Origin: Micromonospora sp. WMMD1128
Lineage (GTDB): Bacteria; Actinomycetota; Actinomycetes; Mycobacteriales; Micromonosporaceae
Assembly (NCBI RefSeq): GCF_027497235.1
Contig: NZ_CP114902.1
Location: 3,801,001 to 3,865,000, forward strand
Length of the DNA stretch: 64,000 nucleotides
Direction: 5' to 3'
Below, piece by piece: positions 1-64,000 of the stretch. The notes under the pieces are model-generated. The model was given only the letters and a program-made list of their open reading frames with translations, did not search any database and was not told where the DNA came from. Numbering within the stretch: the stretch's first letter is position 1; every line of letters starts with the position of its first letter. The position numbers and the translations under genes are program-made.

Positions 1-563
1 CCGTCGCGGACGGTGAGCAGGCTGAGGCCGACGCAGTTGACGACGATGTTGTTCTCGAAGACCACGGCGTCGCCGCCGAGCTCGACGGCGCCGGAGCTGC
101 CGTTGGCGAAGCAGCAGTCGCGGACGGTGATGCGCTCGCCGCGCAGGCTCACCAGCGGGCCGTCCCCGTAGGAGGCGCGCTGCAGGCCGCCCTGCTCGTC
201 GTAGTCGTCGCGCCCGGCCCCGTCGAAGAACAGCCCGTCCAGGACGAGGCCGTCGTGGCCGCCGATGCCCTGGAGCATGTTCGGCTCGTTCGGGACGCGC
301 AGGCCGGTCTTTGCCGCGAAGACCGTCGGTGTCTGCCAGGGGGTGCGGCGGGCGAAGTCGGGGCCGTATCCGCCGAGCAGGGTCAGCTCGGGGGTGTCGA
401 CGACCCACGAGGAGCGCTCGCCGCGCCCGGTATAGGTGCCCGCCGCGATGTGGATGCGGTCGCCGGGCGCAGCCTGCCGCAGCGCGAGCCACGGGTCGTG
501 GAACGGCCGGGCCCTGGTGCCGTCGCCGACCGGGCCGCCCGCCGCGACGAAGAGGTCGGTCAT
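1..563 (-). CDS. right-handed beta-helix (pectate-lyase-like) protein, 3' end outside window
   Basis: Reading the minus strand from an ATG at 563 gives 187 residues with no stop before the window edge. The start MTDLFVAAGGPVGDGTRARP, then PWLALRQAAPGDRIHIAAGT and LTLLGGYGPDF, is the usual opening of secreted or surface single-stranded beta-helix proteins (a 'GDGT.a.Pf.sl..A...a.pGD.I.i..G.Y' pattern). Later segments (GLVLDGLFFDGAG, ITVRDCCFANGSSGAVELGG, VVFENNIVVNCVGLSLLTV) are regular beta-helix rungs. No signal peptide is visible. The start codon overlaps the stop of the upstream helical gene (ATGA), so the two are probably co-translated. The fold is a confident call; substrate and enzymatic activity are not visible. 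Confidence 0.75.
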   Translation of the reverse strand, partial: MTDLFVAAGGPVGDGTRARPFHDPWLALRQAAPGDRIHIAAGTYTGRGERSSWVVDTPELTLLGGYGPDFARRTPWQTPTVFAAKTGLRVPNEPNMLQGIGGHDGLVLDGLFFDGAGRDDYDEQGGLQRASYGDGPLVSLRGERITVRDCCFANGSSGAVELGGDAVVFENNIVVNCVGLSLLTVRD

Positions 564-1753
564 GACTTCTTCACCTCGTCGTCGGCTTCCTCCGTCTTGT
601 CCGCGAGCAGCTTGAAGCCCACCTTGACCGCGTCTCTGACCTGTGCGAACGCGGCGAGGCCCGTCTGCTTGTAGGGTCCCTCGGCCAGGTCCTTGACGTA
701 TTCCTCCTCGGTAGCCAGCAGCGACTCCAGGGATTCCGAGGCCTTCTCCAGCTCCTCGTTGAACTTCGCCAGCGTGCCCGGATCATCGGTCAGCTGGGCG
801 AAGGCGTTGGTGCTCTCCTCCACGAGCGTGGGGAAGAGCTCGTCGTAGAGCTTGCTGGACTGCTCCTTGGCCGCCTCGGCCCGCGCGTCAAGCCCTCGGT
901 CGAGGACGTTCTCCTTCATCCAGTCCCAGTCGGTGGCCCGGTAGTCGCCGGACGCGCCGATGCCGCGCCAGTTCCCCGCCGCCTCGGCGCCGCGGGCGAA
1001 AAGCTTGTCGATCCAGTCCTCGTCGAGCTGTTCGCGGGCCGCGGTCAGCAGCTTGATGTTGTCGACCACCGTCTGCTTCGCGGCACGCTTCTGCTTCGCC
1101 GCCATGAGGTTCTCCGCGGTGAGCTTCTCGAAGTTCTTGATCGCCTCGTTGGCGGCATCCTTGGACGACGGGTCCTTCATGAAGAGGACGATCAGGCGGG
1201 CGCCCGAGGTCGGGAGGTATTTGACGAGCAGGCTCTTGACCGTGTCCTGGATCGAGCCGAAGTTCTTGAGGAGCAACTGCTCGACGATCGCGTCGTTGCT
1301 GCGCGCGTTCTTGAGGTCCTCCTCGCACTTCTTGATGAGCGCGAGGTCGGCCTCCAGGACCTTGCTCATCAGCGTGGCGACCTCGGGGACGTCGAGCCGG
1401 GCGACCTGCGCCCAGATCTTGCGCTCCCCGGCGAGGAAGTCACGCGGGCCGACCGCGGTCCACCGTTCGTCGACGGACATCGCGTTGGCCTGGCTGTCCT
1501 CCAGCACCGACCGGATGTCCGATTCGAGGCGCTCCATCAGCGCCTCGGCCTGCTCGCAGTTGGTCTCCCACCGGTCGGTCAGGCCGTCATAGCCTGGTTG
1601 CTCCAGCTTGGAGAGCATCTCCTCGAACAGCTTCTCCCGATCGGTGTCGAAGCGTTCCAGCAGATCCAAGACCTTGTCGAGGATGTCCTCCTCGAACCCG
1701 GTGGCGCGCATCCGCTGCTCAACGAGCTCGCGGGCGTCATCGACATCTTCCAC
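560..1753 (-). CDS. hypothetical helical/coiled-coil protein
   Basis: 397 residues, rich in Glu, Lys, Ala and Leu, predicted to be almost entirely alpha-helical. It starts MEDVDDARELVEQRMRATGF and ends in a charged tail (KTEEADDEVKKS). No signal peptide, membrane segment or catalytic motif is visible. A glycine- and tryptophan-rich break around residues 245-270 (NWRGIGASGDYRATDWDW) separates two helical halves. The stop overlaps the ATG of the downstream beta-helix gene by 4 bp, which points to a two-gene operon whose products may work together. I do not recognise the family. It lies just outside the oldest att remnant and could be chromosomal or part of an older insertion. Confidence 0.6.
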   Translation of the reverse strand: MEDVDDARELVEQRMRATGFEEDILDKVLDLLERFDTDREKLFEEMLSKLEQPGYDGLTDRWETNCEQAEALMERLESDIRSVLEDSQANAMSVDERWTAVGPRDFLAGERKIWAQVARLDVPEVATLMSKVLEADLALIKKCEEDLKNARSNDAIVEQLLLKNFGSIQDTVKSLLVKYLPTSGARLIVLFMKDPSSKDAANEAIKNFEKLTAENLMAAKQKRAAKQTVVDNIKLLTAAREQLDEDWIDKLFARGAEAAGNWRGIGASGDYRATDWDWMKENVLDRGLDARAEAAKEQSSKLYDELFPTLVEESTNAFAQLTDDPGTLAKFNEELEKASESLESLLATEEEYVKDLAEGPYKQTGLAAFAQVRDAVKVGFKLLADKTEEADDEVKKS

Positions 1754-1965
1754 AAATTTCAGCGTAGGAGCCCTCGGTCACCCGAGGCAGTCGTGAACCC
1801 GATCCCTGCCAGATCAAGGATCCGACCTATGCCGCCGCTCGGTGAAGACTCACTCCGGAAGTCGTCGACTCTTCGGGAGTGCACCAGGTCATCCCTGTTC
1901 AGCGGACCGCAACCCCGCACCCCGCATCAGCCGGGCCACCCGCTTGCCGCAGTGCCGCCGCGTCG

Positions 1966-2963
1966 ACCCGGACGCGGCGTCGATGCTGCTGGCGCAGTAC
2001 GGCGAGAGCGTGATGCGCCTGGCGTTGCGCGGCCTGGAGGGCAAGACGCTCGATCCGTACCTGGCGGGATGGCGTCGGCGGGTGGTACCGACGCTCGGCC
2101 ACCTGCCGGTCCGGCTCATCACCAACGGCGCGGTGGACCGGGCCGCGCACGGCTGGATCGCCGAGGGCTGCGGGCGGTCGACGGTGAAGAACAGCCTCGC
2201 CGTCCTGGTGCGGGTCCTGGAGCAGGCGGTGCGCGACGGTCTGATCGACCGCAACCCGGCGCGGCTGACCGGGTGGCAGCGGGAGTACCAGCGGGCCGAG
2301 GACGAGTTGGACAACCCGCGTTCCCTGGCGCCGCCGGACTGGACCGCGCTGTCCACCCTGGCTACGGCGCTGGTCGAGCGCTCGCACGGCCGCTACCTCG
2401 GCTGGGGTGAGGTGGTGAGGTTCGCGGCCGGCACGGCGGCCCGCATTGGCGAGGTGTCCGGCGTGCGCAAAGGCGACATCGACCGGGACACGTGGCTGTG
2501 GACGGTGCGCCGGCAGACCACCACCGGGCCGGGCGGCCTAGTCGACAAGGGCACCAAGGGCAAGCGGGCGCGGCAGGTGCCCATCATCGAGGAGTTGCGG
2601 CCGATGGTGGCCGCGAAACTCGATCGGATCGCCGAGGATGACGGCCGGCTGTTCGTCGGCCCGCGTGGCGGCCGGATCAGCACGGCGGTGCTGCGCGACG
2701 CGACGCACTGGGACGAGGTGGTCGGCTCGCTGGGCTTCGAGTACCTGAGGCGGCACGACCTGCGGCACACCGGGCTGACCTGGATGGCGGATGCCGGCGT
2801 GCCGGTGCACGTCCTACGGAAGATCGCCGGTCACGGCTCGCTGATGACAACTCAGCGGTATCTGCATCCGGATCGGCAGTCGATCCGGGCCGCCGGTGAG
2901 GCGCTGTCTTCGCATCTCACCGGCCTGCGGTCCCCAAATGGTCCCCAGCGGGGCATCGCATGA
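1966..2963 (+). pseudogene. 5'-truncated tyrosine recombinase (second copy of the AICE integrase)
   Basis: From VDPDAASM onward this reading frame matches residues 68-400 of the intact integrase at 32328-33530, with only about a dozen substitutions (for example LRSPNGPQRGIA at both C-termini). The catalytic residues are kept: Arg in AARIGEVSG, HDLRHTGL, GHGS, and Tyr in TTQRYLHP. The first 67 residues, which form the N-terminal arm-binding domain, are replaced by unrelated sequence (before about 1966), and no excisionase precedes it. The frame is open back to an ATG at 1842, so a chimeric protein could be made, but arm-site binding should be lost. It ends 28 bp before an att-like repeat at 2991, the same geometry as the intact integrase and the tRNA. 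This is the trace of an older, mostly deleted element at the same attachment site. Confidence 0.85.
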
Positions 2964-2990
2964 TCGCGCGAAATGCCCTTCTACCTGCGT

Positions 2991-3023
2991 CGGGACGGCC
3001 GGATTCGAACCGACGACCCCTTG
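2991..3023. repeat. att remnant: partial copy of the tRNA-Pro 3' end
   Basis: 33 bases identical to 33558-33590, the tRNA-Pro 3' end (acceptor and T arm). The match stops after ...ccccttg, where ttaccg replaces acccccag. Its spacing from the truncated integrase equals the spacing at the intact integrase and tRNA. It marks the left limit of the 3.0-21.1 kb island. Confidence 0.85.
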
Positions 3024-3373
3024 TTACCGAACGTAACCAAATCGAACTTGTCGTTGATTGTCGAAAATTGACGTTGAGCTGCACAGACACGATCAAACAC
3101 TGGTCGCTTCTTGTTACTTGTTGTCATCGGTAGATGAGGGTTTTCGGGGGGAAAACGGGGGGCGGCCGACGTGGCAGCGCTGGTCCCCACCACGCCCCAC
3201 TCCCCCACCATGGGTGACGTGTGTCGTCACCAGGGAACAGCGTGCGCCCGCCCATCACGACTCACCTACCGTCCGCAAGGGGTTCGTGTCGGTGGATCGA
3301 CACGAACCGATGCCCAGATCGGGCTGCGCATCGTCGGCGTCATCCCAGTCGTTGGGTAGCAACCCTACCCGCG
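3024..3373. other. intergenic region with G-run palindrome and an 11-bp hairpin
   Basis: 350 bp without a convincing gene. The first 120 bp are AT-richer than the surroundings. At about 3141-3167 there is a palindrome-like ggttttcggggggaaaac followed by ggggggcgg, resembling sequence at 21003-21027 next to an integrase remnant. At 3281-3308 a perfect 11-bp inverted repeat (ggttcgtgtcg / cgacacgaacc, 6-nt loop) could be a terminator or operator. Confidence 0.4.
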
Positions 3374-4342
3374 CTACGGGCCCGGGCTGACGGCCCGGGC
3401 CTGCTCCGTCTGGAATGTAGCGAGTGTTGTCAGCTCGAATCGGGAAGCGGCTGGCGGCTTTCGTGGGCCTTCCCCTCGGATGAGGGTGGCCAGGTGTTGT
3501 CCTGCTTCGATGGCGTTGATGGGTTGTCCGGCGAGGCGGCCGAGAAGGGTGTCGAGCGGGTAGTGGGCGAGCACGTGGTAGCGGGCGAGGTACATGGCGG
3601 CTGCGGTGACCGGATAGCCACAGACGGGTGCGAGCAGGGCGTAGGCCAGGACCTGGTCGATCAGGGCTTGGAGGTGATGAGTGTCGTCGAGGTTGCCCGT
3701 TTTGAGTTCGACGATCGTGGTGCCTGCGAGGAAGTCGGCGATACGGAGTCCCTCCAGCAGGTTCAGGGGCGCGGTGACGGGTCCATAGCCGCGTAACGTG
3801 TTGCGGAATCCGCTGGTGTAGCTGGCCCAGAAGGCGGCGAAGGCGGGACGCGCCGCGTGCGTCGTTCTCGCGTACACGGTGATGGTGCGTCGGTCGCGCA
3901 GCGCGGCGTGGATTGCCTGGGCCTCGTCGGGTTTCGCCGGTCGGAGCGCGTGCACTGCCCGGTCGAGGTCAGGTAGCAGGCTGCCCACAGTGAACAGTCG
4001 AGCCGCAGGGATGCGGTCGGAGGTCTTGCGCCACGGCCCGTCGGATGCGCCGGGGGTGGGTGCGTATCCGGCGGTGGTGAGCAGGTGCCGTTTCCCGGGC
4101 TCGGGAAGGCTGGCGATGAGGCGCGGGTACGGCGGCTCGTCGCACAGGTCGAGGGCGAGGGTCCGTTCCATCGCCCGACCGAAGCGGTCGGGGTTGGGCG
4201 CGTAGGCGCTGATGGGGGCAGGGGCGCGGTCGATACGTTGTTGCAGGTCGGCGATGAGCCAGGCCCGGTGGGGGAACTGTTGGGCGAGCCATTGCTTCGA
4301 CGCCGCCGGCTCGGTGCTGGCACGGATCACGTATGACGTCAT
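3374..4342 (-). CDS. putative PD-(D/E)XK nuclease-fold protein
   Basis: 322 residues from ATG 4342 (MTSYVIRASTEPAASKQW); the frame is open a further 49 codons upstream, but that part has no coding character. The middle holds IADFLAGTTIVELKTGNLDD followed by LIDQVLAYALLAP. This is an Asp, then Glu-x-Lys on a beta-strand, then a helix with Gln...Tyr, the signature of the PD-(D/E)XK restriction-endonuclease fold. The N-terminal half has no recognisable domain. A 9-bp GC hairpin overlaps the stop codon. It is divergent from the 4840 gene and close to an R2K ATP-grasp gene, which suits a conflict-system role. The nuclease assignment rests only on motif spacing; substrate and biological role are unknown. 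Confidence 0.55.
   Translation of the reverse strand: MTSYVIRASTEPAASKQWLAQQFPHRAWLIADLQQRIDRAPAPISAYAPNPDRFGRAMERTLALDLCDEPPYPRLIASLPEPGKRHLLTTAGYAPTPGASDGPWRKTSDRIPAARLFTVGSLLPDLDRAVHALRPAKPDEAQAIHAALRDRRTITVYARTTHAARPAFAAFWASYTSGFRNTLRGYGPVTAPLNLLEGLRIADFLAGTTIVELKTGNLDDTHHLQALIDQVLAYALLAPVCGYPVTAAAMYLARYHVLAHYPLDTLLGRLAGQPINAIEAGQHLATLIRGEGPRKPPAASRFELTTLATFQTEQARAVSPGP
3379..3401 (-). terminator. GC-rich hairpin overlapping the stop of the 3374-4342 gene
   Basis: Perfect 9-bp inverted repeat ggcccgggc / gcccgggcc with a 5-nt loop, lying over the last codons of the minus-strand gene. No T-run follows, as is common in actinomycetes. Confidence 0.4.
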
Positions 4343-4716
4343 CAGGAGCCGATCCTCTTCAGGTCGGGGGCGTGCAGACACGCCGCGCCGCATCTTTCGG
4401 TGTGAAACGGCGTGACGGGCCGGGCAGAGCGCCCGTAAACGGATGGGGGACAGCCAGCAGCCTGTCGACGACTGCGAGGAAACGGTCACGGAGCAGGCCG
4501 CAGGCGGGGTCTAAGCCCGTCGGCATCAGTGACCGACTCCTTGGGCTCCGCATCACAGAGCGGCACAGCAGCAGCTTCATCGGCCAGACAGGGCCAACTA
4601 CACGGTGACCGAACCGTACGCGGTGTTCCTGCTGATCGACAAGTAGGCGGGCGAGCTGATCCGGTGGAGACAGGTGCTGGCGCCCGCCGGGCCTGTCGGC
4701 ATCGGCATGGCATGGC

Positions 4717-4794
4717 ATTGAACTCAATCACTCAATGACTTAGGGTATCGAACTAATTCCATTGAGCTATCTCCTCGATTGAGCTATCTCCTCG
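4717..4794. promoter_or_regulatory. tandem 17-bp repeat and ATTGA motifs in divergent intergenic region
   Basis: The 497-bp gap between the nuclease-like gene (start 4342) and the 4840 gene has no convincing CDS. At 4761-4777 and 4778-4794 the unit attgagctatctcctcg is repeated perfectly in tandem. Just upstream lies the palindrome attgaactcaat (4717-4728), followed by actcaatga. Repeated ATTGA/TCAAT half-sites in front of a gene look like an operator array for a dimeric repressor; no binding protein can be named. Confidence 0.45.
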
Positions 4795-4839
4795 ACGGTG
4801 CCGTGACCAGGTCGATCGGATGAGCGAGGTGCCCTCGAC

Positions 4840-5697
4840 ATGGACACCGGCAGACACAACCCCAGCTGCGCGACAGCTCGAGGACATCGGTGCCTGTGCA
4901 CCGAGTGCGGCGGCTCCCAGCATGGCGTGCAGGGCTGGCTCGACCACGTCGGCCACGATCACTCGATCCGTCGCAGGAGACGGAAGGACTTCGAGGACAG
5001 ACTGACCTGGACGAAGCATCGACCGCTGCGCCTGGAGAGAACCCGCGCGAACAGGGAGGTCACCACCGACCTTGCGCGCGTGGACATAGCGGACTGGCTT
5101 TCCACCCCGTCACCTACTTCGGCTCCCGAAGACGGCGAGCCCTACCCATCACCCGCCGAGCAGGTGACAGCACTTGCCGAGGAGATGACACGCGGAGCCT
5201 GGCGGGAGATCGCCACGGAACTCGACTGTGCCACTCCGGACGCCACCAGAGTCCGGAAGGACCTCACCCATCACGGCTGGTGCGACCTGTTCATCGCTCT
5301 GGTCCAGGTGATCGAGGTGACCCGGCGCGGCTTCGACAGCATCCCCCTCAGGGTCAAAGAGATGATTCTCCGGTCGCCGCTGCAAGCCGAGCGCCCGCAC
5401 GTCACCGAGGCCGTTGTCGCCCTGATCGTCGACAAGGCGTGGCAGGGGTTCCAGGCCGCAGCGTTCGCGGGCGCTCCGCTGCTCGACCTCATCTCCCACG
5501 AAGAAGCTCTCCGCGCGCTACGAATACTGGCCCTGTTCATCTGTCCCGCACCAGCACAACACCCCGCAGTACGGCAACACGCCCTGAAACCACTCGGAGA
5601 AGACGCCACTAAGATCCTCACCGACCAGACCAAGACCCGGCTCGCCGACCTGTTCACCGACTGGCGATCCGACCGCGCCGCCCCGCCCGGCGAATAG
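4840..5697 (+). CDS. hypothetical protein with N-terminal Cys/His cluster
   Basis: 285 residues from ATG 4840. The N-terminus RHNPSCATARGHRCLCTECG continues GSQHGVQGW and contains four Cys and several His (C-x7-C-x-C-x2-C...H), a plausible zinc-binding knuckle. A basic patch follows (IRRRRRKDFEDR). The rest, about residues 100-280, is alpha-helical with no motif I recognise. The tandem repeats at 4761-4794 lie about 45 bp upstream and may control it. It is flanked by the nuclease-like gene (divergent) and the ATP-grasp gene (same strand, 155-bp gap). Function unknown; a nucleic-acid or partner-binding role is a guess. Confidence 0.55.
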   Translation: MDTGRHNPSCATARGHRCLCTECGGSQHGVQGWLDHVGHDHSIRRRRRKDFEDRLTWTKHRPLRLERTRANREVTTDLARVDIADWLSTPSPTSAPEDGEPYPSPAEQVTALAEEMTRGAWREIATELDCATPDATRVRKDLTHHGWCDLFIALVQVIEVTRRGFDSIPLRVKEMILRSPLQAERPHVTEAVVALIVDKAWQGFQAAAFAGAPLLDLISHEEALRALRILALFICPAPAQHPAVRQHALKPLGEDATKILTDQTKTRLADLFTDWRSDRAAPPGE

Positions 5698-5852
5698 CTG
5701 CAGCAAGCCCTACCCCAGCCCTCGGTGGAACTCGTCGAAAGGCCGTCCCACTCCCCCACGGCGATCGACAGCACCGAGGGTGGGACCAAAGCGACCTGGC
5801 CGATCGGAATATCGGGTGGAGCCCGCCGTCGTCCCTCCGGCACGATGCCCGG

Positions 5853-6710
5853 ATGATGCTGCTGGTGCCCGCGAACCCGCTACGGCCGCGCCTGCCCGAC
5901 GACCACTTCGCGCCCGAGGCCAACGCCGCCCGCGAAGCCGGGATCGACGTCGCCGTGGTCGACCACGACGCGCTGACCCGCGACGACCCGCACCGCGCCG
6001 TCGCAGCCGTGCCCACCGGCGGCGTCGCGGTCTACCGCGGATGGATGTTCCACAGCGACCAGTACGCCGCCTTCGCCGACGCCCTCACCGCCCGAGGCGT
6101 GACCCTGCGCACCAGCAGCGACCAGTACCGCCGCGCCCACGAACTTCCCGGCTGGTACCACTCACTCGCCCCGGTCACACCGACCTCCACCTGGACCACC
6201 AGCGCGCAGCGACCTGCCTTCGACCACGCCCGGACACAACTCGGCACCGGCGCCGCCGTCCTGCGCGACTACACCAAATCGATGAAACACCACTGGCACG
6301 AGGCCGCCTTCATCCCCGACCTCGGTGACTCAGCCGCCGCCTGGCAGATTGCCGCCCGCTTCCTTGAACTACGCGCCGATGACTTCACCGGCGGATTCGT
6401 CCTGCGCGCCTTCGAACACTTCACCAGCGCCGAAGTACGCACCTGGTGGATCAACGGTGCCTGCGCACTCACCGGCGCTCACCCCGACACCCCCGACGAG
6501 CTCCCGCCCACCGACCTCGACCCCGCCACACTCACACCGCTGATCGCCGCCCTCGACCTGCCCTTCGTCACTGTTGACCTCGCCCGCCGCGACGACGGCG
6601 TCTGGCGCGTCGTCGAACTCGGCGACGGCCAGGTCAGTGACCGCCCCACCACTGTCAGCCCGCACGACTTCGCCACGGCGCTGCTGACGGACGTCATGGC
6701 GCACCGGTAG
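5853..6710 (+). CDS. ATP-grasp protein, R2K clade (DUF4343-like)
   Basis: 285 residues from ATG 5853. Domain evidence: an N-terminal pre-ATP-grasp region (MMLLVPANPLRPRLPDDHFA), then AAVLRDYTKSMKHHWHEAAF (Lys-rich ATP-binding strand and loop), GGFVLRAFEHF with EVRTWWINGA, and FVTVDLARRDDGVWRVVELG followed by DGQVS (acidic metal-binding residues near the end). These features match the R2K clade of ATP-grasp ligases, found mostly in phage, toxin and biological-conflict settings, where they are thought to ligate amino acids or peptides onto a substrate. The substrate here cannot be deduced. It is a stand-alone gene between the 4840 gene and a transposase remnant. Confidence 0.75.
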   Translation: MMLLVPANPLRPRLPDDHFAPEANAAREAGIDVAVVDHDALTRDDPHRAVAAVPTGGVAVYRGWMFHSDQYAAFADALTARGVTLRTSSDQYRRAHELPGWYHSLAPVTPTSTWTTSAQRPAFDHARTQLGTGAAVLRDYTKSMKHHWHEAAFIPDLGDSAAAWQIAARFLELRADDFTGGFVLRAFEHFTSAEVRTWWINGACALTGAHPDTPDELPPTDLDPATLTPLIAALDLPFVTVDLARRDDGVWRVVELGDGQVSDRPTTVSPHDFATALLTDVMAHR

Positions 6711-6870
6711 CGCCAGCCAGTCGGCTGCCGAAACGCGCGTCCATCCGTGAGCCTTTCCAAGCTGATCTTGCAGCTCAGGGCGGGTGTGGCAGGCCCAGTG
6801 ATCGATGGGTGCGAGCCTCCAGGTAGGACAGCTGTCGACCAAGACTCGAAGCCCCGACCGGAACCTCGCC

Positions 6871-7145
6871 ATGCTGTCCCACCCCGCCACGATTCCGTTG
6901 TCCAGCCGCACCCTGAACCACCTCGCCGAACGCATCCACGGCCACCGCAAGCAGCGCCGCTCCCGATGGCGACGCCTCGATCCCGGCCGGCAGGCGCTGC
7001 TGGCTCTGGCCCATCTGCACAACGGCGACACCTACGCGCGACTCGCGGCCGGCTTCAAGATCGGTATCACCCCCGCCTGGCACTACGTGCAGGAGGTGAT
7101 AGCCCTGCTCAGCTCGGTAGCCGACGGTCTGGCCACCGCCGTGGA
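6871..7145 (+). pseudogene. N-terminal fragment of a DDE transposase
   Basis: From ATG 6871, about 90 residues (MLSHPATIPLSSRTLNHLAE ... RLDPGRQALLALAHLHNGDT, YARLAAGFKIGITPAWHYVQ) form the N-terminal helix-turn-helix region of IS5-type (DDE_Tnp_4 / HTH_Tnp_4) transposases. After about 7145 (the end of ADGLATAVER) homology stops and no DDE catalytic domain follows. The remaining open frame to 7404 is antisense to the NACHT gene and not meaningful. It is an insertion-sequence relic. Confidence 0.7.
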
Positions 7146-7383
7146 ACGAATTTGCCGAGCGACGGGAGCGGTGGGCGACGCTGGCGTCCGATCCCCGATC
7201 GGCCGCCCGAGCCATGTACGAACAAGCAGGGTGGAAGAGGGTAGCGACGTCAGCACTGCCGTGGGGGCCGCCTATGGATCTTCTGGTCCTGCCACTGCCG
7301 ATCACTCAGGCATAGTGAATCTGTATAGCCCTCTCCAGCGCGTGGGACTCTCGTCCGAACAATTTTTCGACTTGATCTCTCGC

Positions 7384-10300
7384 TTACTCTTCGCCTTCCG
7401 TTGAACGCCGGACGTATCGCAGTGGCATGCCCAATCTCTCCCAAATTGATACGAGATGGTCACCCTCCATCAGTATGGGAAGCAGCCGCTCGGATGTCCA
7501 CAGCACAAGCCTCCGCCCATCCATCGACTGGCGGAGTGGGTAAAATTCCGCGACGCATTTTTCGACCCTGAGGCGAAGTTCGGGGGGAAATCGATCGAAG
7601 ATCTTGCGCACTTGTGTGAGCTCGTCATCCCAGACCAGCATCCCAGCAATGAGGGGGGCAACAAAAGTGCTATCGGCGCAGCTATTCCTGAGGTGGTCGC
7701 TGAGCTCTCTATCGCTCACCAGATAAAGGTACTGCCCTAGCAAGAGCGAGTATGGCCACGAATCATCATGAACCCGATCCCGAACACTTGCGGCGTCCAG
7801 CAACGATCGAATATCGGCTCCAGTAAAGCCTTCTGGGTTCCGGGCGACATACTCCATCAGAAGGGAGGGCCTGAGGACTCGACTTTCAGAGTTCTTCAAT
7901 CCTCGAATAATTTCTATCGCGGCTGCGGTAGCGGTCGAGACGTGGGCGGATTCAGTCAACGCTCGCGCCGCACTCCCCGCGAAGGCCACATCAAGATCAT
8001 CACTGTCGATGGCGAAGCGGTTCCCTGCAACTCCAAAACCTGCGTTAATGATCGATGCTGCCGTGCTCTGGAACATCAGCGAATGTTTATGCACGAGGGG
8101 CTGAGCAGGGTCGTTTTCAGAAGAGCGCATAATAGCAGTCTCCGAGAAAACGGGTTTGATCTCGGAGAGATCCAAGTCTGGGACGCATCCCTGCCATATG
8201 TGGACCATCTTAGACCACCATTCGATTGGATCCACATCTGACGGCGCAATCGAGTCGATCTTTACAGCCCTGTCCTCTACCCCCAGGACTAACATGATCA
8301 GATTAGCCGTATAGAGAGCAAAACGTTGAAGCGATGACTCCCCTGAGGGAGAGTATGCAGCGAAGCGCCCACTTTCCCACCTACCCTCAGCCTGCCTGAG
8401 AAGAGTTCGAAGGATCTGCCGGATACCCTGACCTGCCGAGCCAGGCAAGGCACCATGCAATTGCGCCACGAACGGCAGAATCGCTGCCCCTCCGATGCTA
8501 AGCAATTGATGAGACAGTAGCGCATAGAGGCGATCGTCGTCCCAATTCTGCGACGATGGTCGATCCACTGATTCCCATAGATCAGTTAGCTCGTCCAGCG
8601 TCAGTCGCGCGATCAGATACTCGCTAAAAGTAGCGTGTAGAAACTCGTAGCTTCGACCCTCGAAGCCCTCATCTGCTTCCGCGGCGTGTATGAAAAAAAA
8701 CTTCCCTAACAACTGTCGCGCCGCCGTTAAAGCTGCGCCTCGTCTTTGCATCCGCCGCTGACGCATCGGTTGATCAAGAGCATCAAGGTCCGCCTGAAGC
8801 AAGTGTTCCTCGACGTAGTGTCGCCCACGATTGAACATGCCGAAGGCGGCAATCCCCAGGCGCCAGAGCTCGGCTCGCACCTGCTCCTCGCGCAGATCCG
8901 CTGGATCGAGATCCGGCACCTTCTGCAACTCGCGTTGTATGAACCGGCGGAGAATATCGCCGTAAATTTGTGCCGGCGTCGAGTTCTCCCCTACAGCGGG
9001 GAGATGGTTGGTTGCGCCATAAAGAATCAAAAGCAGCAGAAGCAGCGGCTGTTGGGCGATCTCGCCATACGAAAGAATCGTATCTGCGGACGGGATGCAT
9101 GACTGTCGTTCCAGATTCACCTGATCCCATATACCGAGGCAGGTCCGCACTTGCTCTGGGCGAAAGTTTTCTAACTTGATGACCAAGGACCCGATGGGAA
9201 TCCGGGCAAGGTCGGCCACCAGGGTCCGTGAAGTAACGACGACCGAGACGGGGTGGCCGGAAATCCGCTCGACGCGCTGAAATTCGACTACGTTGTGCAG
9301 ATAGTTTGATTCAGAATTTCCCGAGGCTTGCATAAATTCATCCAAGCCATCGATGAGCAGCACTCGGGTTGCGTCGACAGCGGACTCGCTTAGCTCAGTC
9401 CATGAGACACGTCCGTTGGTCGTTTTATCGAGAACACCTGAAACCTGTTGATGGATGGGAGCGGTCGGATCGGACACCTGACGCAGTGGCACACGCGCCA
9501 CCGCGTAAGCGTCACCGCCGGATAAACGCGCTGCACAAACCTTGGTAAACATGCTCTTCCCGGCCCCTGGCAGACCTAAGACCACAAGCGGCCTTTGGTG
9601 ACTACGAGGCGAGGAGAAATAGGCCGCCAGGAAGGTGTCCAGATCACTGCCCCATTCGGCGGATTCCCACCAGTTGTCGTCTGCGGGTCGACACTTTTCA
9701 TCCATAACCACCGAACGAAACGCTGGTGTGAGGTAGCCCTCCTGAACCGTCGGGATTCGAAGCTGGGCCAGATCGTCGGCTGAATCGGTGACAACCAATG
9801 GCTCCAAAAGCACTGCCCGGTTTACAGCAGCATTTACTTCACGAGTCCGATTCCTAGCGCCTTCGGCGTCACGGGGGAGCGACCTTACTAATTCTTCGAG
9901 ACGGCTCAAAGCCTCGCTTGAGCGCTTGACTGCGCTCTGAGTTGCATCACTCTCGCCCAACGCCGCCCAGATCCCGAACTCGGGAACCACAGCGGCGAGC
10001 GATTTATACTCCGCTTCGTAGCGCCGGACTGCCCGGCTTACAACATCACGAACTAACGGATCGGTAGCTCGCACCGAATCAATCCGATGCCAAACTTCGA
10101 AGTTCTGCAAGAAAGCGACGCAGTGCAGGGCCAGATTTTGAAAAAGCGGCTTGATCACCTCGTCGCGGTTGGCTCGAAATCCGCAGCCCGCCCACGGCAG
10201 CTCAATAGGAGCGTTCATCAGGCTCCGCTGAAGGCCATCCTTTGCGAGGTCCGGCTGAGCGTCGCCGGTGAGGCGGCGTTTGTCGTCTTCCGTGAGGCCG

Positions 10301-10623
10301 ACCTTCTCGCACACTGGCCCGACGATCTCACGGAATGCGGCGAAAAATGCTCCGTACGCCAAAGCCGTGTGGGTTGCCGCGAGCACGTCGGAGCGGTCGG
10401 GAACACGTTTGCCCTTAAGGCGTGCGCGACCCGCTGCGGCGACCTCGCCTAGAGTCTTGATCAGCTCGTTCTTTTGATCAACCCAGCCCCAAGCCGCCAA
10501 CCCAAAGGGGCCGGTGACCAGTATGCCGACGCCAAGCAAGGTGTCTAGTGCCTTGAGCCACTTGCCGTCCGGTCCGGATAAGATCTCGCGTGCACCGTCA
10601 AGTGTGTACGGGGAGCGGGCCAC
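7384..10623 (-). CDS. NACHT-domain NTPase, probable anti-phage STAND protein
   Basis: 1,079 residues. Residues 1 to about 290 are an N-terminal helical domain with one hydrophobic stretch (LLGVGILVTGPFGLAAWGWV). The NACHT core follows: Walker A VVLGLPGAGKS near 347-357, Walker B RVLLIDGLDEF near 420-430, sensor VVVTSR near 461-466, then winged-helix elements (EIAQQPLLLLLLILYG) and FLHATFSEYLIARLTLDEL. About 400 residues of helical C-terminus probably form the sensor. Bacterial NACHT proteins are established anti-phage STAND NTPases; the N-terminal domain here is not one I can assign to a nuclease, protease or TIR effector. Codon use is visibly less GC-rich than the core genes, suggesting transfer. 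It is a single gene. Confidence 0.8.
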   Translation of the reverse strand: MARSPYTLDGAREILSGPDGKWLKALDTLLGVGILVTGPFGLAAWGWVDQKNELIKTLGEVAAAGRARLKGKRVPDRSDVLAATHTALAYGAFFAAFREIVGPVCEKVGLTEDDKRRLTGDAQPDLAKDGLQRSLMNAPIELPWAGCGFRANRDEVIKPLFQNLALHCVAFLQNFEVWHRIDSVRATDPLVRDVVSRAVRRYEAEYKSLAAVVPEFGIWAALGESDATQSAVKRSSEALSRLEELVRSLPRDAEGARNRTREVNAAVNRAVLLEPLVVTDSADDLAQLRIPTVQEGYLTPAFRSVVMDEKCRPADDNWWESAEWGSDLDTFLAAYFSSPRSHQRPLVVLGLPGAGKSMFTKVCAARLSGGDAYAVARVPLRQVSDPTAPIHQQVSGVLDKTTNGRVSWTELSESAVDATRVLLIDGLDEFMQASGNSESNYLHNVVEFQRVERISGHPVSVVVTSRTLVADLARIPIGSLVIKLENFRPEQVRTCLGIWDQVNLERQSCIPSADTILSYGEIAQQPLLLLLLILYGATNHLPAVGENSTPAQIYGDILRRFIQRELQKVPDLDPADLREEQVRAELWRLGIAAFGMFNRGRHYVEEHLLQADLDALDQPMRQRRMQRRGAALTAARQLLGKFFFIHAAEADEGFEGRSYEFLHATFSEYLIARLTLDELTDLWESVDRPSSQNWDDDRLYALLSHQLLSIGGAAILPFVAQLHGALPGSAGQGIRQILRTLLRQAEGRWESGRFAAYSPSGESSLQRFALYTANLIMLVLGVEDRAVKIDSIAPSDVDPIEWWSKMVHIWQGCVPDLDLSEIKPVFSETAIMRSSENDPAQPLVHKHSLMFQSTAASIINAGFGVAGNRFAIDSDDLDVAFAGSAARALTESAHVSTATAAAIEIIRGLKNSESRVLRPSLLMEYVARNPEGFTGADIRSLLDAASVRDRVHDDSWPYSLLLGQYLYLVSDRELSDHLRNSCADSTFVAPLIAGMLVWDDELTQVRKIFDRFPPELRLRVEKCVAEFYPLRQSMDGRRLVLWTSERLLPILMEGDHLVSIWERLGMPLRYVRRSTEGEE

Positions 10624-10900
10624 TCCGTCAATGATTAGGGCCTCTCAGTAGATCGTCAAGAGACGCAGGAGCCTGCTGGCCGAGCCATCCTGGTTGTCCG
10701 ATGTACACCTACGGCCTCACGCCCGCGCCCGCGAAGCACGACACCTTGGGTCACCGGGGGAGCAAGCGCCGTGCTCGGCAACCGCGGCCTCGTCTAGTGC
10801 TCCAATGTCACTTGGCCTGTCTGTGCTGGTAGTGGGACCCGGCAGAGGAAGCGAGCGCTGAAGGGTCGAGATGAGGTGGGCTCGGTACCGTGACGAGGTG

Positions 10901-11152
10901 ATGCCGAGCTGTCCCGAATGCCACGCGGCGGGCGTCCCCCTGCTCTTCGGCCTCCCGGCGCCCGAAGCCAGGAAGGCCGCAGCCGCAGGCGAGCTCGCGC
11001 TCGGCGGATGCTTCCTCCCCGAAGAAGCGGTACCGAACTGGCAGTGCCCACGGCAACACCGATGGCGCGACGCCGATGAGCGGACATGGGACACGCAATC
11101 CCTAGCCGCGCTACTCGCACACGGCTACACCGAGCGGGATGACGACACTTGA
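10901..11152 (+). CDS. small zinc-ribbon protein
   Basis: 83 residues from ATG 10901 (MPSCPECHAAGVPLLFGLPA); an in-frame ATG at 10871 would add 10 residues. Two Cys pairs are visible: CPEC near the start, and GGCFLPEE...NWQCPRQHRW later, giving a likely treble-clef or ribbon Zn site (third and fourth ligands Cys and His). Short proteins of this C-x2-C ... LGGC ... W.C.x2.H type are common, uncharacterised stand-alone genes in bacteria. The gene sits between the NACHT gene (divergent) and the tRNA-like hairpin region; function unknown. Confidence 0.6.
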   Translation: MPSCPECHAAGVPLLFGLPAPEARKAAAAGELALGGCFLPEEAVPNWQCPRQHRWRDADERTWDTQSLAALLAHGYTERDDDT

Positions 11153-11209
11153 GCCGGCAACGGGAGCCGGCGCGGGCACCGGCAGGTGGGGTGCCTCGGC
11201 GCCGTTTGT

Positions 11210-11321
11210 GGCCGGGCGCGAGGGTATCGCGGTCGCGATTATCCCCGGTGCCGTAGGCGCGGACCGGAGCGCCGTGACTCCGGGTACTTCCCGGCAGGAG
11301 GTTCAAATCTCCCGCCGGGCC
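11210..11321 (+). other. tRNA-like run of hairpins (possible structured RNA or decayed tRNA)
   Basis: Consecutive inverted repeats: atcgcg/cgcgat (11226-11239), ggcgc/gcgcc with 8-nt loop (11256-11273), ccggg/cccgg with 5-nt loop (11280-11294) and ggcaggag/ctcccgcc (11293-11316), the last enclosing gttcaaat, a T-loop-like sequence. Flanking ggccgggcg (11210-11218) and cgccgggcc (11313-11321) pair in 8 of 9 positions. The order mimics acceptor, D, anticodon, long variable and T arms, but 112 nt is too long for a tRNA and the T stem has a bulge. High GC content makes chance pairing plausible. Confidence 0.3.
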
Positions 11322-11485
11322 GGTGTACGTGGCGACGAATCTGTCTCGCTCCTACGCCGAGAAGGGTTTTCGATGTTAATTCGCTCTCAGTGCCAGCTCT
11401 CACATTGGATTTCGGACTGCAATATCAAGGAGCATGTCGGCCCACTTGACCCGAAGGCTTGAGCCGAAAACCCGCGAGGGCCGGC

Positions 11486-12925
11486 TAGTACTCCAGCCGG
11501 GGATCGTGATCACGGCTCGATGAGGGCTTGTCGGGCGTAGTGGCTGTTCATGGCTCTGGCTTGGTGGCGGCGTCGGCGGATGGACCAGAGCAGCGGGTCG
11601 CAGAGTCGGCGGGTGGGTTCGATGATCAGGACGTGGAACAGGTGGCGTAGCTCGTTGACGGTCAGGGGGATCAGCCCGACCGGCTGGTAGTGGTTGCGGT
11701 GCTTGGTGGTCGCGGCGGCGAGGAACGCGTGGGCGAGGAACGCGAGGGTGGTCCAGCGGTGCCAGGAGGTCCAGCGGCGGTGTTGGTGCTGGTCGAGGCC
11801 GAGGCTGGTCTTCGCGGCTTGGAACGATTCCTCGATCTTCCAGCGGCGGCCGGCGACCGCGACGAGAGTGCCGAGCGCGACGATCTCGGGTGACCAGCAG
11901 CGGTAGAAGGCCAGTTCACGGGTGCGGCGGCTGCGGCGGATCAGCAGCCAGTGGTGCCCGCCGTGACCGTCGGTGGCGTGGGGCAGGGCGACGAAGGACC
12001 AGTCGTAGTAGCGGTGGCCCTTCGCGCCCCTGCCGGCGGACATGCGCTGCCAGGCGGTGACGGGGAGCTCGGCGGTGAGGGCGTCGACGCGGTAGACGCC
12101 GAGGCCGGTGATCACCTGATGTGAGCAGGCCACGGCCAGGACATAGCCCAGTCGCAGCTGACGCAGCCGGGCGGCCAGTCGCGGGTCGTTGCCGTAGGCC
12201 TCGTCGCCGGCCGCCCACCGGCACGGCAACCCGCCGGTGACCGCATCCTCGATCATGCGGGTCGCCAGCTGCGGCTTGGTCGCGAAGCGCACCTGCGTAG
12301 GAACACCAGCCTCGGCGCGGCGGTCGGGGTCGTCGCACCATGACTTCGGCAGGTAGAGGGCCGTGTCGAGCATCGCGTGCCCAGCCTCGGTGGCATAGAC
12401 CAAGTGCACCGCGAGCTGACAGTTCTCGATCTTCCCGGCCGTGCCCGAGTACTGCCGCTGTACCCCGACGGTGTGCCGGCCCTTCTTCAGATCACCCGTC
12501 TCGTCGATGACCAGCACGGCCTCGACATCACCGAGATGCTCACCGACGAACTCGCGGATATCGGCGCGAACCTCAGCGTCGTCCCACGTCACCCGGGTCA
12601 GCAAGTCCTGCATCCCGTCCGGGCTGGCGTCTCCGGCGTGCTCAGCAATCGTCCAGCAGTTCTTCCGCGGTAGCGGCGCCAACAACCCTCGGACGAAGTC
12701 ACGCACCCGGCGACGCGGCTCGGGCCTGCGGAAACGCTGCCCGACCGTCAACATCAGCTCGTCGAACAACACCCGCCACCGCTGGGCGTCTACCCTGTAT
12801 CCGGCAGCCACCGCTGCATCATGGTCAGTCCACACAACCGTCCATGATCGACGGTGGCTGCCCTCGTTCCCGCACCGCGTCAAACCGCAGTCCAGCCGAG
12901 GTCAACATCCCCGGCTGGAGTACTA
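11486..12925 (-). mobile_element. IS701-family insertion sequence
   Basis: A 1.44-kb element bounded by perfect 17-bp terminal inverted repeats, tagtactccagccgggg at 11486-11502 and its complement at 12909-12925. It contains one transposase gene filling nearly the whole element. Outer bases of the repeat (TA or CTA) may belong to a target duplication rather than the element itself. It appears intact. Confidence 0.85.
11510..12883 (-). CDS. IS701-family transposase
   Basis: 457 residues, TTG start at 12883 (an internal GTG about 16 codons later is also possible). DDE catalytic triad: Asp in AVLVIDETGDLKKG, the family hallmark, Asp in WAAGDEAYGNDP, and Glu in WKIEESFQAAK. The C-terminus (RRRRHQARAMNSHYARQALI) is typical of actinobacterial IS701 transposases. 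The gene sits between perfect terminal inverted repeats, so it is probably functional. Confidence 0.92.
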   Translation of the reverse strand: MTRCGNEGSHRRSWTVVWTDHDAAVAAGYRVDAQRWRVLFDELMLTVGQRFRRPEPRRRVRDFVRGLLAPLPRKNCWTIAEHAGDASPDGMQDLLTRVTWDDAEVRADIREFVGEHLGDVEAVLVIDETGDLKKGRHTVGVQRQYSGTAGKIENCQLAVHLVYATEAGHAMLDTALYLPKSWCDDPDRRAEAGVPTQVRFATKPQLATRMIEDAVTGGLPCRWAAGDEAYGNDPRLAARLRQLRLGYVLAVACSHQVITGLGVYRVDALTAELPVTAWQRMSAGRGAKGHRYYDWSFVALPHATDGHGGHHWLLIRRSRRTRELAFYRCWSPEIVALGTLVAVAGRRWKIEESFQAAKTSLGLDQHQHRRWTSWHRWTTLAFLAHAFLAAATTKHRNHYQPVGLIPLTVNELRHLFHVLIIEPTRRLCDPLLWSIRRRRHQARAMNSHYARQALIEP

Positions 12926-13038
12926 ACCCCTCCGGCGAGGTGGACTTTTGGCGGCTGGAGCTGACGCTCAACGAGCTGGGTAAGGCGTTCTTGGTGGTAG
13001 ATACGTTCGGGACGGAGGGCCAGCGGCTGCTGACGTAG
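12926..13038 (+). pseudogene. C-terminal fragment of a small gene cut by the IS701 insertion
   Basis: Immediately after the IS right end a plus-strand frame reads SGEVDFWRLELTLNELGKAF then LVVDTFGTEGQRLLT and stops at 13036-13038; it has coding character but no start. On the other side of the IS, ATG 11434 (preceded by aaggag) opens a 17-codon frame, MSAHLTRRLEPKTREGR, running to the IS edge. Removing exactly 11486-12925 joins the two in frame to a protein of about 55 residues; allowing for a 2-3 bp target duplication could break the frame. Not a family I recognise. Confidence 0.35.
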
Positions 13039-13250
13039 AGCCGGAGGTCTCATCGGAGCCACCTTGAGCCTATCCTGGGCATTGCCCCATGTCTGCCTAC
13101 AGCATCATGGAGATGAGCCGCCATCTGAGGCTTGTCTGCTGTGCAATATGCCGGCACCCTGGGACCCACGGGTGCGCACTTACGGCGGATGACGCGACAG
13201 AGGCGATCTGCAACGATGCCACCGTCGACAGTGACGGGAGGGAGCTGCAC

Positions 13251-13835
13251 GTGCTCGCCGCTTCGGTGTGGAACAGCTTGGAGTTCGCCAAGCTCGTCAT
13301 CGGCGGCATGGTTCCGGTCGCCGTTGCCGTGCTAGCTGCTGTCTTCAGCCGCGCGTTGAGGCGTGCCGAGAACCAGCAGTGGTTCAGCCAAAAGCTGGTC
13401 GAAAAGCGCATCGAGCTGCTCACTGCAGCCCTGCCTGACCTCAACGACTTGTTCTGCTACTTCACGTGGGTGGGCAACTGGAAGGAGCTTTCGCCACCCG
13501 AGATCCTGCTACGCAAGCGGCGACTCGATCGACTCTTCCATGCCAACAGCCCATTTTTTTCAACCTCGGCAGTAGCGGCGTACGACGCGTTCATCTCCGC
13601 CCTGTTCAAGACGTTCGTGGCCCCCGGGTCCAGCGCACAGCTACGTACGGGGCTGACGTCCCAGCACGGAAGCCGGGTGAAGGCATTCACGGAGTACTGG
13701 GAGCCCACCTGGGATGCGATGTTCACACAGGAAGCCGAACGGACGTCGCCCGAGGTCATCAAGGAACGGCACCAGGCGTTGACGGCCGCGCTCGGTTCCG
13801 AGATCGGCACACAGTCGGCACCGAGGGAAGCTTAA
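13251..13835 (+). CDS. single-TM membrane protein, first gene of an unrecognised three-gene operon
   Basis: 194 residues from GTG 13251, chosen because gggaggga lies just upstream; an upstream ATG at 13089 is in frame but its extension looks non-coding. The N-terminus has one transmembrane helix (LVIGGMVPVAVAVLAAVFSR), placing the rest in the cytoplasm. Next come QKLVEKRIELLTAALPDLND and LFCYFTWVGNWKELSPPEIL, a helical domain rich in aromatic residues (residues about 45-190). No enzyme motif is visible. The stop is 2 bp from the next ATG, so the three genes 13251-15501 are co-transcribed. A membrane anchor or effector role in a defence-like system is an inference from its location. Confidence 0.6.
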   Translation: MLAASVWNSLEFAKLVIGGMVPVAVAVLAAVFSRALRRAENQQWFSQKLVEKRIELLTAALPDLNDLFCYFTWVGNWKELSPPEILLRKRRLDRLFHANSPFFSTSAVAAYDAFISALFKTFVAPGSSAQLRTGLTSQHGSRVKAFTEYWEPTWDAMFTQEAERTSPEVIKERHQALTAALGSEIGTQSAPREA

Positions 13836-13837
13836 AC

Positions 13838-14488
13838 ATGATCGTTCAATGGTGTTGCAAGGGCTTGGCGAAAATCGACAGTGGGGCCGTACAGCAGATA
13901 CTTACCGACCCGACGGGTCTGCGCTGCCGAGACTGGGAGTCGCATTGGCAACGGGGTGGGGGCTTCCCCGTGGCCGCCGCCATACAGCGCCTAACCGAGG
14001 AGAACCTCGACCGCCACGTCAACAATTTCAGCAGCGTGGAGCCAACCACGGGACGCAAGTTCTGCGATGTAACGCCCTTCATCTCACTGTCAGCCGGTTG
14101 CGTCGACCGCGACGTGGCGGCCAGGACCAACATCACCCATCGCGCGCTTCGCACCGCTCTGGAGTTCGCCACCACCGACTACGCAGACCCTGCAAAGCCC
14201 GCGTGCCCCGGCTGGGTCCTCTATTGCTACGTCCTCGTTGGATCCAACCCAGCCGTCCGGATCCCGACGGTCGCGGAAGAGATCCGGGAGCTGAACCATG
14301 GCCGCGCATATTCCGGCTGGTACTGGCAGGGCGAGGTGGCGGCCAAGCTGCACATCCCCTCCGCACAGATCCTCTGCGCAGAGCGGTACGAACCTGCGCC
14401 GAGTGGCCGGCTCAGGCTCACCGATCTCCTGCTGAACCTTGACTTCTGTCACCCTGCCGCGCTGCTAGCGGAACGGAGCATGCTGTGA
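13838..14488 (+). CDS. possible ADP-ribosyltransferase-like protein, second gene of operon
   Basis: 216 residues from ATG 13838, 2 bp after the preceding stop. Suggestive motifs: WQRGGGFPVAAAIQRL; then DVTPFISLSAG, resembling the TPF(V/I)S-x-S strand of the ADP-ribosyltransferase fold; then a buried strand GWVLYCYVLVG; and finally GWYWQGEVAAKLHIPSAQIL, where Gln-x-Glu followed by a V...IP..I strand resembles the third ART motif. A central helix (ALRTALEFATTDY) separates them. This is fold guessing by eye: substrate, the first motif (Arg or His) and activity are unproven. The stop overlaps the next GTG by 4 bp. Confidence 0.5.
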   Translation: MIVQWCCKGLAKIDSGAVQQILTDPTGLRCRDWESHWQRGGGFPVAAAIQRLTEENLDRHVNNFSSVEPTTGRKFCDVTPFISLSAGCVDRDVAARTNITHRALRTALEFATTDYADPAKPACPGWVLYCYVLVGSNPAVRIPTVAEEIRELNHGRAYSGWYWQGEVAAKLHIPSAQILCAERYEPAPSGRLRLTDLLLNLDFCHPAALLAERSML

Positions 14489-15501
14489 CGCTGCCGGAGC
14501 GATTGTGGGGGGCACTGCGGCTCGACCCGTCAACGGTCGCGGCTCGAGCACGCTTCTATCGGGCATACGCTGAGTTGGAAGAGCCACCGTTCGACGTGCG
14601 CGACTTGGCTGAGTTAATGCGCGATCGCCCTCCTCCCAGAGGCTCTGGCCCGCGCGTCATCAACCTCATAGGTAAGGAGGCAGGGGCCGTCGGTCAAAGC
14701 CTGCGGGAAATCCAACGCCCCCGTGCCGGGAAGCCCTGGGTGCGGCTGGCCGAGGCCGCGGATGCCTTGAGAAACGCCGCCGTTGCTGAACTGCTTCTCG
14801 ACGTACAAACGGGCCGGGGGACTTTGCTAGAGGCCAGCCGCGGCTACAGTGAGCTCGGGTTGCCATTCGGTGACTTCCTTGCCGTCGCTGCAACGGGAGA
14901 CAGAGAGCGATCGATCTCGGCCGCCGAACTTCTCGGCGTCCTGCTGTCCGATTCCCAGATCACAGACACCGGACGACACGGCTCAGCAGCACTTGCAACG
15001 CCTGCGCAGCAGCGCTACCTATTGCTCACGGCGGCCCCCGACGCTACCGACCTGTGGCCGCGGCTGGCTGAGGCGCCGCAGGCGCACCAGACCGCGGCGG
15101 TCGGTGCAACATCCCAGCCCTTCTCGACCTGGTGGCGGCTCGGTGGCCTGCTCAGCCGCCTGGACGCCGACGCCGACGCCGACGGGATCAGACGCGAACT
15201 GACACGGATCATCGCCGAACTCTCCGAGGCACACGGCCGGCAACTGCAGCTCGCCGCAGCTGATGATCACCACTGGTCGACCGGACGCGCCCAGACGGAC
15301 TTGATCGATCTCGACTTGGCCGGCGCAGTCGCCATATCCGCGCGGATCTTGCGGCAGCGGGAAATCCGTCCATGGCGGTTCGAGAGCGATTTCCCCAAGC
15401 TGTCGCCGCTGGCGAGCATCTCGCTCCAGATCGGCCTTCAGCTCGGCGACGACGCCCCACCATCCGATGACTACCTGGGTGCCCACACGAGCGCCTGGTG
15501 A
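14485..15501 (+). CDS. hypothetical helical protein, third gene of operon
   Basis: 338 residues from GTG 14485, overlapping the previous stop (GTGA), which implies translational coupling. Composition is Ala/Leu/Arg-rich and mostly alpha-helical (LAEAADALRNAAVAELLLDV, AELLGVLLSDSQI, GIRRELTRIIAELSEAHGRQ), with no membrane segment, signal peptide or recognisable motif. It could be a regulatory or antitoxin-like partner of the preceding protein, or an adaptor; neither can be shown from sequence. The operon ends here, and the next gene (TPR-PIN) is convergent. Confidence 0.55.
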   Translation: MTLPERLWGALRLDPSTVAARARFYRAYAELEEPPFDVRDLAELMRDRPPPRGSGPRVINLIGKEAGAVGQSLREIQRPRAGKPWVRLAEAADALRNAAVAELLLDVQTGRGTLLEASRGYSELGLPFGDFLAVAATGDRERSISAAELLGVLLSDSQITDTGRHGSAALATPAQQRYLLLTAAPDATDLWPRLAEAPQAHQTAAVGATSQPFSTWWRLGGLLSRLDADADADGIRRELTRIIAELSEAHGRQLQLAAADDHHWSTGRAQTDLIDLDLAGAVAISARILRQREIRPWRFESDFPKLSPLASISLQIGLQLGDDAPPSDDYLGAHTSAW

Positions 15502-15801
15502 GCCACAGCTGATCGTCGGCCACCGTCGTACGGCGACGGCCGGTCGCCGTATCGAATTGAACCACCGCGAGGCGCGGAGGTAGCGGTCGTCAGCCGTTGT
15601 CGGACGTGCTGATGGCGGTCCAGCCGCGGCAGTTTGGGTGGGTGGCGCGATGGCGGCATGCCCAGAGTCGATTCCTGAGCCTGATCGGTAGCTGTATTCA
15701 TCAGTCATCACCGGTCAGGTAGGTGAACGCTTGCAGGATCTCCTCTCTCCCGCTGGCAGTTCCTTGCCAGAGGCCCGTGGCCGCTTCTGTTACCCAGCGA
15801 G
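15502..15801. other. convergent intergenic region; possible frameshifted 3' extension of the TPR-PIN gene
   Basis: 300 bp between convergent genes. On the minus strand, in another frame than the TPR-PIN gene, DLPRLARWVTEAATGLWQGT then ASGREEILQAFTYLTGDD ends at 15701 and looks like real coding sequence continuing past the TPR-PIN stop. Beyond it ATG 15701 opens a proline-rich frame of 76 codons of doubtful reality. No terminator hairpin is obvious. Confidence 0.3.
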
Positions 15802-18800
15802 CTAATCGCGGTAGGTCAGCACCACTCGCGACGTCGTAGCCTTGTCGGATTCCGACGACAAGGCGACCATCGCCATCATCATCGACATGGCGAACGCGTG
15901 TCCGTGGCCGGCGACGAGGTTGCGGTAGACGCTGGTGGCCACTGCCTCGAACGGATCGGTCACCAATCGGCGCCGCGCGATCCCCGCGCGTACACCCCGC
16001 AGCACCGCGGGCAGCCGGTCGGCGTTCATCCATGGCTCCGCCATGCACCGACTCAGAAGGACACGCAGGTTGGTACCGGCGCTGCCATCATCGGTGGTGA
16101 TCCGGACCAGTCCGATCGCGGTGGCGGAGACCCAGCCTTCAACTTGGTCCGGTCCGGCGGTCGCTGCGTGAGCCAGCATGGAGAGCACGAAATCGATTAC
16201 TGCGGCCGGGTCGGTCCAGGTCGCGGGCCGAGTGAGCGCGAACGCCACCCCGCGCGGTGCTCGGCCGTCCATCGCGGCGGCGAGGTCGAACGTTGCCCGA
16301 TCGAATCCGAGGTCGGTGAAGTAGTTGGTAAGCAGGATAGCCTCGGCCGCCGCACGGATCTCGCGTGGAATCTGCCCTTGGATCTGCAGGTCACGGATAA
16401 GGTCGACCGTGCCGAAGGTCGCGACGCCCATGCCGGCGGCGATTAACCGCAGGCGGTGGTCGTCGCACCAGAACGGGATGTGTTCAGAAGCCGCCATGTC
16501 GAGCGACGACATCCACTCGAACTTCCGGTCGGCGTCTGGGAACGTCGTGAACCTGGTCCACGGACGGCGTGCTGCCTGGTGCAGAATCGAGCATACCGTC
16601 GTGGCCTGCTCGGCGAGCGAGTCGGCGACGGACTGCTCGATCACCGTGACGGTCGGCCGCCCAGCGTCAGGATCCCATCCCGTGGACATGGTCGAACGCA
16701 AGCCGAGGGACTCCTGCCCCCGGACCGCATCGCGGTAAGCCTCATCGGTTGCGCGAAGCTGGGCGAAACCTGAGATGAGCTGCGAACGCAGGTGCGGGTC
16801 GAGCAGCGCCAAAGTGTGAGCTGCAGTGACATCGATCACGGTCACCTTGTTCCAGGCCACTGCAGCCGCGGCCCTGCCGTGCATCTCTCCTGCCAGGGCA
16901 TGGGCATTGACGAAGCCGGCGCCGCGCTTCAGCGACGCCTCTGTGTAGGAGGAATCGAAGGCGGTAGCCAGCATGCCTAATGGCAGGTTCGCCTTGTCGA
17001 GTTCCTTAATGACTTCGCCGAGTGACTCGTGACGTGCGCGAAGGTCGGGCGCGAGGGATCCGAGCGGGTCGTCCTCCGAGACCGACATCCGGCGGAACAC
17101 CCTGCTTTCGGGGAAGCGTTCGGTGTAGTCGAACATGGCCGTATGCAGCGCGGCGATGTCCTCGTCGGTCGTCGAGAGCGCCTGGCGCCGCAGGCCGAAG
17201 AAAATCTGGGCGATGAAGACGCCCATCAGCTGCTCGTCGTCCGGCCACCTGGCCATGGTGGACAGTGCGCGAGGCACGAACTGTGTGCTGGTGTCGCGGC
17301 GGGCCACCAGGCCAATCCAGGTCATGGCGTCGTGGCGGTCCCGGGGGGCGACCGGATCGCCGTCGGGGGTGAGGGCGTTCCACGCACCGTCGCTATCGCC
17401 GCGCCGAACCAACGCGTGCACGAGCGCCCAGCGGGCGTTCGCGGCGTCGGGGTCGAGCGTCACCAGGTTGCGGGCCTGCTCGATCGCCAGGTCCCACGAC
17501 CCCTCGTCGGTGTGGATTTCGAATATCAACGCCCGCGTATCGAACTGTCCGGCCCACTCGGCTCCGCCCATGGTCAACGCGCGTTCGGCGGCCCGTTTCG
17601 CGGCTTCCGGATCCTCGGCGGCCCGCAGATGACGCGCCGAGGTCAGCATCAGGCCGGGGTCGTTCCACCGGCATGCGGCTTCCTTGAGCACCTCGGCGGC
17701 CAGCAAGTGCTCCCCGGCCTGCCCGTACCGCTCCGCAAGCAACACCGCAAGTGCAAAGTGGTCCGTGGCGCCGGCCCGCAGAGCCTCAATCGTGCCCCCC
17801 TGCGCGCCCATGGCGCGCTGAACAACCCGGATTTCGCGCACCAACTCGGGATGTTCCTGCTCGACCCCGGCAAGATCCGGTAGCTCGCCACCGACCTGGG
17901 CCAGCCCTCGAACCGCCACCAGAAAGTCGGCCCTGGACTCCGCGGCGGCCAGCGCGGACTGCCACGCCGCAGCGGCGACCGCGTTTTCGGCGGTGCCGGT
18001 CAGCTCCACGGCCTCGATTTCCGCGACAACGAATGGGATGCCCAGTTCGACGGCCAACGCCCGGGCCCGGCCGTACTCGCCGGTGCCGGCAAGCAGTTCT
18101 GCCTGCTCTCGCCGCAGCCGGGGGTCAGTGACCTCCTGCGGCCAGGCGTCACCGTCCGGCTGCTGCTCGATGAGCGTCCGCGCCTGCGCCACCTTGCCGC
18201 CGAGCACGTACGCCTTGACCGCGACCAGGATCGCCGCGACGCTGTCGCCGTGCCACGACCGACGGACGTTACGGGCCTTGATCGCCAGCGCGGCAGCCCG
18301 TTCGGTGTCGGCCAGCCTGTTCACGGTCTCCCCGTACCGCGCCCGGTACAGCAGCAACTCAGCGGCGTACAGCGCTGATCCGCTCGCGCCCTCGATGTCA
18401 GCAGCGGCGAGCGCGAACTTCACTCCCCGGTTGATGTCGTCGGCTCGAGCGTAAAGCCGCGCCAGCAGTTGCAGCCGCAACGCCTCATCGGCGTGCGACG
18501 ATGTCTTCCACGCGGACAAGACATCGATGGCCTGATCCCAGTCCTCGCGGTGGACAAACAGCAGCCCTTGCGCAAGCGTGTGTTCCCAGGCTGCACCGAC
18601 GAGGATCTCGTTGACGTCAGCGGAGGCGTCCTCCGGCAGGCACATCGCCTGCCGGGCCTTCCAATAGCCGGCCGGGTACGCTCCACCCTCCACGGCCATC
18701 CCGAACAGGCGGGCTGCCGTCGGATTCTGGCTGTAGTCCGAGGCGAGTTCAGCCAGCCAGCAGATTACCTCCACGGGTGCATCAGCGAACCAGTCCGGGG

Positions 18801-19245
18801 GCTGCTCGCACCACTGCCGCAGGACGGCGCCGCGGTCATCGGCCGTGACGATGACCTGTACCAGCTTCTCCACGTCTGGCCAGAACTCGCGGATCTCGAT
18901 CGCCCGATCGCGGCACCACGGCTGGAGCATGGTGACCTGGTCGCCGAACACGTTGGTGGCCGACATCCGGCTCAGGATAGAGCGGGTGTTGTCCTCCACC
19001 ACAGCACGGGTAGACGCTGCCGCGGCACGGGTGTGTTCTGCCTGCCACTCGCCGGCGATGGCGGACGCGGTGGCCGGGTCGTGTGCGCGTACGAAAGCGG
19101 CCAGAACAAGAACGAGGACCTGCTCGGCGTCGGATCGCCGCTGGTCGCCGCTGTCGCCCAGCAGAGCGGCCAGACGGTCGAGGATCTCGTCGGCCACCTC
19201 GGCGCCACCCCGGGCCAGCTGGCTCTGCACCTCCGGCAACACCAT
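15802..19245 (-). CDS. giant TPR/alpha-solenoid protein with C-terminal PIN-type nuclease domain
   Basis: 1,147 residues from ATG 19245 (MVLPEVQSQLARGG). Residues 1 to about 760 are repeating helical pairs of TPR type (for example HLLAAEVLKEAACRWNDPGL, SWDLAIEQARNLVTLDPDAA). From about 800 the pattern changes to a PIN domain: TVIDVTAAHTLALLD (first Asp near 805), RATDEAYRDAV, and IPFWCDDHRLRLIAAGMGVA followed by TFGTVDLIRDL (near 923-953), the typical C-terminal acidic loop and GT strand. Residues 970-1147 are helical. PIN domains are metal-dependent ribonucleases, so an RNA-cleaving effector with a solenoid sensor is plausible. An IS5-like element sits 26 bp upstream and removes the native promoter; a GTG at the junction suggests the original N-terminus may have been a few codons longer. 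Confidence 0.7.
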   Translation of the reverse strand: MVLPEVQSQLARGGAEVADEILDRLAALLGDSGDQRRSDAEQVLVLVLAAFVRAHDPATASAIAGEWQAEHTRAAAASTRAVVEDNTRSILSRMSATNVFGDQVTMLQPWCRDRAIEIREFWPDVEKLVQVIVTADDRGAVLRQWCEQPPDWFADAPVEVICWLAELASDYSQNPTAARLFGMAVEGGAYPAGYWKARQAMCLPEDASADVNEILVGAAWEHTLAQGLLFVHREDWDQAIDVLSAWKTSSHADEALRLQLLARLYARADDINRGVKFALAAADIEGASGSALYAAELLLYRARYGETVNRLADTERAAALAIKARNVRRSWHGDSVAAILVAVKAYVLGGKVAQARTLIEQQPDGDAWPQEVTDPRLRREQAELLAGTGEYGRARALAVELGIPFVVAEIEAVELTGTAENAVAAAAWQSALAAAESRADFLVAVRGLAQVGGELPDLAGVEQEHPELVREIRVVQRAMGAQGGTIEALRAGATDHFALAVLLAERYGQAGEHLLAAEVLKEAACRWNDPGLMLTSARHLRAAEDPEAAKRAAERALTMGGAEWAGQFDTRALIFEIHTDEGSWDLAIEQARNLVTLDPDAANARWALVHALVRRGDSDGAWNALTPDGDPVAPRDRHDAMTWIGLVARRDTSTQFVPRALSTMARWPDDEQLMGVFIAQIFFGLRRQALSTTDEDIAALHTAMFDYTERFPESRVFRRMSVSEDDPLGSLAPDLRARHESLGEVIKELDKANLPLGMLATAFDSSYTEASLKRGAGFVNAHALAGEMHGRAAAAVAWNKVTVIDVTAAHTLALLDPHLRSQLISGFAQLRATDEAYRDAVRGQESLGLRSTMSTGWDPDAGRPTVTVIEQSVADSLAEQATTVCSILHQAARRPWTRFTTFPDADRKFEWMSSLDMAASEHIPFWCDDHRLRLIAAGMGVATFGTVDLIRDLQIQGQIPREIRAAAEAILLTNYFTDLGFDRATFDLAAAMDGRAPRGVAFALTRPATWTDPAAVIDFVLSMLAHAATAGPDQVEGWVSATAIGLVRITTDDGSAGTNLRVLLSRCMAEPWMNADRLPAVLRGVRAGIARRRLVTDPFEAVATSVYRNLVAGHGHAFAMSMMMAMVALSSESDKATTSRVVLTYRD

Positions 19246-19371
19246 CCACTTGTGCAGCTCGCGAGTCTTCAGAGGGTGGTTCGGTAGCTTTCGTCCATTG
19301 TGGGTTCGGCCCGGCATGTGAAGGTGAGCCGTGGTCGTAACCGGTGACGTGGTGGCCGCGTTGGGCTGATC

Positions 19372-20214
19372 ATGGGTGAGCGTGCGGCGTATCCGAGTGA
19401 CCTGACCGATGAGCAGTGGGCGGTGGTCGGGCCGTTCCTGCAGGCGTGGAAGGACCGGCACCCGTCGGTGTCGGGGCATCAGGGCCGTTACGAGTTGCGG
19501 GAGATCGTGAACGCGATCTTCTACCAGAACCGGACCGGGTGCCAGTGGGCGTACCTGCCGCACGACCTGCCGCCGAAGTCGGCCACCTACTACTACTTCG
19601 CCCTGTGGCGTGATGACGGCACCGACCAGGTGATTCACGATCTGCTGCGCTGCCAGGCACGGGAGAAGGCCGGCCGCCGGGAGGATCCGACCGCGGTGGT
19701 GCTGGACACTCAGTCGATTCGGGCGGCCAACCACGTCCCGGCCGCCACGACCGGCAAGGACGCCGCGAAGAAGGTGCCGGGCCGTAAGCGGGGCCTCGCG
19801 GTCGACGCCCTCGGGTTGATCATCGCGGTGGTGGTCACCGCCGCGTCGGTCACCGACAACGCGATCGGCGTGAAGCTGCTGGACAACGTCCTCGCGCACA
19901 CGCCGACGGTGACCAAGGCATGGGTCGACGCCGGGTTCAAAGACGACGTGCAGATCCACGGCGCGGTCCGAGGTGTCGACGTGGAGCAGGTCCTGCGGTC
20001 CGACACGACCGCCGGGTTCGTGCCGATCAAGCGGCGGTGGGTGGTCGAGCAGACCAACGGCACGCTGATGCTGCACCGCCGCCTGGTCCGCGAGTACGAA
20101 AGCCGACCCGCCTCCGCGGTGTCCCACACCTGGTGGGCCTCGACAGCGAACCTCATCCGCCGGCTGACCGGCACCGCCACCACGTCCTGGCGCGACCCAG
20201 GCCACCAGCGGTGA
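19372..20214 (+). CDS. IS5-family DDE transposase
   Basis: 280 residues from ATG 19372. The N-terminal DUF4096-like region (YPSDLTDEQWAVVGPFL, GRYELREIVNAIFYQNRTGC) is followed by the DDE domain: Asp in AVVLDTQSI, Asp in KAWVDAGFKDD, Glu in RRWVVEQTNGTL with the Y-(2)-R-(3)-E type spacing of IS5. Full length and apparently intact. Its stop overlaps the GTG of the passenger gene. Confidence 0.93.
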   Translation: MGERAAYPSDLTDEQWAVVGPFLQAWKDRHPSVSGHQGRYELREIVNAIFYQNRTGCQWAYLPHDLPPKSATYYYFALWRDDGTDQVIHDLLRCQAREKAGRREDPTAVVLDTQSIRAANHVPAATTGKDAAKKVPGRKRGLAVDALGLIIAVVVTAASVTDNAIGVKLLDNVLAHTPTVTKAWVDAGFKDDVQIHGAVRGVDVEQVLRSDTTAGFVPIKRRWVVEQTNGTLMLHRRLVREYESRPASAVSHTWWASTANLIRRLTGTATTSWRDPGHQR

Positions 20215-20630
20215 CCCAGCCGTCGCTGCTGACCCTGCTCACTGAACGCGAAACCGCCGCCGGCCTCGCCGTCGAACGGCTCCGCGCCCAGATCGCCTCC
20301 CTCGACGAGCAGCTCACCGCCGCCGAGACCGAGGTGGCCGAACTCGCCATCACCCGCAAGACGCTGCTGAGCCTGGGCGGCCCACTCGACGCGGTCGCAC
20401 CTGCTGACCCGACCATCGCCAGCCCCGCCTACCAGCAGATCCTCGCCGTGTTCCACGCCGGGACCGCACCGATGCGCGCCAAGGACATCTGCAAAGCGCT
20501 GGGCGCCGGGACCACCGCGAAGGACACCGAGAATCTCCGCGCCAAGCTCAAACGCCTCGTCGCCCGCCAGATCCTCACCGAACCCGACGCCGGACTGTTC
20601 ACCCTGGCTCCACCGACGACGTCCGCGTAA
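20211..20630 (+). CDS. IS-associated passenger protein with coiled coil and winged-helix region
   Basis: 139 residues from GTG 20211, overlapping the transposase stop (GTGA). Residues about 10-50 form a coiled coil (RETAAGLAVERLRAQIASLD, EQLTAAETEVAELAITRKTL). Residues about 75-135 (QILAVFHAGTAPMRAKDICK, LRAKLKRLVARQILTEPDAG) look like a winged helix-turn-helix. Similar small genes accompany some actinobacterial transposases; a role in transposition control is assumed, not shown. It lies inside the terminal inverted repeats. Confidence 0.65.
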   Translation: MTQPSLLTLLTERETAAGLAVERLRAQIASLDEQLTAAETEVAELAITRKTLLSLGGPLDAVAPADPTIASPAYQQILAVFHAGTAPMRAKDICKALGAGTTAKDTENLRAKLKRLVARQILTEPDAGLFTLAPPTTSA

Positions 20631-20697
20631 CCCCACCAACCAGGGCCGCTAACGAACCACCAAGTCCGCATCGGACATAGCCTCCCGAACCACCCTC

Positions 20698-20982
20698 TCA
20701 CCCAACAATGTTCGCCGTCAGTGGCGCCAGGCACGCGCCGAAGCCGACCTCGACTGGGTCACCCCGCACACCTTCCGAAAGACCGTCGCCACCCTGATCA
20801 AGGAGGAGACCAACACCAAGAGCGCGGCGGCGCAGCTCGGGCACTCCAGCGAGGAGGTCACGGACACCTACTACATCGCCAAGCCGGTACAAGCCCCGGA
20901 CGTGTCCGGCATCCTCGAACGGCTCGGCAGCCACCCGAGCAGCCAAGGATCACCATCAAAAGAGAACGATGCACATCAGTGA
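20698..20982 (+). pseudogene. C-terminal fragment of a second, unrelated tyrosine integrase
   Basis: In the plus frame, SPNNVRRQWRQARAEADLDW, then VTPHTFRKTVATLIKEETNT, AAAQLGHSSEEVTDTYYIAK and PVQAPDVSGILERLGS, ending at TGA 20980. It contains the H-x-x-R box (HTFRKT), the LGHSS box and the catalytic Tyr (TYYIAK). The sequence differs clearly from the integrases at 1966 and 32328. The N-terminal two-thirds are missing, and the IS5-like element abuts the fragment exactly. It probably belonged to the island now spanning 3-21 kb or to an element lost from it. Confidence 0.75.
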
Positions 20983-21002
20983 CGAACTTGGTTGCCGCAC
21001 CA

Positions 21003-21040
21003 CGTAAACGGGGGGTTTTCGGGGGGCGGTTCAAATCTCC
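21003..21040. other. possible att/core sequence beside the integrase remnant
   Basis: The sequence aaacggggggttttcggggg runs into cggttcaaatctcc just after the integrase remnant. The G-run and TTTTC elements resemble 3141-3167, and ggttcaaatctcc (21028-21040) recurs at 11301-11312 in the tRNA-like structure. Such G-run palindromes next to integrase stops are often att-associated; here it is only suggestive. Confidence 0.3.
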
Positions 21041-21055
21041 ATAGAAGAAAGTCAA

Positions 21056-21095
21056 AGCCCTGACCAGCATTTCCGCTGGTCAGGGCTTTTTCTTT
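21056..21095 (+). terminator. Rho-independent terminator
   Basis: Perfect 13-bp stem agccctgaccagc / gctggtcagggct with a 6-nt loop, followed by tttttcttt. This is one of the few classical terminators in the window, placed between the integrase remnant and the att repeat at 21099. Confidence 0.85.
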
Positions 21096-21098
21096 GGT

Positions 21099-21139
21099 CG
21101 GGACGGCCGGATTCGAACCGACGACCCCTTGACCCCCAG
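21099..21139. repeat. attL of the AICE: 41-bp copy of the tRNA-Pro 3' end
   Basis: 41 bases identical to 33558-33598 (tRNA-Pro from acceptor to anticodon loop); two further bases upstream also match. It diverges at ggacg versus tcaag. It is the distal junction left by integration of the AICE at the tRNA gene. Confidence 0.92.
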
Positions 21140-21363
21140 GACGTCGCGGTAGGCGTTGGCGCACGTCAGCAACGGCGCGCCCGTCGGCACGTCGTCGGCG
21201 GTTGCGCTGTCCGTGTCCGTCCGGGTTGGACGTGTGGTCCCCCGCTGGTCCCCGGTGCCGCTGTTGGTTTCCGTAGCGCTCCAACGCATTCAACCGTTGG
21301 GTGTGGTCGTCCGCAGCACCTGCGGGTGCCGGCTTCCCGTCGCGCAGGCTTCGCCCTGCCGGG

Positions 21364-21427
21364 CCGGGCCTGCCCGGTCCAGGTGGAGCGCCCCACCGGA
21401 CGTACGACCTGGACCGGGCAGGCCCGG
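21364..21427. repeat. 21-bp perfect inverted repeat in the non-coding end of the AICE
   Basis: Left arm 21364-21384 (ccgggcctgcccggtccagg, t) and right arm 21407-21427 are exact complements around a 22-nt loop. A second hairpin, gtagggcc-gga-ggccctac, lies at 21536-21554 among repeats of ccggaggc. The 500 bp from 21140 to 21643 hold no convincing gene. Strong secondary structure in an AICE suggests a replication origin, single-strand origin or clt transfer locus, but this is inference. Confidence 0.5.
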
Positions 21428-21643
21428 TCTGGCTGCCTGTGGTGTGCGGCGGGTGGCACCGGATCGGCCGGGCATCCCAGAGCGGCCCGGGTCCAAGGGC
21501 GGGTAGCCCTTGCCGCCGGAGGCGCGCTCCGGGTCGTAGGGCCGGAGGCCCTACCCGCCGGAGGCAACGAGTCGATTCGCGAGCATCTGTGCTGGACCGT
21601 AGGCACCAGACTGTCCTACGTGCGAGCGAAGCGGAAGCGGTGG

Positions 21644-23050
21644 ATGGCCGGATGGCGGAAGCATGCACTGCGAAGGATGGATCAGCCGCTACGAGCGATG
21701 CGCTGGTGGCCCGTGACGCTAGCGGCGGTGGCGTTGGTGCTGGGTGGCGGCATTGCGGCGATGTGGCTGCTGGGTGTGTGGTCGCGGACGCCAACGAGCG
21801 TCGCTGACCCAGAGCGGTTGCGCTTGGACCGGATCAAGGTGGCATTGACCGTGGCAGCCGGGATGGCTGCTGGTGTGACGTTGCTTATGACGCTTCGACG
21901 GCAGGCGTGGAGCGAGCACGCCCAGCAATTCACGCAGGCCGACGCTGTGGAGCAGCGCATAACGTCGCTGTATGTAGCGGCTGCAGAGCAGCTCGGCAGC
22001 GACAAGGCAGCAGTCCGGCTGGCGGGGTTGTACGCGTTGGAGCGATTGGGCCAAGATAACTCGAAGCTGCGCCAGACAGTTGTAGAGGTACTTTGTGCGT
22101 ATCTGCGCATGCCGTACAGGCTCCCGACCGAGGTGTTGCGATCGAACACTAGCGTTTTATCGCAGATTTTCGCTCCGGACGAGCAGACACCGAAGGTGGA
22201 AGAGCAGCAGTCGAGGCGCGAGGAACTTCAAGTACGACTGACGGCACAACGACTGATCGCCAACCACTTATGCAGGCACGCTGGTCCAGATAGTTCAGAG
22301 CCAGCCGCATACTGGCGCGGGGCCGCCGGCGAAAAAATGAGCCTCGACCTGATAGGTGCCGCACTTCTCGACATTAACTTCTCCGACCTAAAGGTGGATC
22401 GGCTCGACTTATCTGGGGCTCATTTTTACGGAAATGCAAACTTGGCCGGAATGCAGGTTCAAGGAGATGCAAACTTTGCAGGGGCGCATTTCTTCGGAAA
22501 ATTGAGAATGATTGGGGCAGAGTTCAGGGACGACGCCCACCTGAAGGGAGTTCAGTTCTACGAAGACGCGAACCTTAGCGCGACGCTTTTCCACGGCGCG
22601 GCAGACTTCAGCGGAGCACACTTCCATGGGGCAGCGGAGCTTGCCATGGCACAATTTCTGGGAACAGCGGTCTTCAGCAGCACACACTTCCATGGACATG
22701 TGGACCTAAAAGCGGCAAAATTTTGCAGATATGCAATTCTTTTGGCGACCCAATTCGACGGACCTGCAGAGCTGGATGCAGCGCACTTTTACATGCATGT
22801 GGACTTAGGCGAAGCAAAGCTTTGTAACGCGTTCAATCTAACAGGAACTCAATTCGAATATTTTCCGAATATGCTTGACGCGCGGGCTACCCCGTCTGCT
22901 CAGCTCCCCCTAGGGTGGGCGCTCGACACTCACATAGGTGCGGCATCCGACTTGCGGCCGGTCGTTCCAGATCCCAGCGTTGCGGCCTTAAACGATGGCC
23001 AGGGTTGGTCGGCACGTGATAGCGGCGAGGCTGGCAGCGAAACCGGCTAG
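21644..23050 (+). CDS. membrane-anchored pentapeptide-repeat protein
   Basis: 468 residues from ATG 21644 (ggaag upstream; ATG 21677 is the alternative). Two N-terminal transmembrane helices (WPVTLAAVALVLGGGIAAMW, VALTVAAGMAAGVTLLM) are followed by a cytoplasmic helical region (QRITSLYVAAAEQLGSDKAA, VRLAGLYALERLGQD), then from about residue 230 a right-handed pentapeptide quadrilateral helix of A(D/N)(L/F)xx-like units (ANLAGMQVQGDANFAGAHFF, ADFSGAHFHGAAELAMAQFL). Such proteins are frequent cargo in actinobacterial elements; possible roles include DNA mimicry or scaffolding, unproven. The gene is noticeably AT-richer than its neighbours. Confidence 0.8.
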   Translation: MAGWRKHALRRMDQPLRAMRWWPVTLAAVALVLGGGIAAMWLLGVWSRTPTSVADPERLRLDRIKVALTVAAGMAAGVTLLMTLRRQAWSEHAQQFTQADAVEQRITSLYVAAAEQLGSDKAAVRLAGLYALERLGQDNSKLRQTVVEVLCAYLRMPYRLPTEVLRSNTSVLSQIFAPDEQTPKVEEQQSRREELQVRLTAQRLIANHLCRHAGPDSSEPAAYWRGAAGEKMSLDLIGAALLDINFSDLKVDRLDLSGAHFYGNANLAGMQVQGDANFAGAHFFGKLRMIGAEFRDDAHLKGVQFYEDANLSATLFHGAADFSGAHFHGAAELAMAQFLGTAVFSSTHFHGHVDLKAAKFCRYAILLATQFDGPAELDAAHFYMHVDLGEAKLCNAFNLTGTQFEYFPNMLDARATPSAQLPLGWALDTHIGAASDLRPVVPDPSVAALNDGQGWSARDSGEAGSETG

Positions 23051-23067
23051 CGCGAATAGTGCCGGAA

Positions 23068-23098
23068 GCCCCGTAGACCGACTGAAGCTCTACGGGGC
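23068..23098 (+). terminator. hairpin downstream of the pentapeptide gene
   Basis: Perfect 10-bp stem gccccgtaga / tctacggggc with an 11-nt loop, 18 bp after the stop codon; no T-run. Confidence 0.6.
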
Positions 23099-23316
23099 GT
23101 CGCCGTGCCCGCTGGGGTTGCGCGCAGCCGGGGTCGCCGCGCCGGGAGCGAAGCGGCAAGGCGCGGTGTGCCCCGAGCGGCGCGCAGCGGCCCGCAGGGC
23201 CGCCTTGAAGACGTATGGAAACTTCTCACGGGGCCGTACCGGCGACACCGTACCGGCGACAAGCCTCCGAGGAGCTAGGGGGTACGTAGGTGCGCTGAAC
23301 GTCTAGCGCGGGCAGA

Positions 23317-23883
23317 ATGACGGGCGTGACGAGCCCTGATCCAGACGCGGAGTGGTGGACGACGTCGGAGGTCGCCGAGTACCTCGGCGTCCAGGTCGGC
23401 ACCGTTAGTTCCTACCGGAACCGCGGGCAGATGCCAGAGCCTGACAAGACGTTCGGCCGGACCCACCTGTGGCGCCCGCGAACGATCACGTCATGGCATG
23501 AAGGTCGCCCCCGGCCCGGGAGTCGCGCCGCTGACGTGAGCAACGGCCAGCCTTGGACCGTCCTCCAAGTCTCGACGGCGGTGGAGACGCGGGAGGCGGC
23601 CGTCGAGCTGGCGCGCCTCGTCGTTGAGGCGAGACTCGCGGCCGGCGCGCAGATCGTCGGGCCGGTCATCTCGGCCTTCTGGCACCAGGGCGAGTTCGGC
23701 ACGGGCGAGGAGTGGCAGCTTCTCCTGAAGACGCATGCCCAGCGCTTCGAGGACCTGCGGGCATTTCTCCAGGACAACCACCCTTGGCAGAACCCCGAGA
23801 TCGCGGCGGTGCCGGTCGTGATGAGTTCGGACGAGTACGCCGCCTGGGTCAGCAAGACGCTCCTGCTCGACGTGGAGCCGTAG
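23317..23883 (+). CDS. HTH-CutA fusion protein
   Basis: 188 residues (ATG 23317; GTG 23326 possible). Residues about 12-60 are a MerR/excisionase-type helix-turn-helix (EWWTTSEVAEYLGVQVGTVS, SYRNRGQMPEPDKTFGRTHL, WRPRTITSWHEGR). Residues about 78-188 match CutA1: TVLQVSTAVETREAAVELAR, LVVEARLAAGAQIVGPVISA, FWHQGEFGTGEEWQLLLKT, and FLQDNHPWQNPEIAAVPVVM ending YAAWV. CutA normally forms a trimeric ferredoxin-like fold implicated in divalent-metal tolerance. The conserved Cys of the AAC motif is replaced (AAGAQI). The fusion suggests a trimeric or metal- or metabolite-responsive DNA-binding protein. It lies convergent to the AICE regulator with a 3-bp gap. Confidence 0.8.
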   Translation: MTGVTSPDPDAEWWTTSEVAEYLGVQVGTVSSYRNRGQMPEPDKTFGRTHLWRPRTITSWHEGRPRPGSRAADVSNGQPWTVLQVSTAVETREAAVELARLVVEARLAAGAQIVGPVISAFWHQGEFGTGEEWQLLLKTHAQRFEDLRAFLQDNHPWQNPEIAAVPVVMSSDEYAAWVSKTLLLDVEP

Positions 23884-23886
23884 CGG

Positions 23887-25191
23887 CTACGCCCTGGCGC
23901 GCTCCAGCACCTCTCGCACTCCCGGCACGGCGGCATGGTCGCTGAGCCGTTGTAGGACCGGGTTGAGTCGTTGGCGTGGTCGCACGGAGGCGACGCCTTC
24001 GGAGAGGTCGAGCACGCGGCCGGCGACCCGGGCGGCTTCCTCCGGCTCCCCTGCCGTGGCATATGCGTCCGCCAGCCAGCACGAGTACAGGGCCTTGTCT
24101 CGGGCGTGGGCGTCGTCGAAGCCTGCTAGTACGTCCTCCAGGAGCGGAACCGCGCGCAGCGGCCGGCCAAGCTCTGCCCAGCATCGGCCGGTCATGATGG
24201 TCACCTCCTGGTCGTCAACCCACGTCGACCAATCGGGTTCCTCGGTCGCGTTGCGACGCTCCAAGGCGGCGCGCGCCGTTGCCAGTGCCGCGTCAGTCTC
24301 ACGGGCGTTGCCGACGACAGCATGCGCCCACGCTCGACGCTCGTGCAGCAGAGCGGTGACGGTGGCCGGGGAGTCGTCGCCGGCTGCGGCGCAAGACGCC
24401 TCCGCGATCGCCACCGCTTCGCGGGGGTCGCCGCCAACTGTCTGATACGCCAGGAACGCCAGAGCGTTTCCGGCCAGGTGAGGCGCGTGCGCTTGATTCG
24501 CGATCCCGTGGCTTTCGCCGTATAGCCGCTTCGACAGGTCCAGGTTCCCCGCGTCGAATGCAGCCCATCCAGCTTGCTGCGCCTGTTCCGCAAGAATTGC
24601 GAGCAGTCTCTGCTGGACCGTCTCGGTGTAGGTGCCGCCCGCCACGAGTTTCTTGGTCATCTCGTATTCGGATAGATACAGGCGAACGGTGTCGCCTCCT
24701 CCGAGGACGTCATCGAGGCGACGGAGCCTCGCAGTCCGACGCGCGAGAACCTTCGGCAGCTCCTCGCCGAGACGTCGGCCGGAGGAGAGGTCAGCGACGT
24801 CAACGGCACCGAGCAGGGTGCCGGCACCGACGGCAGACACGCGCAGGAAGTCACGTCGATTCACGGTCTCACCTCGGGCATCTAGGGCCACCGCCTGGCC
24901 GGCCTCCCAGCCTCGGGGAGCCAAGCCCAGCATATGCCCCGGAATTTGCATCGCATCTGCAATTAGGCTGATCTTTTCGTATGTTGCGATGCTGCCCTGC
25001 CCACGGGCAAGCGCGCCGACCCTTTCGGGCTTTATTGAGCAGGACTCCGCAATTCGCGAATAGCTGATTCCCGCCCATTTCCGAGCCAGCATGAACACTG
25101 TTCCGAAGTCATGGCGCGCGAGTGCGGCACGCATGTCCTCGCGCTCCAGGACATGGCGCGGAATAGCTATCCCGCTGACTCGCTGCGACAT
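23887..25191 (-). CDS. XRE-family HTH-TPR transcriptional regulator of the AICE
   Basis: 434 residues from ATG 25191, chosen because ggagg lies 4-5 bp upstream. Residues about 15-75 are a Cro/CI-like helix-turn-helix (ISYSRIAESCSIKPERVGAL, ARGQGSIATYEKISLIADAM). The RRDFLRVSAVGAGTLLGAV segment looks twin-arginine-like but is common in this family. The rest is TPR helices (LLAILAEQAQQAGWAAFDAG, KALYSCWLADAYATAGEPEE). Long HTH-TPR regulators of this kind are frequent in actinomycetes and often respond to small signals. Its divergent position opposite the transfer operon suggests it controls element activation. Confidence 0.82.
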   Translation of the reverse strand: MSQRVSGIAIPRHVLEREDMRAALARHDFGTVFMLARKWAGISYSRIAESCSIKPERVGALARGQGSIATYEKISLIADAMQIPGHMLGLAPRGWEAGQAVALDARGETVNRRDFLRVSAVGAGTLLGAVDVADLSSGRRLGEELPKVLARRTARLRRLDDVLGGGDTVRLYLSEYEMTKKLVAGGTYTETVQQRLLAILAEQAQQAGWAAFDAGNLDLSKRLYGESHGIANQAHAPHLAGNALAFLAYQTVGGDPREAVAIAEASCAAAGDDSPATVTALLHERRAWAHAVVGNARETDAALATARAALERRNATEEPDWSTWVDDQEVTIMTGRCWAELGRPLRAVPLLEDVLAGFDDAHARDKALYSCWLADAYATAGEPEEAARVAGRVLDLSEGVASVRPRQRLNPVLQRLSDHAAVPGVREVLERARA

Positions 25192-25412
25192 GCACGCCTC
25201 CACCCCGTCGGTAGCTCCTCATCCACATCCGTAAGTGGCCTACCCATCATGGGTACCCCCGCCGGAGGGTCGAAAGAGCACTCCCCAGCCTCGCACTCTT
25301 ACACCCAGGGATCAACACAGCGCGATGCGTCACTACTTGCCTTGTACCTGCTGAGTCAGTACGCTCGAGTGAGTACTGAGTCGCACCGCTACCCAAACAC
25401 GGGAGGTTGGGC
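25192..25412. promoter_or_regulatory. divergent control region of the AICE transfer operon
   Basis: 221 bp between the regulator and the transfer operon. An imperfect palindrome, gtcagtacgctcgagtgagt running to actgagtc (25355-25382), is centred on ctcgag and has agtac/gtact arms. This is the likely operator of the divergently encoded regulator. gggagg precedes the start of the plus-strand gene at 25413. Confidence 0.45.
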
Positions 25413-26267
25413 ATGGCGAGGTCAGGGATGTTCGGTGAGCGCCCGGTGGGCGCGGTGACGCTGGTGGAGACGCCGGTGTCGCGGTCGTACGCGCAGAAGG
25501 CTCGGGTGGCATTCCTCGTCGTGGCGGCGTCTGTCGCCCTGGTGGTGGCCGCCACCTCGTCGGTGGCGCTGCCGCTGCCGCTGGCGGTGGTGGTCGGGCT
25601 GTTGTCCGGCGGGGTGTGCGGCCTGGTGGTCGCGTGCCTGGTTCGGATGTGGCCGGCGCTGCGGGTGCTGTGGTGGTGGGCGTTCGAGATCGTCGCCGCG
25701 GTCACCGTGTTCGTGAGCATGGCGTACCTGTCTCGGGCAACGCATCCGGCGGTGCCGCTGGTGCTCCTGGCCGTGGTGCTGGGCGTGGTCTTCGGCGTCG
25801 GTCGACTTCGTCGGCGGGTGTCGGCGTGGGTGTGGTGCGTGGTGGTGCGGCACCGGCTGCGGCTCTGCTTCACGGAGTTCATCCGGTCCGCGTCGCGGCT
25901 ACACCCGGGCCGGTTGCCGCTGATCCTGTGGGCGCGGCCGACGCCGGCCGGGGAGCGGGTGTGGGTGTGGCTGCGGCCGGGCCTGGACCTGACGGACCTG
26001 GACGGCAAGGCGGACAAACTCGCGGTGGCCTGCTGGGCGGGTGAGGCGCGGATGGTCCGCGCGTCGGCCCGGCACGCCGCGTTGGTGCGGGTCGACATCA
26101 CCCGCCGTGACCCGCTGACCGGCCTGGTGGCGTCGCCGCTGTCGGCCTGGGTGGCGTGGATGCGCGACGACGACGCCCCGGTGTCGCCGGCTGTGCCGCC
26201 GGTGGGCTTGGACCTGCTGGACGTGCCGGAGCCCGTGCCGCCGCAGCAGCGCAACCCGCGCCGCTGA
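25413..26267 (+). CDS. membrane protein resembling the N-terminal part of an FtsK/TraB conjugative translocase
   Basis: 284 residues from ATG 25413 (gggagg upstream). About four transmembrane helices lie at residues 30-130 (ARVAFLVVAASVALVVAATS, VVVGLLSGGVCGLVVACLV, WAFEIVAAVTVFVSMAYL, AVPLVLLAVVLGVVFGVG). They are followed by a cytoplasmic domain RLPLILWARPTPAGERVWVW ... RPGLDLTDLDGKADKLAVAC and VRVDITRRDPL, the N-terminal ('rptpaGervrvrlrpG') module of actinobacterial conjugative FtsK proteins. The ATPase is in a separate gene two positions downstream, so the translocase seems to be split into a membrane part and a motor part. It is the first gene of the transfer operon. Confidence 0.7.
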   Translation: MARSGMFGERPVGAVTLVETPVSRSYAQKARVAFLVVAASVALVVAATSSVALPLPLAVVVGLLSGGVCGLVVACLVRMWPALRVLWWWAFEIVAAVTVFVSMAYLSRATHPAVPLVLLAVVLGVVFGVGRLRRRVSAWVWCVVVRHRLRLCFTEFIRSASRLHPGRLPLILWARPTPAGERVWVWLRPGLDLTDLDGKADKLAVACWAGEARMVRASARHAALVRVDITRRDPLTGLVASPLSAWVAWMRDDDAPVSPAVPPVGLDLLDVPEPVPPQQRNPRR

Positions 26268-26361
26268 AACCAAAAACCGCTCGCACAACTTGTGCGGGAT
26301 CAACACAGGTGCGCCGCGTCTCATGGCTCACCGCAGAGAACCGATCCAGGGAGGATCTGCA

Positions 26362-26808
26362 ATGGCAAACGACACGACCGTGACGGTGGTCGGCAACCTG
26401 ACCGCCGACCCGGAGCTGCGGTTCACCCCGGCCGGGGTGGCGCTGGTGAAGTTCACCGTGGCGTCCACGCCTCGGGTGTTCGATCGGGCGTCGGGTGAGT
26501 ACCGCGATGGTGACCCGCTGTTCCTGACCTGCACCGCGTGGCGGGACCTGGCCGAGCACATCGCCGAGTCCCTCGCCAAGGGCACCCGCGTGGTGGTGGC
26601 CGGGCGGCTGCGGCTGTCGCGGTGGGAGAACGAGCAGGGCGAGAAGCGCTCCGCGTACGGCCTGGACGTCGACGAGGTCGGCCCGTCGCTGCGGTTCGCG
26701 ACGGCGACGGTGAAGAAGATGGCCCGCACCCGCAACGGGGACGGGTTCACTCCGGAGACGCCGGCGGATGACCCGTGGTCGACCGCCGCGCCGGCGTCGG
26801 TGGCCTGA
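26362..26808 (+). CDS. ssb: element-borne single-stranded DNA-binding protein
   Basis: 148 residues from ATG 26362 (agggagg upstream). OB-fold of the SSB family: TVTVVGNLTADPELRFTPAG, VALVKFTVASTPRVFDRASG, GDPLFLTCTAWRDLAEHIAE, SLAKGTRVVVAGRLRLSRWE, followed by the YGLDVDEVGPSLRFATATV strand. The C-terminus ends WSTAAPASVA instead of the acidic DD(I/L)PF tip that recruits host replication proteins, so it may coat DNA without recruiting them. It lies between the two halves of the conjugative translocase and may protect single strands during rolling-circle replication. Confidence 0.9.
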   Translation: MANDTTVTVVGNLTADPELRFTPAGVALVKFTVASTPRVFDRASGEYRDGDPLFLTCTAWRDLAEHIAESLAKGTRVVVAGRLRLSRWENEQGEKRSAYGLDVDEVGPSLRFATATVKKMARTRNGDGFTPETPADDPWSTAAPASVA

Positions 26809-26822
26809 GCGGGGATGCGCTG

Positions 26823-27665
26823 ATGTCGACGCTGACCGTTCCCGCCGTACCGGGTGGCATGCCCGCCGACCCGCCCGTGTCGATCTTCGACCCGGTGCAT
26901 GTCGGGGTGGACGAGTTCGGCCACCCGGTGCGGGTCCCGCTGATCTACCGCAACCTGTTGATCGGTGGAGAACCGGGCGGCGGCAAGTCGACCCTGCTCA
27001 ACCTGATCGTGGCGCACGCCGCTCTGTCGCTCGACTGCCGGCTGTGCCTGCTCGACGGCAAGCAGGTTGAGTTGGGCCAGTGGAAGAGCTGCGCTGACGT
27101 GTTCGTCGGCCCGGACATCATGCATGCCCTGGCCACGCTGCGTCGGATGCAGATCGTGATGGACAACCGGTACGCCTACCTGGAAGTGGCGGGCCGCCGG
27201 AAGACCCAACGCGATGACGTGTTCAGCCCGATCCTCGTCGCCGTCGATGAGATCGCCTACTTTTCGGCCACCGTCGGGGACAAGAAGACCCGGGAGGACT
27301 TCGCGGGTCTGCTGCGCGACCTGGTGGCTCGGGGCCGGGCGGTCGGCATCATCGTCGTCGCGGCGACGCAGCGACCCTCGTCCGACATCATCCCGACGAG
27401 CCTGCGGGATCTGTTCGCCTGGCGGTGCGCATTCCGGTGCACCACCAACGCGTCCTCGGACATCGTCCTGGGGCACGGGTGGGCGGAACGCGGCTGGTCT
27501 GCCAACACGCTCAGCCCGACCAATCCCGGCGTGGGCCTGCTCATCGCCGAGGGCGGCACCCCGCAACTGATCAAAGCCGCGTACCTGGATGACGCGGCCT
27601 GCGCCCGCATCGCGACGCACGCCGCCCGCCTGCGGGCCGGCCTTCGTCGGGAGCGTGCGGCATGA
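26823..27665 (+). CDS. FtsK/SpoIIIE-type conjugative DNA translocase (TraB-like motor)
   Basis: 280 residues from ATG 26823. Walker A LLIGGEPGGGKSTLLNLIV near residue 47-60, Walker B ILVAVDEIAYF near 140, followed by RDLVARGRAVGIIVVAATQR and PSSDIIPTSLRDLFAWRCAF, the standard FtsK motor landmarks. It is short, consisting of the RecA-like motor only; the membrane part is encoded at 25413. TraB proteins of Streptomyces plasmids and AICEs move double-stranded DNA between mycelia as hexameric rings after recognising clt repeats. The stop overlaps the next ATG by 4 bp. Confidence 0.9.
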   Translation: MSTLTVPAVPGGMPADPPVSIFDPVHVGVDEFGHPVRVPLIYRNLLIGGEPGGGKSTLLNLIVAHAALSLDCRLCLLDGKQVELGQWKSCADVFVGPDIMHALATLRRMQIVMDNRYAYLEVAGRRKTQRDDVFSPILVAVDEIAYFSATVGDKKTREDFAGLLRDLVARGRAVGIIVVAATQRPSSDIIPTSLRDLFAWRCAFRCTTNASSDIVLGHGWAERGWSANTLSPTNPGVGLLIAEGGTPQLIKAAYLDDAACARIATHAARLRAGLRRERAA

Positions 27666-27991
27666 GCATCCGTATCCGACCCCGGCCGGCCACGTCGCCA
27701 ACCTGGCCTGCCTCCGACGACCACCTGCCGCACCCGGACTGGTGTGCCCGAGGGCACGCCTGCGGTCTGGGCGAGCACCGGGCACAGCCGGTCACGCTCC
27801 GGGTTCCCGGTCGCGGCGTGGTGGTCCTGACCCGGGTGTTGGCGGCCGACGGCAGCCAGCACGCCGAGATCCGTACCCGCATCAGCCTCGCGGCCGGCGA
27901 CACCAACGCCCGGTCGCACCTGATGCGGATCGTCACCGAGTTCGACGCGGCCCTGCGGCGGATGGTCCGCCCTCAGCGCCGAACGCCATAG
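27662..27991 (+). CDS. small conserved AICE protein (DUF6907-like)
   Basis: 109 residues from ATG 27662, overlapping the TraB-like stop (ATGA). The segment HLPHPDWCARGHACGLGEHR with C-x3-H-x-C spacing and a following beta-rich part (VTLRVPGRGVVVLTRVLAAD, AEIRTRISLA) is typical of a small family found near AICE and phage genes in actinomycetes. A zinc-binding turn is possible. Function unknown; translational coupling ties it to transfer. Confidence 0.65.
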   Translation: MSIRIRPRPATSPTWPASDDHLPHPDWCARGHACGLGEHRAQPVTLRVPGRGVVVLTRVLAADGSQHAEIRTRISLAAGDTNARSHLMRIVTEFDAALRRMVRPQRRTP

Positions 27992-28081
27992 AAACGGGCC
28001 GGCAGCACCGGGATCAGCCCTAGGAAAGCAACCCGGACGCCGCCGACCCGCCCCATCAACAGCCCGGAAGGAGCTGCCGTC

Positions 28082-28498
28082 ATGCACGCTACCCAAAACA
28101 CGGTCGCCGAGCAGGTGACCACCCCGGCCCGCACGCTGCGGGACGCCGCCCTGTACCTGTCCCGCCACGGCTGGACGCAGGGCGCCTACTACGACGCCAC
28201 GTCGGGGTCGTTCACTCCCCCGGCTTGTCTGGTCGGCGCGGTCGGCATGGTCTGCTACGGCGGCCCGGTCGACGCCCCGGCCCAGATGTTCGACGCCCCG
28301 GAGTTCGCTGACTTCAACGCCGCGTTGACCTACCTCGACTGGTACCTGGCCCTCCGGTTCGCCGACAGCCAGTACTACGAGCGGCTCGACAACGCCTACG
28401 ACTTCAACGACTCCAAGGGCCAGACCGCCGACGCGGTCATCGCCGTTCTCAACGCGGCGGCTGCCGCGTGGGACCGCACCAACGGTGGTGCGGCATGA
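28082..28498 (+). CDS. DUF6197-like conserved AICE protein
   Basis: 138 residues from ATG 28082 (aaggag 8 bp upstream). The pattern TLRDAALYLSRHGWTQGAYY, then PPACLVGAVGMVCYGG, YNDSKG-type DFNDSKGQTADAVIAVLNAA is characteristic of DUF6197 proteins, small uncharacterised proteins in actinobacterial mobile elements and phages. No catalytic motif is evident. The stop overlaps the next ATG by 4 bp. A 90-bp gap upstream separates it from the previous gene. Confidence 0.7.
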   Translation: MHATQNTVAEQVTTPARTLRDAALYLSRHGWTQGAYYDATSGSFTPPACLVGAVGMVCYGGPVDAPAQMFDAPEFADFNAALTYLDWYLALRFADSQYYERLDNAYDFNDSKGQTADAVIAVLNAAAAAWDRTNGGAA

Positions 28499-29175
28499 GC
28501 AAGAACACCGTCAAGCCTGGCTTGACGCGCACCCGCACCAAGCGCGCCAAGCAGTCGGTGGAAACCACCGAGTTCGACGCGTTCGTGCGCCGCATCCTGC
28601 GGGCGTACGCCCGTCGGGTCGCGGCCGGGGACATCGAGGCGCTGCGGTCACTCGCGGCGCTGTCCACCGACGTGGACGCCCTGACCCGGCTCGCTGTCAC
28701 CGGTCTGCGCCAGCCTCCGTACCGGTACTCCTGGGCGGAGATCGCCGACCGGCTGGGCGTATCCCGGCAGGCGGTGCAGATGCGCTACGGCGACCGCGCC
28801 GACCGGATCGCCCTGGACGAGCGCCTCATCCGCGCCGGCCTCGGCGTCACGGTGGCGACTCTCGCTCAGGTGTTCGCCGATCACCACCCCGGTAGCCCGG
28901 CCGCTTCGGTGTGTCCGGGCTGCGGCTTCCGCTACCCCGACGGGGTGACGGACTGCCCGACCAACGCCACGGTTCGTCCACTGCTCTACCGGCGGCGTGG
29001 CGAGGACAAGCAGGCGCTCACCGTACTGACGCCTGACCAGCTCGCCGACCTGCACAACCCGAAGGCCGCCCGAAGCAACCGGACGGCCACCCGCAGGGCG
29101 GCCCAACCCACGCCCCCGGCCCCTCGTCAGGAGCCGACCCTGTTCGGCCTCGGCGACGGGAGGGCTTCGGCGTGA
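28495..29175 (+). CDS. HTH protein with Cys-pair (zinc ribbon) region
   Basis: 226 residues from ATG 28495 (ATGA overlap). Residues about 75-100 (YSWAEIADRLGVSRQAVQMR, YGDRAD) form a sigma-70 region 4-like or MarR-type helix-turn-helix. Residues about 140-160 (SVCPGCGFRYPDGVTDCPT) carry three Cys and may bind zinc. The C-terminal 50 residues are disordered (RRAAQPTPPAPRQEP). The N-terminal coding sequence contains the palindrome gtcaagcctggcttgac, also present before the excisionase gene, so it may be part of a regulatory circuit. Probably a DNA-binding regulator of the element. Confidence 0.6.
   Translation: MSKNTVKPGLTRTRTKRAKQSVETTEFDAFVRRILRAYARRVAAGDIEALRSLAALSTDVDALTRLAVTGLRQPPYRYSWAEIADRLGVSRQAVQMRYGDRADRIALDERLIRAGLGVTVATLAQVFADHHPGSPAASVCPGCGFRYPDGVTDCPTNATVRPLLYRRRGEDKQALTVLTPDQLADLHNPKAARSNRTATRRAAQPTPPAPRQEPTLFGLGDGRASA
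28510..28526. promoter_or_regulatory. 17-bp palindrome shared with the xis upstream region
   Basis: gtcaagcctggcttgac: 7-bp arms around ctg, at the 5' end of the HTH gene. A near-identical palindrome, gtcaagcccgccttgac, lies at 32063-32079 just before the excisionase gene. Two matching palindromes in one element are likely binding sites for the same dimeric repressor. Confidence 0.5.
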
Positions 29176-29432
29176 ACACCGCATCCAACCCGCCCGGCAC
29201 CGGTCAGTGGATCGGAGCCAGCTACGCCCTCGGGCGGCCGGTCAGCACCGGTGAGCCGTACCCGCACCTCTGCGGCGTCACGGTGACCGGCTCGATGACC
29301 GGTGTGACGGTACGGCTGTGGGAGCGCGACTGTGCGGCCTGCGCCGCTCAGCGCGCCACCGCAGCCCACCCCGGGCAGCCGGGTGGCCGGCCGCGTCTCG
29401 TTCTGCTCTCCGGAACGGGGGCACGCCGGTGA
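29172..29432 (+). CDS. small hypothetical AICE protein
   Basis: 86 residues from GTG 29172, overlapping the previous stop (GTGA) and overlapped by the next GTG. A Cys pair in the middle (WERDCAACAAQR) is the only distinctive feature; YPHLCGVTVTGSMTGVTVRL suggests beta-strands. Overlaps on both sides support reality. Function unknown. Confidence 0.5.
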   Translation: MNTASNPPGTGQWIGASYALGRPVSTGEPYPHLCGVTVTGSMTGVTVRLWERDCAACAAQRATAAHPGQPGGRPRLVLLSGTGARR

Positions 29433-30484
29433 CCCGCATCAACACTGCACCCGTCAACGCCGGGGAGCCCCGGTTGGCGTCGATCGCCTCGTGGGCGGTG
29501 CTGGTCGCGTCGTTCGGCCTGTCCGCCTCCACCTGGATCGCGCTGGCCGAACTCGCCGGCTTCACCGCTCACATCACGATCCCCGGCACCTCGGTCAGCC
29601 TCGCCCTGGCCTGGCTGATGCCCATCGCGGTCGACGGCTATGTGGTCGTCGCCCTGGTGCTGTGGATGGCTCCCGTGCCCGCACGGGTCGCCGCGTTCGC
29701 CAAGAAGAACACCTACGGTGCGGCCGGCATCGGCATCGCTGCCCAGTCGGCGTACCACCTGCTCCAGACCAACGCCAACACCGATGAAACCTGGCGCGTG
29801 GCCATGGCCGCGATCGTCGGCGCACTGCCGCCGGCTGTCGCCGGCCTGGCCGTGCACATGCGCGCCCTGATCCGCCGGGAAAGCGGCCGAACCCTGACCG
29901 CCGCCACCGGCACCGCACCGACGTTCCCGGCACCCGCCGAGACGCCAACTCCGACCATGACCGTTCCCGCCGTCCCGGCACCGACGCCCGGCCGGCCCGA
30001 GCTGCCCATTGTCCCCATCATCGACACGGCCGAGCCGGCACCGACGCCGGTCCAGCCCGAGATCCCGACCCCGGCCCAGCTCGCCAACCGGATCACCGCA
30101 CCGCGACCGGCCCCGACCCCGGAGCCGGCGACGCCCCGGCCCGATGCGGCTGCCCGCCCCGCCCGTCCCCGTCCGAGCAAGCCCGATGTCACCCCGGCAC
30201 CGACGTTGGCACCGTCCACCACTGACATTCCTGTCACCGAGTCTGACGCTGCCCAACTTCCGCTGCCGATCGTGGCCCCGGACCTGCTCGCCCGAGCGAC
30301 CCGCGTCGCGAAGCAGTACCGCATCGAGCACGGCACGCCGATCACCCCGGGCCAACTGGCCGTCCGCCTCAAGGTGACCTCCGAGGAGGCCACGCAAGCC
30401 CTCGCGGTCCTGGACCTCGGCCCCGACACCGACAACCGACCCGTCCGATCCGCCAACGGACGCCCCGTGAAGGCGACCCGTTGA
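29429..30484 (+). CDS. SpdB-like (DUF2637) membrane protein
   Basis: 351 residues from GTG 29429. Four transmembrane helices lie within residues 15-150 (LASIASWAVLVASFGLSAST, SLALAWLMPIAVDGYVVVAL, TYGAAGIGIAAQSAYHLLQ, MAAIVGALPPAVAGLAVHM). A long Pro/Ala/Thr-rich disordered linker follows (about 160-275), then a small winged-helix domain (RATRVAKQYRIEHGTPITPG, QLAVRLKVTSEEATQALAVL). DUF2637 proteins accompany RepSA initiators in nearly all AICEs and are associated with intramycelial plasmid spread. The stop overlaps the TTG start of repSA. Confidence 0.85.
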   Translation: MTRINTAPVNAGEPRLASIASWAVLVASFGLSASTWIALAELAGFTAHITIPGTSVSLALAWLMPIAVDGYVVVALVLWMAPVPARVAAFAKKNTYGAAGIGIAAQSAYHLLQTNANTDETWRVAMAAIVGALPPAVAGLAVHMRALIRRESGRTLTAATGTAPTFPAPAETPTPTMTVPAVPAPTPGRPELPIVPIIDTAEPAPTPVQPEIPTPAQLANRITAPRPAPTPEPATPRPDAAARPARPRPSKPDVTPAPTLAPSTTDIPVTESDAAQLPLPIVAPDLLARATRVAKQYRIEHGTPITPGQLAVRLKVTSEEATQALAVLDLGPDTDNRPVRSANGRPVKATR

Positions 30485-32049
30485 CCGTCTCGACGCTGAC
30501 CGTCGTACCCGAAGCTTCTGCTTCGGGTACGGCCCCGTGCGCCGAGCCGCCCGCACCGCCCTGGTACGCCACGTCCTCCGACATCCGGCTGCAAGCCGCC
30601 GCCCGGCTCACCCAACCGGACCTGCCCGGCTGGCTGCGCCACGTCCGCCCGGCCGCCGGCTGCACCCGCCCGGTCCGCCTGGCCGGCACCATGGCCACGG
30701 TCGAGGCCGCTACCGGCCGTCTCCTGTCGGAGCGGTCAACGGCCGACATGCCCGACGGCGTCATCTACAAGCCGTGCGGCAACCGCCGTGCCTCGGTGTG
30801 CCCGACCTGCTCCAAGCTCTACCAGCGCGACGCCTACCAGGTGGTCCGCGCCGGCCTCGTCGGCGGCAAGGGCGTGCCCGAGCAGGTAGCCCACCACCCG
30901 GCGGTGTTCCCGACCTTCACCGCCCCGTCCTTCGGCGAGGTGCACACCCGCTACGTCAAGCGGCACACCTGCACCCGTCGCGCCGCCTGCGACTGCCGGC
31001 CCGAGCCCTGCCACGCCCGACGGGACGTGACCGTCTGCCCGCACGGGGTGCGGCTGGTCTGCTTCGCCCGCCACGAGGACACCGACGCCCGGTTGGGCAC
31101 GCCGCTGTGCCTGGACTGCTACGACCACGACGCGCAGGCGGTTTGGAACCTCTCGGCCGGGGAGCTGTGGCGGCGCACCACCATCGCGGTCAACCGGTAC
31201 ATGCACCGCCTCGCCAGCGCACGCGGCATACCCGACATCCCTGTCACGTCGCCGCGTACCGGCAAGACCCGGTGGGTGTCCCCGGTACGGCTGTCGTTCG
31301 GCAAAGCCGCCGAAATGCAGCGGCGCGGCGTCGTGCACTTCCACGCCATCATCCGGCTCGACGGCCGCGACGGCGACGACCCCGACGCGATCGTGCCAGC
31401 ACCGCCGCAGCTCGACGCCGCCGACCTGGTGGCCGCCGTCGACCACGCCGCCGCCACCGTCGTCTTCACCACCGCCGACCACCCCGCCCACCCGGGCGGC
31501 TGGCGCATCGGCTGGGGCGAGCAGGTGCTCACCAAGGTAATCACCGTGGCCGGCCGGGGTGAGGTGACCGACGCGCAGGTGGCGGCGTACCTGGCCAAGT
31601 ACGCCACCAAGTCGACCGAGGTCACAGGCCACGCCTCCAACCGGCTCACCACCGACAGCATCGACATCTACGCCGACCCGGCCGGCAACCACACCGAACG
31701 CCTGATCGACGCCTGTTGGATGCTCGGCCGTCCCCGCGACTGGCGGCGGCTGCGGCGCTGGGCGCACATGCTCGGCTTCGGCGGTCACTTCCTCACCAAG
31801 TCGCGCCGCTACTCGGTGACCTTCGCTCTGCTGCGCAACCAACGCGTGGTGTTCCGCCGCGCCCAGAGCAGCGGCCCGCAGGAAGCCGCTGCCGACACCG
31901 AGCCGACCACGCTGGTGGTCAACTTCCTGCAATTCGTGGGCGCCGGGTGGCACACGACCGCCGACGCGCTGCTCGCCAACGCGTCCGCCGCGATGGCCCG
32001 AGAGCACCAGGATTCCGCGCGCGAGTACCTACAGACCCTCGTCGCCTGA
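30481..32049 (+). CDS. repSA: RepSA-type rolling-circle replication initiator
   Basis: 522 residues from TTG 30481, overlapping the previous stop (TTGA). The N-terminal Cys-rich region (YKPCGNRRASVCPTCSKLYQ, RDAYQ; CTRRAACDCRPEPCHA) matches the zinc module of pSAM2-type RepSA. The HUH motif is RGVVHFHAIIRLDG and the catalytic Tyr is in YLAKYATKSTE. A C-terminal region (LLRNQRVVFRRAQ) completes the family pattern. RepSA nicks the double-strand origin to start rolling-circle replication of the excised element. A 12-bp hairpin at 30504-30531 lies in its first codons and may control translation or be an origin feature. Confidence 0.9.
   Translation: MTVSTLTVVPEASASGTAPCAEPPAPPWYATSSDIRLQAAARLTQPDLPGWLRHVRPAAGCTRPVRLAGTMATVEAATGRLLSERSTADMPDGVIYKPCGNRRASVCPTCSKLYQRDAYQVVRAGLVGGKGVPEQVAHHPAVFPTFTAPSFGEVHTRYVKRHTCTRRAACDCRPEPCHARRDVTVCPHGVRLVCFARHEDTDARLGTPLCLDCYDHDAQAVWNLSAGELWRRTTIAVNRYMHRLASARGIPDIPVTSPRTGKTRWVSPVRLSFGKAAEMQRRGVVHFHAIIRLDGRDGDDPDAIVPAPPQLDAADLVAAVDHAAATVVFTTADHPAHPGGWRIGWGEQVLTKVITVAGRGEVTDAQVAAYLAKYATKSTEVTGHASNRLTTDSIDIYADPAGNHTERLIDACWMLGRPRDWRRLRRWAHMLGFGGHFLTKSRRYSVTFALLRNQRVVFRRAQSSGPQEAAADTEPTTLVVNFLQFVGAGWHTTADALLANASAAMAREHQDSAREYLQTLVA
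30504..30531 (+). promoter_or_regulatory. 12-bp hairpin at the start of repSA
   Basis: cgtacccgaagc-ttct-gcttcgggtacg, a perfect stem with a 4-nt loop, 23 bp after the TTG start codon. In RNA it would fold next to the initiation region of repSA; in DNA it could be extruded as a cruciform for Rep. It encodes the residues VVPEASASGTA. Confidence 0.5.
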
Positions 32050-32062
32050 CGCGCGATTCAGC

Positions 32063-32079
32063 GTCAAGCCCGCCTTGAC
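32063..32079. promoter_or_regulatory. palindrome before the excisionase gene, with TTGACA box
   Basis: gtcaagcccgccttgac (6-bp arms) between repSA and xis. The right arm runs into ttgaca, a possible -35 box; a matching -10 is unclear. It is almost identical to 28510-28526. Likely the operator/promoter for the xis-int pair. Confidence 0.5.
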
Positions 32080-32106
32080 AGTAGAACCGACAACATTGGG
32101 GATCCG

Positions 32107-32331
32107 ATGAGTACCGATGCACTGGCAGCACCGGGCGTCCTGATGACCACAGAGGAACTTGCCCGGCTCGTGAAGGTCGACCCGTCCACCGTGCGTCGGT
32201 GGCGCACCGCCGACCCCGTCCAGGGGCCGGCGTTCATCCGGCTGTCCGCCCGGGTCGTCAAGTACGACCCGGAGGACGTGCGGGCGTGGCTGGGCCGGCA
32301 CCGCACCGATCCCGAGGAATCGGCTCGGTGA
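32107..32331 (+). CDS. xis: excisionase / AlpA-type HTH protein
   Basis: 74 residues from ATG 32107. A winged-helix excisionase (MTTEELARLVKVDPSTVRRW, RTADPVQGPAFIRLSARVVK, YDPEDVRAWL), the size and position of Xis in AICEs. It bends DNA at att to favour excision by the integrase. Its stop overlaps the integrase GTG (GTGA). Confidence 0.9.
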   Translation: MSTDALAAPGVLMTTEELARLVKVDPSTVRRWRTADPVQGPAFIRLSARVVKYDPEDVRAWLGRHRTDPEESAR

Positions 32332-33530
32332 CCACTCCCCTGCTCCCGATCGGCGTCGCCGTCTCCACCGACGTCGAGCACCGACCCGGCCGGCCGAACC
32401 CGTACCGTGCCCGGGTCCGGTGGGTCGATCCGGCTTCGGGACGACGCCGCTCCAAGTCGCAGGCGTTCGCGGACGCCGAGCAGGCGCAGACCTGGCTCGG
32501 CACCATGCAGCGCGCGGCGAGGGGCGGCGTCGACCCCGACGCGGCATCGATGCGGCTGGCGCAGTACGGCGAGAGCGTGATGCGCCTGGCGCTGCGCGGC
32601 CTGGAGGGCAAGACGCTCGACCCGTACCTGGCGGGCTGGCGTCGCCGGGTCGTGCCGACGCTCGGTCACCTGCCGGTGCGGCTGATCACCAATGGTGCGG
32701 TGGACCGGGCCGCGCACGGCTGGATCGCTGAGGGCTGCGGCCGGTCGACGGTGAAGAACAGCCTCGCCGTCCTGGTGCGGATCCTGGAGCAGGCGGTGCG
32801 GGACGGCCTGATCGACCGCAATCCGGCGCGGCTGACCGGGTGGCAGCGGGAGTACCAGCGGGCCGAGGACGAGTTGGACAACCCGCGTTCGCTGGCGCTG
32901 CCGGACTGGACGGCGCTGGCCACTCTGGCGGCGGCGCTGGTCGAGCGCTCGCACGGCCGGTACCCGGGCTGGGGTGAGGTGGTGATGTTCGCGGCCGGCA
33001 CGGCGGCCCGCATCGGCGAGGTGTCCGGCGTGCGCAAAGGCGACATCGACCGGGACACGTGGCTGTGGACGGTGCGCCGGCAGACCACCACCGGACCCGG
33101 CGGCCTGGTCGACAAGGGCACCAAGGGCAAGCGGGCACGGCAGGTGCCCATCATCGGCGAACTGCGGCCGATGGTGGCCGCAAAGCTCGACCGGATCACC
33201 GAGGATGACGGCCGGCTCTTCGTCGGCCCTCGCGGCGGCCGGATCAGCACGGCGGTGCTGCGCGACGCGACGCACTGGGACGAGGTGGTCAGCTCGCTGG
33301 GCTTCGAGTACCTGCGGCGGCACGACCTGCGGCACACCGGGCTGACCTGGATGGCGGATGCCGGCGTGCCGGTGCACGTCCTACGGAAGATCGCCGGTCA
33401 CGGCTCGCTGATGACGACTCAGCGGTATCTGCATCCGGATCGTCAGTCGATCCGGGCCGCCGGTGAGGCGCTGTCTTCGCATCTCACCGGCCTGAGGTCC
33501 CCAAATGGTCCCCAGCGGGGCATCGCATGA
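32328..33530 (+). CDS. int: tyrosine site-specific integrase of the AICE
   Basis: 400 residues from GTG 32328. N-terminal arm-binding domain (VRWVDPASGRRRSKSQAFAD, AEQAQTWLGTM), then a SAM-like core-binding domain (TLGHLPVRLITNGAVDRAAH), then the catalytic domain: Arg in GTAARIGEVSGVRKGDI, Lys region TKGKRARQVPI, HDLRHTGLTWMADAG, IAGHGSLMTT and Tyr in TQRYLHPD. It stops 27 bp before the att copy in tRNA-Pro. The truncated relative at 1966-2963 is almost identical. It catalyses integration at, and excision from, the tRNA 3' end. Confidence 0.95.
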   Translation: MTTPLLPIGVAVSTDVEHRPGRPNPYRARVRWVDPASGRRRSKSQAFADAEQAQTWLGTMQRAARGGVDPDAASMRLAQYGESVMRLALRGLEGKTLDPYLAGWRRRVVPTLGHLPVRLITNGAVDRAAHGWIAEGCGRSTVKNSLAVLVRILEQAVRDGLIDRNPARLTGWQREYQRAEDELDNPRSLALPDWTALATLAAALVERSHGRYPGWGEVVMFAAGTAARIGEVSGVRKGDIDRDTWLWTVRRQTTTGPGGLVDKGTKGKRARQVPIIGELRPMVAAKLDRITEDDGRLFVGPRGGRISTAVLRDATHWDEVVSSLGFEYLRRHDLRHTGLTWMADAGVPVHVLRKIAGHGSLMTTQRYLHPDRQSIRAAGEALSSHLTGLRSPNGPQRGIA

Positions 33531-33556
33531 TCACGCGAAATGCCCTTCCACCTGCG

Positions 33557-33630
<74 letters not shown>

Positions 33631-33753
33631 ATGCCCCCGCGTGAAGTTCCCCGCGGCAGCCGATACAGCTTAGCGCAAGATCCTCGCGTGACTCGCACAG
33701 GGCCCTCCGCATCGCGCGAGGCCCGCGCCACTCCCCCTAGAGCGTCCTAGGAA

Positions 33754-33784
33754 GGAAGCCGCCGAACATGGCCCGGCGGCTTCC
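33754..33784 (-). terminator. terminator of the der operon
   Basis: Perfect 10-bp stem ggaagccgcc / ggcggcttcc with an 11-nt loop, 12 bp downstream of the der stop codon. Confidence 0.7.
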
Positions 33785-33795
33785 GCCCGGATGAC

Positions 33796-35205
33796 TCAGC
33801 CGTGGGCCTTGCCACGACCGCCGGGGCCGAGCTTCTTCCGCGGCCGGACCGAGATGTCGATCGGGCTGCCCTCGAAGCCGAACTCCTCGCGCAGCTTGCG
33901 CTCCACGAACCGCTGGTAGCCGGCGTCCAGCGGACCGGTGGTGAACAGCACGAACCGCGGCGGCGCCACCCCGGCCTGGGTGGCGAACAGGATCCGCGGG
34001 GCGCGTCCGCCGCGTACCGGGTGCGGGGTGGCCTGGACCAGCGCGGTGAGCCACTGGTTGAGCTGCGCGGTGGGGATTCGGGTCTCCCAGCTCGCGAGCG
34101 CCTTGCGCAACGCCGGAGCCAGCTTGTCGACGGCCCGGCCGGTCTGCGCGGACAGGTTCAGCCGGATCGCCCAGGGGATGCGCCGCAGCTCCCGGTCGAT
34201 CTCCTTGTCCAGGTAGTAGCGGCGGTCGGCGTCCACCAGGTCCCACTTGTTGAACGCGATGACCAGGGCCCGGCCGGCCTCCACCACCATGGTGAGGATC
34301 CGCTGGTCCTGCTCGCTGATCACCTCGCTGGAGTCCAGCAGCACCACCGCCACCTCGGCCGCCTCGATCGCCGAGGCGGTACGCAGGCTGGCGTAGTATT
34401 CGGTGCCGCTGGCCCGTCCGACCCGCTTGCGCAGGCCGGCGGTGTCCACCAGCTGCCAGGTCTCGCCGCCGATCTCGACCAGGCTGTCCACCGGGTCGAC
34501 AGTGGTGCCGGCGACCGAGTCGACCACCGCCCGGTCCTCGCCGGAGAAGCGGTTGAGCAGGCTGGACTTGCCGACGTTGGGGCGGCCGACCAGGGCCACC
34601 CGGCGCGGGCCGCGCGGGCGGTTCTCCACGATCTTCGGCGCCTCGGGAAGCGCGGCCATGATGGCGTCGAGCAGGTCGCCGGAGCCGCGGCCGTGCAGCG
34701 CCGACACCGGGAACGGCTCACCGAGACCGAGCGACCACAGTGACGTCGCCTCCATCTCGATGGTGGTGTTGTCGGCCTTGTTGGCCACCAGGATCACCGG
34801 TTTGGCGCTGCGACGCAGCATCTTCACCGCGGCCTCGTCCACGTCGGTCGAACCGACCATGGCGTCCACCACGAACAGCACCACGTCGGCGGTGACCACG
34901 GCCGTCTCGGCCTGGGCGGCGATGGCCGCGGCCCGGTCCCGGGCGTCGGGCTCCCAACCGCCGGTGTCCACCACGGTGAACGCCCGGCCGTTCCACTGCG
35001 CGTCGTAGGGCACCCGGTCCCGGGTGACGCCGGGAACGTCCTCGACGACCGCCTGGCGACGACCGATGAGGCGGTTGACGAGTGTGGACTTGCCCACGTT
35101 GGGGCGGCCGACCACGGCCACCACGGGCTGCGGACCGGTCGGCTCCTCGGCGTCGGCCTCCGGCTCGCGCAGCTCCACCCAACCACCGAAGTCGTCGTCG
35201 CTCAC
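33796..35205 (-). CDS. der: ribosome-assembly GTPase Der (EngA)
   Basis: 469 residues from GTG 35205; the frame is open to 35292, inside cmk, so a longer start is possible. Two tandem GTPase domains: first G1 [26 protein letters not shown]; second G1 [30 protein letters not shown]-terminal KH-like domain ends [16 protein letters not shown]. Der acts in the maturation of the 50S subunit. An Asp/Glu-rich N-terminal extension before the first domain is typical of actinobacteria. It lies downstream of cmk in the rluB-cmk-der order found in mycobacteria. Confidence 0.96.
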
Positions 35206-35260
35206 GCCGGGCCACCCTTCGTCGGAGCCGGCAACGCCAGCGGCGCCCACGGAACCCCGC

Positions 35261-35941
35261 TCACGCGACACCCCGCTCGGTGAGAAGGTCACGCAGGCGG
35301 GCGACGACCTCGTCGATGCCCAACTCGGTGGTGTCCAGCACCACGGCGTCCGGGGTCTGCTGCAACGGGTTGACCTTGCGGGTCGAGTCGAGCCGGTCTC
35401 GCCGCGCCAGGTCGGCGGCGGTCGCCGTGACGTCGGCCGCGTCCTCGGCGCTGCGCCGCCGGGCGCGGGCCGCCTCGGAGGCGGTCAGGTAGACCTTCAG
35501 GTCGGCGTCGGGGGCCACCACGGCGCCGATGTCGCGGCCTTCCACCACGATCCGGCCCGCCTCGGCGATCAGCCGCCGCTGCCGGTCGACGAGCAGCTCA
35601 CGGATCGCGCCGACGGCGGCGACCGCGGAGACCGCGCCGGTCACCTCGGCGCCACGGATGTCGGTGGACACGTCGGTGCCGTCGACGGTCACCGCGTACC
35701 CCCGGGGGTCGGTGCCGATGCGCAGGTCGGCCTCGCCGGCGACCTTGGCCACCGACTCGGTGTCGGTCAGCTCCACCCCGGAGCGCAGGACCGCCCAGGT
35801 CAGCGCCCGGTACATGGCACCGGTGTCGAGGTAGCGGGCGTCGAGGCTCACCGCCAGCCGCCGCGACACGGTGGACTTCCCCGAACCGGACGGCCCGTCC
35901 ACCGCGACCACGCAGCGCCCGGCCGGTACGTTTTCCTCCAC
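35261..35941 (-). CDS. cmk: cytidylate kinase
   Basis: 226 residues, ATG 35941. P-loop [28 protein letters not shown] (CMP binding), [20 protein letters not shown] and [11 protein letters not shown] lid region. It phosphorylates CMP and dCMP with ATP. It is followed by der; a 175-bp gap to rluB upstream holds no evident gene. Confidence 0.96.
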
Positions 35942-36116
35942 CGTTGTCCTCCTCAGCCCGTACCTCGCGGGTCGCCGGTGTGTCCGGCGCCGTTGAGCGG
36001 ATGTGTGTCGTCGTCAATCATGCCCGCGCCGCGCGGGCGTACCGCCGGGGGCGCGTGCGCGCCGGCCCGCGGACCGCGTCGAAGCCTACCGGGAGCCGTT
36101 CCCCGATCGTCTCCGG

Positions 36117-36893
36117 TCAGTCACCCACGGCCTTGAACAGGGCGGCGACCTCCGCGTTGGTCAGCCGCCGGGTGCGCCCGGCGCGCAGGTCGCCCAGCCG
36201 GATCGGACCGATCGAGGTACGCACCAGACGGCTCACCGGGTGCCCCACCTCGTCGAACATCCGCCGGACGATGTGCTTGCGCCCTTCGTGCAGGGTGACC
36301 TCCACCTGGGCGGTCTTACCGAGTGTGTCCACCACCTTGAACGCCTCGGCCCGGACCGGCCCGTCCTCCAGCTCGACGCCGGCGGCCAGGCGCTTGCCGA
36401 GGTTGCGCGGGATCGGCCCGGAGACCTCGCACAGGTAGGTCTTCGGCACCCCGAAGGAGGGGTGCATGAGCCGGTGCGCGAGCGTCCCGTCGTTGGTGAG
36501 CAGCAGCAGGCCCTCGCTGTCCGCGTCGAGCCGCCCGACGTGGTAGACGCGCTGCTCGACCCGGTTGCCGAGGAAGTCGGACAGCGCGGCGCGTCCCTTT
36601 TCGTCCGCCATGGTGGAGACCACCCCGCGTGGCTTGTTCATGGCCAGGTAGACCAGCCGGGTGTCGACCTGGAGCCGCTCCCCGTCGACGTGGATGACGT
36701 CCTGGGCGGGGTCGGCCCGGTCGCCGAGCTGCGCGACCCGGCCGTTGACCGTGACCCGCCGCCGGAAGATCAGGTCCTCACAGGCGCGCCGCGAGCCCAC
36801 TCCCGCGGCGGCGAGGACCTTCTGGAGGCGCTCGGCGCCCTCGTACACGGGGGCGTCGGTCTTCGGGGCACGGTCATCGCGTGGCATCGGCAA
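36117..36893 (-). CDS. rluB: 23S rRNA pseudouridine synthase (RsuA/RluB family)
   Basis: 258 residues from ATG 36893. S4 RNA-binding domain (RLQKVLAAAGVGSRRACEDL, IFRRRVTVNG) and RsuA-type catalytic domain with Asp in HVGRLDADSEGLLLLTNDG, plus HEGRKHIVRRMFDEVGHPVS. It isomerises a uridine in 23S rRNA helix 89-90 in characterised homologues. The start overlaps the 3' end of scpB by 20 bp, suggesting translational coupling. Confidence 0.93.
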   Translation of the reverse strand: MPMPRDDRAPKTDAPVYEGAERLQKVLAAAGVGSRRACEDLIFRRRVTVNGRVAQLGDRADPAQDVIHVDGERLQVDTRLVYLAMNKPRGVVSTMADEKGRAALSDFLGNRVEQRVYHVGRLDADSEGLLLLTNDGTLAHRLMHPSFGVPKTYLCEVSGPIPRNLGKRLAAGVELEDGPVRAEAFKVVDTLGKTAQVEVTLHEGRKHIVRRMFDEVGHPVSRLVRTSIGPIRLGDLRAGRTRRLTNAEVAALFKAVGD

Positions 36894-37854
36894 GCTCTTC
36901 TACGTCGTCGGGAAGGAACGGGGCCAGGGGCGGCAGGTCGTCCACCGAGTTGAGCCCCAGCTTCTCCAGGAACATGATGGTGGTCCGGTAGAGGAAGGCG
37001 CCGCTGTCCGCCTCGGTGCCGCACTCCTCGACCAGGCCGCGACCCACCAGGGTACGGAGCACCCCGTCGCAGTTGACACCCCGGATGGCCGAGATGCGCG
37101 AACGGGTCACCGGCTGCCGGTAGGCGACCACGGCGAGGGTCTCCAGCGCGGCCTGGGTCAGCCGGACCGACTGCCCGTCGAGCACGAACCGCTCGACGTA
37201 GGTGGCGTATTCCGGCCGGGTGTAGAGACGCCAGCCACCCGCGGCCCGGCGCAGCTCGAAGCCGTGCCCGGCGGCGGTGTAGCCGGCGGCGATGTCGTCG
37301 AGCATCGCGCCCACCCGTTCCGGGGCCTGCTCCAGCACCTCCGCCAGGACCAGTTCGCTGACCGGCTGGTCCACCACCAGCAGGATCGCTTCCAGGGCTC
37401 CGCGCAGCTCCGCGTCGTCCAACACCGGCGCGGGCGCGGGTTCCGGCGCCGCCCGCCGCCGACCCCGCTTCGGAGGTACGCCGGGAGCGCCCCCCGCCTC
37501 ACCGCCCGCCCCGTCAACGCCCGCCCCACCGCCGCTCGGCGCACCGCCGCCCTCGTCGTCGCCGACCGACGTCTCCCCCGAGATCTTGGTACGGTCCGTC
37601 CCCTGGAGGGGCGGAACCGTACCAGGATCTCCACTCGCCTCGTCCACAGACGCGATCTTGGAAGGAAACGGCCCCGCTGGGGGCCCATGGCTTCCAAGAT
37701 CTGCCGCGGGGTGGAGATCCTGGGGCTCGGGACGGTCGGATTGTGGCGGGTCCTCGTCGGCGGGGGCGGGGGTTGCCGGGGTGGGGCGTTCCCACGGGGG
37801 GATCCAGGCGGCGGCCTGGTCCGCCAGCGAGTCGCGGCGTTCCTCGTCGCTCAT
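36874..37854 (-). CDS. scpB: segregation and condensation protein B
   Basis: 326 residues from ATG 37854, four bases after the scpA stop (caggag upstream). The conserved ScpB part is residues about 140-326: LRGALEAILLVVDQPVSELV, YATYVERFVLDGQSVRLTQA, ALETLAVVAYRQPVTRSRIS, AIRGVNCDGVLRTLVGRGLV. It forms the winged-helix partner of ScpA in the SMC-ScpAB complex. The first 140 residues are low-complexity, Pro/Gly/Ala-rich and contain a nested set of DNA palindromes (37585-37723), an unusual insertion. Confidence 0.93.
   Translation of the reverse strand: MSDEERRDSLADQAAAWIPPWERPTPATPAPADEDPPQSDRPEPQDLHPAADLGSHGPPAGPFPSKIASVDEASGDPGTVPPLQGTDRTKISGETSVGDDEGGGAPSGGGAGVDGAGGEAGGAPGVPPKRGRRRAAPEPAPAPVLDDAELRGALEAILLVVDQPVSELVLAEVLEQAPERVGAMLDDIAAGYTAAGHGFELRRAAGGWRLYTRPEYATYVERFVLDGQSVRLTQAALETLAVVAYRQPVTRSRISAIRGVNCDGVLRTLVGRGLVEECGTEADSGAFLYRTTIMFLEKLGLNSVDDLPPLAPFLPDDVEELADATR
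37585..37723. repeat. nested palindromes inside scpB
   Basis: Three inverted repeats in 140 bp: ggtacggt...accgtacc (37588-37623) around cccctggagggg; ccaggatctccac / gtggagatcctgg (37622-37634 and 37711-37723); and, nested in it, gatcttggaag / cttccaagatc (37654-37664 and 37691-37701). The repeats share a GATCT core with TTGG/CCAA or CCAC/GTGG arms, which looks like a family of small mobile palindromes inserted into the dispensable N-terminal part of scpB. Confidence 0.7.
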
Positions 37855-37858
37855 CAGA

Positions 37859-38842
37859 TCACTCCTGCGTCGGTGCGGTCGTGTCCGCCGCTTCGCGGCG
37901 TGAGTCAGCGTCCGCGTCAACGGCGCCTGCGGGCGTGGTGGTCGGGTCCGGGGTGCCGGCGTACTCGTCGACGGTCAGCTCGGCGTCGCCGTCGGCCGGG
38001 CCGGTCCAGCGGACCGTCAGCTCCTCCAACGCTTGTTCCTGCACGAACGCGACGAGCCCCTGCCGGTACAGCTCCAGCAGCGCCAGGAACCGGGCCACCA
38101 CCTCGAGCGTCATCTCGCAGTCGACGCAGAGCTGCGAGAAGGTGGCGACCCCGGCGCGACGCAGCCGGTCGGCGATGACGCCGGCGTGCTCCCGGACGCT
38201 GACCCGGACCATGTGCACGTGCGCGATGGACACCTCGGGCACCGGTTTCGGACTCATCGCCTTCAACGCGAGCTTGAGCAGCCGCTGCGGGCCGATGCCG
38301 AGCACCAGGTCGGGCAGCGCCTCGGCGTACCGGGGTTCGAGGGTGACCGCGCGCGGGTAACGCCGGCCGCCGACCGCCTCGAGTTCGGCGATGTGCGCCG
38401 CCGCCTCCTTGTACGCCTTGTACTGCAGCAGCCGGGCGAAGAGCAGGTCCCGCGCCTCCAGCAGCGCCAGGTCCGCCTCGTCCTCGACGTCGGCCGAGGG
38501 CAGCAGCCGGGCCGCCTTGAGGTCGAGCAGGGTGGCGGCGACCAGCAGGAACTCGCTTGTCTCGTCCAGGTCCCACTGGTCGCCCATGGCCCGCAGGTAG
38601 GCGATGAACTCGTCGGTGACCCGGTGCAGGGCGACCTCGGTGACGTCCAGCTTGTGCTTGCTGATCAGCTGGAGCAGCAGGTCGAAGGGGCCGGTGAAGT
38701 TGTCCAGCCGGACGGTGAAACCGCTTGTCTCCTCCACCGGAGCCGGGTCGACCGTGAGCACCTCGGCAGCGGCCGGCTCGGCAGCGGCCGGCCCAACGGC
38801 GACGGGGTCGCCGTGCGGCGGGTCGAGGGGCGGTGCGGTCAC
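37859..38842 (-). CDS. scpA: segregation and condensation protein A
   Basis: 327 residues from GTG 38842 (the frame is open upstream into parA, but that region is antisense-like). The kleisin N-terminal domain starts GFTVRLDNFTGPFDLLLQLI followed by SKHKLDVTEVALHRVTDEFI; SEFLLVAATLLDLKAARLLP is the linker helix; the C-terminal winged helix is ATFSQLCVDCEMTLEVVARF LALLELYRQGLV. It bridges SMC heads with ScpB. A 41-bp gap separates it from parA. Confidence 0.93.
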   Translation of the reverse strand: MTAPPLDPPHGDPVAVGPAAAEPAAAEVLTVDPAPVEETSGFTVRLDNFTGPFDLLLQLISKHKLDVTEVALHRVTDEFIAYLRAMGDQWDLDETSEFLLVAATLLDLKAARLLPSADVEDEADLALLEARDLLFARLLQYKAYKEAAAHIAELEAVGGRRYPRAVTLEPRYAEALPDLVLGIGPQRLLKLALKAMSPKPVPEVSIAHVHMVRVSVREHAGVIADRLRRAGVATFSQLCVDCEMTLEVVARFLALLELYRQGLVAFVQEQALEELTVRWTGPADGDAELTVDEYAGTPDPTTTPAGAVDADADSRREAADTTAPTQE

Positions 38843-38883
38843 CGGGAAACCGTAGTCGACGCGGCGGGCGGCTGGCGTGGGCC

Positions 38884-39807
38884 CTACCGGTCCGACTGGG
38901 CGGCGATCACCTCTCGGGCGAGCTGCCGGTAGTTGCGCGCGCCGGAGGACGCCGGGTCGAGCGTGGTGATGGGCGCGCCGGCGACGGTCGACTCGGGGAA
39001 CTTCACGGTCTTGGTGATGACGGTCTGGTAGACCTTGTCGCCGAACGCCTCGACCACGCGCTGGAGCACCTGACGGCAGTGGGTGGTGCGGCTGTCGTAC
39101 ATGGTGGCGAGGATGCCTTCGAGCTCCAGGTCGAAGTTGAGCCGCTCGCGCACCTTGTCGATGGTGTCCAGCAGCAGCGCCACGCCGCGCAGGCTGAAGA
39201 ACTCGCACTCCAGCGGGATGAGCACGCCGTGGGCGACGGTCAGCGCGTTGATCGCCAGCAGGCCGAGCGAGGGCTGGCAGTCGATCAGGATGAAGTCGTA
39301 TTCCTTGCGGATGGTGCGCAACACCCGGGCCAGGGCCATCTCCCGGGCGACCTCGTTGACGAGCTGGATCTCGGCGGCGGAGAGGTCGATGTTGGCCGGC
39401 AGCAGGTGCAGCCCGGCCACGTCGGTCTTGATCAGGACGTCCTCGGCGGTGACGTCGTCCTGCATGAGCAGGTTGTAGACCGACAGGTCGAGGTTGTGCG
39501 GGTTGACGCCCAGGCCGACGGAGAGGGCGCCCTGCGGGTCGAAGTCGACGAGGAGCACCTTGCGGCCGTATTCGGCGAGCGCGGCGCCCAGGTTGATGGT
39601 GGTCGTGGTCTTGCCGACGCCACCCTTCTGGTTGGCCATCGCGATGATCCGCGCCGGGCCGTGCCGGTCGGTCGGCATCGGCTCGGGGATCGGCTTGCGC
39701 ATCGTGTACGCGGCCGGGTCGGCGGGGCCGAGGTCGGCGCCGAGCGTCGCCTGCTGTTCACGGAGCTCCGACGTCCAGGTCTCGGCACGGTCACCGTTTC
39801 CTGCCAT
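38884..39807 (-). CDS. parA: ParA/Soj-family ATPase
   Basis: 307 residues from ATG 39807 (MAGNGDRAETWTSELREQQA). Deviant Walker A ANQKGGVGKTTTTINLGAAL, DFDPQGALSVGLGV, Walker B FILIDCQPSLGLLAINAL. This is the copy linked to scpAB and xerD in actinobacteria (Rv1708-like), distinct from the oriC-linked parAB pair, and no parB follows. Role likely in chromosome organisation together with SMC-ScpAB. Confidence 0.92.
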   Translation of the reverse strand: MAGNGDRAETWTSELREQQATLGADLGPADPAAYTMRKPIPEPMPTDRHGPARIIAMANQKGGVGKTTTTINLGAALAEYGRKVLLVDFDPQGALSVGLGVNPHNLDLSVYNLLMQDDVTAEDVLIKTDVAGLHLLPANIDLSAAEIQLVNEVAREMALARVLRTIRKEYDFILIDCQPSLGLLAINALTVAHGVLIPLECEFFSLRGVALLLDTIDKVRERLNFDLELEGILATMYDSRTTHCRQVLQRVVEAFGDKVYQTVITKTVKFPESTVAGAPITTLDPASSGARNYRQLAREVIAAQSDR

Positions 39808-40020
39808 GTCCTCGTTGCCCCCTCCCGACGACCACCCGGCGTCGGAGCCGTCCGACGTCCCTCGCGGCGCCGCTGCGCACCTCCGGTCCGTCGCACCTGG
39901 AGGCCCGCGCCGATGCCGACTGTACGCCACCGGCCAGCAGCAGGTTCGGTAGCGGGTCGGCGTGTCGGCGGCCCGTCGGTGGCTCGGTCCGCGACCGGCC
40001 GGGTCGGCGACCCCGACCAC

Positions 40021-40140
40021 TCACCCGAGCCACCTTTCGTTCGCGACTGCGGGGCTCGCAACCCCGGCTCACTCCTCGCGCTCACCGAGCCACCTTTCGT
40101 TCGCGACTGCGGGGCCCGCAACCCCGGCTCACTCCTCGCG
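40021..40140. repeat. 60-bp tandem duplication downstream of xerD
   Basis: Two adjacent 60-bp units (40021-40080, 40081-40140) differing at about three positions, each with a gcgggg-ctcgca-accccg-type hairpin and cctttcgttcgcgactgcgg. They fill the 3' side of the 334-bp gap between xerD (minus) and the parA start. They may act as a terminator; the unit looks like a dispersed repeat of the genome. Confidence 0.75.
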
Positions 40141-40141
40141 C

Positions 40142-41131
40142 TCACCCCAGAGCGCGCGGGTGGGCGGTGGCGTACACCTCGCGCAGCCGTTCCACCGTGA
40201 CCAACGTGTAGACCTGGGTGGTGGTCACCGACGCGTGGCCGAGCAGTTCCTGCACGACGCGCACGTCCGCGCCACCGTCGAGCAGGTGGGTGGCGTAGGA
40301 GTGGCGCAGGGTGTGCGGAGAGACCGCGTCGGGCCCGTCGACCGGCAGGCCGGCGCGGGCGGCGGCGGCGCGCAGCACGCCCCAGGCGCCCTGCCGGGTG
40401 AGCGGCCCGCCGCGGGCGTTGACGAACAGCGCCGGGGTGCCCCGGCCGGCGGCGACGAGCGCCGGGCGGCCCCGGACCAGCCAGGCGCGCGTCGCGTCGG
40501 CGGCGTACCCGCCGACCGGGACGAGGCGGGCCTTGCCGCCCTTGCCGCGCAGCAGCACGACGCCGGCGTCCAGGTCGACGTCGTCGACGGCCGCGCCGAC
40601 CGCCTCGGAGATGCGCGCGCCGGTGCCGTACAGGAACTCCAGCAGCGCCCGGTCGCGCAGCGCGCGGGGCGCCGCGTCGCCGGTGGCCCCGGCCGGTCCG
40701 GCGGTTTCCAGCAGCCGCCGGACGTCGTCGACGGGCAGCGCCCGGGGCAGCCGCCGCGGTGGCGTGGGCGGGCGCACGTCGCGGCCGGGGTCGGCGCCGG
40801 TCAGTCCCTCGCGCAGCGCGAAGCGGTGCAGGCCGCGTACCGCGCTGGCGGCCCTCGCGGTGGAGGAGACGGCGAGTGGCGGGTGGTCGTCGTCGCCGGC
40901 GCGCAGCCGGGCCAGGTGGGCCTCGACCTCGCGGGTGCCGGCGGCGGCCAGGTCGGTCACCCCGGCGGCGGCCAGGGTGGTCAGGTAGCGGTCCAGGTCC
41001 CGGCGGTACGACGCGAGCGTGTTCCCGGACAGTCCACGCTCGACGGTGAGGTGGTCCAGGTAGCCGCGGACCGCGCGACGCAGGGCCGGCGCGGCTTGCG
41101 CGCCGGCCCGGTCCGTCGCGGGTCCGGTCAG
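40142..41131 (-). CDS. xerD: XerD-type tyrosine recombinase, apparent CTG start
   Basis: The first in-frame ATG/GTG/TTG (GTG 40960) would delete half of the N-terminal domain. Upstream in the same frame lies clear XerD sequence: [41 protein letters not shown] stop codon bounds the frame about 8 codons before CTG 41131 (reading TGPATDRAG), which has gagg at 7 bp. The 329-residue product has catalytic residues in [37 protein letters not shown]. It resolves chromosome dimers at dif with XerC. It begins 13 bp after ald. Confidence 0.9.
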
Positions 41132-41144
41132 CTCGGCACCTCGC

Positions 41145-42260
41145 TCAGCTCAGCACCTCGGCCAGCGGCAGCACGTCCATGCCGTGCGCCTCGGCGACCG
41201 GGCCGTAGACCACCCGGCCGTCGTGGGTGTTCAAGCCCAGCGCGAGCGCCGGGTCGGCGCGCAGCGCGGCCCGCCAGCCCTGGTTGGCCAGTTCGAGGGC
41301 GTACGGCAGGGTGACGTTCGTGAGCGCGTAGGTGCTGGTGTTCGGCACCGCGCCGGGCATGTTCGCCACGCAGTAGAAGATCGAGTCGTGCACCTTGTAG
41401 ACCGGTTCGTCGTGCGTGGTGGGGCGCGAGTCCTCGAAGCAGCCGCCCTGGTCGATGGCGATGTCGACGAGCACGCTGCCCGGCTTCATCCGGGACACCA
41501 GCTCGTTGGAGATCAGCTTCGGGGCCTTCGCGCCGGGCACCAGCACCGCGCCGATGACCAGGTCCGCGTCGAGCACGGCCCGTTCGATCTCGTACGCGTT
41601 GGAGGCGACGGTCTGGAGGTGGCCGCGGTAGATCGCGTCGGCGGAGCGCAGCCGGGCCACGTTCTTGTCCAGCAGCAGCACCTCGGACTGCAGGCCCAGG
41701 GCGATGGCGGCGGCGTTCAGGCCGGACACGCCGGCGCCGATCACCACGGTCTTGGCCGCGTACACGCCGGAGACGCCGCCGGGCAGCACACCCCGGCCGC
41801 CGCCGGTGCGCATCATGTGGAACGCGCCGACCTGCGGGGCGAGCCGGCCGGCCACCTCGGACATCGGGGCGAGCAGCGGCAGCGACCGGTCGGGCAGCTC
41901 GACCGTCTCGTACGCGATGCCGGTGACCTTCCTGTCGACGAGCGCGTCGGTGCACTCGCGGGAGGCGGCGAGGTGCAGGTAGGTGAAGAGCACCTGCCCC
42001 GCGCGCATCCGGTGGTGCTCCTCGGCGATCGGCTCCTTGACCTTGAGGACCAGCTCGGCGGTGTCCCAGACCTCGTCGGCGGTGGCCAGGATCTTCGCGC
42101 CGGCGGCGGCGAACTCGTCGTCGGTGATGCTGGAGCCGACCCCGGCGCCCGCCTCGACACAGACCTCGTGGCCGTGGCGGGTGAACTCGTGGACGCCCGC
42201 CGGTGTGATCGCCACCCGGTACTCGTGGTTCTTGACCTCGCGGGGGATTCCGACCTTCAC
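41145..42260 (-). CDS. ald: alanine dehydrogenase
   Basis: 371 residues from ATG 42260, full length for the family. [20 protein letters not shown] (Arg15), KVKEP (Lys near 75), FTYLHLA (His near 96), Rossmann glycine loop [20 protein letters not shown] and [12 protein letters not shown] (Asp near 270). NAD-dependent reductive amination of pyruvate and its reverse. A 290-bp gap upstream contains its promoter and that of the divergent TM2 gene; no clear box is visible. Confidence 0.97.
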
Positions 42261-42550
42261 GATGCAGACACCTTCCTCGGGGGCGGCTCACCCCGGCAGC
42301 GCGGCGCCCCGACGGCTCCGTTGCCGACGCGGTCCACCGGTCCCGCCGGCGGCAGTCTAGGCGCGCGGGCCGCCCGGGAACGCCGACACTGTGACATCCG
42401 GTGCCCGGTGGTGCTGACGGTGTGTCAGGCATGGACCGGGCTGGGCGGTGGAGCGGCCCTCAGCCGACAGGACAGACTTCGGTGGACATCTTCCCACCGG
42501 GTGGGCGGCGAGGCGGACAGGACGACAGTGGATCACTATGGTGTCCGCTC

Positions 42551-42811
42551 ATGACCACTCCTTACCAGCAGTACCCGCAGTACCCGCAGGGCGTCTCGGA
42601 CAAGAGCAAGGTTGTCGCGGGCATCCTCCAGATCCTGCTCGGCGGCTTCGGTATCGGCCGGTTCTACATGGGCGACACCAAGACCGGCGTGATCCAGCTC
42701 GTCGTCACGCTCGTGACCTGTGGCTTCGGCGCGATCTGGGGCCTCGTCGACGGCATCCTGATCCTGGTCAACGGCGGCGTCGACGGACAGGGCCGCCCGC
42801 TGCGCGACTGA
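42551..42811 (+). CDS. TM2-domain membrane protein
   Basis: 86 residues from ATG 42551. A Tyr/Gln/Pro-rich N-terminus (TTPYQQYPQYPQGVSDKSK) precedes two transmembrane helices joined by a short turn: VVAGILQILLGGFGIGRFYM, GDTKTGVIQLVVTLVTCGFG, AIWGLVDGILILV. This is the TM2 signature (GRFY and the G-x-x-W-x-x-D motif). It is the only plus-strand gene in this part of the core block. Function unknown. Confidence 0.9.
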   Translation: MTTPYQQYPQYPQGVSDKSKVVAGILQILLGGFGIGRFYMGDTKTGVIQLVVTLVTCGFGAIWGLVDGILILVNGGVDGQGRPLRD

Positions 42812-42827
42812 GCGGCGGGCACGGAGA

Positions 42828-42857
42828 GGGGCCGCGCGGCACACGCCGCGCGGCCCC
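42828..42857. terminator. bidirectional terminator between TM2 gene and NUDIX gene
   Basis: Perfect 12-bp stem ggggccgcgcgg / ccgcgcggcccc with a 6-nt loop, between convergent stops at 42811 and 42876. Confidence 0.8.
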
Positions 42858-42875
42858 TTCGTCGTCGGTTCCCGA

Positions 42876-47552
<4,677 letters not shown>

Positions 47553-47553
<1 letters not shown>

Positions 47554-48686
47554 CAGCGGTTCCCCGCTGAGTGCTGCGGCGTCAGCTCGGCGTACAGGTC
47601 GGCGAGGGCGGCCACGGTGTCCGCCTCGGTGGGCCAGCTCGCGGCCCGCTCCGCGCCCCGGCGGCCCAGCTCGGCGCGGCGGGCGTCGTCGTCGAGCAGC
47701 CCGCGCACCGCCGCGTCCACGGCGTCCACGTCGCCCGCCGGGACCAGCACCGCGGCGTCGCCGACCAGCTCCGGCAGGCCGCCGACCGCGGTCGCGACCA
47801 GGGGTACGCCGGCGCGCAGCGCCTCCTGCGCGAAGAGCTGGCGGGCCTCCCAGTCGCTGGTGACCACCGCCAGGTCCGCGCCGGCCAGCAGGTCCGCCAC
47901 GTCGGTACGGTGCCCGAGCAGGGTCACCGGCGCGCGGGCGGCCGAGATCCGCGCGGCGAGCGGCAGGTAGGCGGGCCCGCTGCCGGCGATCACCACCACC
48001 GGCGCGGGTGTCCGGGTACGCCAGCGGGCGGCGGCGTCGATCAGCACGTCGTACCGCTTCTGCGGGTGCAGCCGGCCCACCGACAGGATCAGCGGGCGGT
48101 CGCCGGTGACGTCGAACTCGGCCCGCACCGCGGCGCGTCGGCGACGCGGCGCGGGCAGCGTCGGCGCGGCGACCGGCGCCGGCCGGGCGTCGGCGGCACC
48201 AAGCGCGGCGGCCCGCTCGACCAGGTCGGCGGAGGCGCCCAGGGCGACCCGGGCGGACCGGGCGACGACGCGTTCGACGAGCCGGGACAGCGTGCCGCGC
48301 AGCCCGCCGGCGAGGACGGCGTTGTGCCAGGTGACCACCAGCGGGACGGTCGGGCGGGCGAGCGCGGCGACCAGGCCGGCGCGCAGCCCGTGCGCGTGCA
48401 CCACGTCGACGGGTGTCTCCGCCAGCGCCCGGCGCAGCGCGGTGACCGCGCGGGCGTCGGCGGGGGTGGGGTTGGCGGGGATCTCCACCGGCGTGAACCG
48501 GGCGCCGGCCCCGGTGAAGTCGAACTGGTCCTGGACCGCGGTCGGACCGCACACCAGCACGGACCCACCGGCCTCGGTGAGCCCGCGGGCGACGGAGCGG
48601 ACGTGCTGACCCACTCCGCCGGTGCTGGAGGCGAGCACCAGGGCGACCGAACCGGGCCAGCGCGGTGCCGGCGAGGCGTCCGTCAT
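47553..48686 (-). CDS. GT4-family glycosyltransferase
   Basis: 377 residues from ATG 48686, overlapping the murJ-like stop (ATGA). GT-B fold: VALVLASSTGGVGQHVRSVA, VVHAHGLRAGLVAALARPTV, ILSVGRLHPQKRYDVLIDAA, and the donor-binding region WEARQLFAQEALRAGVPLVA TAVGGLPELV (E-x7-E type). Donor and acceptor unknown; the neighbourhood suggests an envelope polysaccharide or glycolipid. Confidence 0.88.
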
Positions 48687-50380
48687 GAGGAAACGATCTC
48701 CTTTCCGTCGCCCCGCTCGCCGGGGTGCTGGTCCGCCGGTGGGCCGTCGGCGCCGGCGGCCGGTCGCCGGCGCCGCAGCCGGCGGGCCACGGCCGCGAGC
48801 AGCGGCCGGAGGTCGCGGGCGTCGGTCAGCCAGGCGACGGCGAGGAACAGGACACCGACCACGACCCCGGACAGCATGCCCTGTACGAGGGCCTGGATCG
48901 TCGTCGGGGTCCCGTCGGTCAGCCCGCCGAGAACCCGGGCGGTGGCCGCTCCCCCCGCTGCGGCGACCGCGGCGGCCAGCAGCCCGGCCGCACCGGCCCG
49001 ACCGACCCCGGCGAGCGCCTCCCGTCCGGCGGCCCGCCGGACGGCGGCGACCAGCAGCGCGCCGAGCAGCAGCATGCCTGCGGAGGTCGCGAGCGCCACC
49101 GCGAGCACCCGGTCGGCAAGCGGCAGCACCTGGCCGAACAGCACCGCGAGGGCGGGCACGCTGAGCCAGCCCAACGCGGTCGCGACGCTTGCCGAGCGGG
49201 TGTCGCCACGCGCGTAGAGCGCCCGGGTCAGGATCGCGAACAGGCCGTAGCCGAGCAGACCGGGCGCGAACCCGGCGATCCCGGCCGCGGCGGTGCCCGC
49301 GTCGACCGGGTCGGGGAAGAAGAAATGCCCGAGCGGGATCGCGGCACCGGCCAGCGCGGCGGCGCCGAGCAGGCTGAACAGCACCAGCTGACGCACCGCC
49401 GGGGCCAGGGTGTCGCGGAAGGCGCGCTCGTCGCCGGTCGCCCGCGCCGCCACGAGCGTCGGGTACGCGGCGATCGCGAGCGGCACCGCCAGCACCGACC
49501 AGGGCAGGAAGTAGACCGTCTGGGCCAGGTTGTAGACGCCGACGTCGGCGGTCCGGCCGTAGGTGACCTGGTTGAGCGCGACGACCAGGGCGATCTGCTG
49601 GGCGGCCACGGTGACCACGCCGGCGACCACCAGCCCACCGACGCGCGCCCGCGCGTCGGCCGGGAACCGGTAGCCCGGCCGGGGCCGCAGTCGCAGCCGG
49701 CGCAGCGGGATCAGCAGCGACAGCGAGAGCACCACCACGCCGAGCGTGGTGCCGCCGGAGAGCAGCAGCTCGCCGCCGCGACCGGCCTCGTCGATGGTGG
49801 CCAGCCGCCCCTGCACCGCGGTGAAGCCGAGGTAGACCGCGATGACGGTGACGCTCGACAGCAGCGGCGCGAGCACCGGCCACGCGAACCGCCGGTGCGC
49901 CTGGAGGACGCCGGTGAGCACGATCCCCACGCCGTAGAGCGGCAACTGCGGGGCGAACACCCGCAGCATCCGCGCCCCGGACGCCTGCCGGACCTCGCCG
50001 AGACCGTGCCCGAGCAGGCCCATCAGCGGGTCGGCGAACACCGCCACCAGCACCGCCAGCGGGATCAGCAGGCTCAGCGTCCAGGTCAGCAGCGCGCCGG
50101 TGGTGGCGGCCACCGCCCGCCGGTCACCCGCCTCGACGGCCCCGGCCAGCAGCGGTACGACGAGACTCGCGAGCGCCCCACCGGCGACGATCTCGAAGAT
50201 GAAGTTCGGGACGTAGTTCGCCACCAGGTAGGCGCCGCCGAGGTCGGTGGTGGACAGCGTCCAGGTGAACACGGCGGTGCGACCGAAGCCGGCGAGGCGG
50301 CTGACCACGGTGAGGACGGCGATGAGGGCGGCCGCCCCGGCGACGCGGCCGGCGGCGGCGAGGGGTGCCGGTTTCGTCAC
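48683..50380 (-). CDS. murJ: MurJ/MviN-family lipid II flippase-like protein
   Basis: 565 residues from GTG 50380. MOP-superfamily integral membrane protein with about 14 helices; N-terminal signature LTVVSRLAGFGRTAVFTWTL and YLVANYVPNFIFEIVAGGAL ASLVVPLLAG. It lies between a GT4 glycosyltransferase and a GPT-family transferase, so it could flip a lipid-linked sugar other than lipid II; a second murJ is usually found near the chromosome origin in actinobacteria. A cytoplasmic C-terminus follows the last helix (RRLRRRRPAAGADGPPADQH). Confidence 0.85.
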   Translation of the reverse strand: MTKPAPLAAAGRVAGAAALIAVLTVVSRLAGFGRTAVFTWTLSTTDLGGAYLVANYVPNFIFEIVAGGALASLVVPLLAGAVEAGDRRAVAATTGALLTWTLSLLIPLAVLVAVFADPLMGLLGHGLGEVRQASGARMLRVFAPQLPLYGVGIVLTGVLQAHRRFAWPVLAPLLSSVTVIAVYLGFTAVQGRLATIDEAGRGGELLLSGGTTLGVVVLSLSLLIPLRRLRLRPRPGYRFPADARARVGGLVVAGVVTVAAQQIALVVALNQVTYGRTADVGVYNLAQTVYFLPWSVLAVPLAIAAYPTLVAARATGDERAFRDTLAPAVRQLVLFSLLGAAALAGAAIPLGHFFFPDPVDAGTAAAGIAGFAPGLLGYGLFAILTRALYARGDTRSASVATALGWLSVPALAVLFGQVLPLADRVLAVALATSAGMLLLGALLVAAVRRAAGREALAGVGRAGAAGLLAAAVAAAGGAATARVLGGLTDGTPTTIQALVQGMLSGVVVGVLFLAVAWLTDARDLRPLLAAVARRLRRRRPAAGADGPPADQHPGERGDGKEIVSS

Positions 50381-50381
50381 G

Positions 50382-51245
50382 TCAATCGGCGAGCCGGCCC
50401 AGCTCGTCGAGGTGCCGCAGTCCGGGGGTGCGCTGGATGACCTGGGTGAAGCTGACCTTCTCGCTGGCCGCGGTGAGCGCGGCGAGCACGGCCAGCGTAC
50501 CGGCCCGCCCGAGCGGCCCGGTACGCGCCGCGAGGCCCACCCCGAGCAGCGCGCCGAGCGCGTTGGCGCCGCTGTCGCCGAGCATCACCCGCTCGTCCAG
50601 GTCGTCGCCGACGAGCCCGGCCGCCGCGCCGACCGCGCCCGCCGCGATGCCCCCGTACGGGCCGGTGGACAGCGGCGCGCCGAGCAGCAGGCCGGACTTC
50701 AGTGCCCGACCGGGCCGCAGGTCCAGCAGGTTGACCAGGTTGGCGGTGCCGGCCACCACCCCGGCGCCGAGCAGCACGTCGAGCCCACGGCCGAACGCGC
50801 CGGCACGCTGCCGGCGCGGGTGCGCGGCGACCCGGGCGTCGGCGGCGAGCAGCGCCGCGGCCCCCAGCCCGGCCGCGCCCACCCCGGCGATCTTGACCAG
50901 GCCGGCGGTGACCCGACCCTCGCGGAGCGCGGCGAGGTGCCCGGCGAAGCCCTTGGCGGCCTTCTGTTCCGGGCGCGCGCCGACCACGTCGTCGTAGAGC
51001 CCGACCGCGCCCGCGCCGACGCCGGCCAGCAGCGCGGCGGCGCCGGCCGGGGCGCTGCCGGCGCCGAGCGCCCCGGCGGTCGCGGCGCCCACGGCCAGCG
51101 CGGGGCCGGCGGCCAGGGTCACGGTGCGGCCCCGGTAGTTGGTGCGCTCCAACGCCGGCGCGCTGGGCGACTCGCGTACCTCCCGCAGCACGTAGCGGGC
51201 GGTCAGCACGCCCGCGCCCACGGCCAGCAGCCGACCCAGTCTCAC
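50382..51245 (-). CDS. polyprenyl-phosphate sugar-1-phosphate transferase-like (GPT/MraY family) membrane protein
   Basis: 287 residues from GTG 51245 (aggagg 7 bp upstream). Family landmarks: VGLYDDVVGARPEQKAAKGF, AGTANLVNLLDLRPGRALKS, DERVMLGDSGANALGALLGV. The Asp pairs correspond to those binding Mg in MraY/WecA. Shorter than MraY (about 10 helices reduced to about 7). Probably starts the lipid-linked intermediate processed by the adjacent glycosyltransferase and flippase. One base separates it from the murJ-like gene. Confidence 0.8.
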   Translation of the reverse strand: MRLGRLLAVGAGVLTARYVLREVRESPSAPALERTNYRGRTVTLAAGPALAVGAATAGALGAGSAPAGAAALLAGVGAGAVGLYDDVVGARPEQKAAKGFAGHLAALREGRVTAGLVKIAGVGAAGLGAAALLAADARVAAHPRRQRAGAFGRGLDVLLGAGVVAGTANLVNLLDLRPGRALKSGLLLGAPLSTGPYGGIAAGAVGAAAGLVGDDLDERVMLGDSGANALGALLGVGLAARTGPLGRAGTLAVLAALTAASEKVSFTQVIQRTPGLRHLDELGRLAD

Positions 51246-51306
51246 GCGACCCCTCCTGATCCGGACTCTCGACGCGACGCGGCACGGACCTTCCGGCCCG
51301 GCGCGG

Positions 51307-52248
51307 TCACTGGGGCAGTTTAGGCAGCAGTGAGGCGGCGTTGTCGCCCACGCCGTACTGGCCGGCCTTCTTCCCGCTGAGCTGCTCGGCGAGGGCGAGG
51401 CTGGTGACGAGCTGCCCCTGCACGGTGTTGGCGTTGTCGACGGTGGAGATGGTCTGCGACAGCACCGGGTCGCCGCGGACCACGGCCACCAGGTTGCCGC
51501 CGCTGGAGCCCATGCCGGCGACCACGAGCGCGCCCGCCCGGTCGAACTGCTCGGCGATCTTCACCACCGACTCGTCCTTCTTCGCCGAGTCCTTGTCCAC
51601 GTACGGCTGACCGGTGACGAGCACCACCGCCTCGGCGGCGCCGGAGATCTTGTCCTCCGGGGTGAGATAGCCGGCGGTGGCGTACTGCTGGAGCACGCTG
51701 CGCCGGTCGGCCTCGCTGACCGGCGCGCTGCCGGCGGGCCGGTCCACCAGGACGGCCGCCAGCAACGCGCTGGAGGTCTCCACGCCGTGCCCGTTGCCGG
51801 GCAGGTTGGAGGCCGGGGCGCTGTTCGGGCGCGCGGCGGTGACCGCCAGCTCCAGCAGGTTGTTGTTGCTGTCCGGGTTGATGAACTTGTCCTGCACGTC
51901 GATGCGGCCGGTGACGTCGGCCCCGGCGGTCCGGAGCATCTTCAGCACGCCCTCGGCCTGGTCCCGGCCGTTGGGCAGAGTGAGCACCAGCACCCGCCGG
52001 TCGGTCAGCTTGCCCGGCAGGACGACCTGCGCCATCTGGGCGGCGAAGTCCTCCTCGCTCTCCAGTTGTTTCTGCATGTCGTTGACCGACTGGCGCATCA
52101 GGGAGTTGTCCTTGCGCAGGCCGTTGACGTTTTCCCGGAGCGCGTCGGCGACCGGGCCGTTGAGGGCGGCCGTGCCGACCACCAGGCCGATCGCCAGCGC
52201 GAGGAAGACCGCGGTCAGGGACACCACGTGGTAGCGGAAGTTGATCAC
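51307..52248 (-). CDS. mctB: MctB/SteB-like envelope protein (copper transporter family)
   Basis: 313 residues from GTG 52248. A single N-terminal transmembrane anchor (LTAVFLALAIGLVVGTAALN) precedes a coiled coil (ALRENVNGLRKDNSLMRQSV, NDMQKQLESEEDFAAQMAQV) and an alpha/beta domain (RRVLVLTLPNGRDQAEGVLK, AGALVVAGMGSSGGNLVAVV). This is the family of Rv1698 (MctB, implicated in copper tolerance) and corynebacterial SteB, always next to steA. In SteAB it is linked to cell separation. Confidence 0.87.
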   Translation of the reverse strand: MINFRYHVVSLTAVFLALAIGLVVGTAALNGPVADALRENVNGLRKDNSLMRQSVNDMQKQLESEEDFAAQMAQVVLPGKLTDRRVLVLTLPNGRDQAEGVLKMLRTAGADVTGRIDVQDKFINPDSNNNLLELAVTAARPNSAPASNLPGNGHGVETSSALLAAVLVDRPAGSAPVSEADRRSVLQQYATAGYLTPEDKISGAAEAVVLVTGQPYVDKDSAKKDESVVKIAEQFDRAGALVVAGMGSSGGNLVAVVRGDPVLSQTISTVDNANTVQGQLVTSLALAEQLSGKKAGQYGVGDNAASLLPKLPQ

Positions 52249-52275
52249 GCTTGCAGCCTCTTGATCGTCGGGGAG

Positions 52276-53454
52276 CTAGAAGAGCTGGCCGAGTTGGAAC
52301 ACGAAATTGTCCCACCATTCGGAGACCACGCCCAAATACGCCTTGCCGACGGTGGAGACCGCCACCGCGGAGGCCATCGCGGCCACCGCCGAGAGGACCA
52401 GCAGCAGCACCGAGGAGCCGGAGATGCTCTGCCGGTAGAGGCGGCTGACGCCCTTGGCGTCGACAAGCTTGCCGCCCACCTTCAACCGGGTGAGAAACGT
52501 CGACGCCATGCCGCCCCGGCCCTTGTCGAGGAACTCCACCAGGGTGGCGTGGGTGCCGACGGCCACCAGCAACGAGGCGCCCTTCTCGTCGGCCAGCAGC
52601 ATGGCCAGGTCCTCGCTGGTGGCCGCCGCCGGGAAGGTGATCGCGGGCACGCCCAGGCCGTTGACCCGGGCCAGGCCCGGGGCCCGCCCGTCCGGGTAGG
52701 CGTGCACGATCACCTCCGCGCCGCAGCGCAGCACGTCGTCGGTGACCGAGTCCATGTCCCCGATGATCATGTCGGGGGTGTAGCCGGCCTCCACCAGCGC
52801 GTCGGCCCCGCCGTCGACGCCGATCAGCACTGGCTTGAACTCCCGGATGTACGGGCGCAGCACGTCCAGGTCGGCCTTGTAGTCGTAGCCGCGGACCACG
52901 ATCAGGCAGTGCCGGCCCCGCATCTGGGTCTGGATGTCCGGCACGCCGACGCCGTCGAGCAGCAGGTCGCGTTCCTGCCGGAGGTAGTCCATCGTGTTGG
53001 CGGCGAACGCCTCCAACTGCACCGAGAGGCCCTCCCGGGCATCGGCCATCGACTTGGCCACCGTCTCGGCGTCCTGCAACGCGCCGTGCGCCACCGGCTC
53101 CGTGCCGGCGAAGACCGTGTTGCCCTCGATGCGCACCAGGTCACCCTCGCGGACCTGCTCGAAGACGCCTTCGCCGAGATCGTCCAGCAGCGGGATGCCG
53201 GCCGCGACCAGCACCTCGGGACCCAGGTTGGGATAGCGCCCGGACACCGACGGCTTGGCGTTGAGCACCGCGGCCACACCCACCGCGACGAGCGAGTCGG
53301 CCGCCACCCGGTCCAGGTCCACGTGGTCGATGACCGCGATGTCACCCGGACGCAGGCGGCCCACCAGCCGTTTCGTCCGGCGGTCGAGGCGCGCGGTGCC
53401 GAGGATCGAGCCCGGTTCCGCGTTGCGGGTCCGGCGCAGTGTGGGTAGACGCAT
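52276..53454 (-). CDS. steA: SteA-like cell-separation protein
   Basis: 392 residues from ATG 53454 (agga at 8 bp; ATG 53463 adds three residues). Soluble domain with thiamin-pyrophosphokinase-like features: LIGVDGGADALVEAGYTPDM, IIGDMDSVTDDVLRCGAEVI, ATSEDLAMLLADEKGASLLV. A single C-terminal transmembrane helix (SVLLLVLSAVAAMASAVAVS) follows. Homologues (Rv1697, corynebacterial SteA) act with SteB in septum splitting. A 27-bp gap precedes mctB. Confidence 0.88.
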   Translation of the reverse strand: MRLPTLRRTRNAEPGSILGTARLDRRTKRLVGRLRPGDIAVIDHVDLDRVAADSLVAVGVAAVLNAKPSVSGRYPNLGPEVLVAAGIPLLDDLGEGVFEQVREGDLVRIEGNTVFAGTEPVAHGALQDAETVAKSMADAREGLSVQLEAFAANTMDYLRQERDLLLDGVGVPDIQTQMRGRHCLIVVRGYDYKADLDVLRPYIREFKPVLIGVDGGADALVEAGYTPDMIIGDMDSVTDDVLRCGAEVIVHAYPDGRAPGLARVNGLGVPAITFPAAATSEDLAMLLADEKGASLLVAVGTHATLVEFLDKGRGGMASTFLTRLKVGGKLVDAKGVSRLYRQSISGSSVLLLVLSAVAAMASAVAVSTVGKAYLGVVSEWWDNFVFQLGQLF

Positions 53455-53524
53455 CGTGACCATCCTGGCATGTGTGGCAGGTTCTGCTGTCGCGACATGC
53501 CTGAGCAGGGCCGCCTACCCAGGG

Positions 53525-53554
53525 AAGCACACCGGAGCGCGCCCCGGTGTGCTT
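53525..53554 (-). terminator. terminator downstream of recN
   Basis: Perfect 11-bp stem aagcacaccgg / ccggtgtgctt with an 8-nt loop, between recN (stop 53573) and steA. Confidence 0.75.
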
Positions 53555-53572
53555 GCGCTCACAATCGGGGCA

Positions 53573-55330
53573 TCACGGGCGTCTTTCCTTGGCCGCCACG
53601 GCCAAGAGCTCCTCAGCATGGGCGATACCCAGATCGGAGTCCGGCAAACCGGCGAGCATCCGGGCCAGCTCCCGGGACCGCTCGGTGTCCTCCACCACCC
53701 GCACCCCGCTCGTGGTCACCGCGCCCCCGGTGTCCTTCGCCACCACCAGGTGCCGGTCCGCGAACGCGGCGACCTGCGGCAGGTGGGTGACCACGAGCAC
53801 CTGGTGGCTGCGGGCCAGCCGGGCCAACCGCCGGCCGATCTCCACCGCGGCCTGGCCGCCGACGCCGGCGTCGACCTCGTCGAACACGAGCGTGGGCGGA
53901 CCGCCGGACCCGGCGAAGACCACCTCGATCGCGAGCATCACCCGGGACAGCTCACCGCCGGACGCGCCCCGCTGCAACGGCAACGCGGGCGCGCCCGGAT
54001 GGGCCAGCAGACGCAGCTCGACCTCGTCGGCGCCGTCCGCGCCCACCCCGACCTCGACCCCGTTGACCGGCAGGCTCGGCTCGGCCCGCCCGGCCGCCCG
54101 GGGCAGCACCGCCACCTCGATCCGGGCGTGCGGCATGGCCAGCCCGGCCAACTCGACGGTGACCTGCTCGGCGAAGCGGACGGCGGCCTCCTGCCGGGAG
54201 GTGGACACCCGGCCGGCCAGGTCGGCGACCTCACCGGCGAGCCGGGCCGCCTCGCGGTCCAACTCGTCCAGCAACTCGTCGGAGTTGTCCAGATCGGACA
54301 GCCGGGTGCGGGCCCGCTCGGCCCACGCCACCACGCCGTCCACGTCGTCGGCGTACTTGCGGGTGAGCGCGCGCAGCGCGGCCCGCCGCTCGTAGATCGT
54401 CTGGAGGCGGGCCGGGTCGGCGTCCAGCGCGGTCAGATAGGTGGACAGCTCGGCGGCCACATCGGTGACGAGCGTGGCGGCCTCCTCCAGCCGCGCCGCC
54501 AGGTCGGCGAGCGCCGGATCGGTGCCGGCCTGCGCCTCGAGCGTGCGCCGGGCGGTGCCGAGCAACACGGTCGCGTCGGGCGTGTCGTCGGTCGCCTCCA
54601 CGCCGCCGGCCACGCACTGCTGCGCCACCTGGGCCGCGGTGCGCAGCCCCTCGGCGTGCTCCAGCCGCTGCGCCTCCGCCTTCAGCTCGTCGTCCTCCCC
54701 CGGCTGCGGGTCGACCCGGGTGATCTCGTCGAGGCCGAGCCGCAGCAGGTCGGCCTCCTGGTTGCGCTCGCGGGCGTTGCGCCGCCGGTCGGCCAGGTCG
54801 TCCACCACCGTCCGCCACCGCCCGTACGTCTCGCGCAGCGCGTCGAGCAGCTTCTCGTGCTCCGGGCCGGCGAACCGGTCGAGCGCGCCCCGCTGCTCGG
54901 CCGGCCGCAACAGGCGCAACTGGTCGGACTGGCCGTGCACGGCAAGCACCTGCTCGCCGACCTCGCCGAGCGTCGCCACCGGCATGCCGCGCCCGCCCAG
55001 GTGCGCCCGGGACCGACCCTCGACCGTGACGGTGCGGCTGAGCAGCAGCGAACCGTCCTCGTCGGGCTCGCCACCGGCGTCGATGATGCGGGCGTGCACC
55101 GCTTCGGCCACCCGGCCGCGCAGCCGCAGCCGCCCCTCCACCACCGCCCGGCCCGGCTGGGCCCGCACCCGGCCGGCGTCGGCCCGGCCGCCGAAGAGCA
55201 GGCCGAGGCCGGTCACCACCATGGTCTTGCCGGCGCCGGTCTCGCCGGTGATGACATTCATCCCCCCGGCCAGCGGCAGCGTGGTGTCCTCGATGACGCC
55301 CAGTCCGGTGATGCGCAGCTCTTCCAGCAC
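53573..55330 (-). CDS. recN: DNA repair ATPase RecN
   Basis: 585 residues from GTG 55330 (LEELRITGLGVIEDTTLPLA). SMC-like: Walker A ITGETGAGKTMVVTGLGLLF, coiled-coil arms in the middle (about 170-380), ABC signature GASGGELSRVMLAIEVVFAG, Walker B TLVFDEVDAGVGGQAAVEIG. It acts in double-strand-break repair. Located between steA and nadK as in mycobacteria. Confidence 0.96.
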   Translation of the reverse strand: MLEELRITGLGVIEDTTLPLAGGMNVITGETGAGKTMVVTGLGLLFGGRADAGRVRAQPGRAVVEGRLRLRGRVAEAVHARIIDAGGEPDEDGSLLLSRTVTVEGRSRAHLGGRGMPVATLGEVGEQVLAVHGQSDQLRLLRPAEQRGALDRFAGPEHEKLLDALRETYGRWRTVVDDLADRRRNARERNQEADLLRLGLDEITRVDPQPGEDDELKAEAQRLEHAEGLRTAAQVAQQCVAGGVEATDDTPDATVLLGTARRTLEAQAGTDPALADLAARLEEAATLVTDVAAELSTYLTALDADPARLQTIYERRAALRALTRKYADDVDGVVAWAERARTRLSDLDNSDELLDELDREAARLAGEVADLAGRVSTSRQEAAVRFAEQVTVELAGLAMPHARIEVAVLPRAAGRAEPSLPVNGVEVGVGADGADEVELRLLAHPGAPALPLQRGASGGELSRVMLAIEVVFAGSGGPPTLVFDEVDAGVGGQAAVEIGRRLARLARSHQVLVVTHLPQVAAFADRHLVVAKDTGGAVTTSGVRVVEDTERSRELARMLAGLPDSDLGIAHAEELLAVAAKERRP

Positions 55331-55474
55331 AGCACCCGACAGTAGCCCCGCCGGGTGACAGTTGACCAGCCGGCACGGTGCGGGTGCGGGCGGGGTGCCG
55401 GATGGTGTGTCCGGCACCCCGACCGTCGCGAGCCCGACCACCCCCTGATCGGGCCGCGACCGCCGGGCCGCGCA

Positions 55475-55512
55475 CCCGGGGGAGCGGTGGGCCTCACCAC
55501 CGCTCCCCCGGG
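55475..55512 (-). terminator. terminator downstream of nadK
   Basis: Perfect 16-bp stem cccgggggagcggtgg / ccaccgctcccccggg with a 6-nt loop, in the 256-bp gap between recN and nadK. Confidence 0.85.
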
Positions 55513-55586
55513 CTCACCTCAGCACGGCCCGCGTGGCCCCACCGTATCGCGCGCGCCGGCCGAGCCGGACGGTCCTGATCGGCCGG

Positions 55587-56471
55587 TCAGCGGCGGCTGC
55601 CGCGCCAGCCCTGCACGGGTAGGTCGAACTTGGCCACCAGCCGGTCGGTGAACGGGCGCGCCCGCAGCCGGACGATCCGCACCGGCAACGCGCCCCGGCG
55701 CACCGTGACCCGGGCGCCCGGCGGCAGGTCGTAGACCCGCCGGCCGTCGCAGCACAGCACCGCGAGCGTGGTGAACGGGTCGACGGTGATGACGAACGTG
55801 GAGGTCGGCGCCGTGACCAGCGGCCGGCTGAACAGCGCGTGCGCGCTGATCGGCACCAGCAACAGCGCCTCCACCTCCGGCCAGACCACCGGCCCCCCGC
55901 CGGAGAAGGCGTACGCGGTGGAGCCCGTCGGGGTCGCGCAGACCACCCCGTCGCAGCCGTACCGGGACAGCGGCCGGCCATCCACGTCGACGAGCAGCTC
56001 CAGCATCTGGGCGCGTTCGCCCTTCTCCACACTGATCTCGTTGAGCGCCCACGACTCGATGGTCGGCCCGCCGTCGAACTCGGCGGTCACGTCGAGGGTG
56101 AGGCGTTCGTCCACGGTGTAGTTGCGCCCGATCACGTCGCGCACCGCGGTGTCCAGGTCGTTGATCTCCGCCTCGGCCAGGAAGCCGACCTTGCCCAGGT
56201 TGATACCGAGCAGCGGCGCCTTGGCCGGGCGGGCCAGCTCGGCGGCGCGCAGGAACGTGCCGTCCCCGCCGAGCGCGAAGACGATCTCGGCGCCCTCGGC
56301 CGCCTCCGGGCCGGTCACCGGCACCACGCCGGGCAGGTCGAGGTCGTCGGCCTCCTCGGCCACCACCCGCACCTCGAAGCCGTTCGAGATCAGGTCGGCG
56401 GCCACCGCCCGGGCGTGCTCGGTGCTGCGTCGACGACCGGTGTGCGTCACCAGCAGCGCGGTGCGACTCAC
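55587..56471 (-). CDS. nadK: NAD kinase
   Basis: 294 residues from GTG 56471, overlapping the tlyA stop (GTGA). Family motifs IVFALGGDGTFLRAAELARP (GGDG), WALNEISVEKG (NE) and CATPTGSTAYAFSGGGPVVW. It phosphorylates NAD to NADP. Standard neighbour of tlyA and recN in actinobacteria. Confidence 0.96.
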   Translation of the reverse strand: MSRTALLVTHTGRRRSTEHARAVAADLISNGFEVRVVAEEADDLDLPGVVPVTGPEAAEGAEIVFALGGDGTFLRAAELARPAKAPLLGINLGKVGFLAEAEINDLDTAVRDVIGRNYTVDERLTLDVTAEFDGGPTIESWALNEISVEKGERAQMLELLVDVDGRPLSRYGCDGVVCATPTGSTAYAFSGGGPVVWPEVEALLLVPISAHALFSRPLVTAPTSTFVITVDPFTTLAVLCCDGRRVYDLPPGARVTVRRGALPVRIVRLRARPFTDRLVAKFDLPVQGWRGSRR

Positions 56472-57316
56472 CCGGACACCTCCTCGGTCGTGGCCGCCGT
56501 CGCGGCGGCACCCTGCGGACCCGCGGCCACCACCGCGCGTACCCGGTCGGGCTCGGCGGCCGGCGCACCCCGGCGCAACCATACGAAGAACTCGACGTTG
56601 CCGCTCGGCCCCGGCAACGGGCTGGCCGCCACGTCGGCCAGGCCGAGGCCGAGGCCCGCGGCGGCGGCGGCCACGTCGAGCACCGCCTCGGCGCGCAGCG
56701 CCGGGTCGCGCACCACACCACCGGCGCCGACCCGCTCCTTGCCCACCTCGAACTGCGGCTTGACCATCAGCGCCAGGTCGCCGTCGGCTGCGGTGCAGCC
56801 GGCCAGCGCGGGCAGCACCAGGCGCAGCGAGATGAACGACAGGTCGGCCACCGTCAGGTCGACCGGGCCGCCGATCGCCTCCGGCGTGAGGGTACGCACA
56901 TTGGTGCGCTCGAAGACCCGGACCCGTCCGTCGTTGCGCAGCGGCCAGGCGAGCTGCCCGTACCCGACGTCGACGGCCACCACCTCGGCCGCGCCGGCGC
57001 GCAGCAGCACGTCGGTGAAACCGCCGGTGGAGGCGCCCGCGTCCAGGCACCTCCGGTCGGTCACGGCCAGCCCGCCCGGCCCGAACGCGGCGAGCGCGCC
57101 GGCCAGCTTGTGGCCGCCCCGGGAGACGTAGTCGGTGGTCGGGTCGGCGCCGGTCACCAGCAGCGGGTCGGCCGGGTCGACCATGGCCGCCGGTTTGCCG
57201 GCGACCACTCCGCGCACCCGGACGCGACCGTCGGCCACCAGCGCGGCGGCCTGCTCCCGGGAGCGGGCCAGGCCCCGCCGGACGAGTTCGGCGTCCAGCC
57301 GGATACGACGAGCCAT
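56468..57316 (-). CDS. tlyA: TlyA-type rRNA 2'-O-methyltransferase
   Basis: 282 residues from ATG 57316. S4 domain at the N-terminus (RIRLDAELVRRGLARSREQA, AALVADGRVRV) and a Rossmann-fold methyltransferase (RCLDAGASTGGFTDVLLRAG, VDVGYGQLAWPLRND, ADLSFISLRLVLPAL, MVKPQFEVGKE). Characterised TlyA methylates 16S C1409 and/or 23S C1920, affecting capreomycin susceptibility. The Ala-rich C-terminal tail extends about 20 residues beyond most homologues. Confidence 0.94.
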   Translation of the reverse strand: MARRIRLDAELVRRGLARSREQAAALVADGRVRVRGVVAGKPAAMVDPADPLLVTGADPTTDYVSRGGHKLAGALAAFGPGGLAVTDRRCLDAGASTGGFTDVLLRAGAAEVVAVDVGYGQLAWPLRNDGRVRVFERTNVRTLTPEAIGGPVDLTVADLSFISLRLVLPALAGCTAADGDLALMVKPQFEVGKERVGAGGVVRDPALRAEAVLDVAAAAAGLGLGLADVAASPLPGPSGNVEFFVWLRRGAPAAEPDRVRAVVAAGPQGAAATAATTEEVSG

Positions 57317-57341
57317 CAGTGTGTCCGTTCTCCGCCTCTGC

Positions 57342-57572
57342 TCACGCCTGGTCGATGGTGGCGAGGGTCTCGCGCAGCGTCTCGTACGCCGCCTCGTACT
57401 GGGCGATCTGGTCGGCCGGGGCGAGCGCCTCGGCGTTGGCCATGCCCCGCACCGCGGCGTCCACCGCCGGATGTCGCGCCTCGCCGACCTCCTCGACCGG
57501 CGCGGAGCGTACCCCCGGGGGTGGCCCGGGACGCGGCCCCGGCGGCGGCCCGGGCCGGTAGGGCGCGCTCAC
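57342..57572 (-). CDS. small hypothetical protein between tlyA and the lysine-rich gene
   Basis: 76 residues from GTG 57572, overlapping the upstream stop (GTGA). Pro-rich N-terminus (SAPYRPGPPPGPRPGPPPGV) followed by a helical part (AEALAPADQIAQYEAAYETL, RETLATIDQA). It corresponds in position to the small gene next to tlyA in mycobacteria. Function unknown. Confidence 0.65.
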   Translation of the reverse strand: MSAPYRPGPPPGPRPGPPPGVRSAPVEEVGEARHPAVDAAVRGMANAEALAPADQIAQYEAAYETLRETLATIDQA

Positions 57573-58168
57573 GAGCCGGCCGTCCGGGGACCGGCGGCCT
57601 TCCGCGCCGCCCGGGGCGCGGCCGGTGTCCCGCCGGCCGGCGTGCGCGCCACCGTCGCCGGGGGCTTGCGCGCGACCGTCTTCTTGGCCACCGCCTTCTT
57701 CGCCACCGCCTTCGACGGCGACGCCTTCGACGGCGACGCGGCGTCCGACGGCGACGCGGCGTCCGGACCGGCGGCGGACGACGTGGTCGGCCCGGCGACG
57801 GACGGCCCGGTGGTCGGCTCGGTGGTCGGCTCGGGCCCGGAGGCGGGCGTCGCCGACTCGGGGATCGCCCGCGCCTCGCGCAGTTGCCGCTCCAGGTCGT
57901 GCACCCGACGGGTCAGCTCGGCGACCTCGTCCGCGGTGGCCAGGCCGACCGCGCCCAACGCCCGGTCGACCTCGAAGCGGACCAACTTGGTCAACGCCTC
58001 CCGGTTGGCCAGGCCGGTGGCGACCAGCTCCTCGGCGAGCGACTGGAGCGCGACGGCGGTGGCGCCACTCTGACCGACGGCACGCTTCACCACGCCCTGC
58101 GCCTTCTTCCGGGGCGCCTCCGTCAGGCCCATGGCCAGCTCGAGGTAGGCGCGCCACGCGTCCTGCAT
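57569..58168 (-). CDS. phasin-like protein with histone-like Lys/Ala/Pro tail
   Basis: 199 residues from ATG 58168. Residues 1-100 are helical and phasin-like (DAWRAYLELAMGLTEAPRKK, SLAEELVATGLANREALTKL, DEVAELTRRVHDLERQLREA). Residues 105-199 are low-complexity with repeats of SPSDAA, SPSKA and AKKAVAKK(T)VARKP, resembling histone H1-like tails. A tail like this could bind DNA or polyphosphate. The DNA has 15-18-bp tandem repeats in this part. Confidence 0.7.
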   Translation of the reverse strand: MQDAWRAYLELAMGLTEAPRKKAQGVVKRAVGQSGATAVALQSLAEELVATGLANREALTKLVRFEVDRALGAVGLATADEVAELTRRVHDLERQLREARAIPESATPASGPEPTTEPTTGPSVAGPTTSSAAGPDAASPSDAASPSKASPSKAVAKKAVAKKTVARKPPATVARTPAGGTPAAPRAARKAAGPRTAGS

Positions 58169-58279
58169 GCCTGAGTCCTTCCGCGGGGCGAGGTGTGCAG
58201 GTGCCACGCTACCGGGCGCCTGGGACACACCGTTGCGGTACGGTGCCCGCAACGGTGTGGCTCGTGGTGAGGAGACGAT

Positions 58280-58615
58280 GTGGCCAGCGTGGACGACTGC
58301 CGGCAGGCGTTGCAGGACCTGGTCGACCGGCTGGACCGGCACGTCGAGGCGCAGGGGCGCATCGACCTCGACCGCACCCTGGCCTGCCGGATCACCGACC
58401 TGGACACCGCCTTCCACGGACGGCTCGAAGGCGGCCGGCTGGTCGGCCTGACCGACGGCGACGACCCCAAGGCCAAGATCGCGCTGAGCGCCGGCAGCGA
58501 CGACCTGGTCGCCCTGGTGCACGGCAAGCTCGACATCATGTCCGCGGTGGCCGCCCGACGGGTCTCCGTCAAGGCGAACCCGTTCGACCTGATGAAGCTC
58601 CGCAAACTGCTCTGA
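58280..58615 (+). CDS. SCP2 sterol-carrier-domain protein
   Basis: 111 residues from GTG 58280 (gaggag 6-8 bp upstream). Compact SCP2 fold: CRITDLDTAFHGRLEGGRLV, PKAKIALSAGSDDLVALVHG, KLDIMSAVAARRVSVKANPF. Lipid-binding role presumed. Divergent from the lysine-rich gene and convergent with the HAD gene. Confidence 0.85.
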   Translation: MASVDDCRQALQDLVDRLDRHVEAQGRIDLDRTLACRITDLDTAFHGRLEGGRLVGLTDGDDPKAKIALSAGSDDLVALVHGKLDIMSAVAARRVSVKANPFDLMKLRKLL

Positions 58616-58624
58616 GGCGTCCGC

Positions 58625-59695
58625 TCAGCCGTCGAGGCCGAGCGCGGTGAGCGCCTCCGCCGCCGCCGGGGACCCGGCCCGCACCCGCGGGCCGGCCGGC
58701 GTCGACCAGGCCACCGCGCAGAGCGCCGCGAGCGCGTCCAGCGTCCGTCCCGCGCCGTCGAGCACCAGCTCACCGCCGGCCTCCGTCACCGACCAGCCGC
58801 CGGTCTCCGCACCGCCCGGCACCGCCACCACGGCCTCCGGATCGAACAGCCCGGTCAAATCGATTGAGACGTACGCCGGCCGGCGCGGCTCGGGCGCGGC
58901 CAGCAACTCGGCCGCGTCGCTGACACCGGTGAGCACCAGCAGGCTGTCCAACCCGGCCCGGCGGGCACCCTCGATGTCGGTGTCCAACCGGTCACCCACG
59001 ACCAATGCGCGCCCGGCGCCGGCGCGACGGGCGGCGGTGGCGAACAGCGCCGGCTCCGGCTTGCCCACCACCACGTCGGGGTCCCGGTCGAGCGCGGTAC
59101 GCAGCACCGCCACCAACGAGCCGTTGCCCGGCAGCGGCCCACGCGGGCTCGGCAGCGTACGGTCGGTGTTCGTGGCGTACCAGGGCGCGCCGGCCCGCAC
59201 CGCCAGCGACGCCTCGGCCAGGTCGGCCCAACCGACCTGCGGCCCGTAGCCCTGGGCCACCGCGGCGGGCTCCTCCTCAGCCGTCGACACCGGCCGCAGG
59301 CCCACCGCGCGCAACTCCGCCCGCAACGCCTCCGCGCCGACCACGAGCACCGGCGCGCCGGCCGGCAGCCGGTCGGCGAGCAGCTCGGCGGTGGCGCCCG
59401 CCGAGGTGAGCACCTCCGCCGGCTCGGCCGGCACGCCCATGCCGGTGAGCAGGTCGGCCACCTCGCTGGAGCGGCGGGAGGCGTTGTTCGTGGCGTACGC
59501 GACCGCCCGTCCCTCGTCGCGCAGCCGGCCGACCGCCTCGACCGCACCGGGAATGGGCCGGTCGATCAGGTAGATGACCCCGTCCAGGTCGAAAACGACC
59601 AGAGTGTACGCGTCGACAAGCCGCCCACCTGCCCGGTCGCGATCGGATCGGGCCGAGATCATGTCCGAGCCGGTTTCCCCGGCCTGCCCGGTCAC
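58625..59695 (-). CDS. HAD-IIA family phosphatase (glycerol-3-phosphate phosphatase-like)
   Basis: 356 residues from GTG 59695, overlapping the upstream stop (GTGA). HAD motif [21 protein letters not shown], motif [15 protein letters not shown], then [20 protein letters not shown] and [20 protein letters not shown] (motif IV). A C-terminal extension of about 80 residues follows. Rv1692, the syntenic homologue, is a glycerol-3-phosphate phosphatase; that activity is likely here. Confidence 0.87.
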
Positions 59696-62433
59696 CGGCG
59701 ACCCGCCGCCTCGTCCCCGTCGGCTCCGTTGTCACGGGCCTGGTTGTCACGGGCCTGGGTGTCGTCAGCCTTTGCGTCGCCGGCGTCAGCGGGCGCCGGT
59801 CGGTCCCGCGTCGGGTCGGTCGATGCGGCGGTGATGGCGAGCGAGCCGGCCCCGGTGTCGGTCAACTCGTCGTCGCCGAGTTCTCCGGCGTCGCGGTCCC
59901 GGTACCCGGCCTGGGCCGCGTCACCGGCGCCCCCGACGGCACCCGCCGTGTCAGCGCGGTCGGCAGCGCCCGCCGTGTCAGCGCGGTCGGCGCCCTGCGG
60001 GAGGTCACCATCACGATCCGAGTCCTCGTCGTCGAGGTCGTCGTCCTCATCGTCGCCGTCGAGGTCGCCGTCCTCATCGTCGTCGAGGTCGCCGTCGGTG
60101 TCGGTGTCGCCTTCGGCCGAGGAGTGCGGGCCGTCCACCTCAGCGTCCGGCTCATCGTCCTCGTCGTCGCCCTCGATGACCACACCGTCGAGCTCCAGCA
60201 GCCGTTCGGCCGCGTCGGTCTCGCCCTCGGAGTCGATGTCGGCGGCCCGAGAGAACCACTCCCGCGCCTCCTCGCGCCGGCCCACCGCGAGCAGCCCGTC
60301 CGCGTACGCGTAGCGCAGCCTCGCCGCCCACGGCTCGGACGACTCGGCGGTCAGCTCGCGCACCTGGAGCATCGCCACGGCCGCGTCCTTCTGCCCGAGG
60401 TCGCCCCGCGCGCCGGCGGCCACGATCAGCAACTCGATGGCGACAGCCTGGTCGAGCTTCTCCCGGTCCGCGCCGCGGAACAAGTCGATCGCCCGTTCCG
60501 GCCGGCCCAGGGCCCGCTCGCAGTCGGCCAGGACTGCCAGGTGGATCTGCAGGCCGGTCATCCGGTGGAAAGTCCGGAGTTCGGCGATGGCCGTCTGCCA
60601 CTCCCCCGCGTGGTACGCGGCCAACCCGACCGCTTCCCGTACCGCAGCGATCCGGGAGGCGAGCCGGCGGGCCGCCATGGCGTGCGCCAGCGCCAGCGCG
60701 GGATCGTCGTCGATCAGCAGACCGGTCGCGACGAGGTGTCGGGCGACGGTATCCGCCACCGGCTTCGCGAGCGAGAGCAACTCGGCCCGGACGGGCGAGT
60801 CGAGGTCGCTCGCGACCACCTCGTCCGGCAGTTCCGGCGCCTCGCCGGTACGCCCCTCGCCGCGCTCGTCCCGACGCTCACGCTGCGGACCATAACTGCC
60901 CGAGCGGTGCTCGTCCCGATCCGGCCGGTCGCCGTAACCACGGCGTTCCCCGCCCCGCTCGGCACGCCCACCCCGGTAGCCACCCTCGCGGTCATCCCGA
61001 CGGAAACCACCCTCGCGACGGTCACCACCGGCGTAGCCCTCGCGACGGTCACCACCACGCGAGCCCGCGCCACGGTCGCCGCCGGAGCGGTTGTCCCGGC
61101 CGTAGCCACCCTCACGACGATCGCCGCCACGGAAACCACCGTCGCGGTCGCCACCACGGAACCCGCCCTGACGGTCGCCACCACGGAACCCGCCCTCGCG
61201 CCGGTCAGCACCAGGGGCGCCACCGGGCCGGCTGTAGCCACCCTCGCGACGGTCACCGCCGGGCTGGTTGTCCCGGCGGTAACCGCCCTCAGGGCGCTCA
61301 CCGCCACGGAAGCCGCCTTCACGGCGCTCACCACCACGGAAGCCACCCTCACGGCGCTCACCACCACGGAAACCGCCCTCACGGCGCTCACCACCACGGA
61401 ATCCACCGTCGCGCCGGTCACCGCCAGGCGCGCCACCCGAGCGACTGTCCCGGCTGTAACCACCGTCGCGACGCTCACCACCACGGAAACCGCCTTCACG
61501 GCGCTCTCCACCGCGGAAGCCGCCCTCACGGTCGCCACCACGGAAACCTTCACGACGGTCGCCGCCACGGAAACCGCCCTCGCGCCGGTCACCGCCAGGC
61601 GCGCCACCGGAGCGACTGTCCCGGCTGTAACCGCCCTCACGGTCACCACCACGGAAGCCACCCTCACGACGGTCGCCGCCACGGAAACCACCCTCGCGAC
61701 GGTCACCACCGGAGCGGTTGTCCCGGCTGTAGCCACCCTCACGACGATCGCCGCCACGGAAACCACCGTCGCGGTCACCACCACGGAAGCCACCCTCGCG
61801 ACGGTCACCACCGGAGCGGTTGTCCCGGCCGTAACCACCCTCACGACGGTCACCACCACGGAAGCCACCATCGCGGTCACCGCCGGGGCGGCTGTCCCGG
61901 CCGTAGCCACCCTCACGACGATCGCCGCCACGGAAACCACCGTCGCGGTCGCCACCACGGAAACCGCCCTCACGGCGGTCACCACCGGAGCGGTTCTCCC
62001 GCCCGTAACCACCCTCACGACGATCGCCGCCACGGAAACCACCGTCGCGGTCGCCACCACGGAAACCGCCCTCACGGCGGTCACCACCGGAGCGGTTGTC
62101 CCGGCCGTAACCACCCTCACGACGGTCACCACCGGAGCGGTTCTCCCGGCTGTAGCCACCCTCACGACGATCGCCGCCACGGAAGCCGCCCTCGCGGTCG
62201 CCACCACGGAAACCACCCTCGCGCCGGTCACCGCCCGGCGCACCACCGGAGCGACCGTCCCGGCCGTAGCCACCCTCACGCCGGTCGCCGCCTCGCCCGC
62301 CACCGGCGCGGTCGTCACGGCCGCCCCGGTACGAGGGCCGATCGTCGCGGCGGGCGTCGCCGCGCCCCTGCCCACGATCGGCGCGATCCTCGTAGCGACG
62401 GGGGCGGTCCCCGCCCTGCGGTCCAGAGCTCAC
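59692..62433 (-). CDS. RGG-repeat protein with TPR-like and acidic C-terminal regions
   Basis: 913 residues from GTG 62433 (aggaagga 8-15 bp upstream). Residues 1 to about 530 are tandem repeats built on [14 protein letters not shown] and [11 protein letters not shown], very rich in Gly, Arg, Asp and Glu. Residues about 535-750 are a folded helical TPR-like region ([60 protein letters not shown]). Residues 753-913 are very acidic then Asp/Ala-rich ([16 protein letters not shown]). RGG regions bind RNA and promote phase separation in other proteins. It follows the rRNA operon and is coupled to the HAD gene. Confidence 0.85.
60940..62330. repeat. DNA tandem-repeat array encoding the RGG region
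   Basis: About 1.4 kb of imperfect repeats built from units of about 27-33 bp (cacggaaaccaccctcgcga / cggtcaccaccac variants), sometimes grouped in longer blocks such as the duplicated ggagcggttgtcccggccgt segments. All units keep a multiple of 3 bp, so the array is expanded or contracted in frame. This explains the long open frames on both strands. Confidence 0.85.
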
Positions 62434-62475
62434 AGGTGCATCCTTCCTGATGGCGTTTCCGCCAGAACGCTAACG

Positions 62476-62514
62476 CAGTCGAGGGCCGACCCTGGTAGGG
62501 GCGGCCCTCGACTG
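62476..62514 (-). terminator. rRNA operon terminator
   Basis: Perfect 13-bp stem cagtcgagggccg / cggccctcgactg with a 13-nt loop, 8 bp beyond the 5S 3' end in the direction of rrn transcription. Confidence 0.85.
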
Positions 62515-62521
62515 AAAATTT

Positions 62522-62640
62522 GTCCGGCGGTGTCCTACTCTCCCACACCCTCCCGAGTGCAGTACCATCGGCGCTGGAGGGCTTAGCTTCCGGGTTCGGA
62601 ATGTTGCCGGGCGTTTCCCCTCCGCCATGACCGCCGTAAC
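62522..62640 (-). rRNA. rrf: 5S ribosomal RNA
   Basis: Read on the minus strand it starts gttacggcggtcatggcgga and contains cgaacccggaagctaagccc and agtaggacaccgccggac, the normal actinobacterial 5S sequence, about 118 nt. Confidence 0.96.
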
Positions 62641-62709
62641 TCTATGAACATGTCAACCAACCCCTGGCGGGTGGTGTTTGTTCAGAGTTGCACAGTGGAC
62701 GCGTAGCAG

Positions 62710-64000
<1,291 letters not shown>

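Follow-up and report, generated by a model that had tools for sequence, protein, structure and literature searches.

Which function does a compact operon of three genes, g1, g2 and g3, have in the actinomycete Micromonospora sp. WMMD1128? An earlier note, made from the sequence alone, placed the operon in a mobile island, found it to match no recognised system, suspected an ADP-ribosyltransferase (ART) in its second gene and proposed a new defence or toxin-antitoxin system. We analyzed the window, which is the whole stretch of 64,000 nucleotides taken from the single-contig, 6.8 Mb genome of this strain, and compared the operon with its relatives in other genomes. In our estimate there is an even chance that the operon is a mobile ART module that acts within its own cell.

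Structure of the operon and its relatives

All three genes lie on the + strand, and their coordinates agree with the tight spacing described initially. The stop codon of g1 (13251..13835) ends at 13835 and g2 (13838..14488) starts at 13838, which leaves 2 bp between them, while the stop codon of g2 (14486-14488) and the GTG start codon of g3 (14485-14487; gene 14485..15501) share a 4 bp overlap. The start of g1 is uncertain: the GTG at 13251 is preceded by GGGAGG, and the frame is open from an alternative ATG at 13089. The predicted products are a protein with one transmembrane (TM) segment and a conserved, helical-looking cytoplasmic domain (g1; family alignment A4), an ART-fold protein of 216 amino acids (g2) and an all-helical partner of 338 amino acids that belongs to no named family (g3). 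Compared with locus L012 (dS > 1), the window has dN/dS ratios of approximately 0.15 for g1, 0.19 for g2 and 0.22 for g3; the corresponding values against its near twin L011 are 0.10, 0.12 and 0.47. Judging from these codon comparisons, purifying selection acts on all three genes, the fastest-evolving of which is g3.

The operon is indeed unrecognised as far as the libraries that we used reach (Pfam, NCBIfam, PADLOC and PHROGs). No match to NCBIfam, PADLOC or PHROGs was found for the window's g1, g2 or g3, and g1 had none at E <= 1 in either Pfam or NCBIfam. At E <= 0.01, Pfam matched none of 33 g2 proteins and none of 28 g3 proteins.

We collected 24 distinct loci, composed of the window, 19 loci from GTDB contigs (identified with two peptide patterns) and four from a search of the family. 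They span Actinomycetota plus two Proteobacteria, and the named hosts are Micromonospora, Actinoplanes/Paractinoplanes, Streptomyces, Actinokineospora, Amycolatopsis, Kutzneria, Lentzea, Planotetraspora, Mesorhizobium and Hydrogenophaga.

Predicted ADP-ribosyltransferase fold of g2

The suspected ART fold of g2 is backed by matches of the predicted structure and by motif conservation. The model shows the ART fold of R-S-E (ARTC) ADP-ribosyltransferases, and its closest folds are toxins that are secreted or delivered by Rhs proteins, although the Foldseek scores are modest (TMq of at most 0.50 among the best 50 matches listed). Pierisin, Scabin and ScARP and the Rhs TreX type toxins, all secreted or injected enzymes, are among the best matches. 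Searching PDB sequences with a profile of the g2 family yielded no ART.

We inspected the motifs in an alignment of 121 relatives and in the 24 loci. On predicted strand 1, g2 has a basic residue, Lys8 (13859..13861, + strand), which is Lys in 99, Arg in 14 and a gap in eight of the aligned relatives, and Lys in all 24 loci. Since its equivalence to the NAD+-contacting strand-1 Arg of R-S-E ARTs was judged by topology only and not by superposed residues, we call g2 R-S-E type and do not file it as an R-S-E (ARTC) member. The TPFISLSAG element (residues 79-87) contains an S-x-S motif on predicted strand 2, Ser83-Leu84-Ser85 (14084..14092, + strand). Ser83 is invariant (121/121 relatives, 24/24 loci) and Ser85 is kept in 117 of the 121; in the 24 loci this second position is Ser in 15, Thr in four and Ala in five. 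Given Lys instead of Arg on strand 1 (24/24) and Thr or Ala at the second Ser (9/24), NAD+ binding is not guaranteed. An ARTT-like loop, S-x-W-x-x-Q-G-E, occupies residues 159-166 (14312..14335, + strand), and its last residue is the putative catalytic Glu166; the window sequence SGWYWQGE has the xx-phi-xx-[E/Q]-x-E pattern, with the aromatic residue conserved in 121, [E/Q] in 120 and the final Glu in 120 of the 121 relatives. QGEVAAKLHIP, the second element highlighted in the earlier note, starts within this loop (residues 164-174). As far as the accessible descriptions go, pierisin, scabin and ScARP share with the window g2 the Gln in the loop.

A hydropathy scan called no TM segment in the window g2 and g3, and marginal ones in three of 24 ARTs and two of 23 g3 proteins. 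Moreover, g2 starts directly with the first predicted ART strand. As the domains of its membrane partners are also predicted to face the cytosol, the ART is expected to work within the cell that makes it.

Constant pairing of g2 and g3

The predicted g3 model is all-helical and mostly confidently folded, and none of its structural matches tells how the protein works. A g3 gene follows the ART in all 24 loci (that of L025 truncated by the end of the contig), with a spacing of -4 to +1 bp in the 23 measurable ones. The window g3 alone detects, by tblastn, the gene in 20 of the other 23 loci; in L026, L029 and L036 it was assigned by position and by a profile that was itself built from these loci. 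Leave-one-out tests of the profile recovered 6/6 proteins, with E values from 1e-5 (L029) to 1e-83 (L036).

The ART occurs in 10 of 354 genomes of the family, and the same 10 carry a strong g3 match (E <= 2.2e-72; the profile includes sequences from several of them, and only the best candidates per genome were scored). Two further family genomes without the ART have weak partial g3 matches. In a class-wide sample the ART was found in one of 394 genomes, the source genome itself. The g2-g3 pair is rare, patchy and, within this sample, inseparable, and this constant coupling suggests that g3 controls the ART.

Exchange of the membrane partner

The single TM segment attributed to g1 was found at residues 15-33. 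The 15 residues before it contain one Lys or Arg and those after it four, a charge bias from which the rest of g1 is predicted to be cytoplasmic. Two distant g1 relatives only match DUF6249, below the cut-off, and another one, P0155, is labelled 'DUF4760 domain-containing' by a source, which the Pfam scan did not confirm.

The expectation that all three genes co-occur was borne out for g2 and g3, but g1 is not a constant member: it lies upstream of the ART in five of the 24 loci only (window, L011, L012, L013 and L033). In 14 loci the pair is adjoined by a receiver-domain protein instead, either upstream of the ART (L014, L021, L026, L029 and L034) or downstream of g3 (L015, L016, L017, L018, L020, L022, L023, L024 and L028). 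In L019, L025 (which runs into the contig end), L027, L036 and L038 we detected neither g1 nor a receiver; the membrane part is therefore dispensable or acts in trans. All five receivers tested match Response_reg, L022 above the Pfam cut-off (E 3e-8) and L014, L021, L026 and L029 below it. The receiver profile recovered 4/4 proteins in leave-one-out tests and detected L021, which lies outside the profile. Of the 14 receivers, 13 were scanned, and a membrane segment was called in 11 of them (none in L016 and L018). The acidic pair is present in 13/13 and the phospho-acceptor Asp in 11/13 (Asn in the other two). The conserved Lys is absent from the aligned position in all 13 examined of 14, and we rejected the assignment to canonical phospho-receivers.

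By their charge distribution, g1 and the receivers both have cytosol-facing domains, and the two proteins are alignable only across the TM region. In the ART tree, for which a midpoint root was used, the loci with g1 form one clade (100/96), whose next relatives, L034 and L014, carry a receiver in the same upstream slot. Most simply, g1 displaced the receiver once. Position 164 of g2 is Gln in all five g1 loci and Glu in the 19 others, and Gln164 in the g1 loci is one event on one branch; the counts cover the 24 loci, and further Gln-bearing relatives occur in the 121-sequence alignment.

Both partners also occur apart from the pair. Two of seven g1-bearing genomes have g1 without the ART, with no ART or g3 profile match within 13 kb around it. 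In L059 (6070-7658), where neither ART nor g3 is present, a g1-like membrane gene and a SIR2-like (SIR2_2) gene are neighbours in divergent orientation; g1 may serve NAD+-related conflict genes as an accessory more generally. Stand-alone receiver proteins resembling the ART-linked ones are found in other family genomes (L060-L069), with no ART or g3 profile match in the stretches covered, and the best of them (L060, 207 bits) is within the score range of the ART-linked receivers. In Hydrogenophaga (L029:6928-9998), the receiver of the ART operon has a PAS hybrid histidine kinase as its divergently oriented neighbour.

Location in an element array at tRNA-Pro

The description of the surroundings as a mobile island can be sharpened, because the segment hosting the operon is bounded by copies of the 3' end of a tRNA-Pro (ggg) gene (33556..33630, - strand), the presumed attachment site of the array. 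The first att-like repeat (2955..3023) matches 33522-33590 with two mismatches in 69, and its last 35 bp (2989-3023) are identical to the tRNA-Pro 3' end; the second (21097..21139) is 43 bp long and identical to 33556-33598. Between the second repeat and the tRNA lies a pSAM2-like element with FtsK-like, RepSA and tyrosine integrase genes, the last of them beside the tRNA (32199..33530, + strand). A second integrase copy, a gene or fragment with a Phage_integrase domain (1842..2963, + strand), lies left of 3023, and the sequence from 1957 to 3023 is 94.8% identical to 32524-33590 over 1067 bp. The whole is arranged as a tandem array of pSAM2-like integrative elements whose integrase ends are near-identical (1842-2963, 2955-3023, 21097-21139 and 32199-33630), and the operon is cargo of this array.

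The 18-kb piece between the two repeats contains the operon, an ATP-grasp gene, two transposases, a transposase-type HTH gene and the two flanking genes noted earlier, both on the - strand and both found here: a NACHT NTPase with an NNH7 domain (7384..10623) and an open frame with TPR and PIN-TPR-GreABC domains (15802..20205). TPR-GreAB-PIN is a conflict system described in the accessible part of PMC8195603. The 5' part of this frame overlaps an opposite-strand transposase gene; taken to 20214, its 5' end abuts this IS4/5-type transposase (19372-20214, + strand), so that the gene may lack an N-terminal effector domain or have it interrupted. No integrase gene was seen between the first two att copies, and the segment may therefore be moved by enzymes of its neighbours. 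When we compared nine relatives at tRNA-Pro, L072 had sequence like 20695-21139 directly at the tRNA (86% identity over 449 bp) and two more carried shorter pieces of it, as expected if the pSAM2-like element inserted there later. Within the integrative element, a pentapeptide-repeat protein is encoded beside the second repeat (21326-23050), and one open frame (23317-23883) joins a predicted HTH to a CutA1 domain.

Flanks of the relatives were read by eye in 18 loci. Defence genes were recognised in L026 only, where they were then confirmed, and the defence context is clear in the window and in Mesorhizobium only, whose operon is directly followed by HsdR and HsdM. L021 is flanked by what we take to be an antitoxin-like gene, and Streptomyces L016 and L018 presumably lie among amino-acid-biosynthesis and recombination genes. 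Single-protein searches of IMG/VR, plasmids and phages, with the receiver protein included, returned no relatives: the window and L029 ARTs had no match in 72,556 plasmid records, nor the L022 ART in 50,697 phage records. The proposal of a new defence or toxin-antitoxin system fits the linkage, the patchy distribution and the att-flanked island, but by eye few of the relatives lie beside defence genes that can be recognised.

Discussion

On sequence and predicted structure, the module probably serves as a toxin or immune switch that acts on its own cell. In such a mechanism, g2 would be a cytosolic R-S-E-type ART (with Lys at the place of the customary first Arg in most members) that uses NAD+ to modify an intracellular target. 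The partner g3 would bind g2 and hold it inactive until it is required. In the role of a sensor, a membrane protein (g1 in the window, a receiver-domain protein in most relatives) would anchor or trigger the complex, its cytoplasmic domain passing on an envelope or infection signal; the freed ART would be toxic and stop growth, to the benefit of defence. The membrane partner suggests an envelope-proximal trigger. The degenerate receiver may sense a ligand instead of phosphate, which is what the accessible part of PMC8195603 predicts for other conflict receivers. We tentatively extend this to a joint exchange of the input module and the target-facing residue of the ART. On one branch g1 would have displaced the membrane receiver while Glu164 became Gln, so that sensor and substrate specificity would change as a cassette around a fixed ART-g3 core; the receiver would be a kinase-independent, ligand-sensing switch releasing the ART at the membrane. 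We consider this conceivable, at well below even chance.

The operon could also be a signalling module rather than a toxin, which we regard as possible but rather unlikely. The ART would modify one host protein on membrane input, for which DraT-type regulation offers a precedent, with g3 as scaffold or substrate adaptor and the receiver as input domain. A receiver is the commonest neighbour, it matches Response_reg and mostly retains the phospho-acceptor Asp, a hybrid histidine kinase is the next gene in Hydrogenophaga, and some loci lie, by eye, in ordinary surroundings. However, the missing Lys together with the loss of the Asp in two of 13 receivers makes a phosphorelay doubtful, the distribution is sporadic in both family and class, neither partner has a named hydrolase domain to reverse the mark, and the window copy rides an integrative-element array. 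Its place within an att-flanked segment would suit an addiction pair of toxin and antitoxin that stabilises the integrative element, with the membrane gene incidental, as would the constancy of g2-g3 alone and the five loci where no membrane partner was found. This we hold to be unlikely: 19 of 24 loci have a membrane-type gene next to the pair (with no TM called in two), the ARTs went unmatched in the plasmid and phage records, and g3, large, mostly confidently folded and with no named DNA-binding domain, is unlike the usual small antitoxins.

The remaining alternatives concern the effector itself. ART-fold NADases exist, for example the Rhs NAD(P) glycohydrolase family in the accessible part of a 2026 paper, and g2 might deplete NAD+ instead of labelling a target; yet its substrate-facing loop keeps the aromatic residue and [E/Q] almost without exception, which fits a transferase with an acceptor to recognise, and we find this reading quite improbable. 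Still far less credible is a polymorphic toxin that is secreted or injected and accompanied by an immunity protein, despite the closest folds being toxins of that kind, given that nothing precedes the first ART strand of g2, that g1 and the receiver domains face the cytosol by charge and that no secretion genes were noticed in reading through the listed genes of the window.

The reading as an own-cell-acting ART module can be compared with known systems. DarTG also pairs an ART toxin with a partner gene, as far as the accessible accounts go. DarG has a macrodomain that removes ADP-ribose. We rejected membership in DarTG as no macrodomain partner was found: none of the 28 g3 proteins matches a Pfam family at E <= 0.01, and the g3 model is all-helical. 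RES-Xre type II toxin-antitoxin pairs were rejected on the lack of Pfam matches in both g2 and g3 and because, by the accessible description, g2 keeps Ser and Glu where RES has Tyr and Asn. The likeness to the toxin-antitoxin-chaperone system CmdTAC is closer: according to the accessible part of PMC11618068, it is a three-gene intracellular ART module with its partners in one operon and is used against phage. In the same source, CmdT is a diphtheria-type ART with an inferred catalytic Tyr, whereas g2 has S-x-S and [E/Q]-x-E; CmdA is partly unstructured, whereas g3 is mostly folded and helical; and CmdC is SecB-like, whereas the third gene here encodes a membrane protein. Membership in CmdTAC was rejected, as there is no SecB-like chaperone: g1 has one TM and no Pfam or NCBIfam match, and the receivers match Response_reg. 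In STAND/MoxR-type conflict systems, receiver domains are proposed to act without histidine kinases; the accessible parts of these sources (PMC8195603, PMC7159879) describe no membrane receiver that is linked with both an ART and a helical protein. Nor did we find the module described in the accessible parts of the literature including PMC7159879, PMC8195603, PMC13092281, PMC9503650, PMC11618068 and PMC11281641; an earlier description is possible. Seen as an effector with partners, the module represents a variation on ART modules already known, CmdTAC among them; its helical partner and membrane gate set it apart.

Only a handful of intracellular ART modules have been worked out, and their targets proved unexpected: DarT modifies DNA and CmdT mRNA. 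Here, an effector of this kind would be wired in a new way, with a conserved ART joined to its own folded partner and to a membrane gate that can be swapped.
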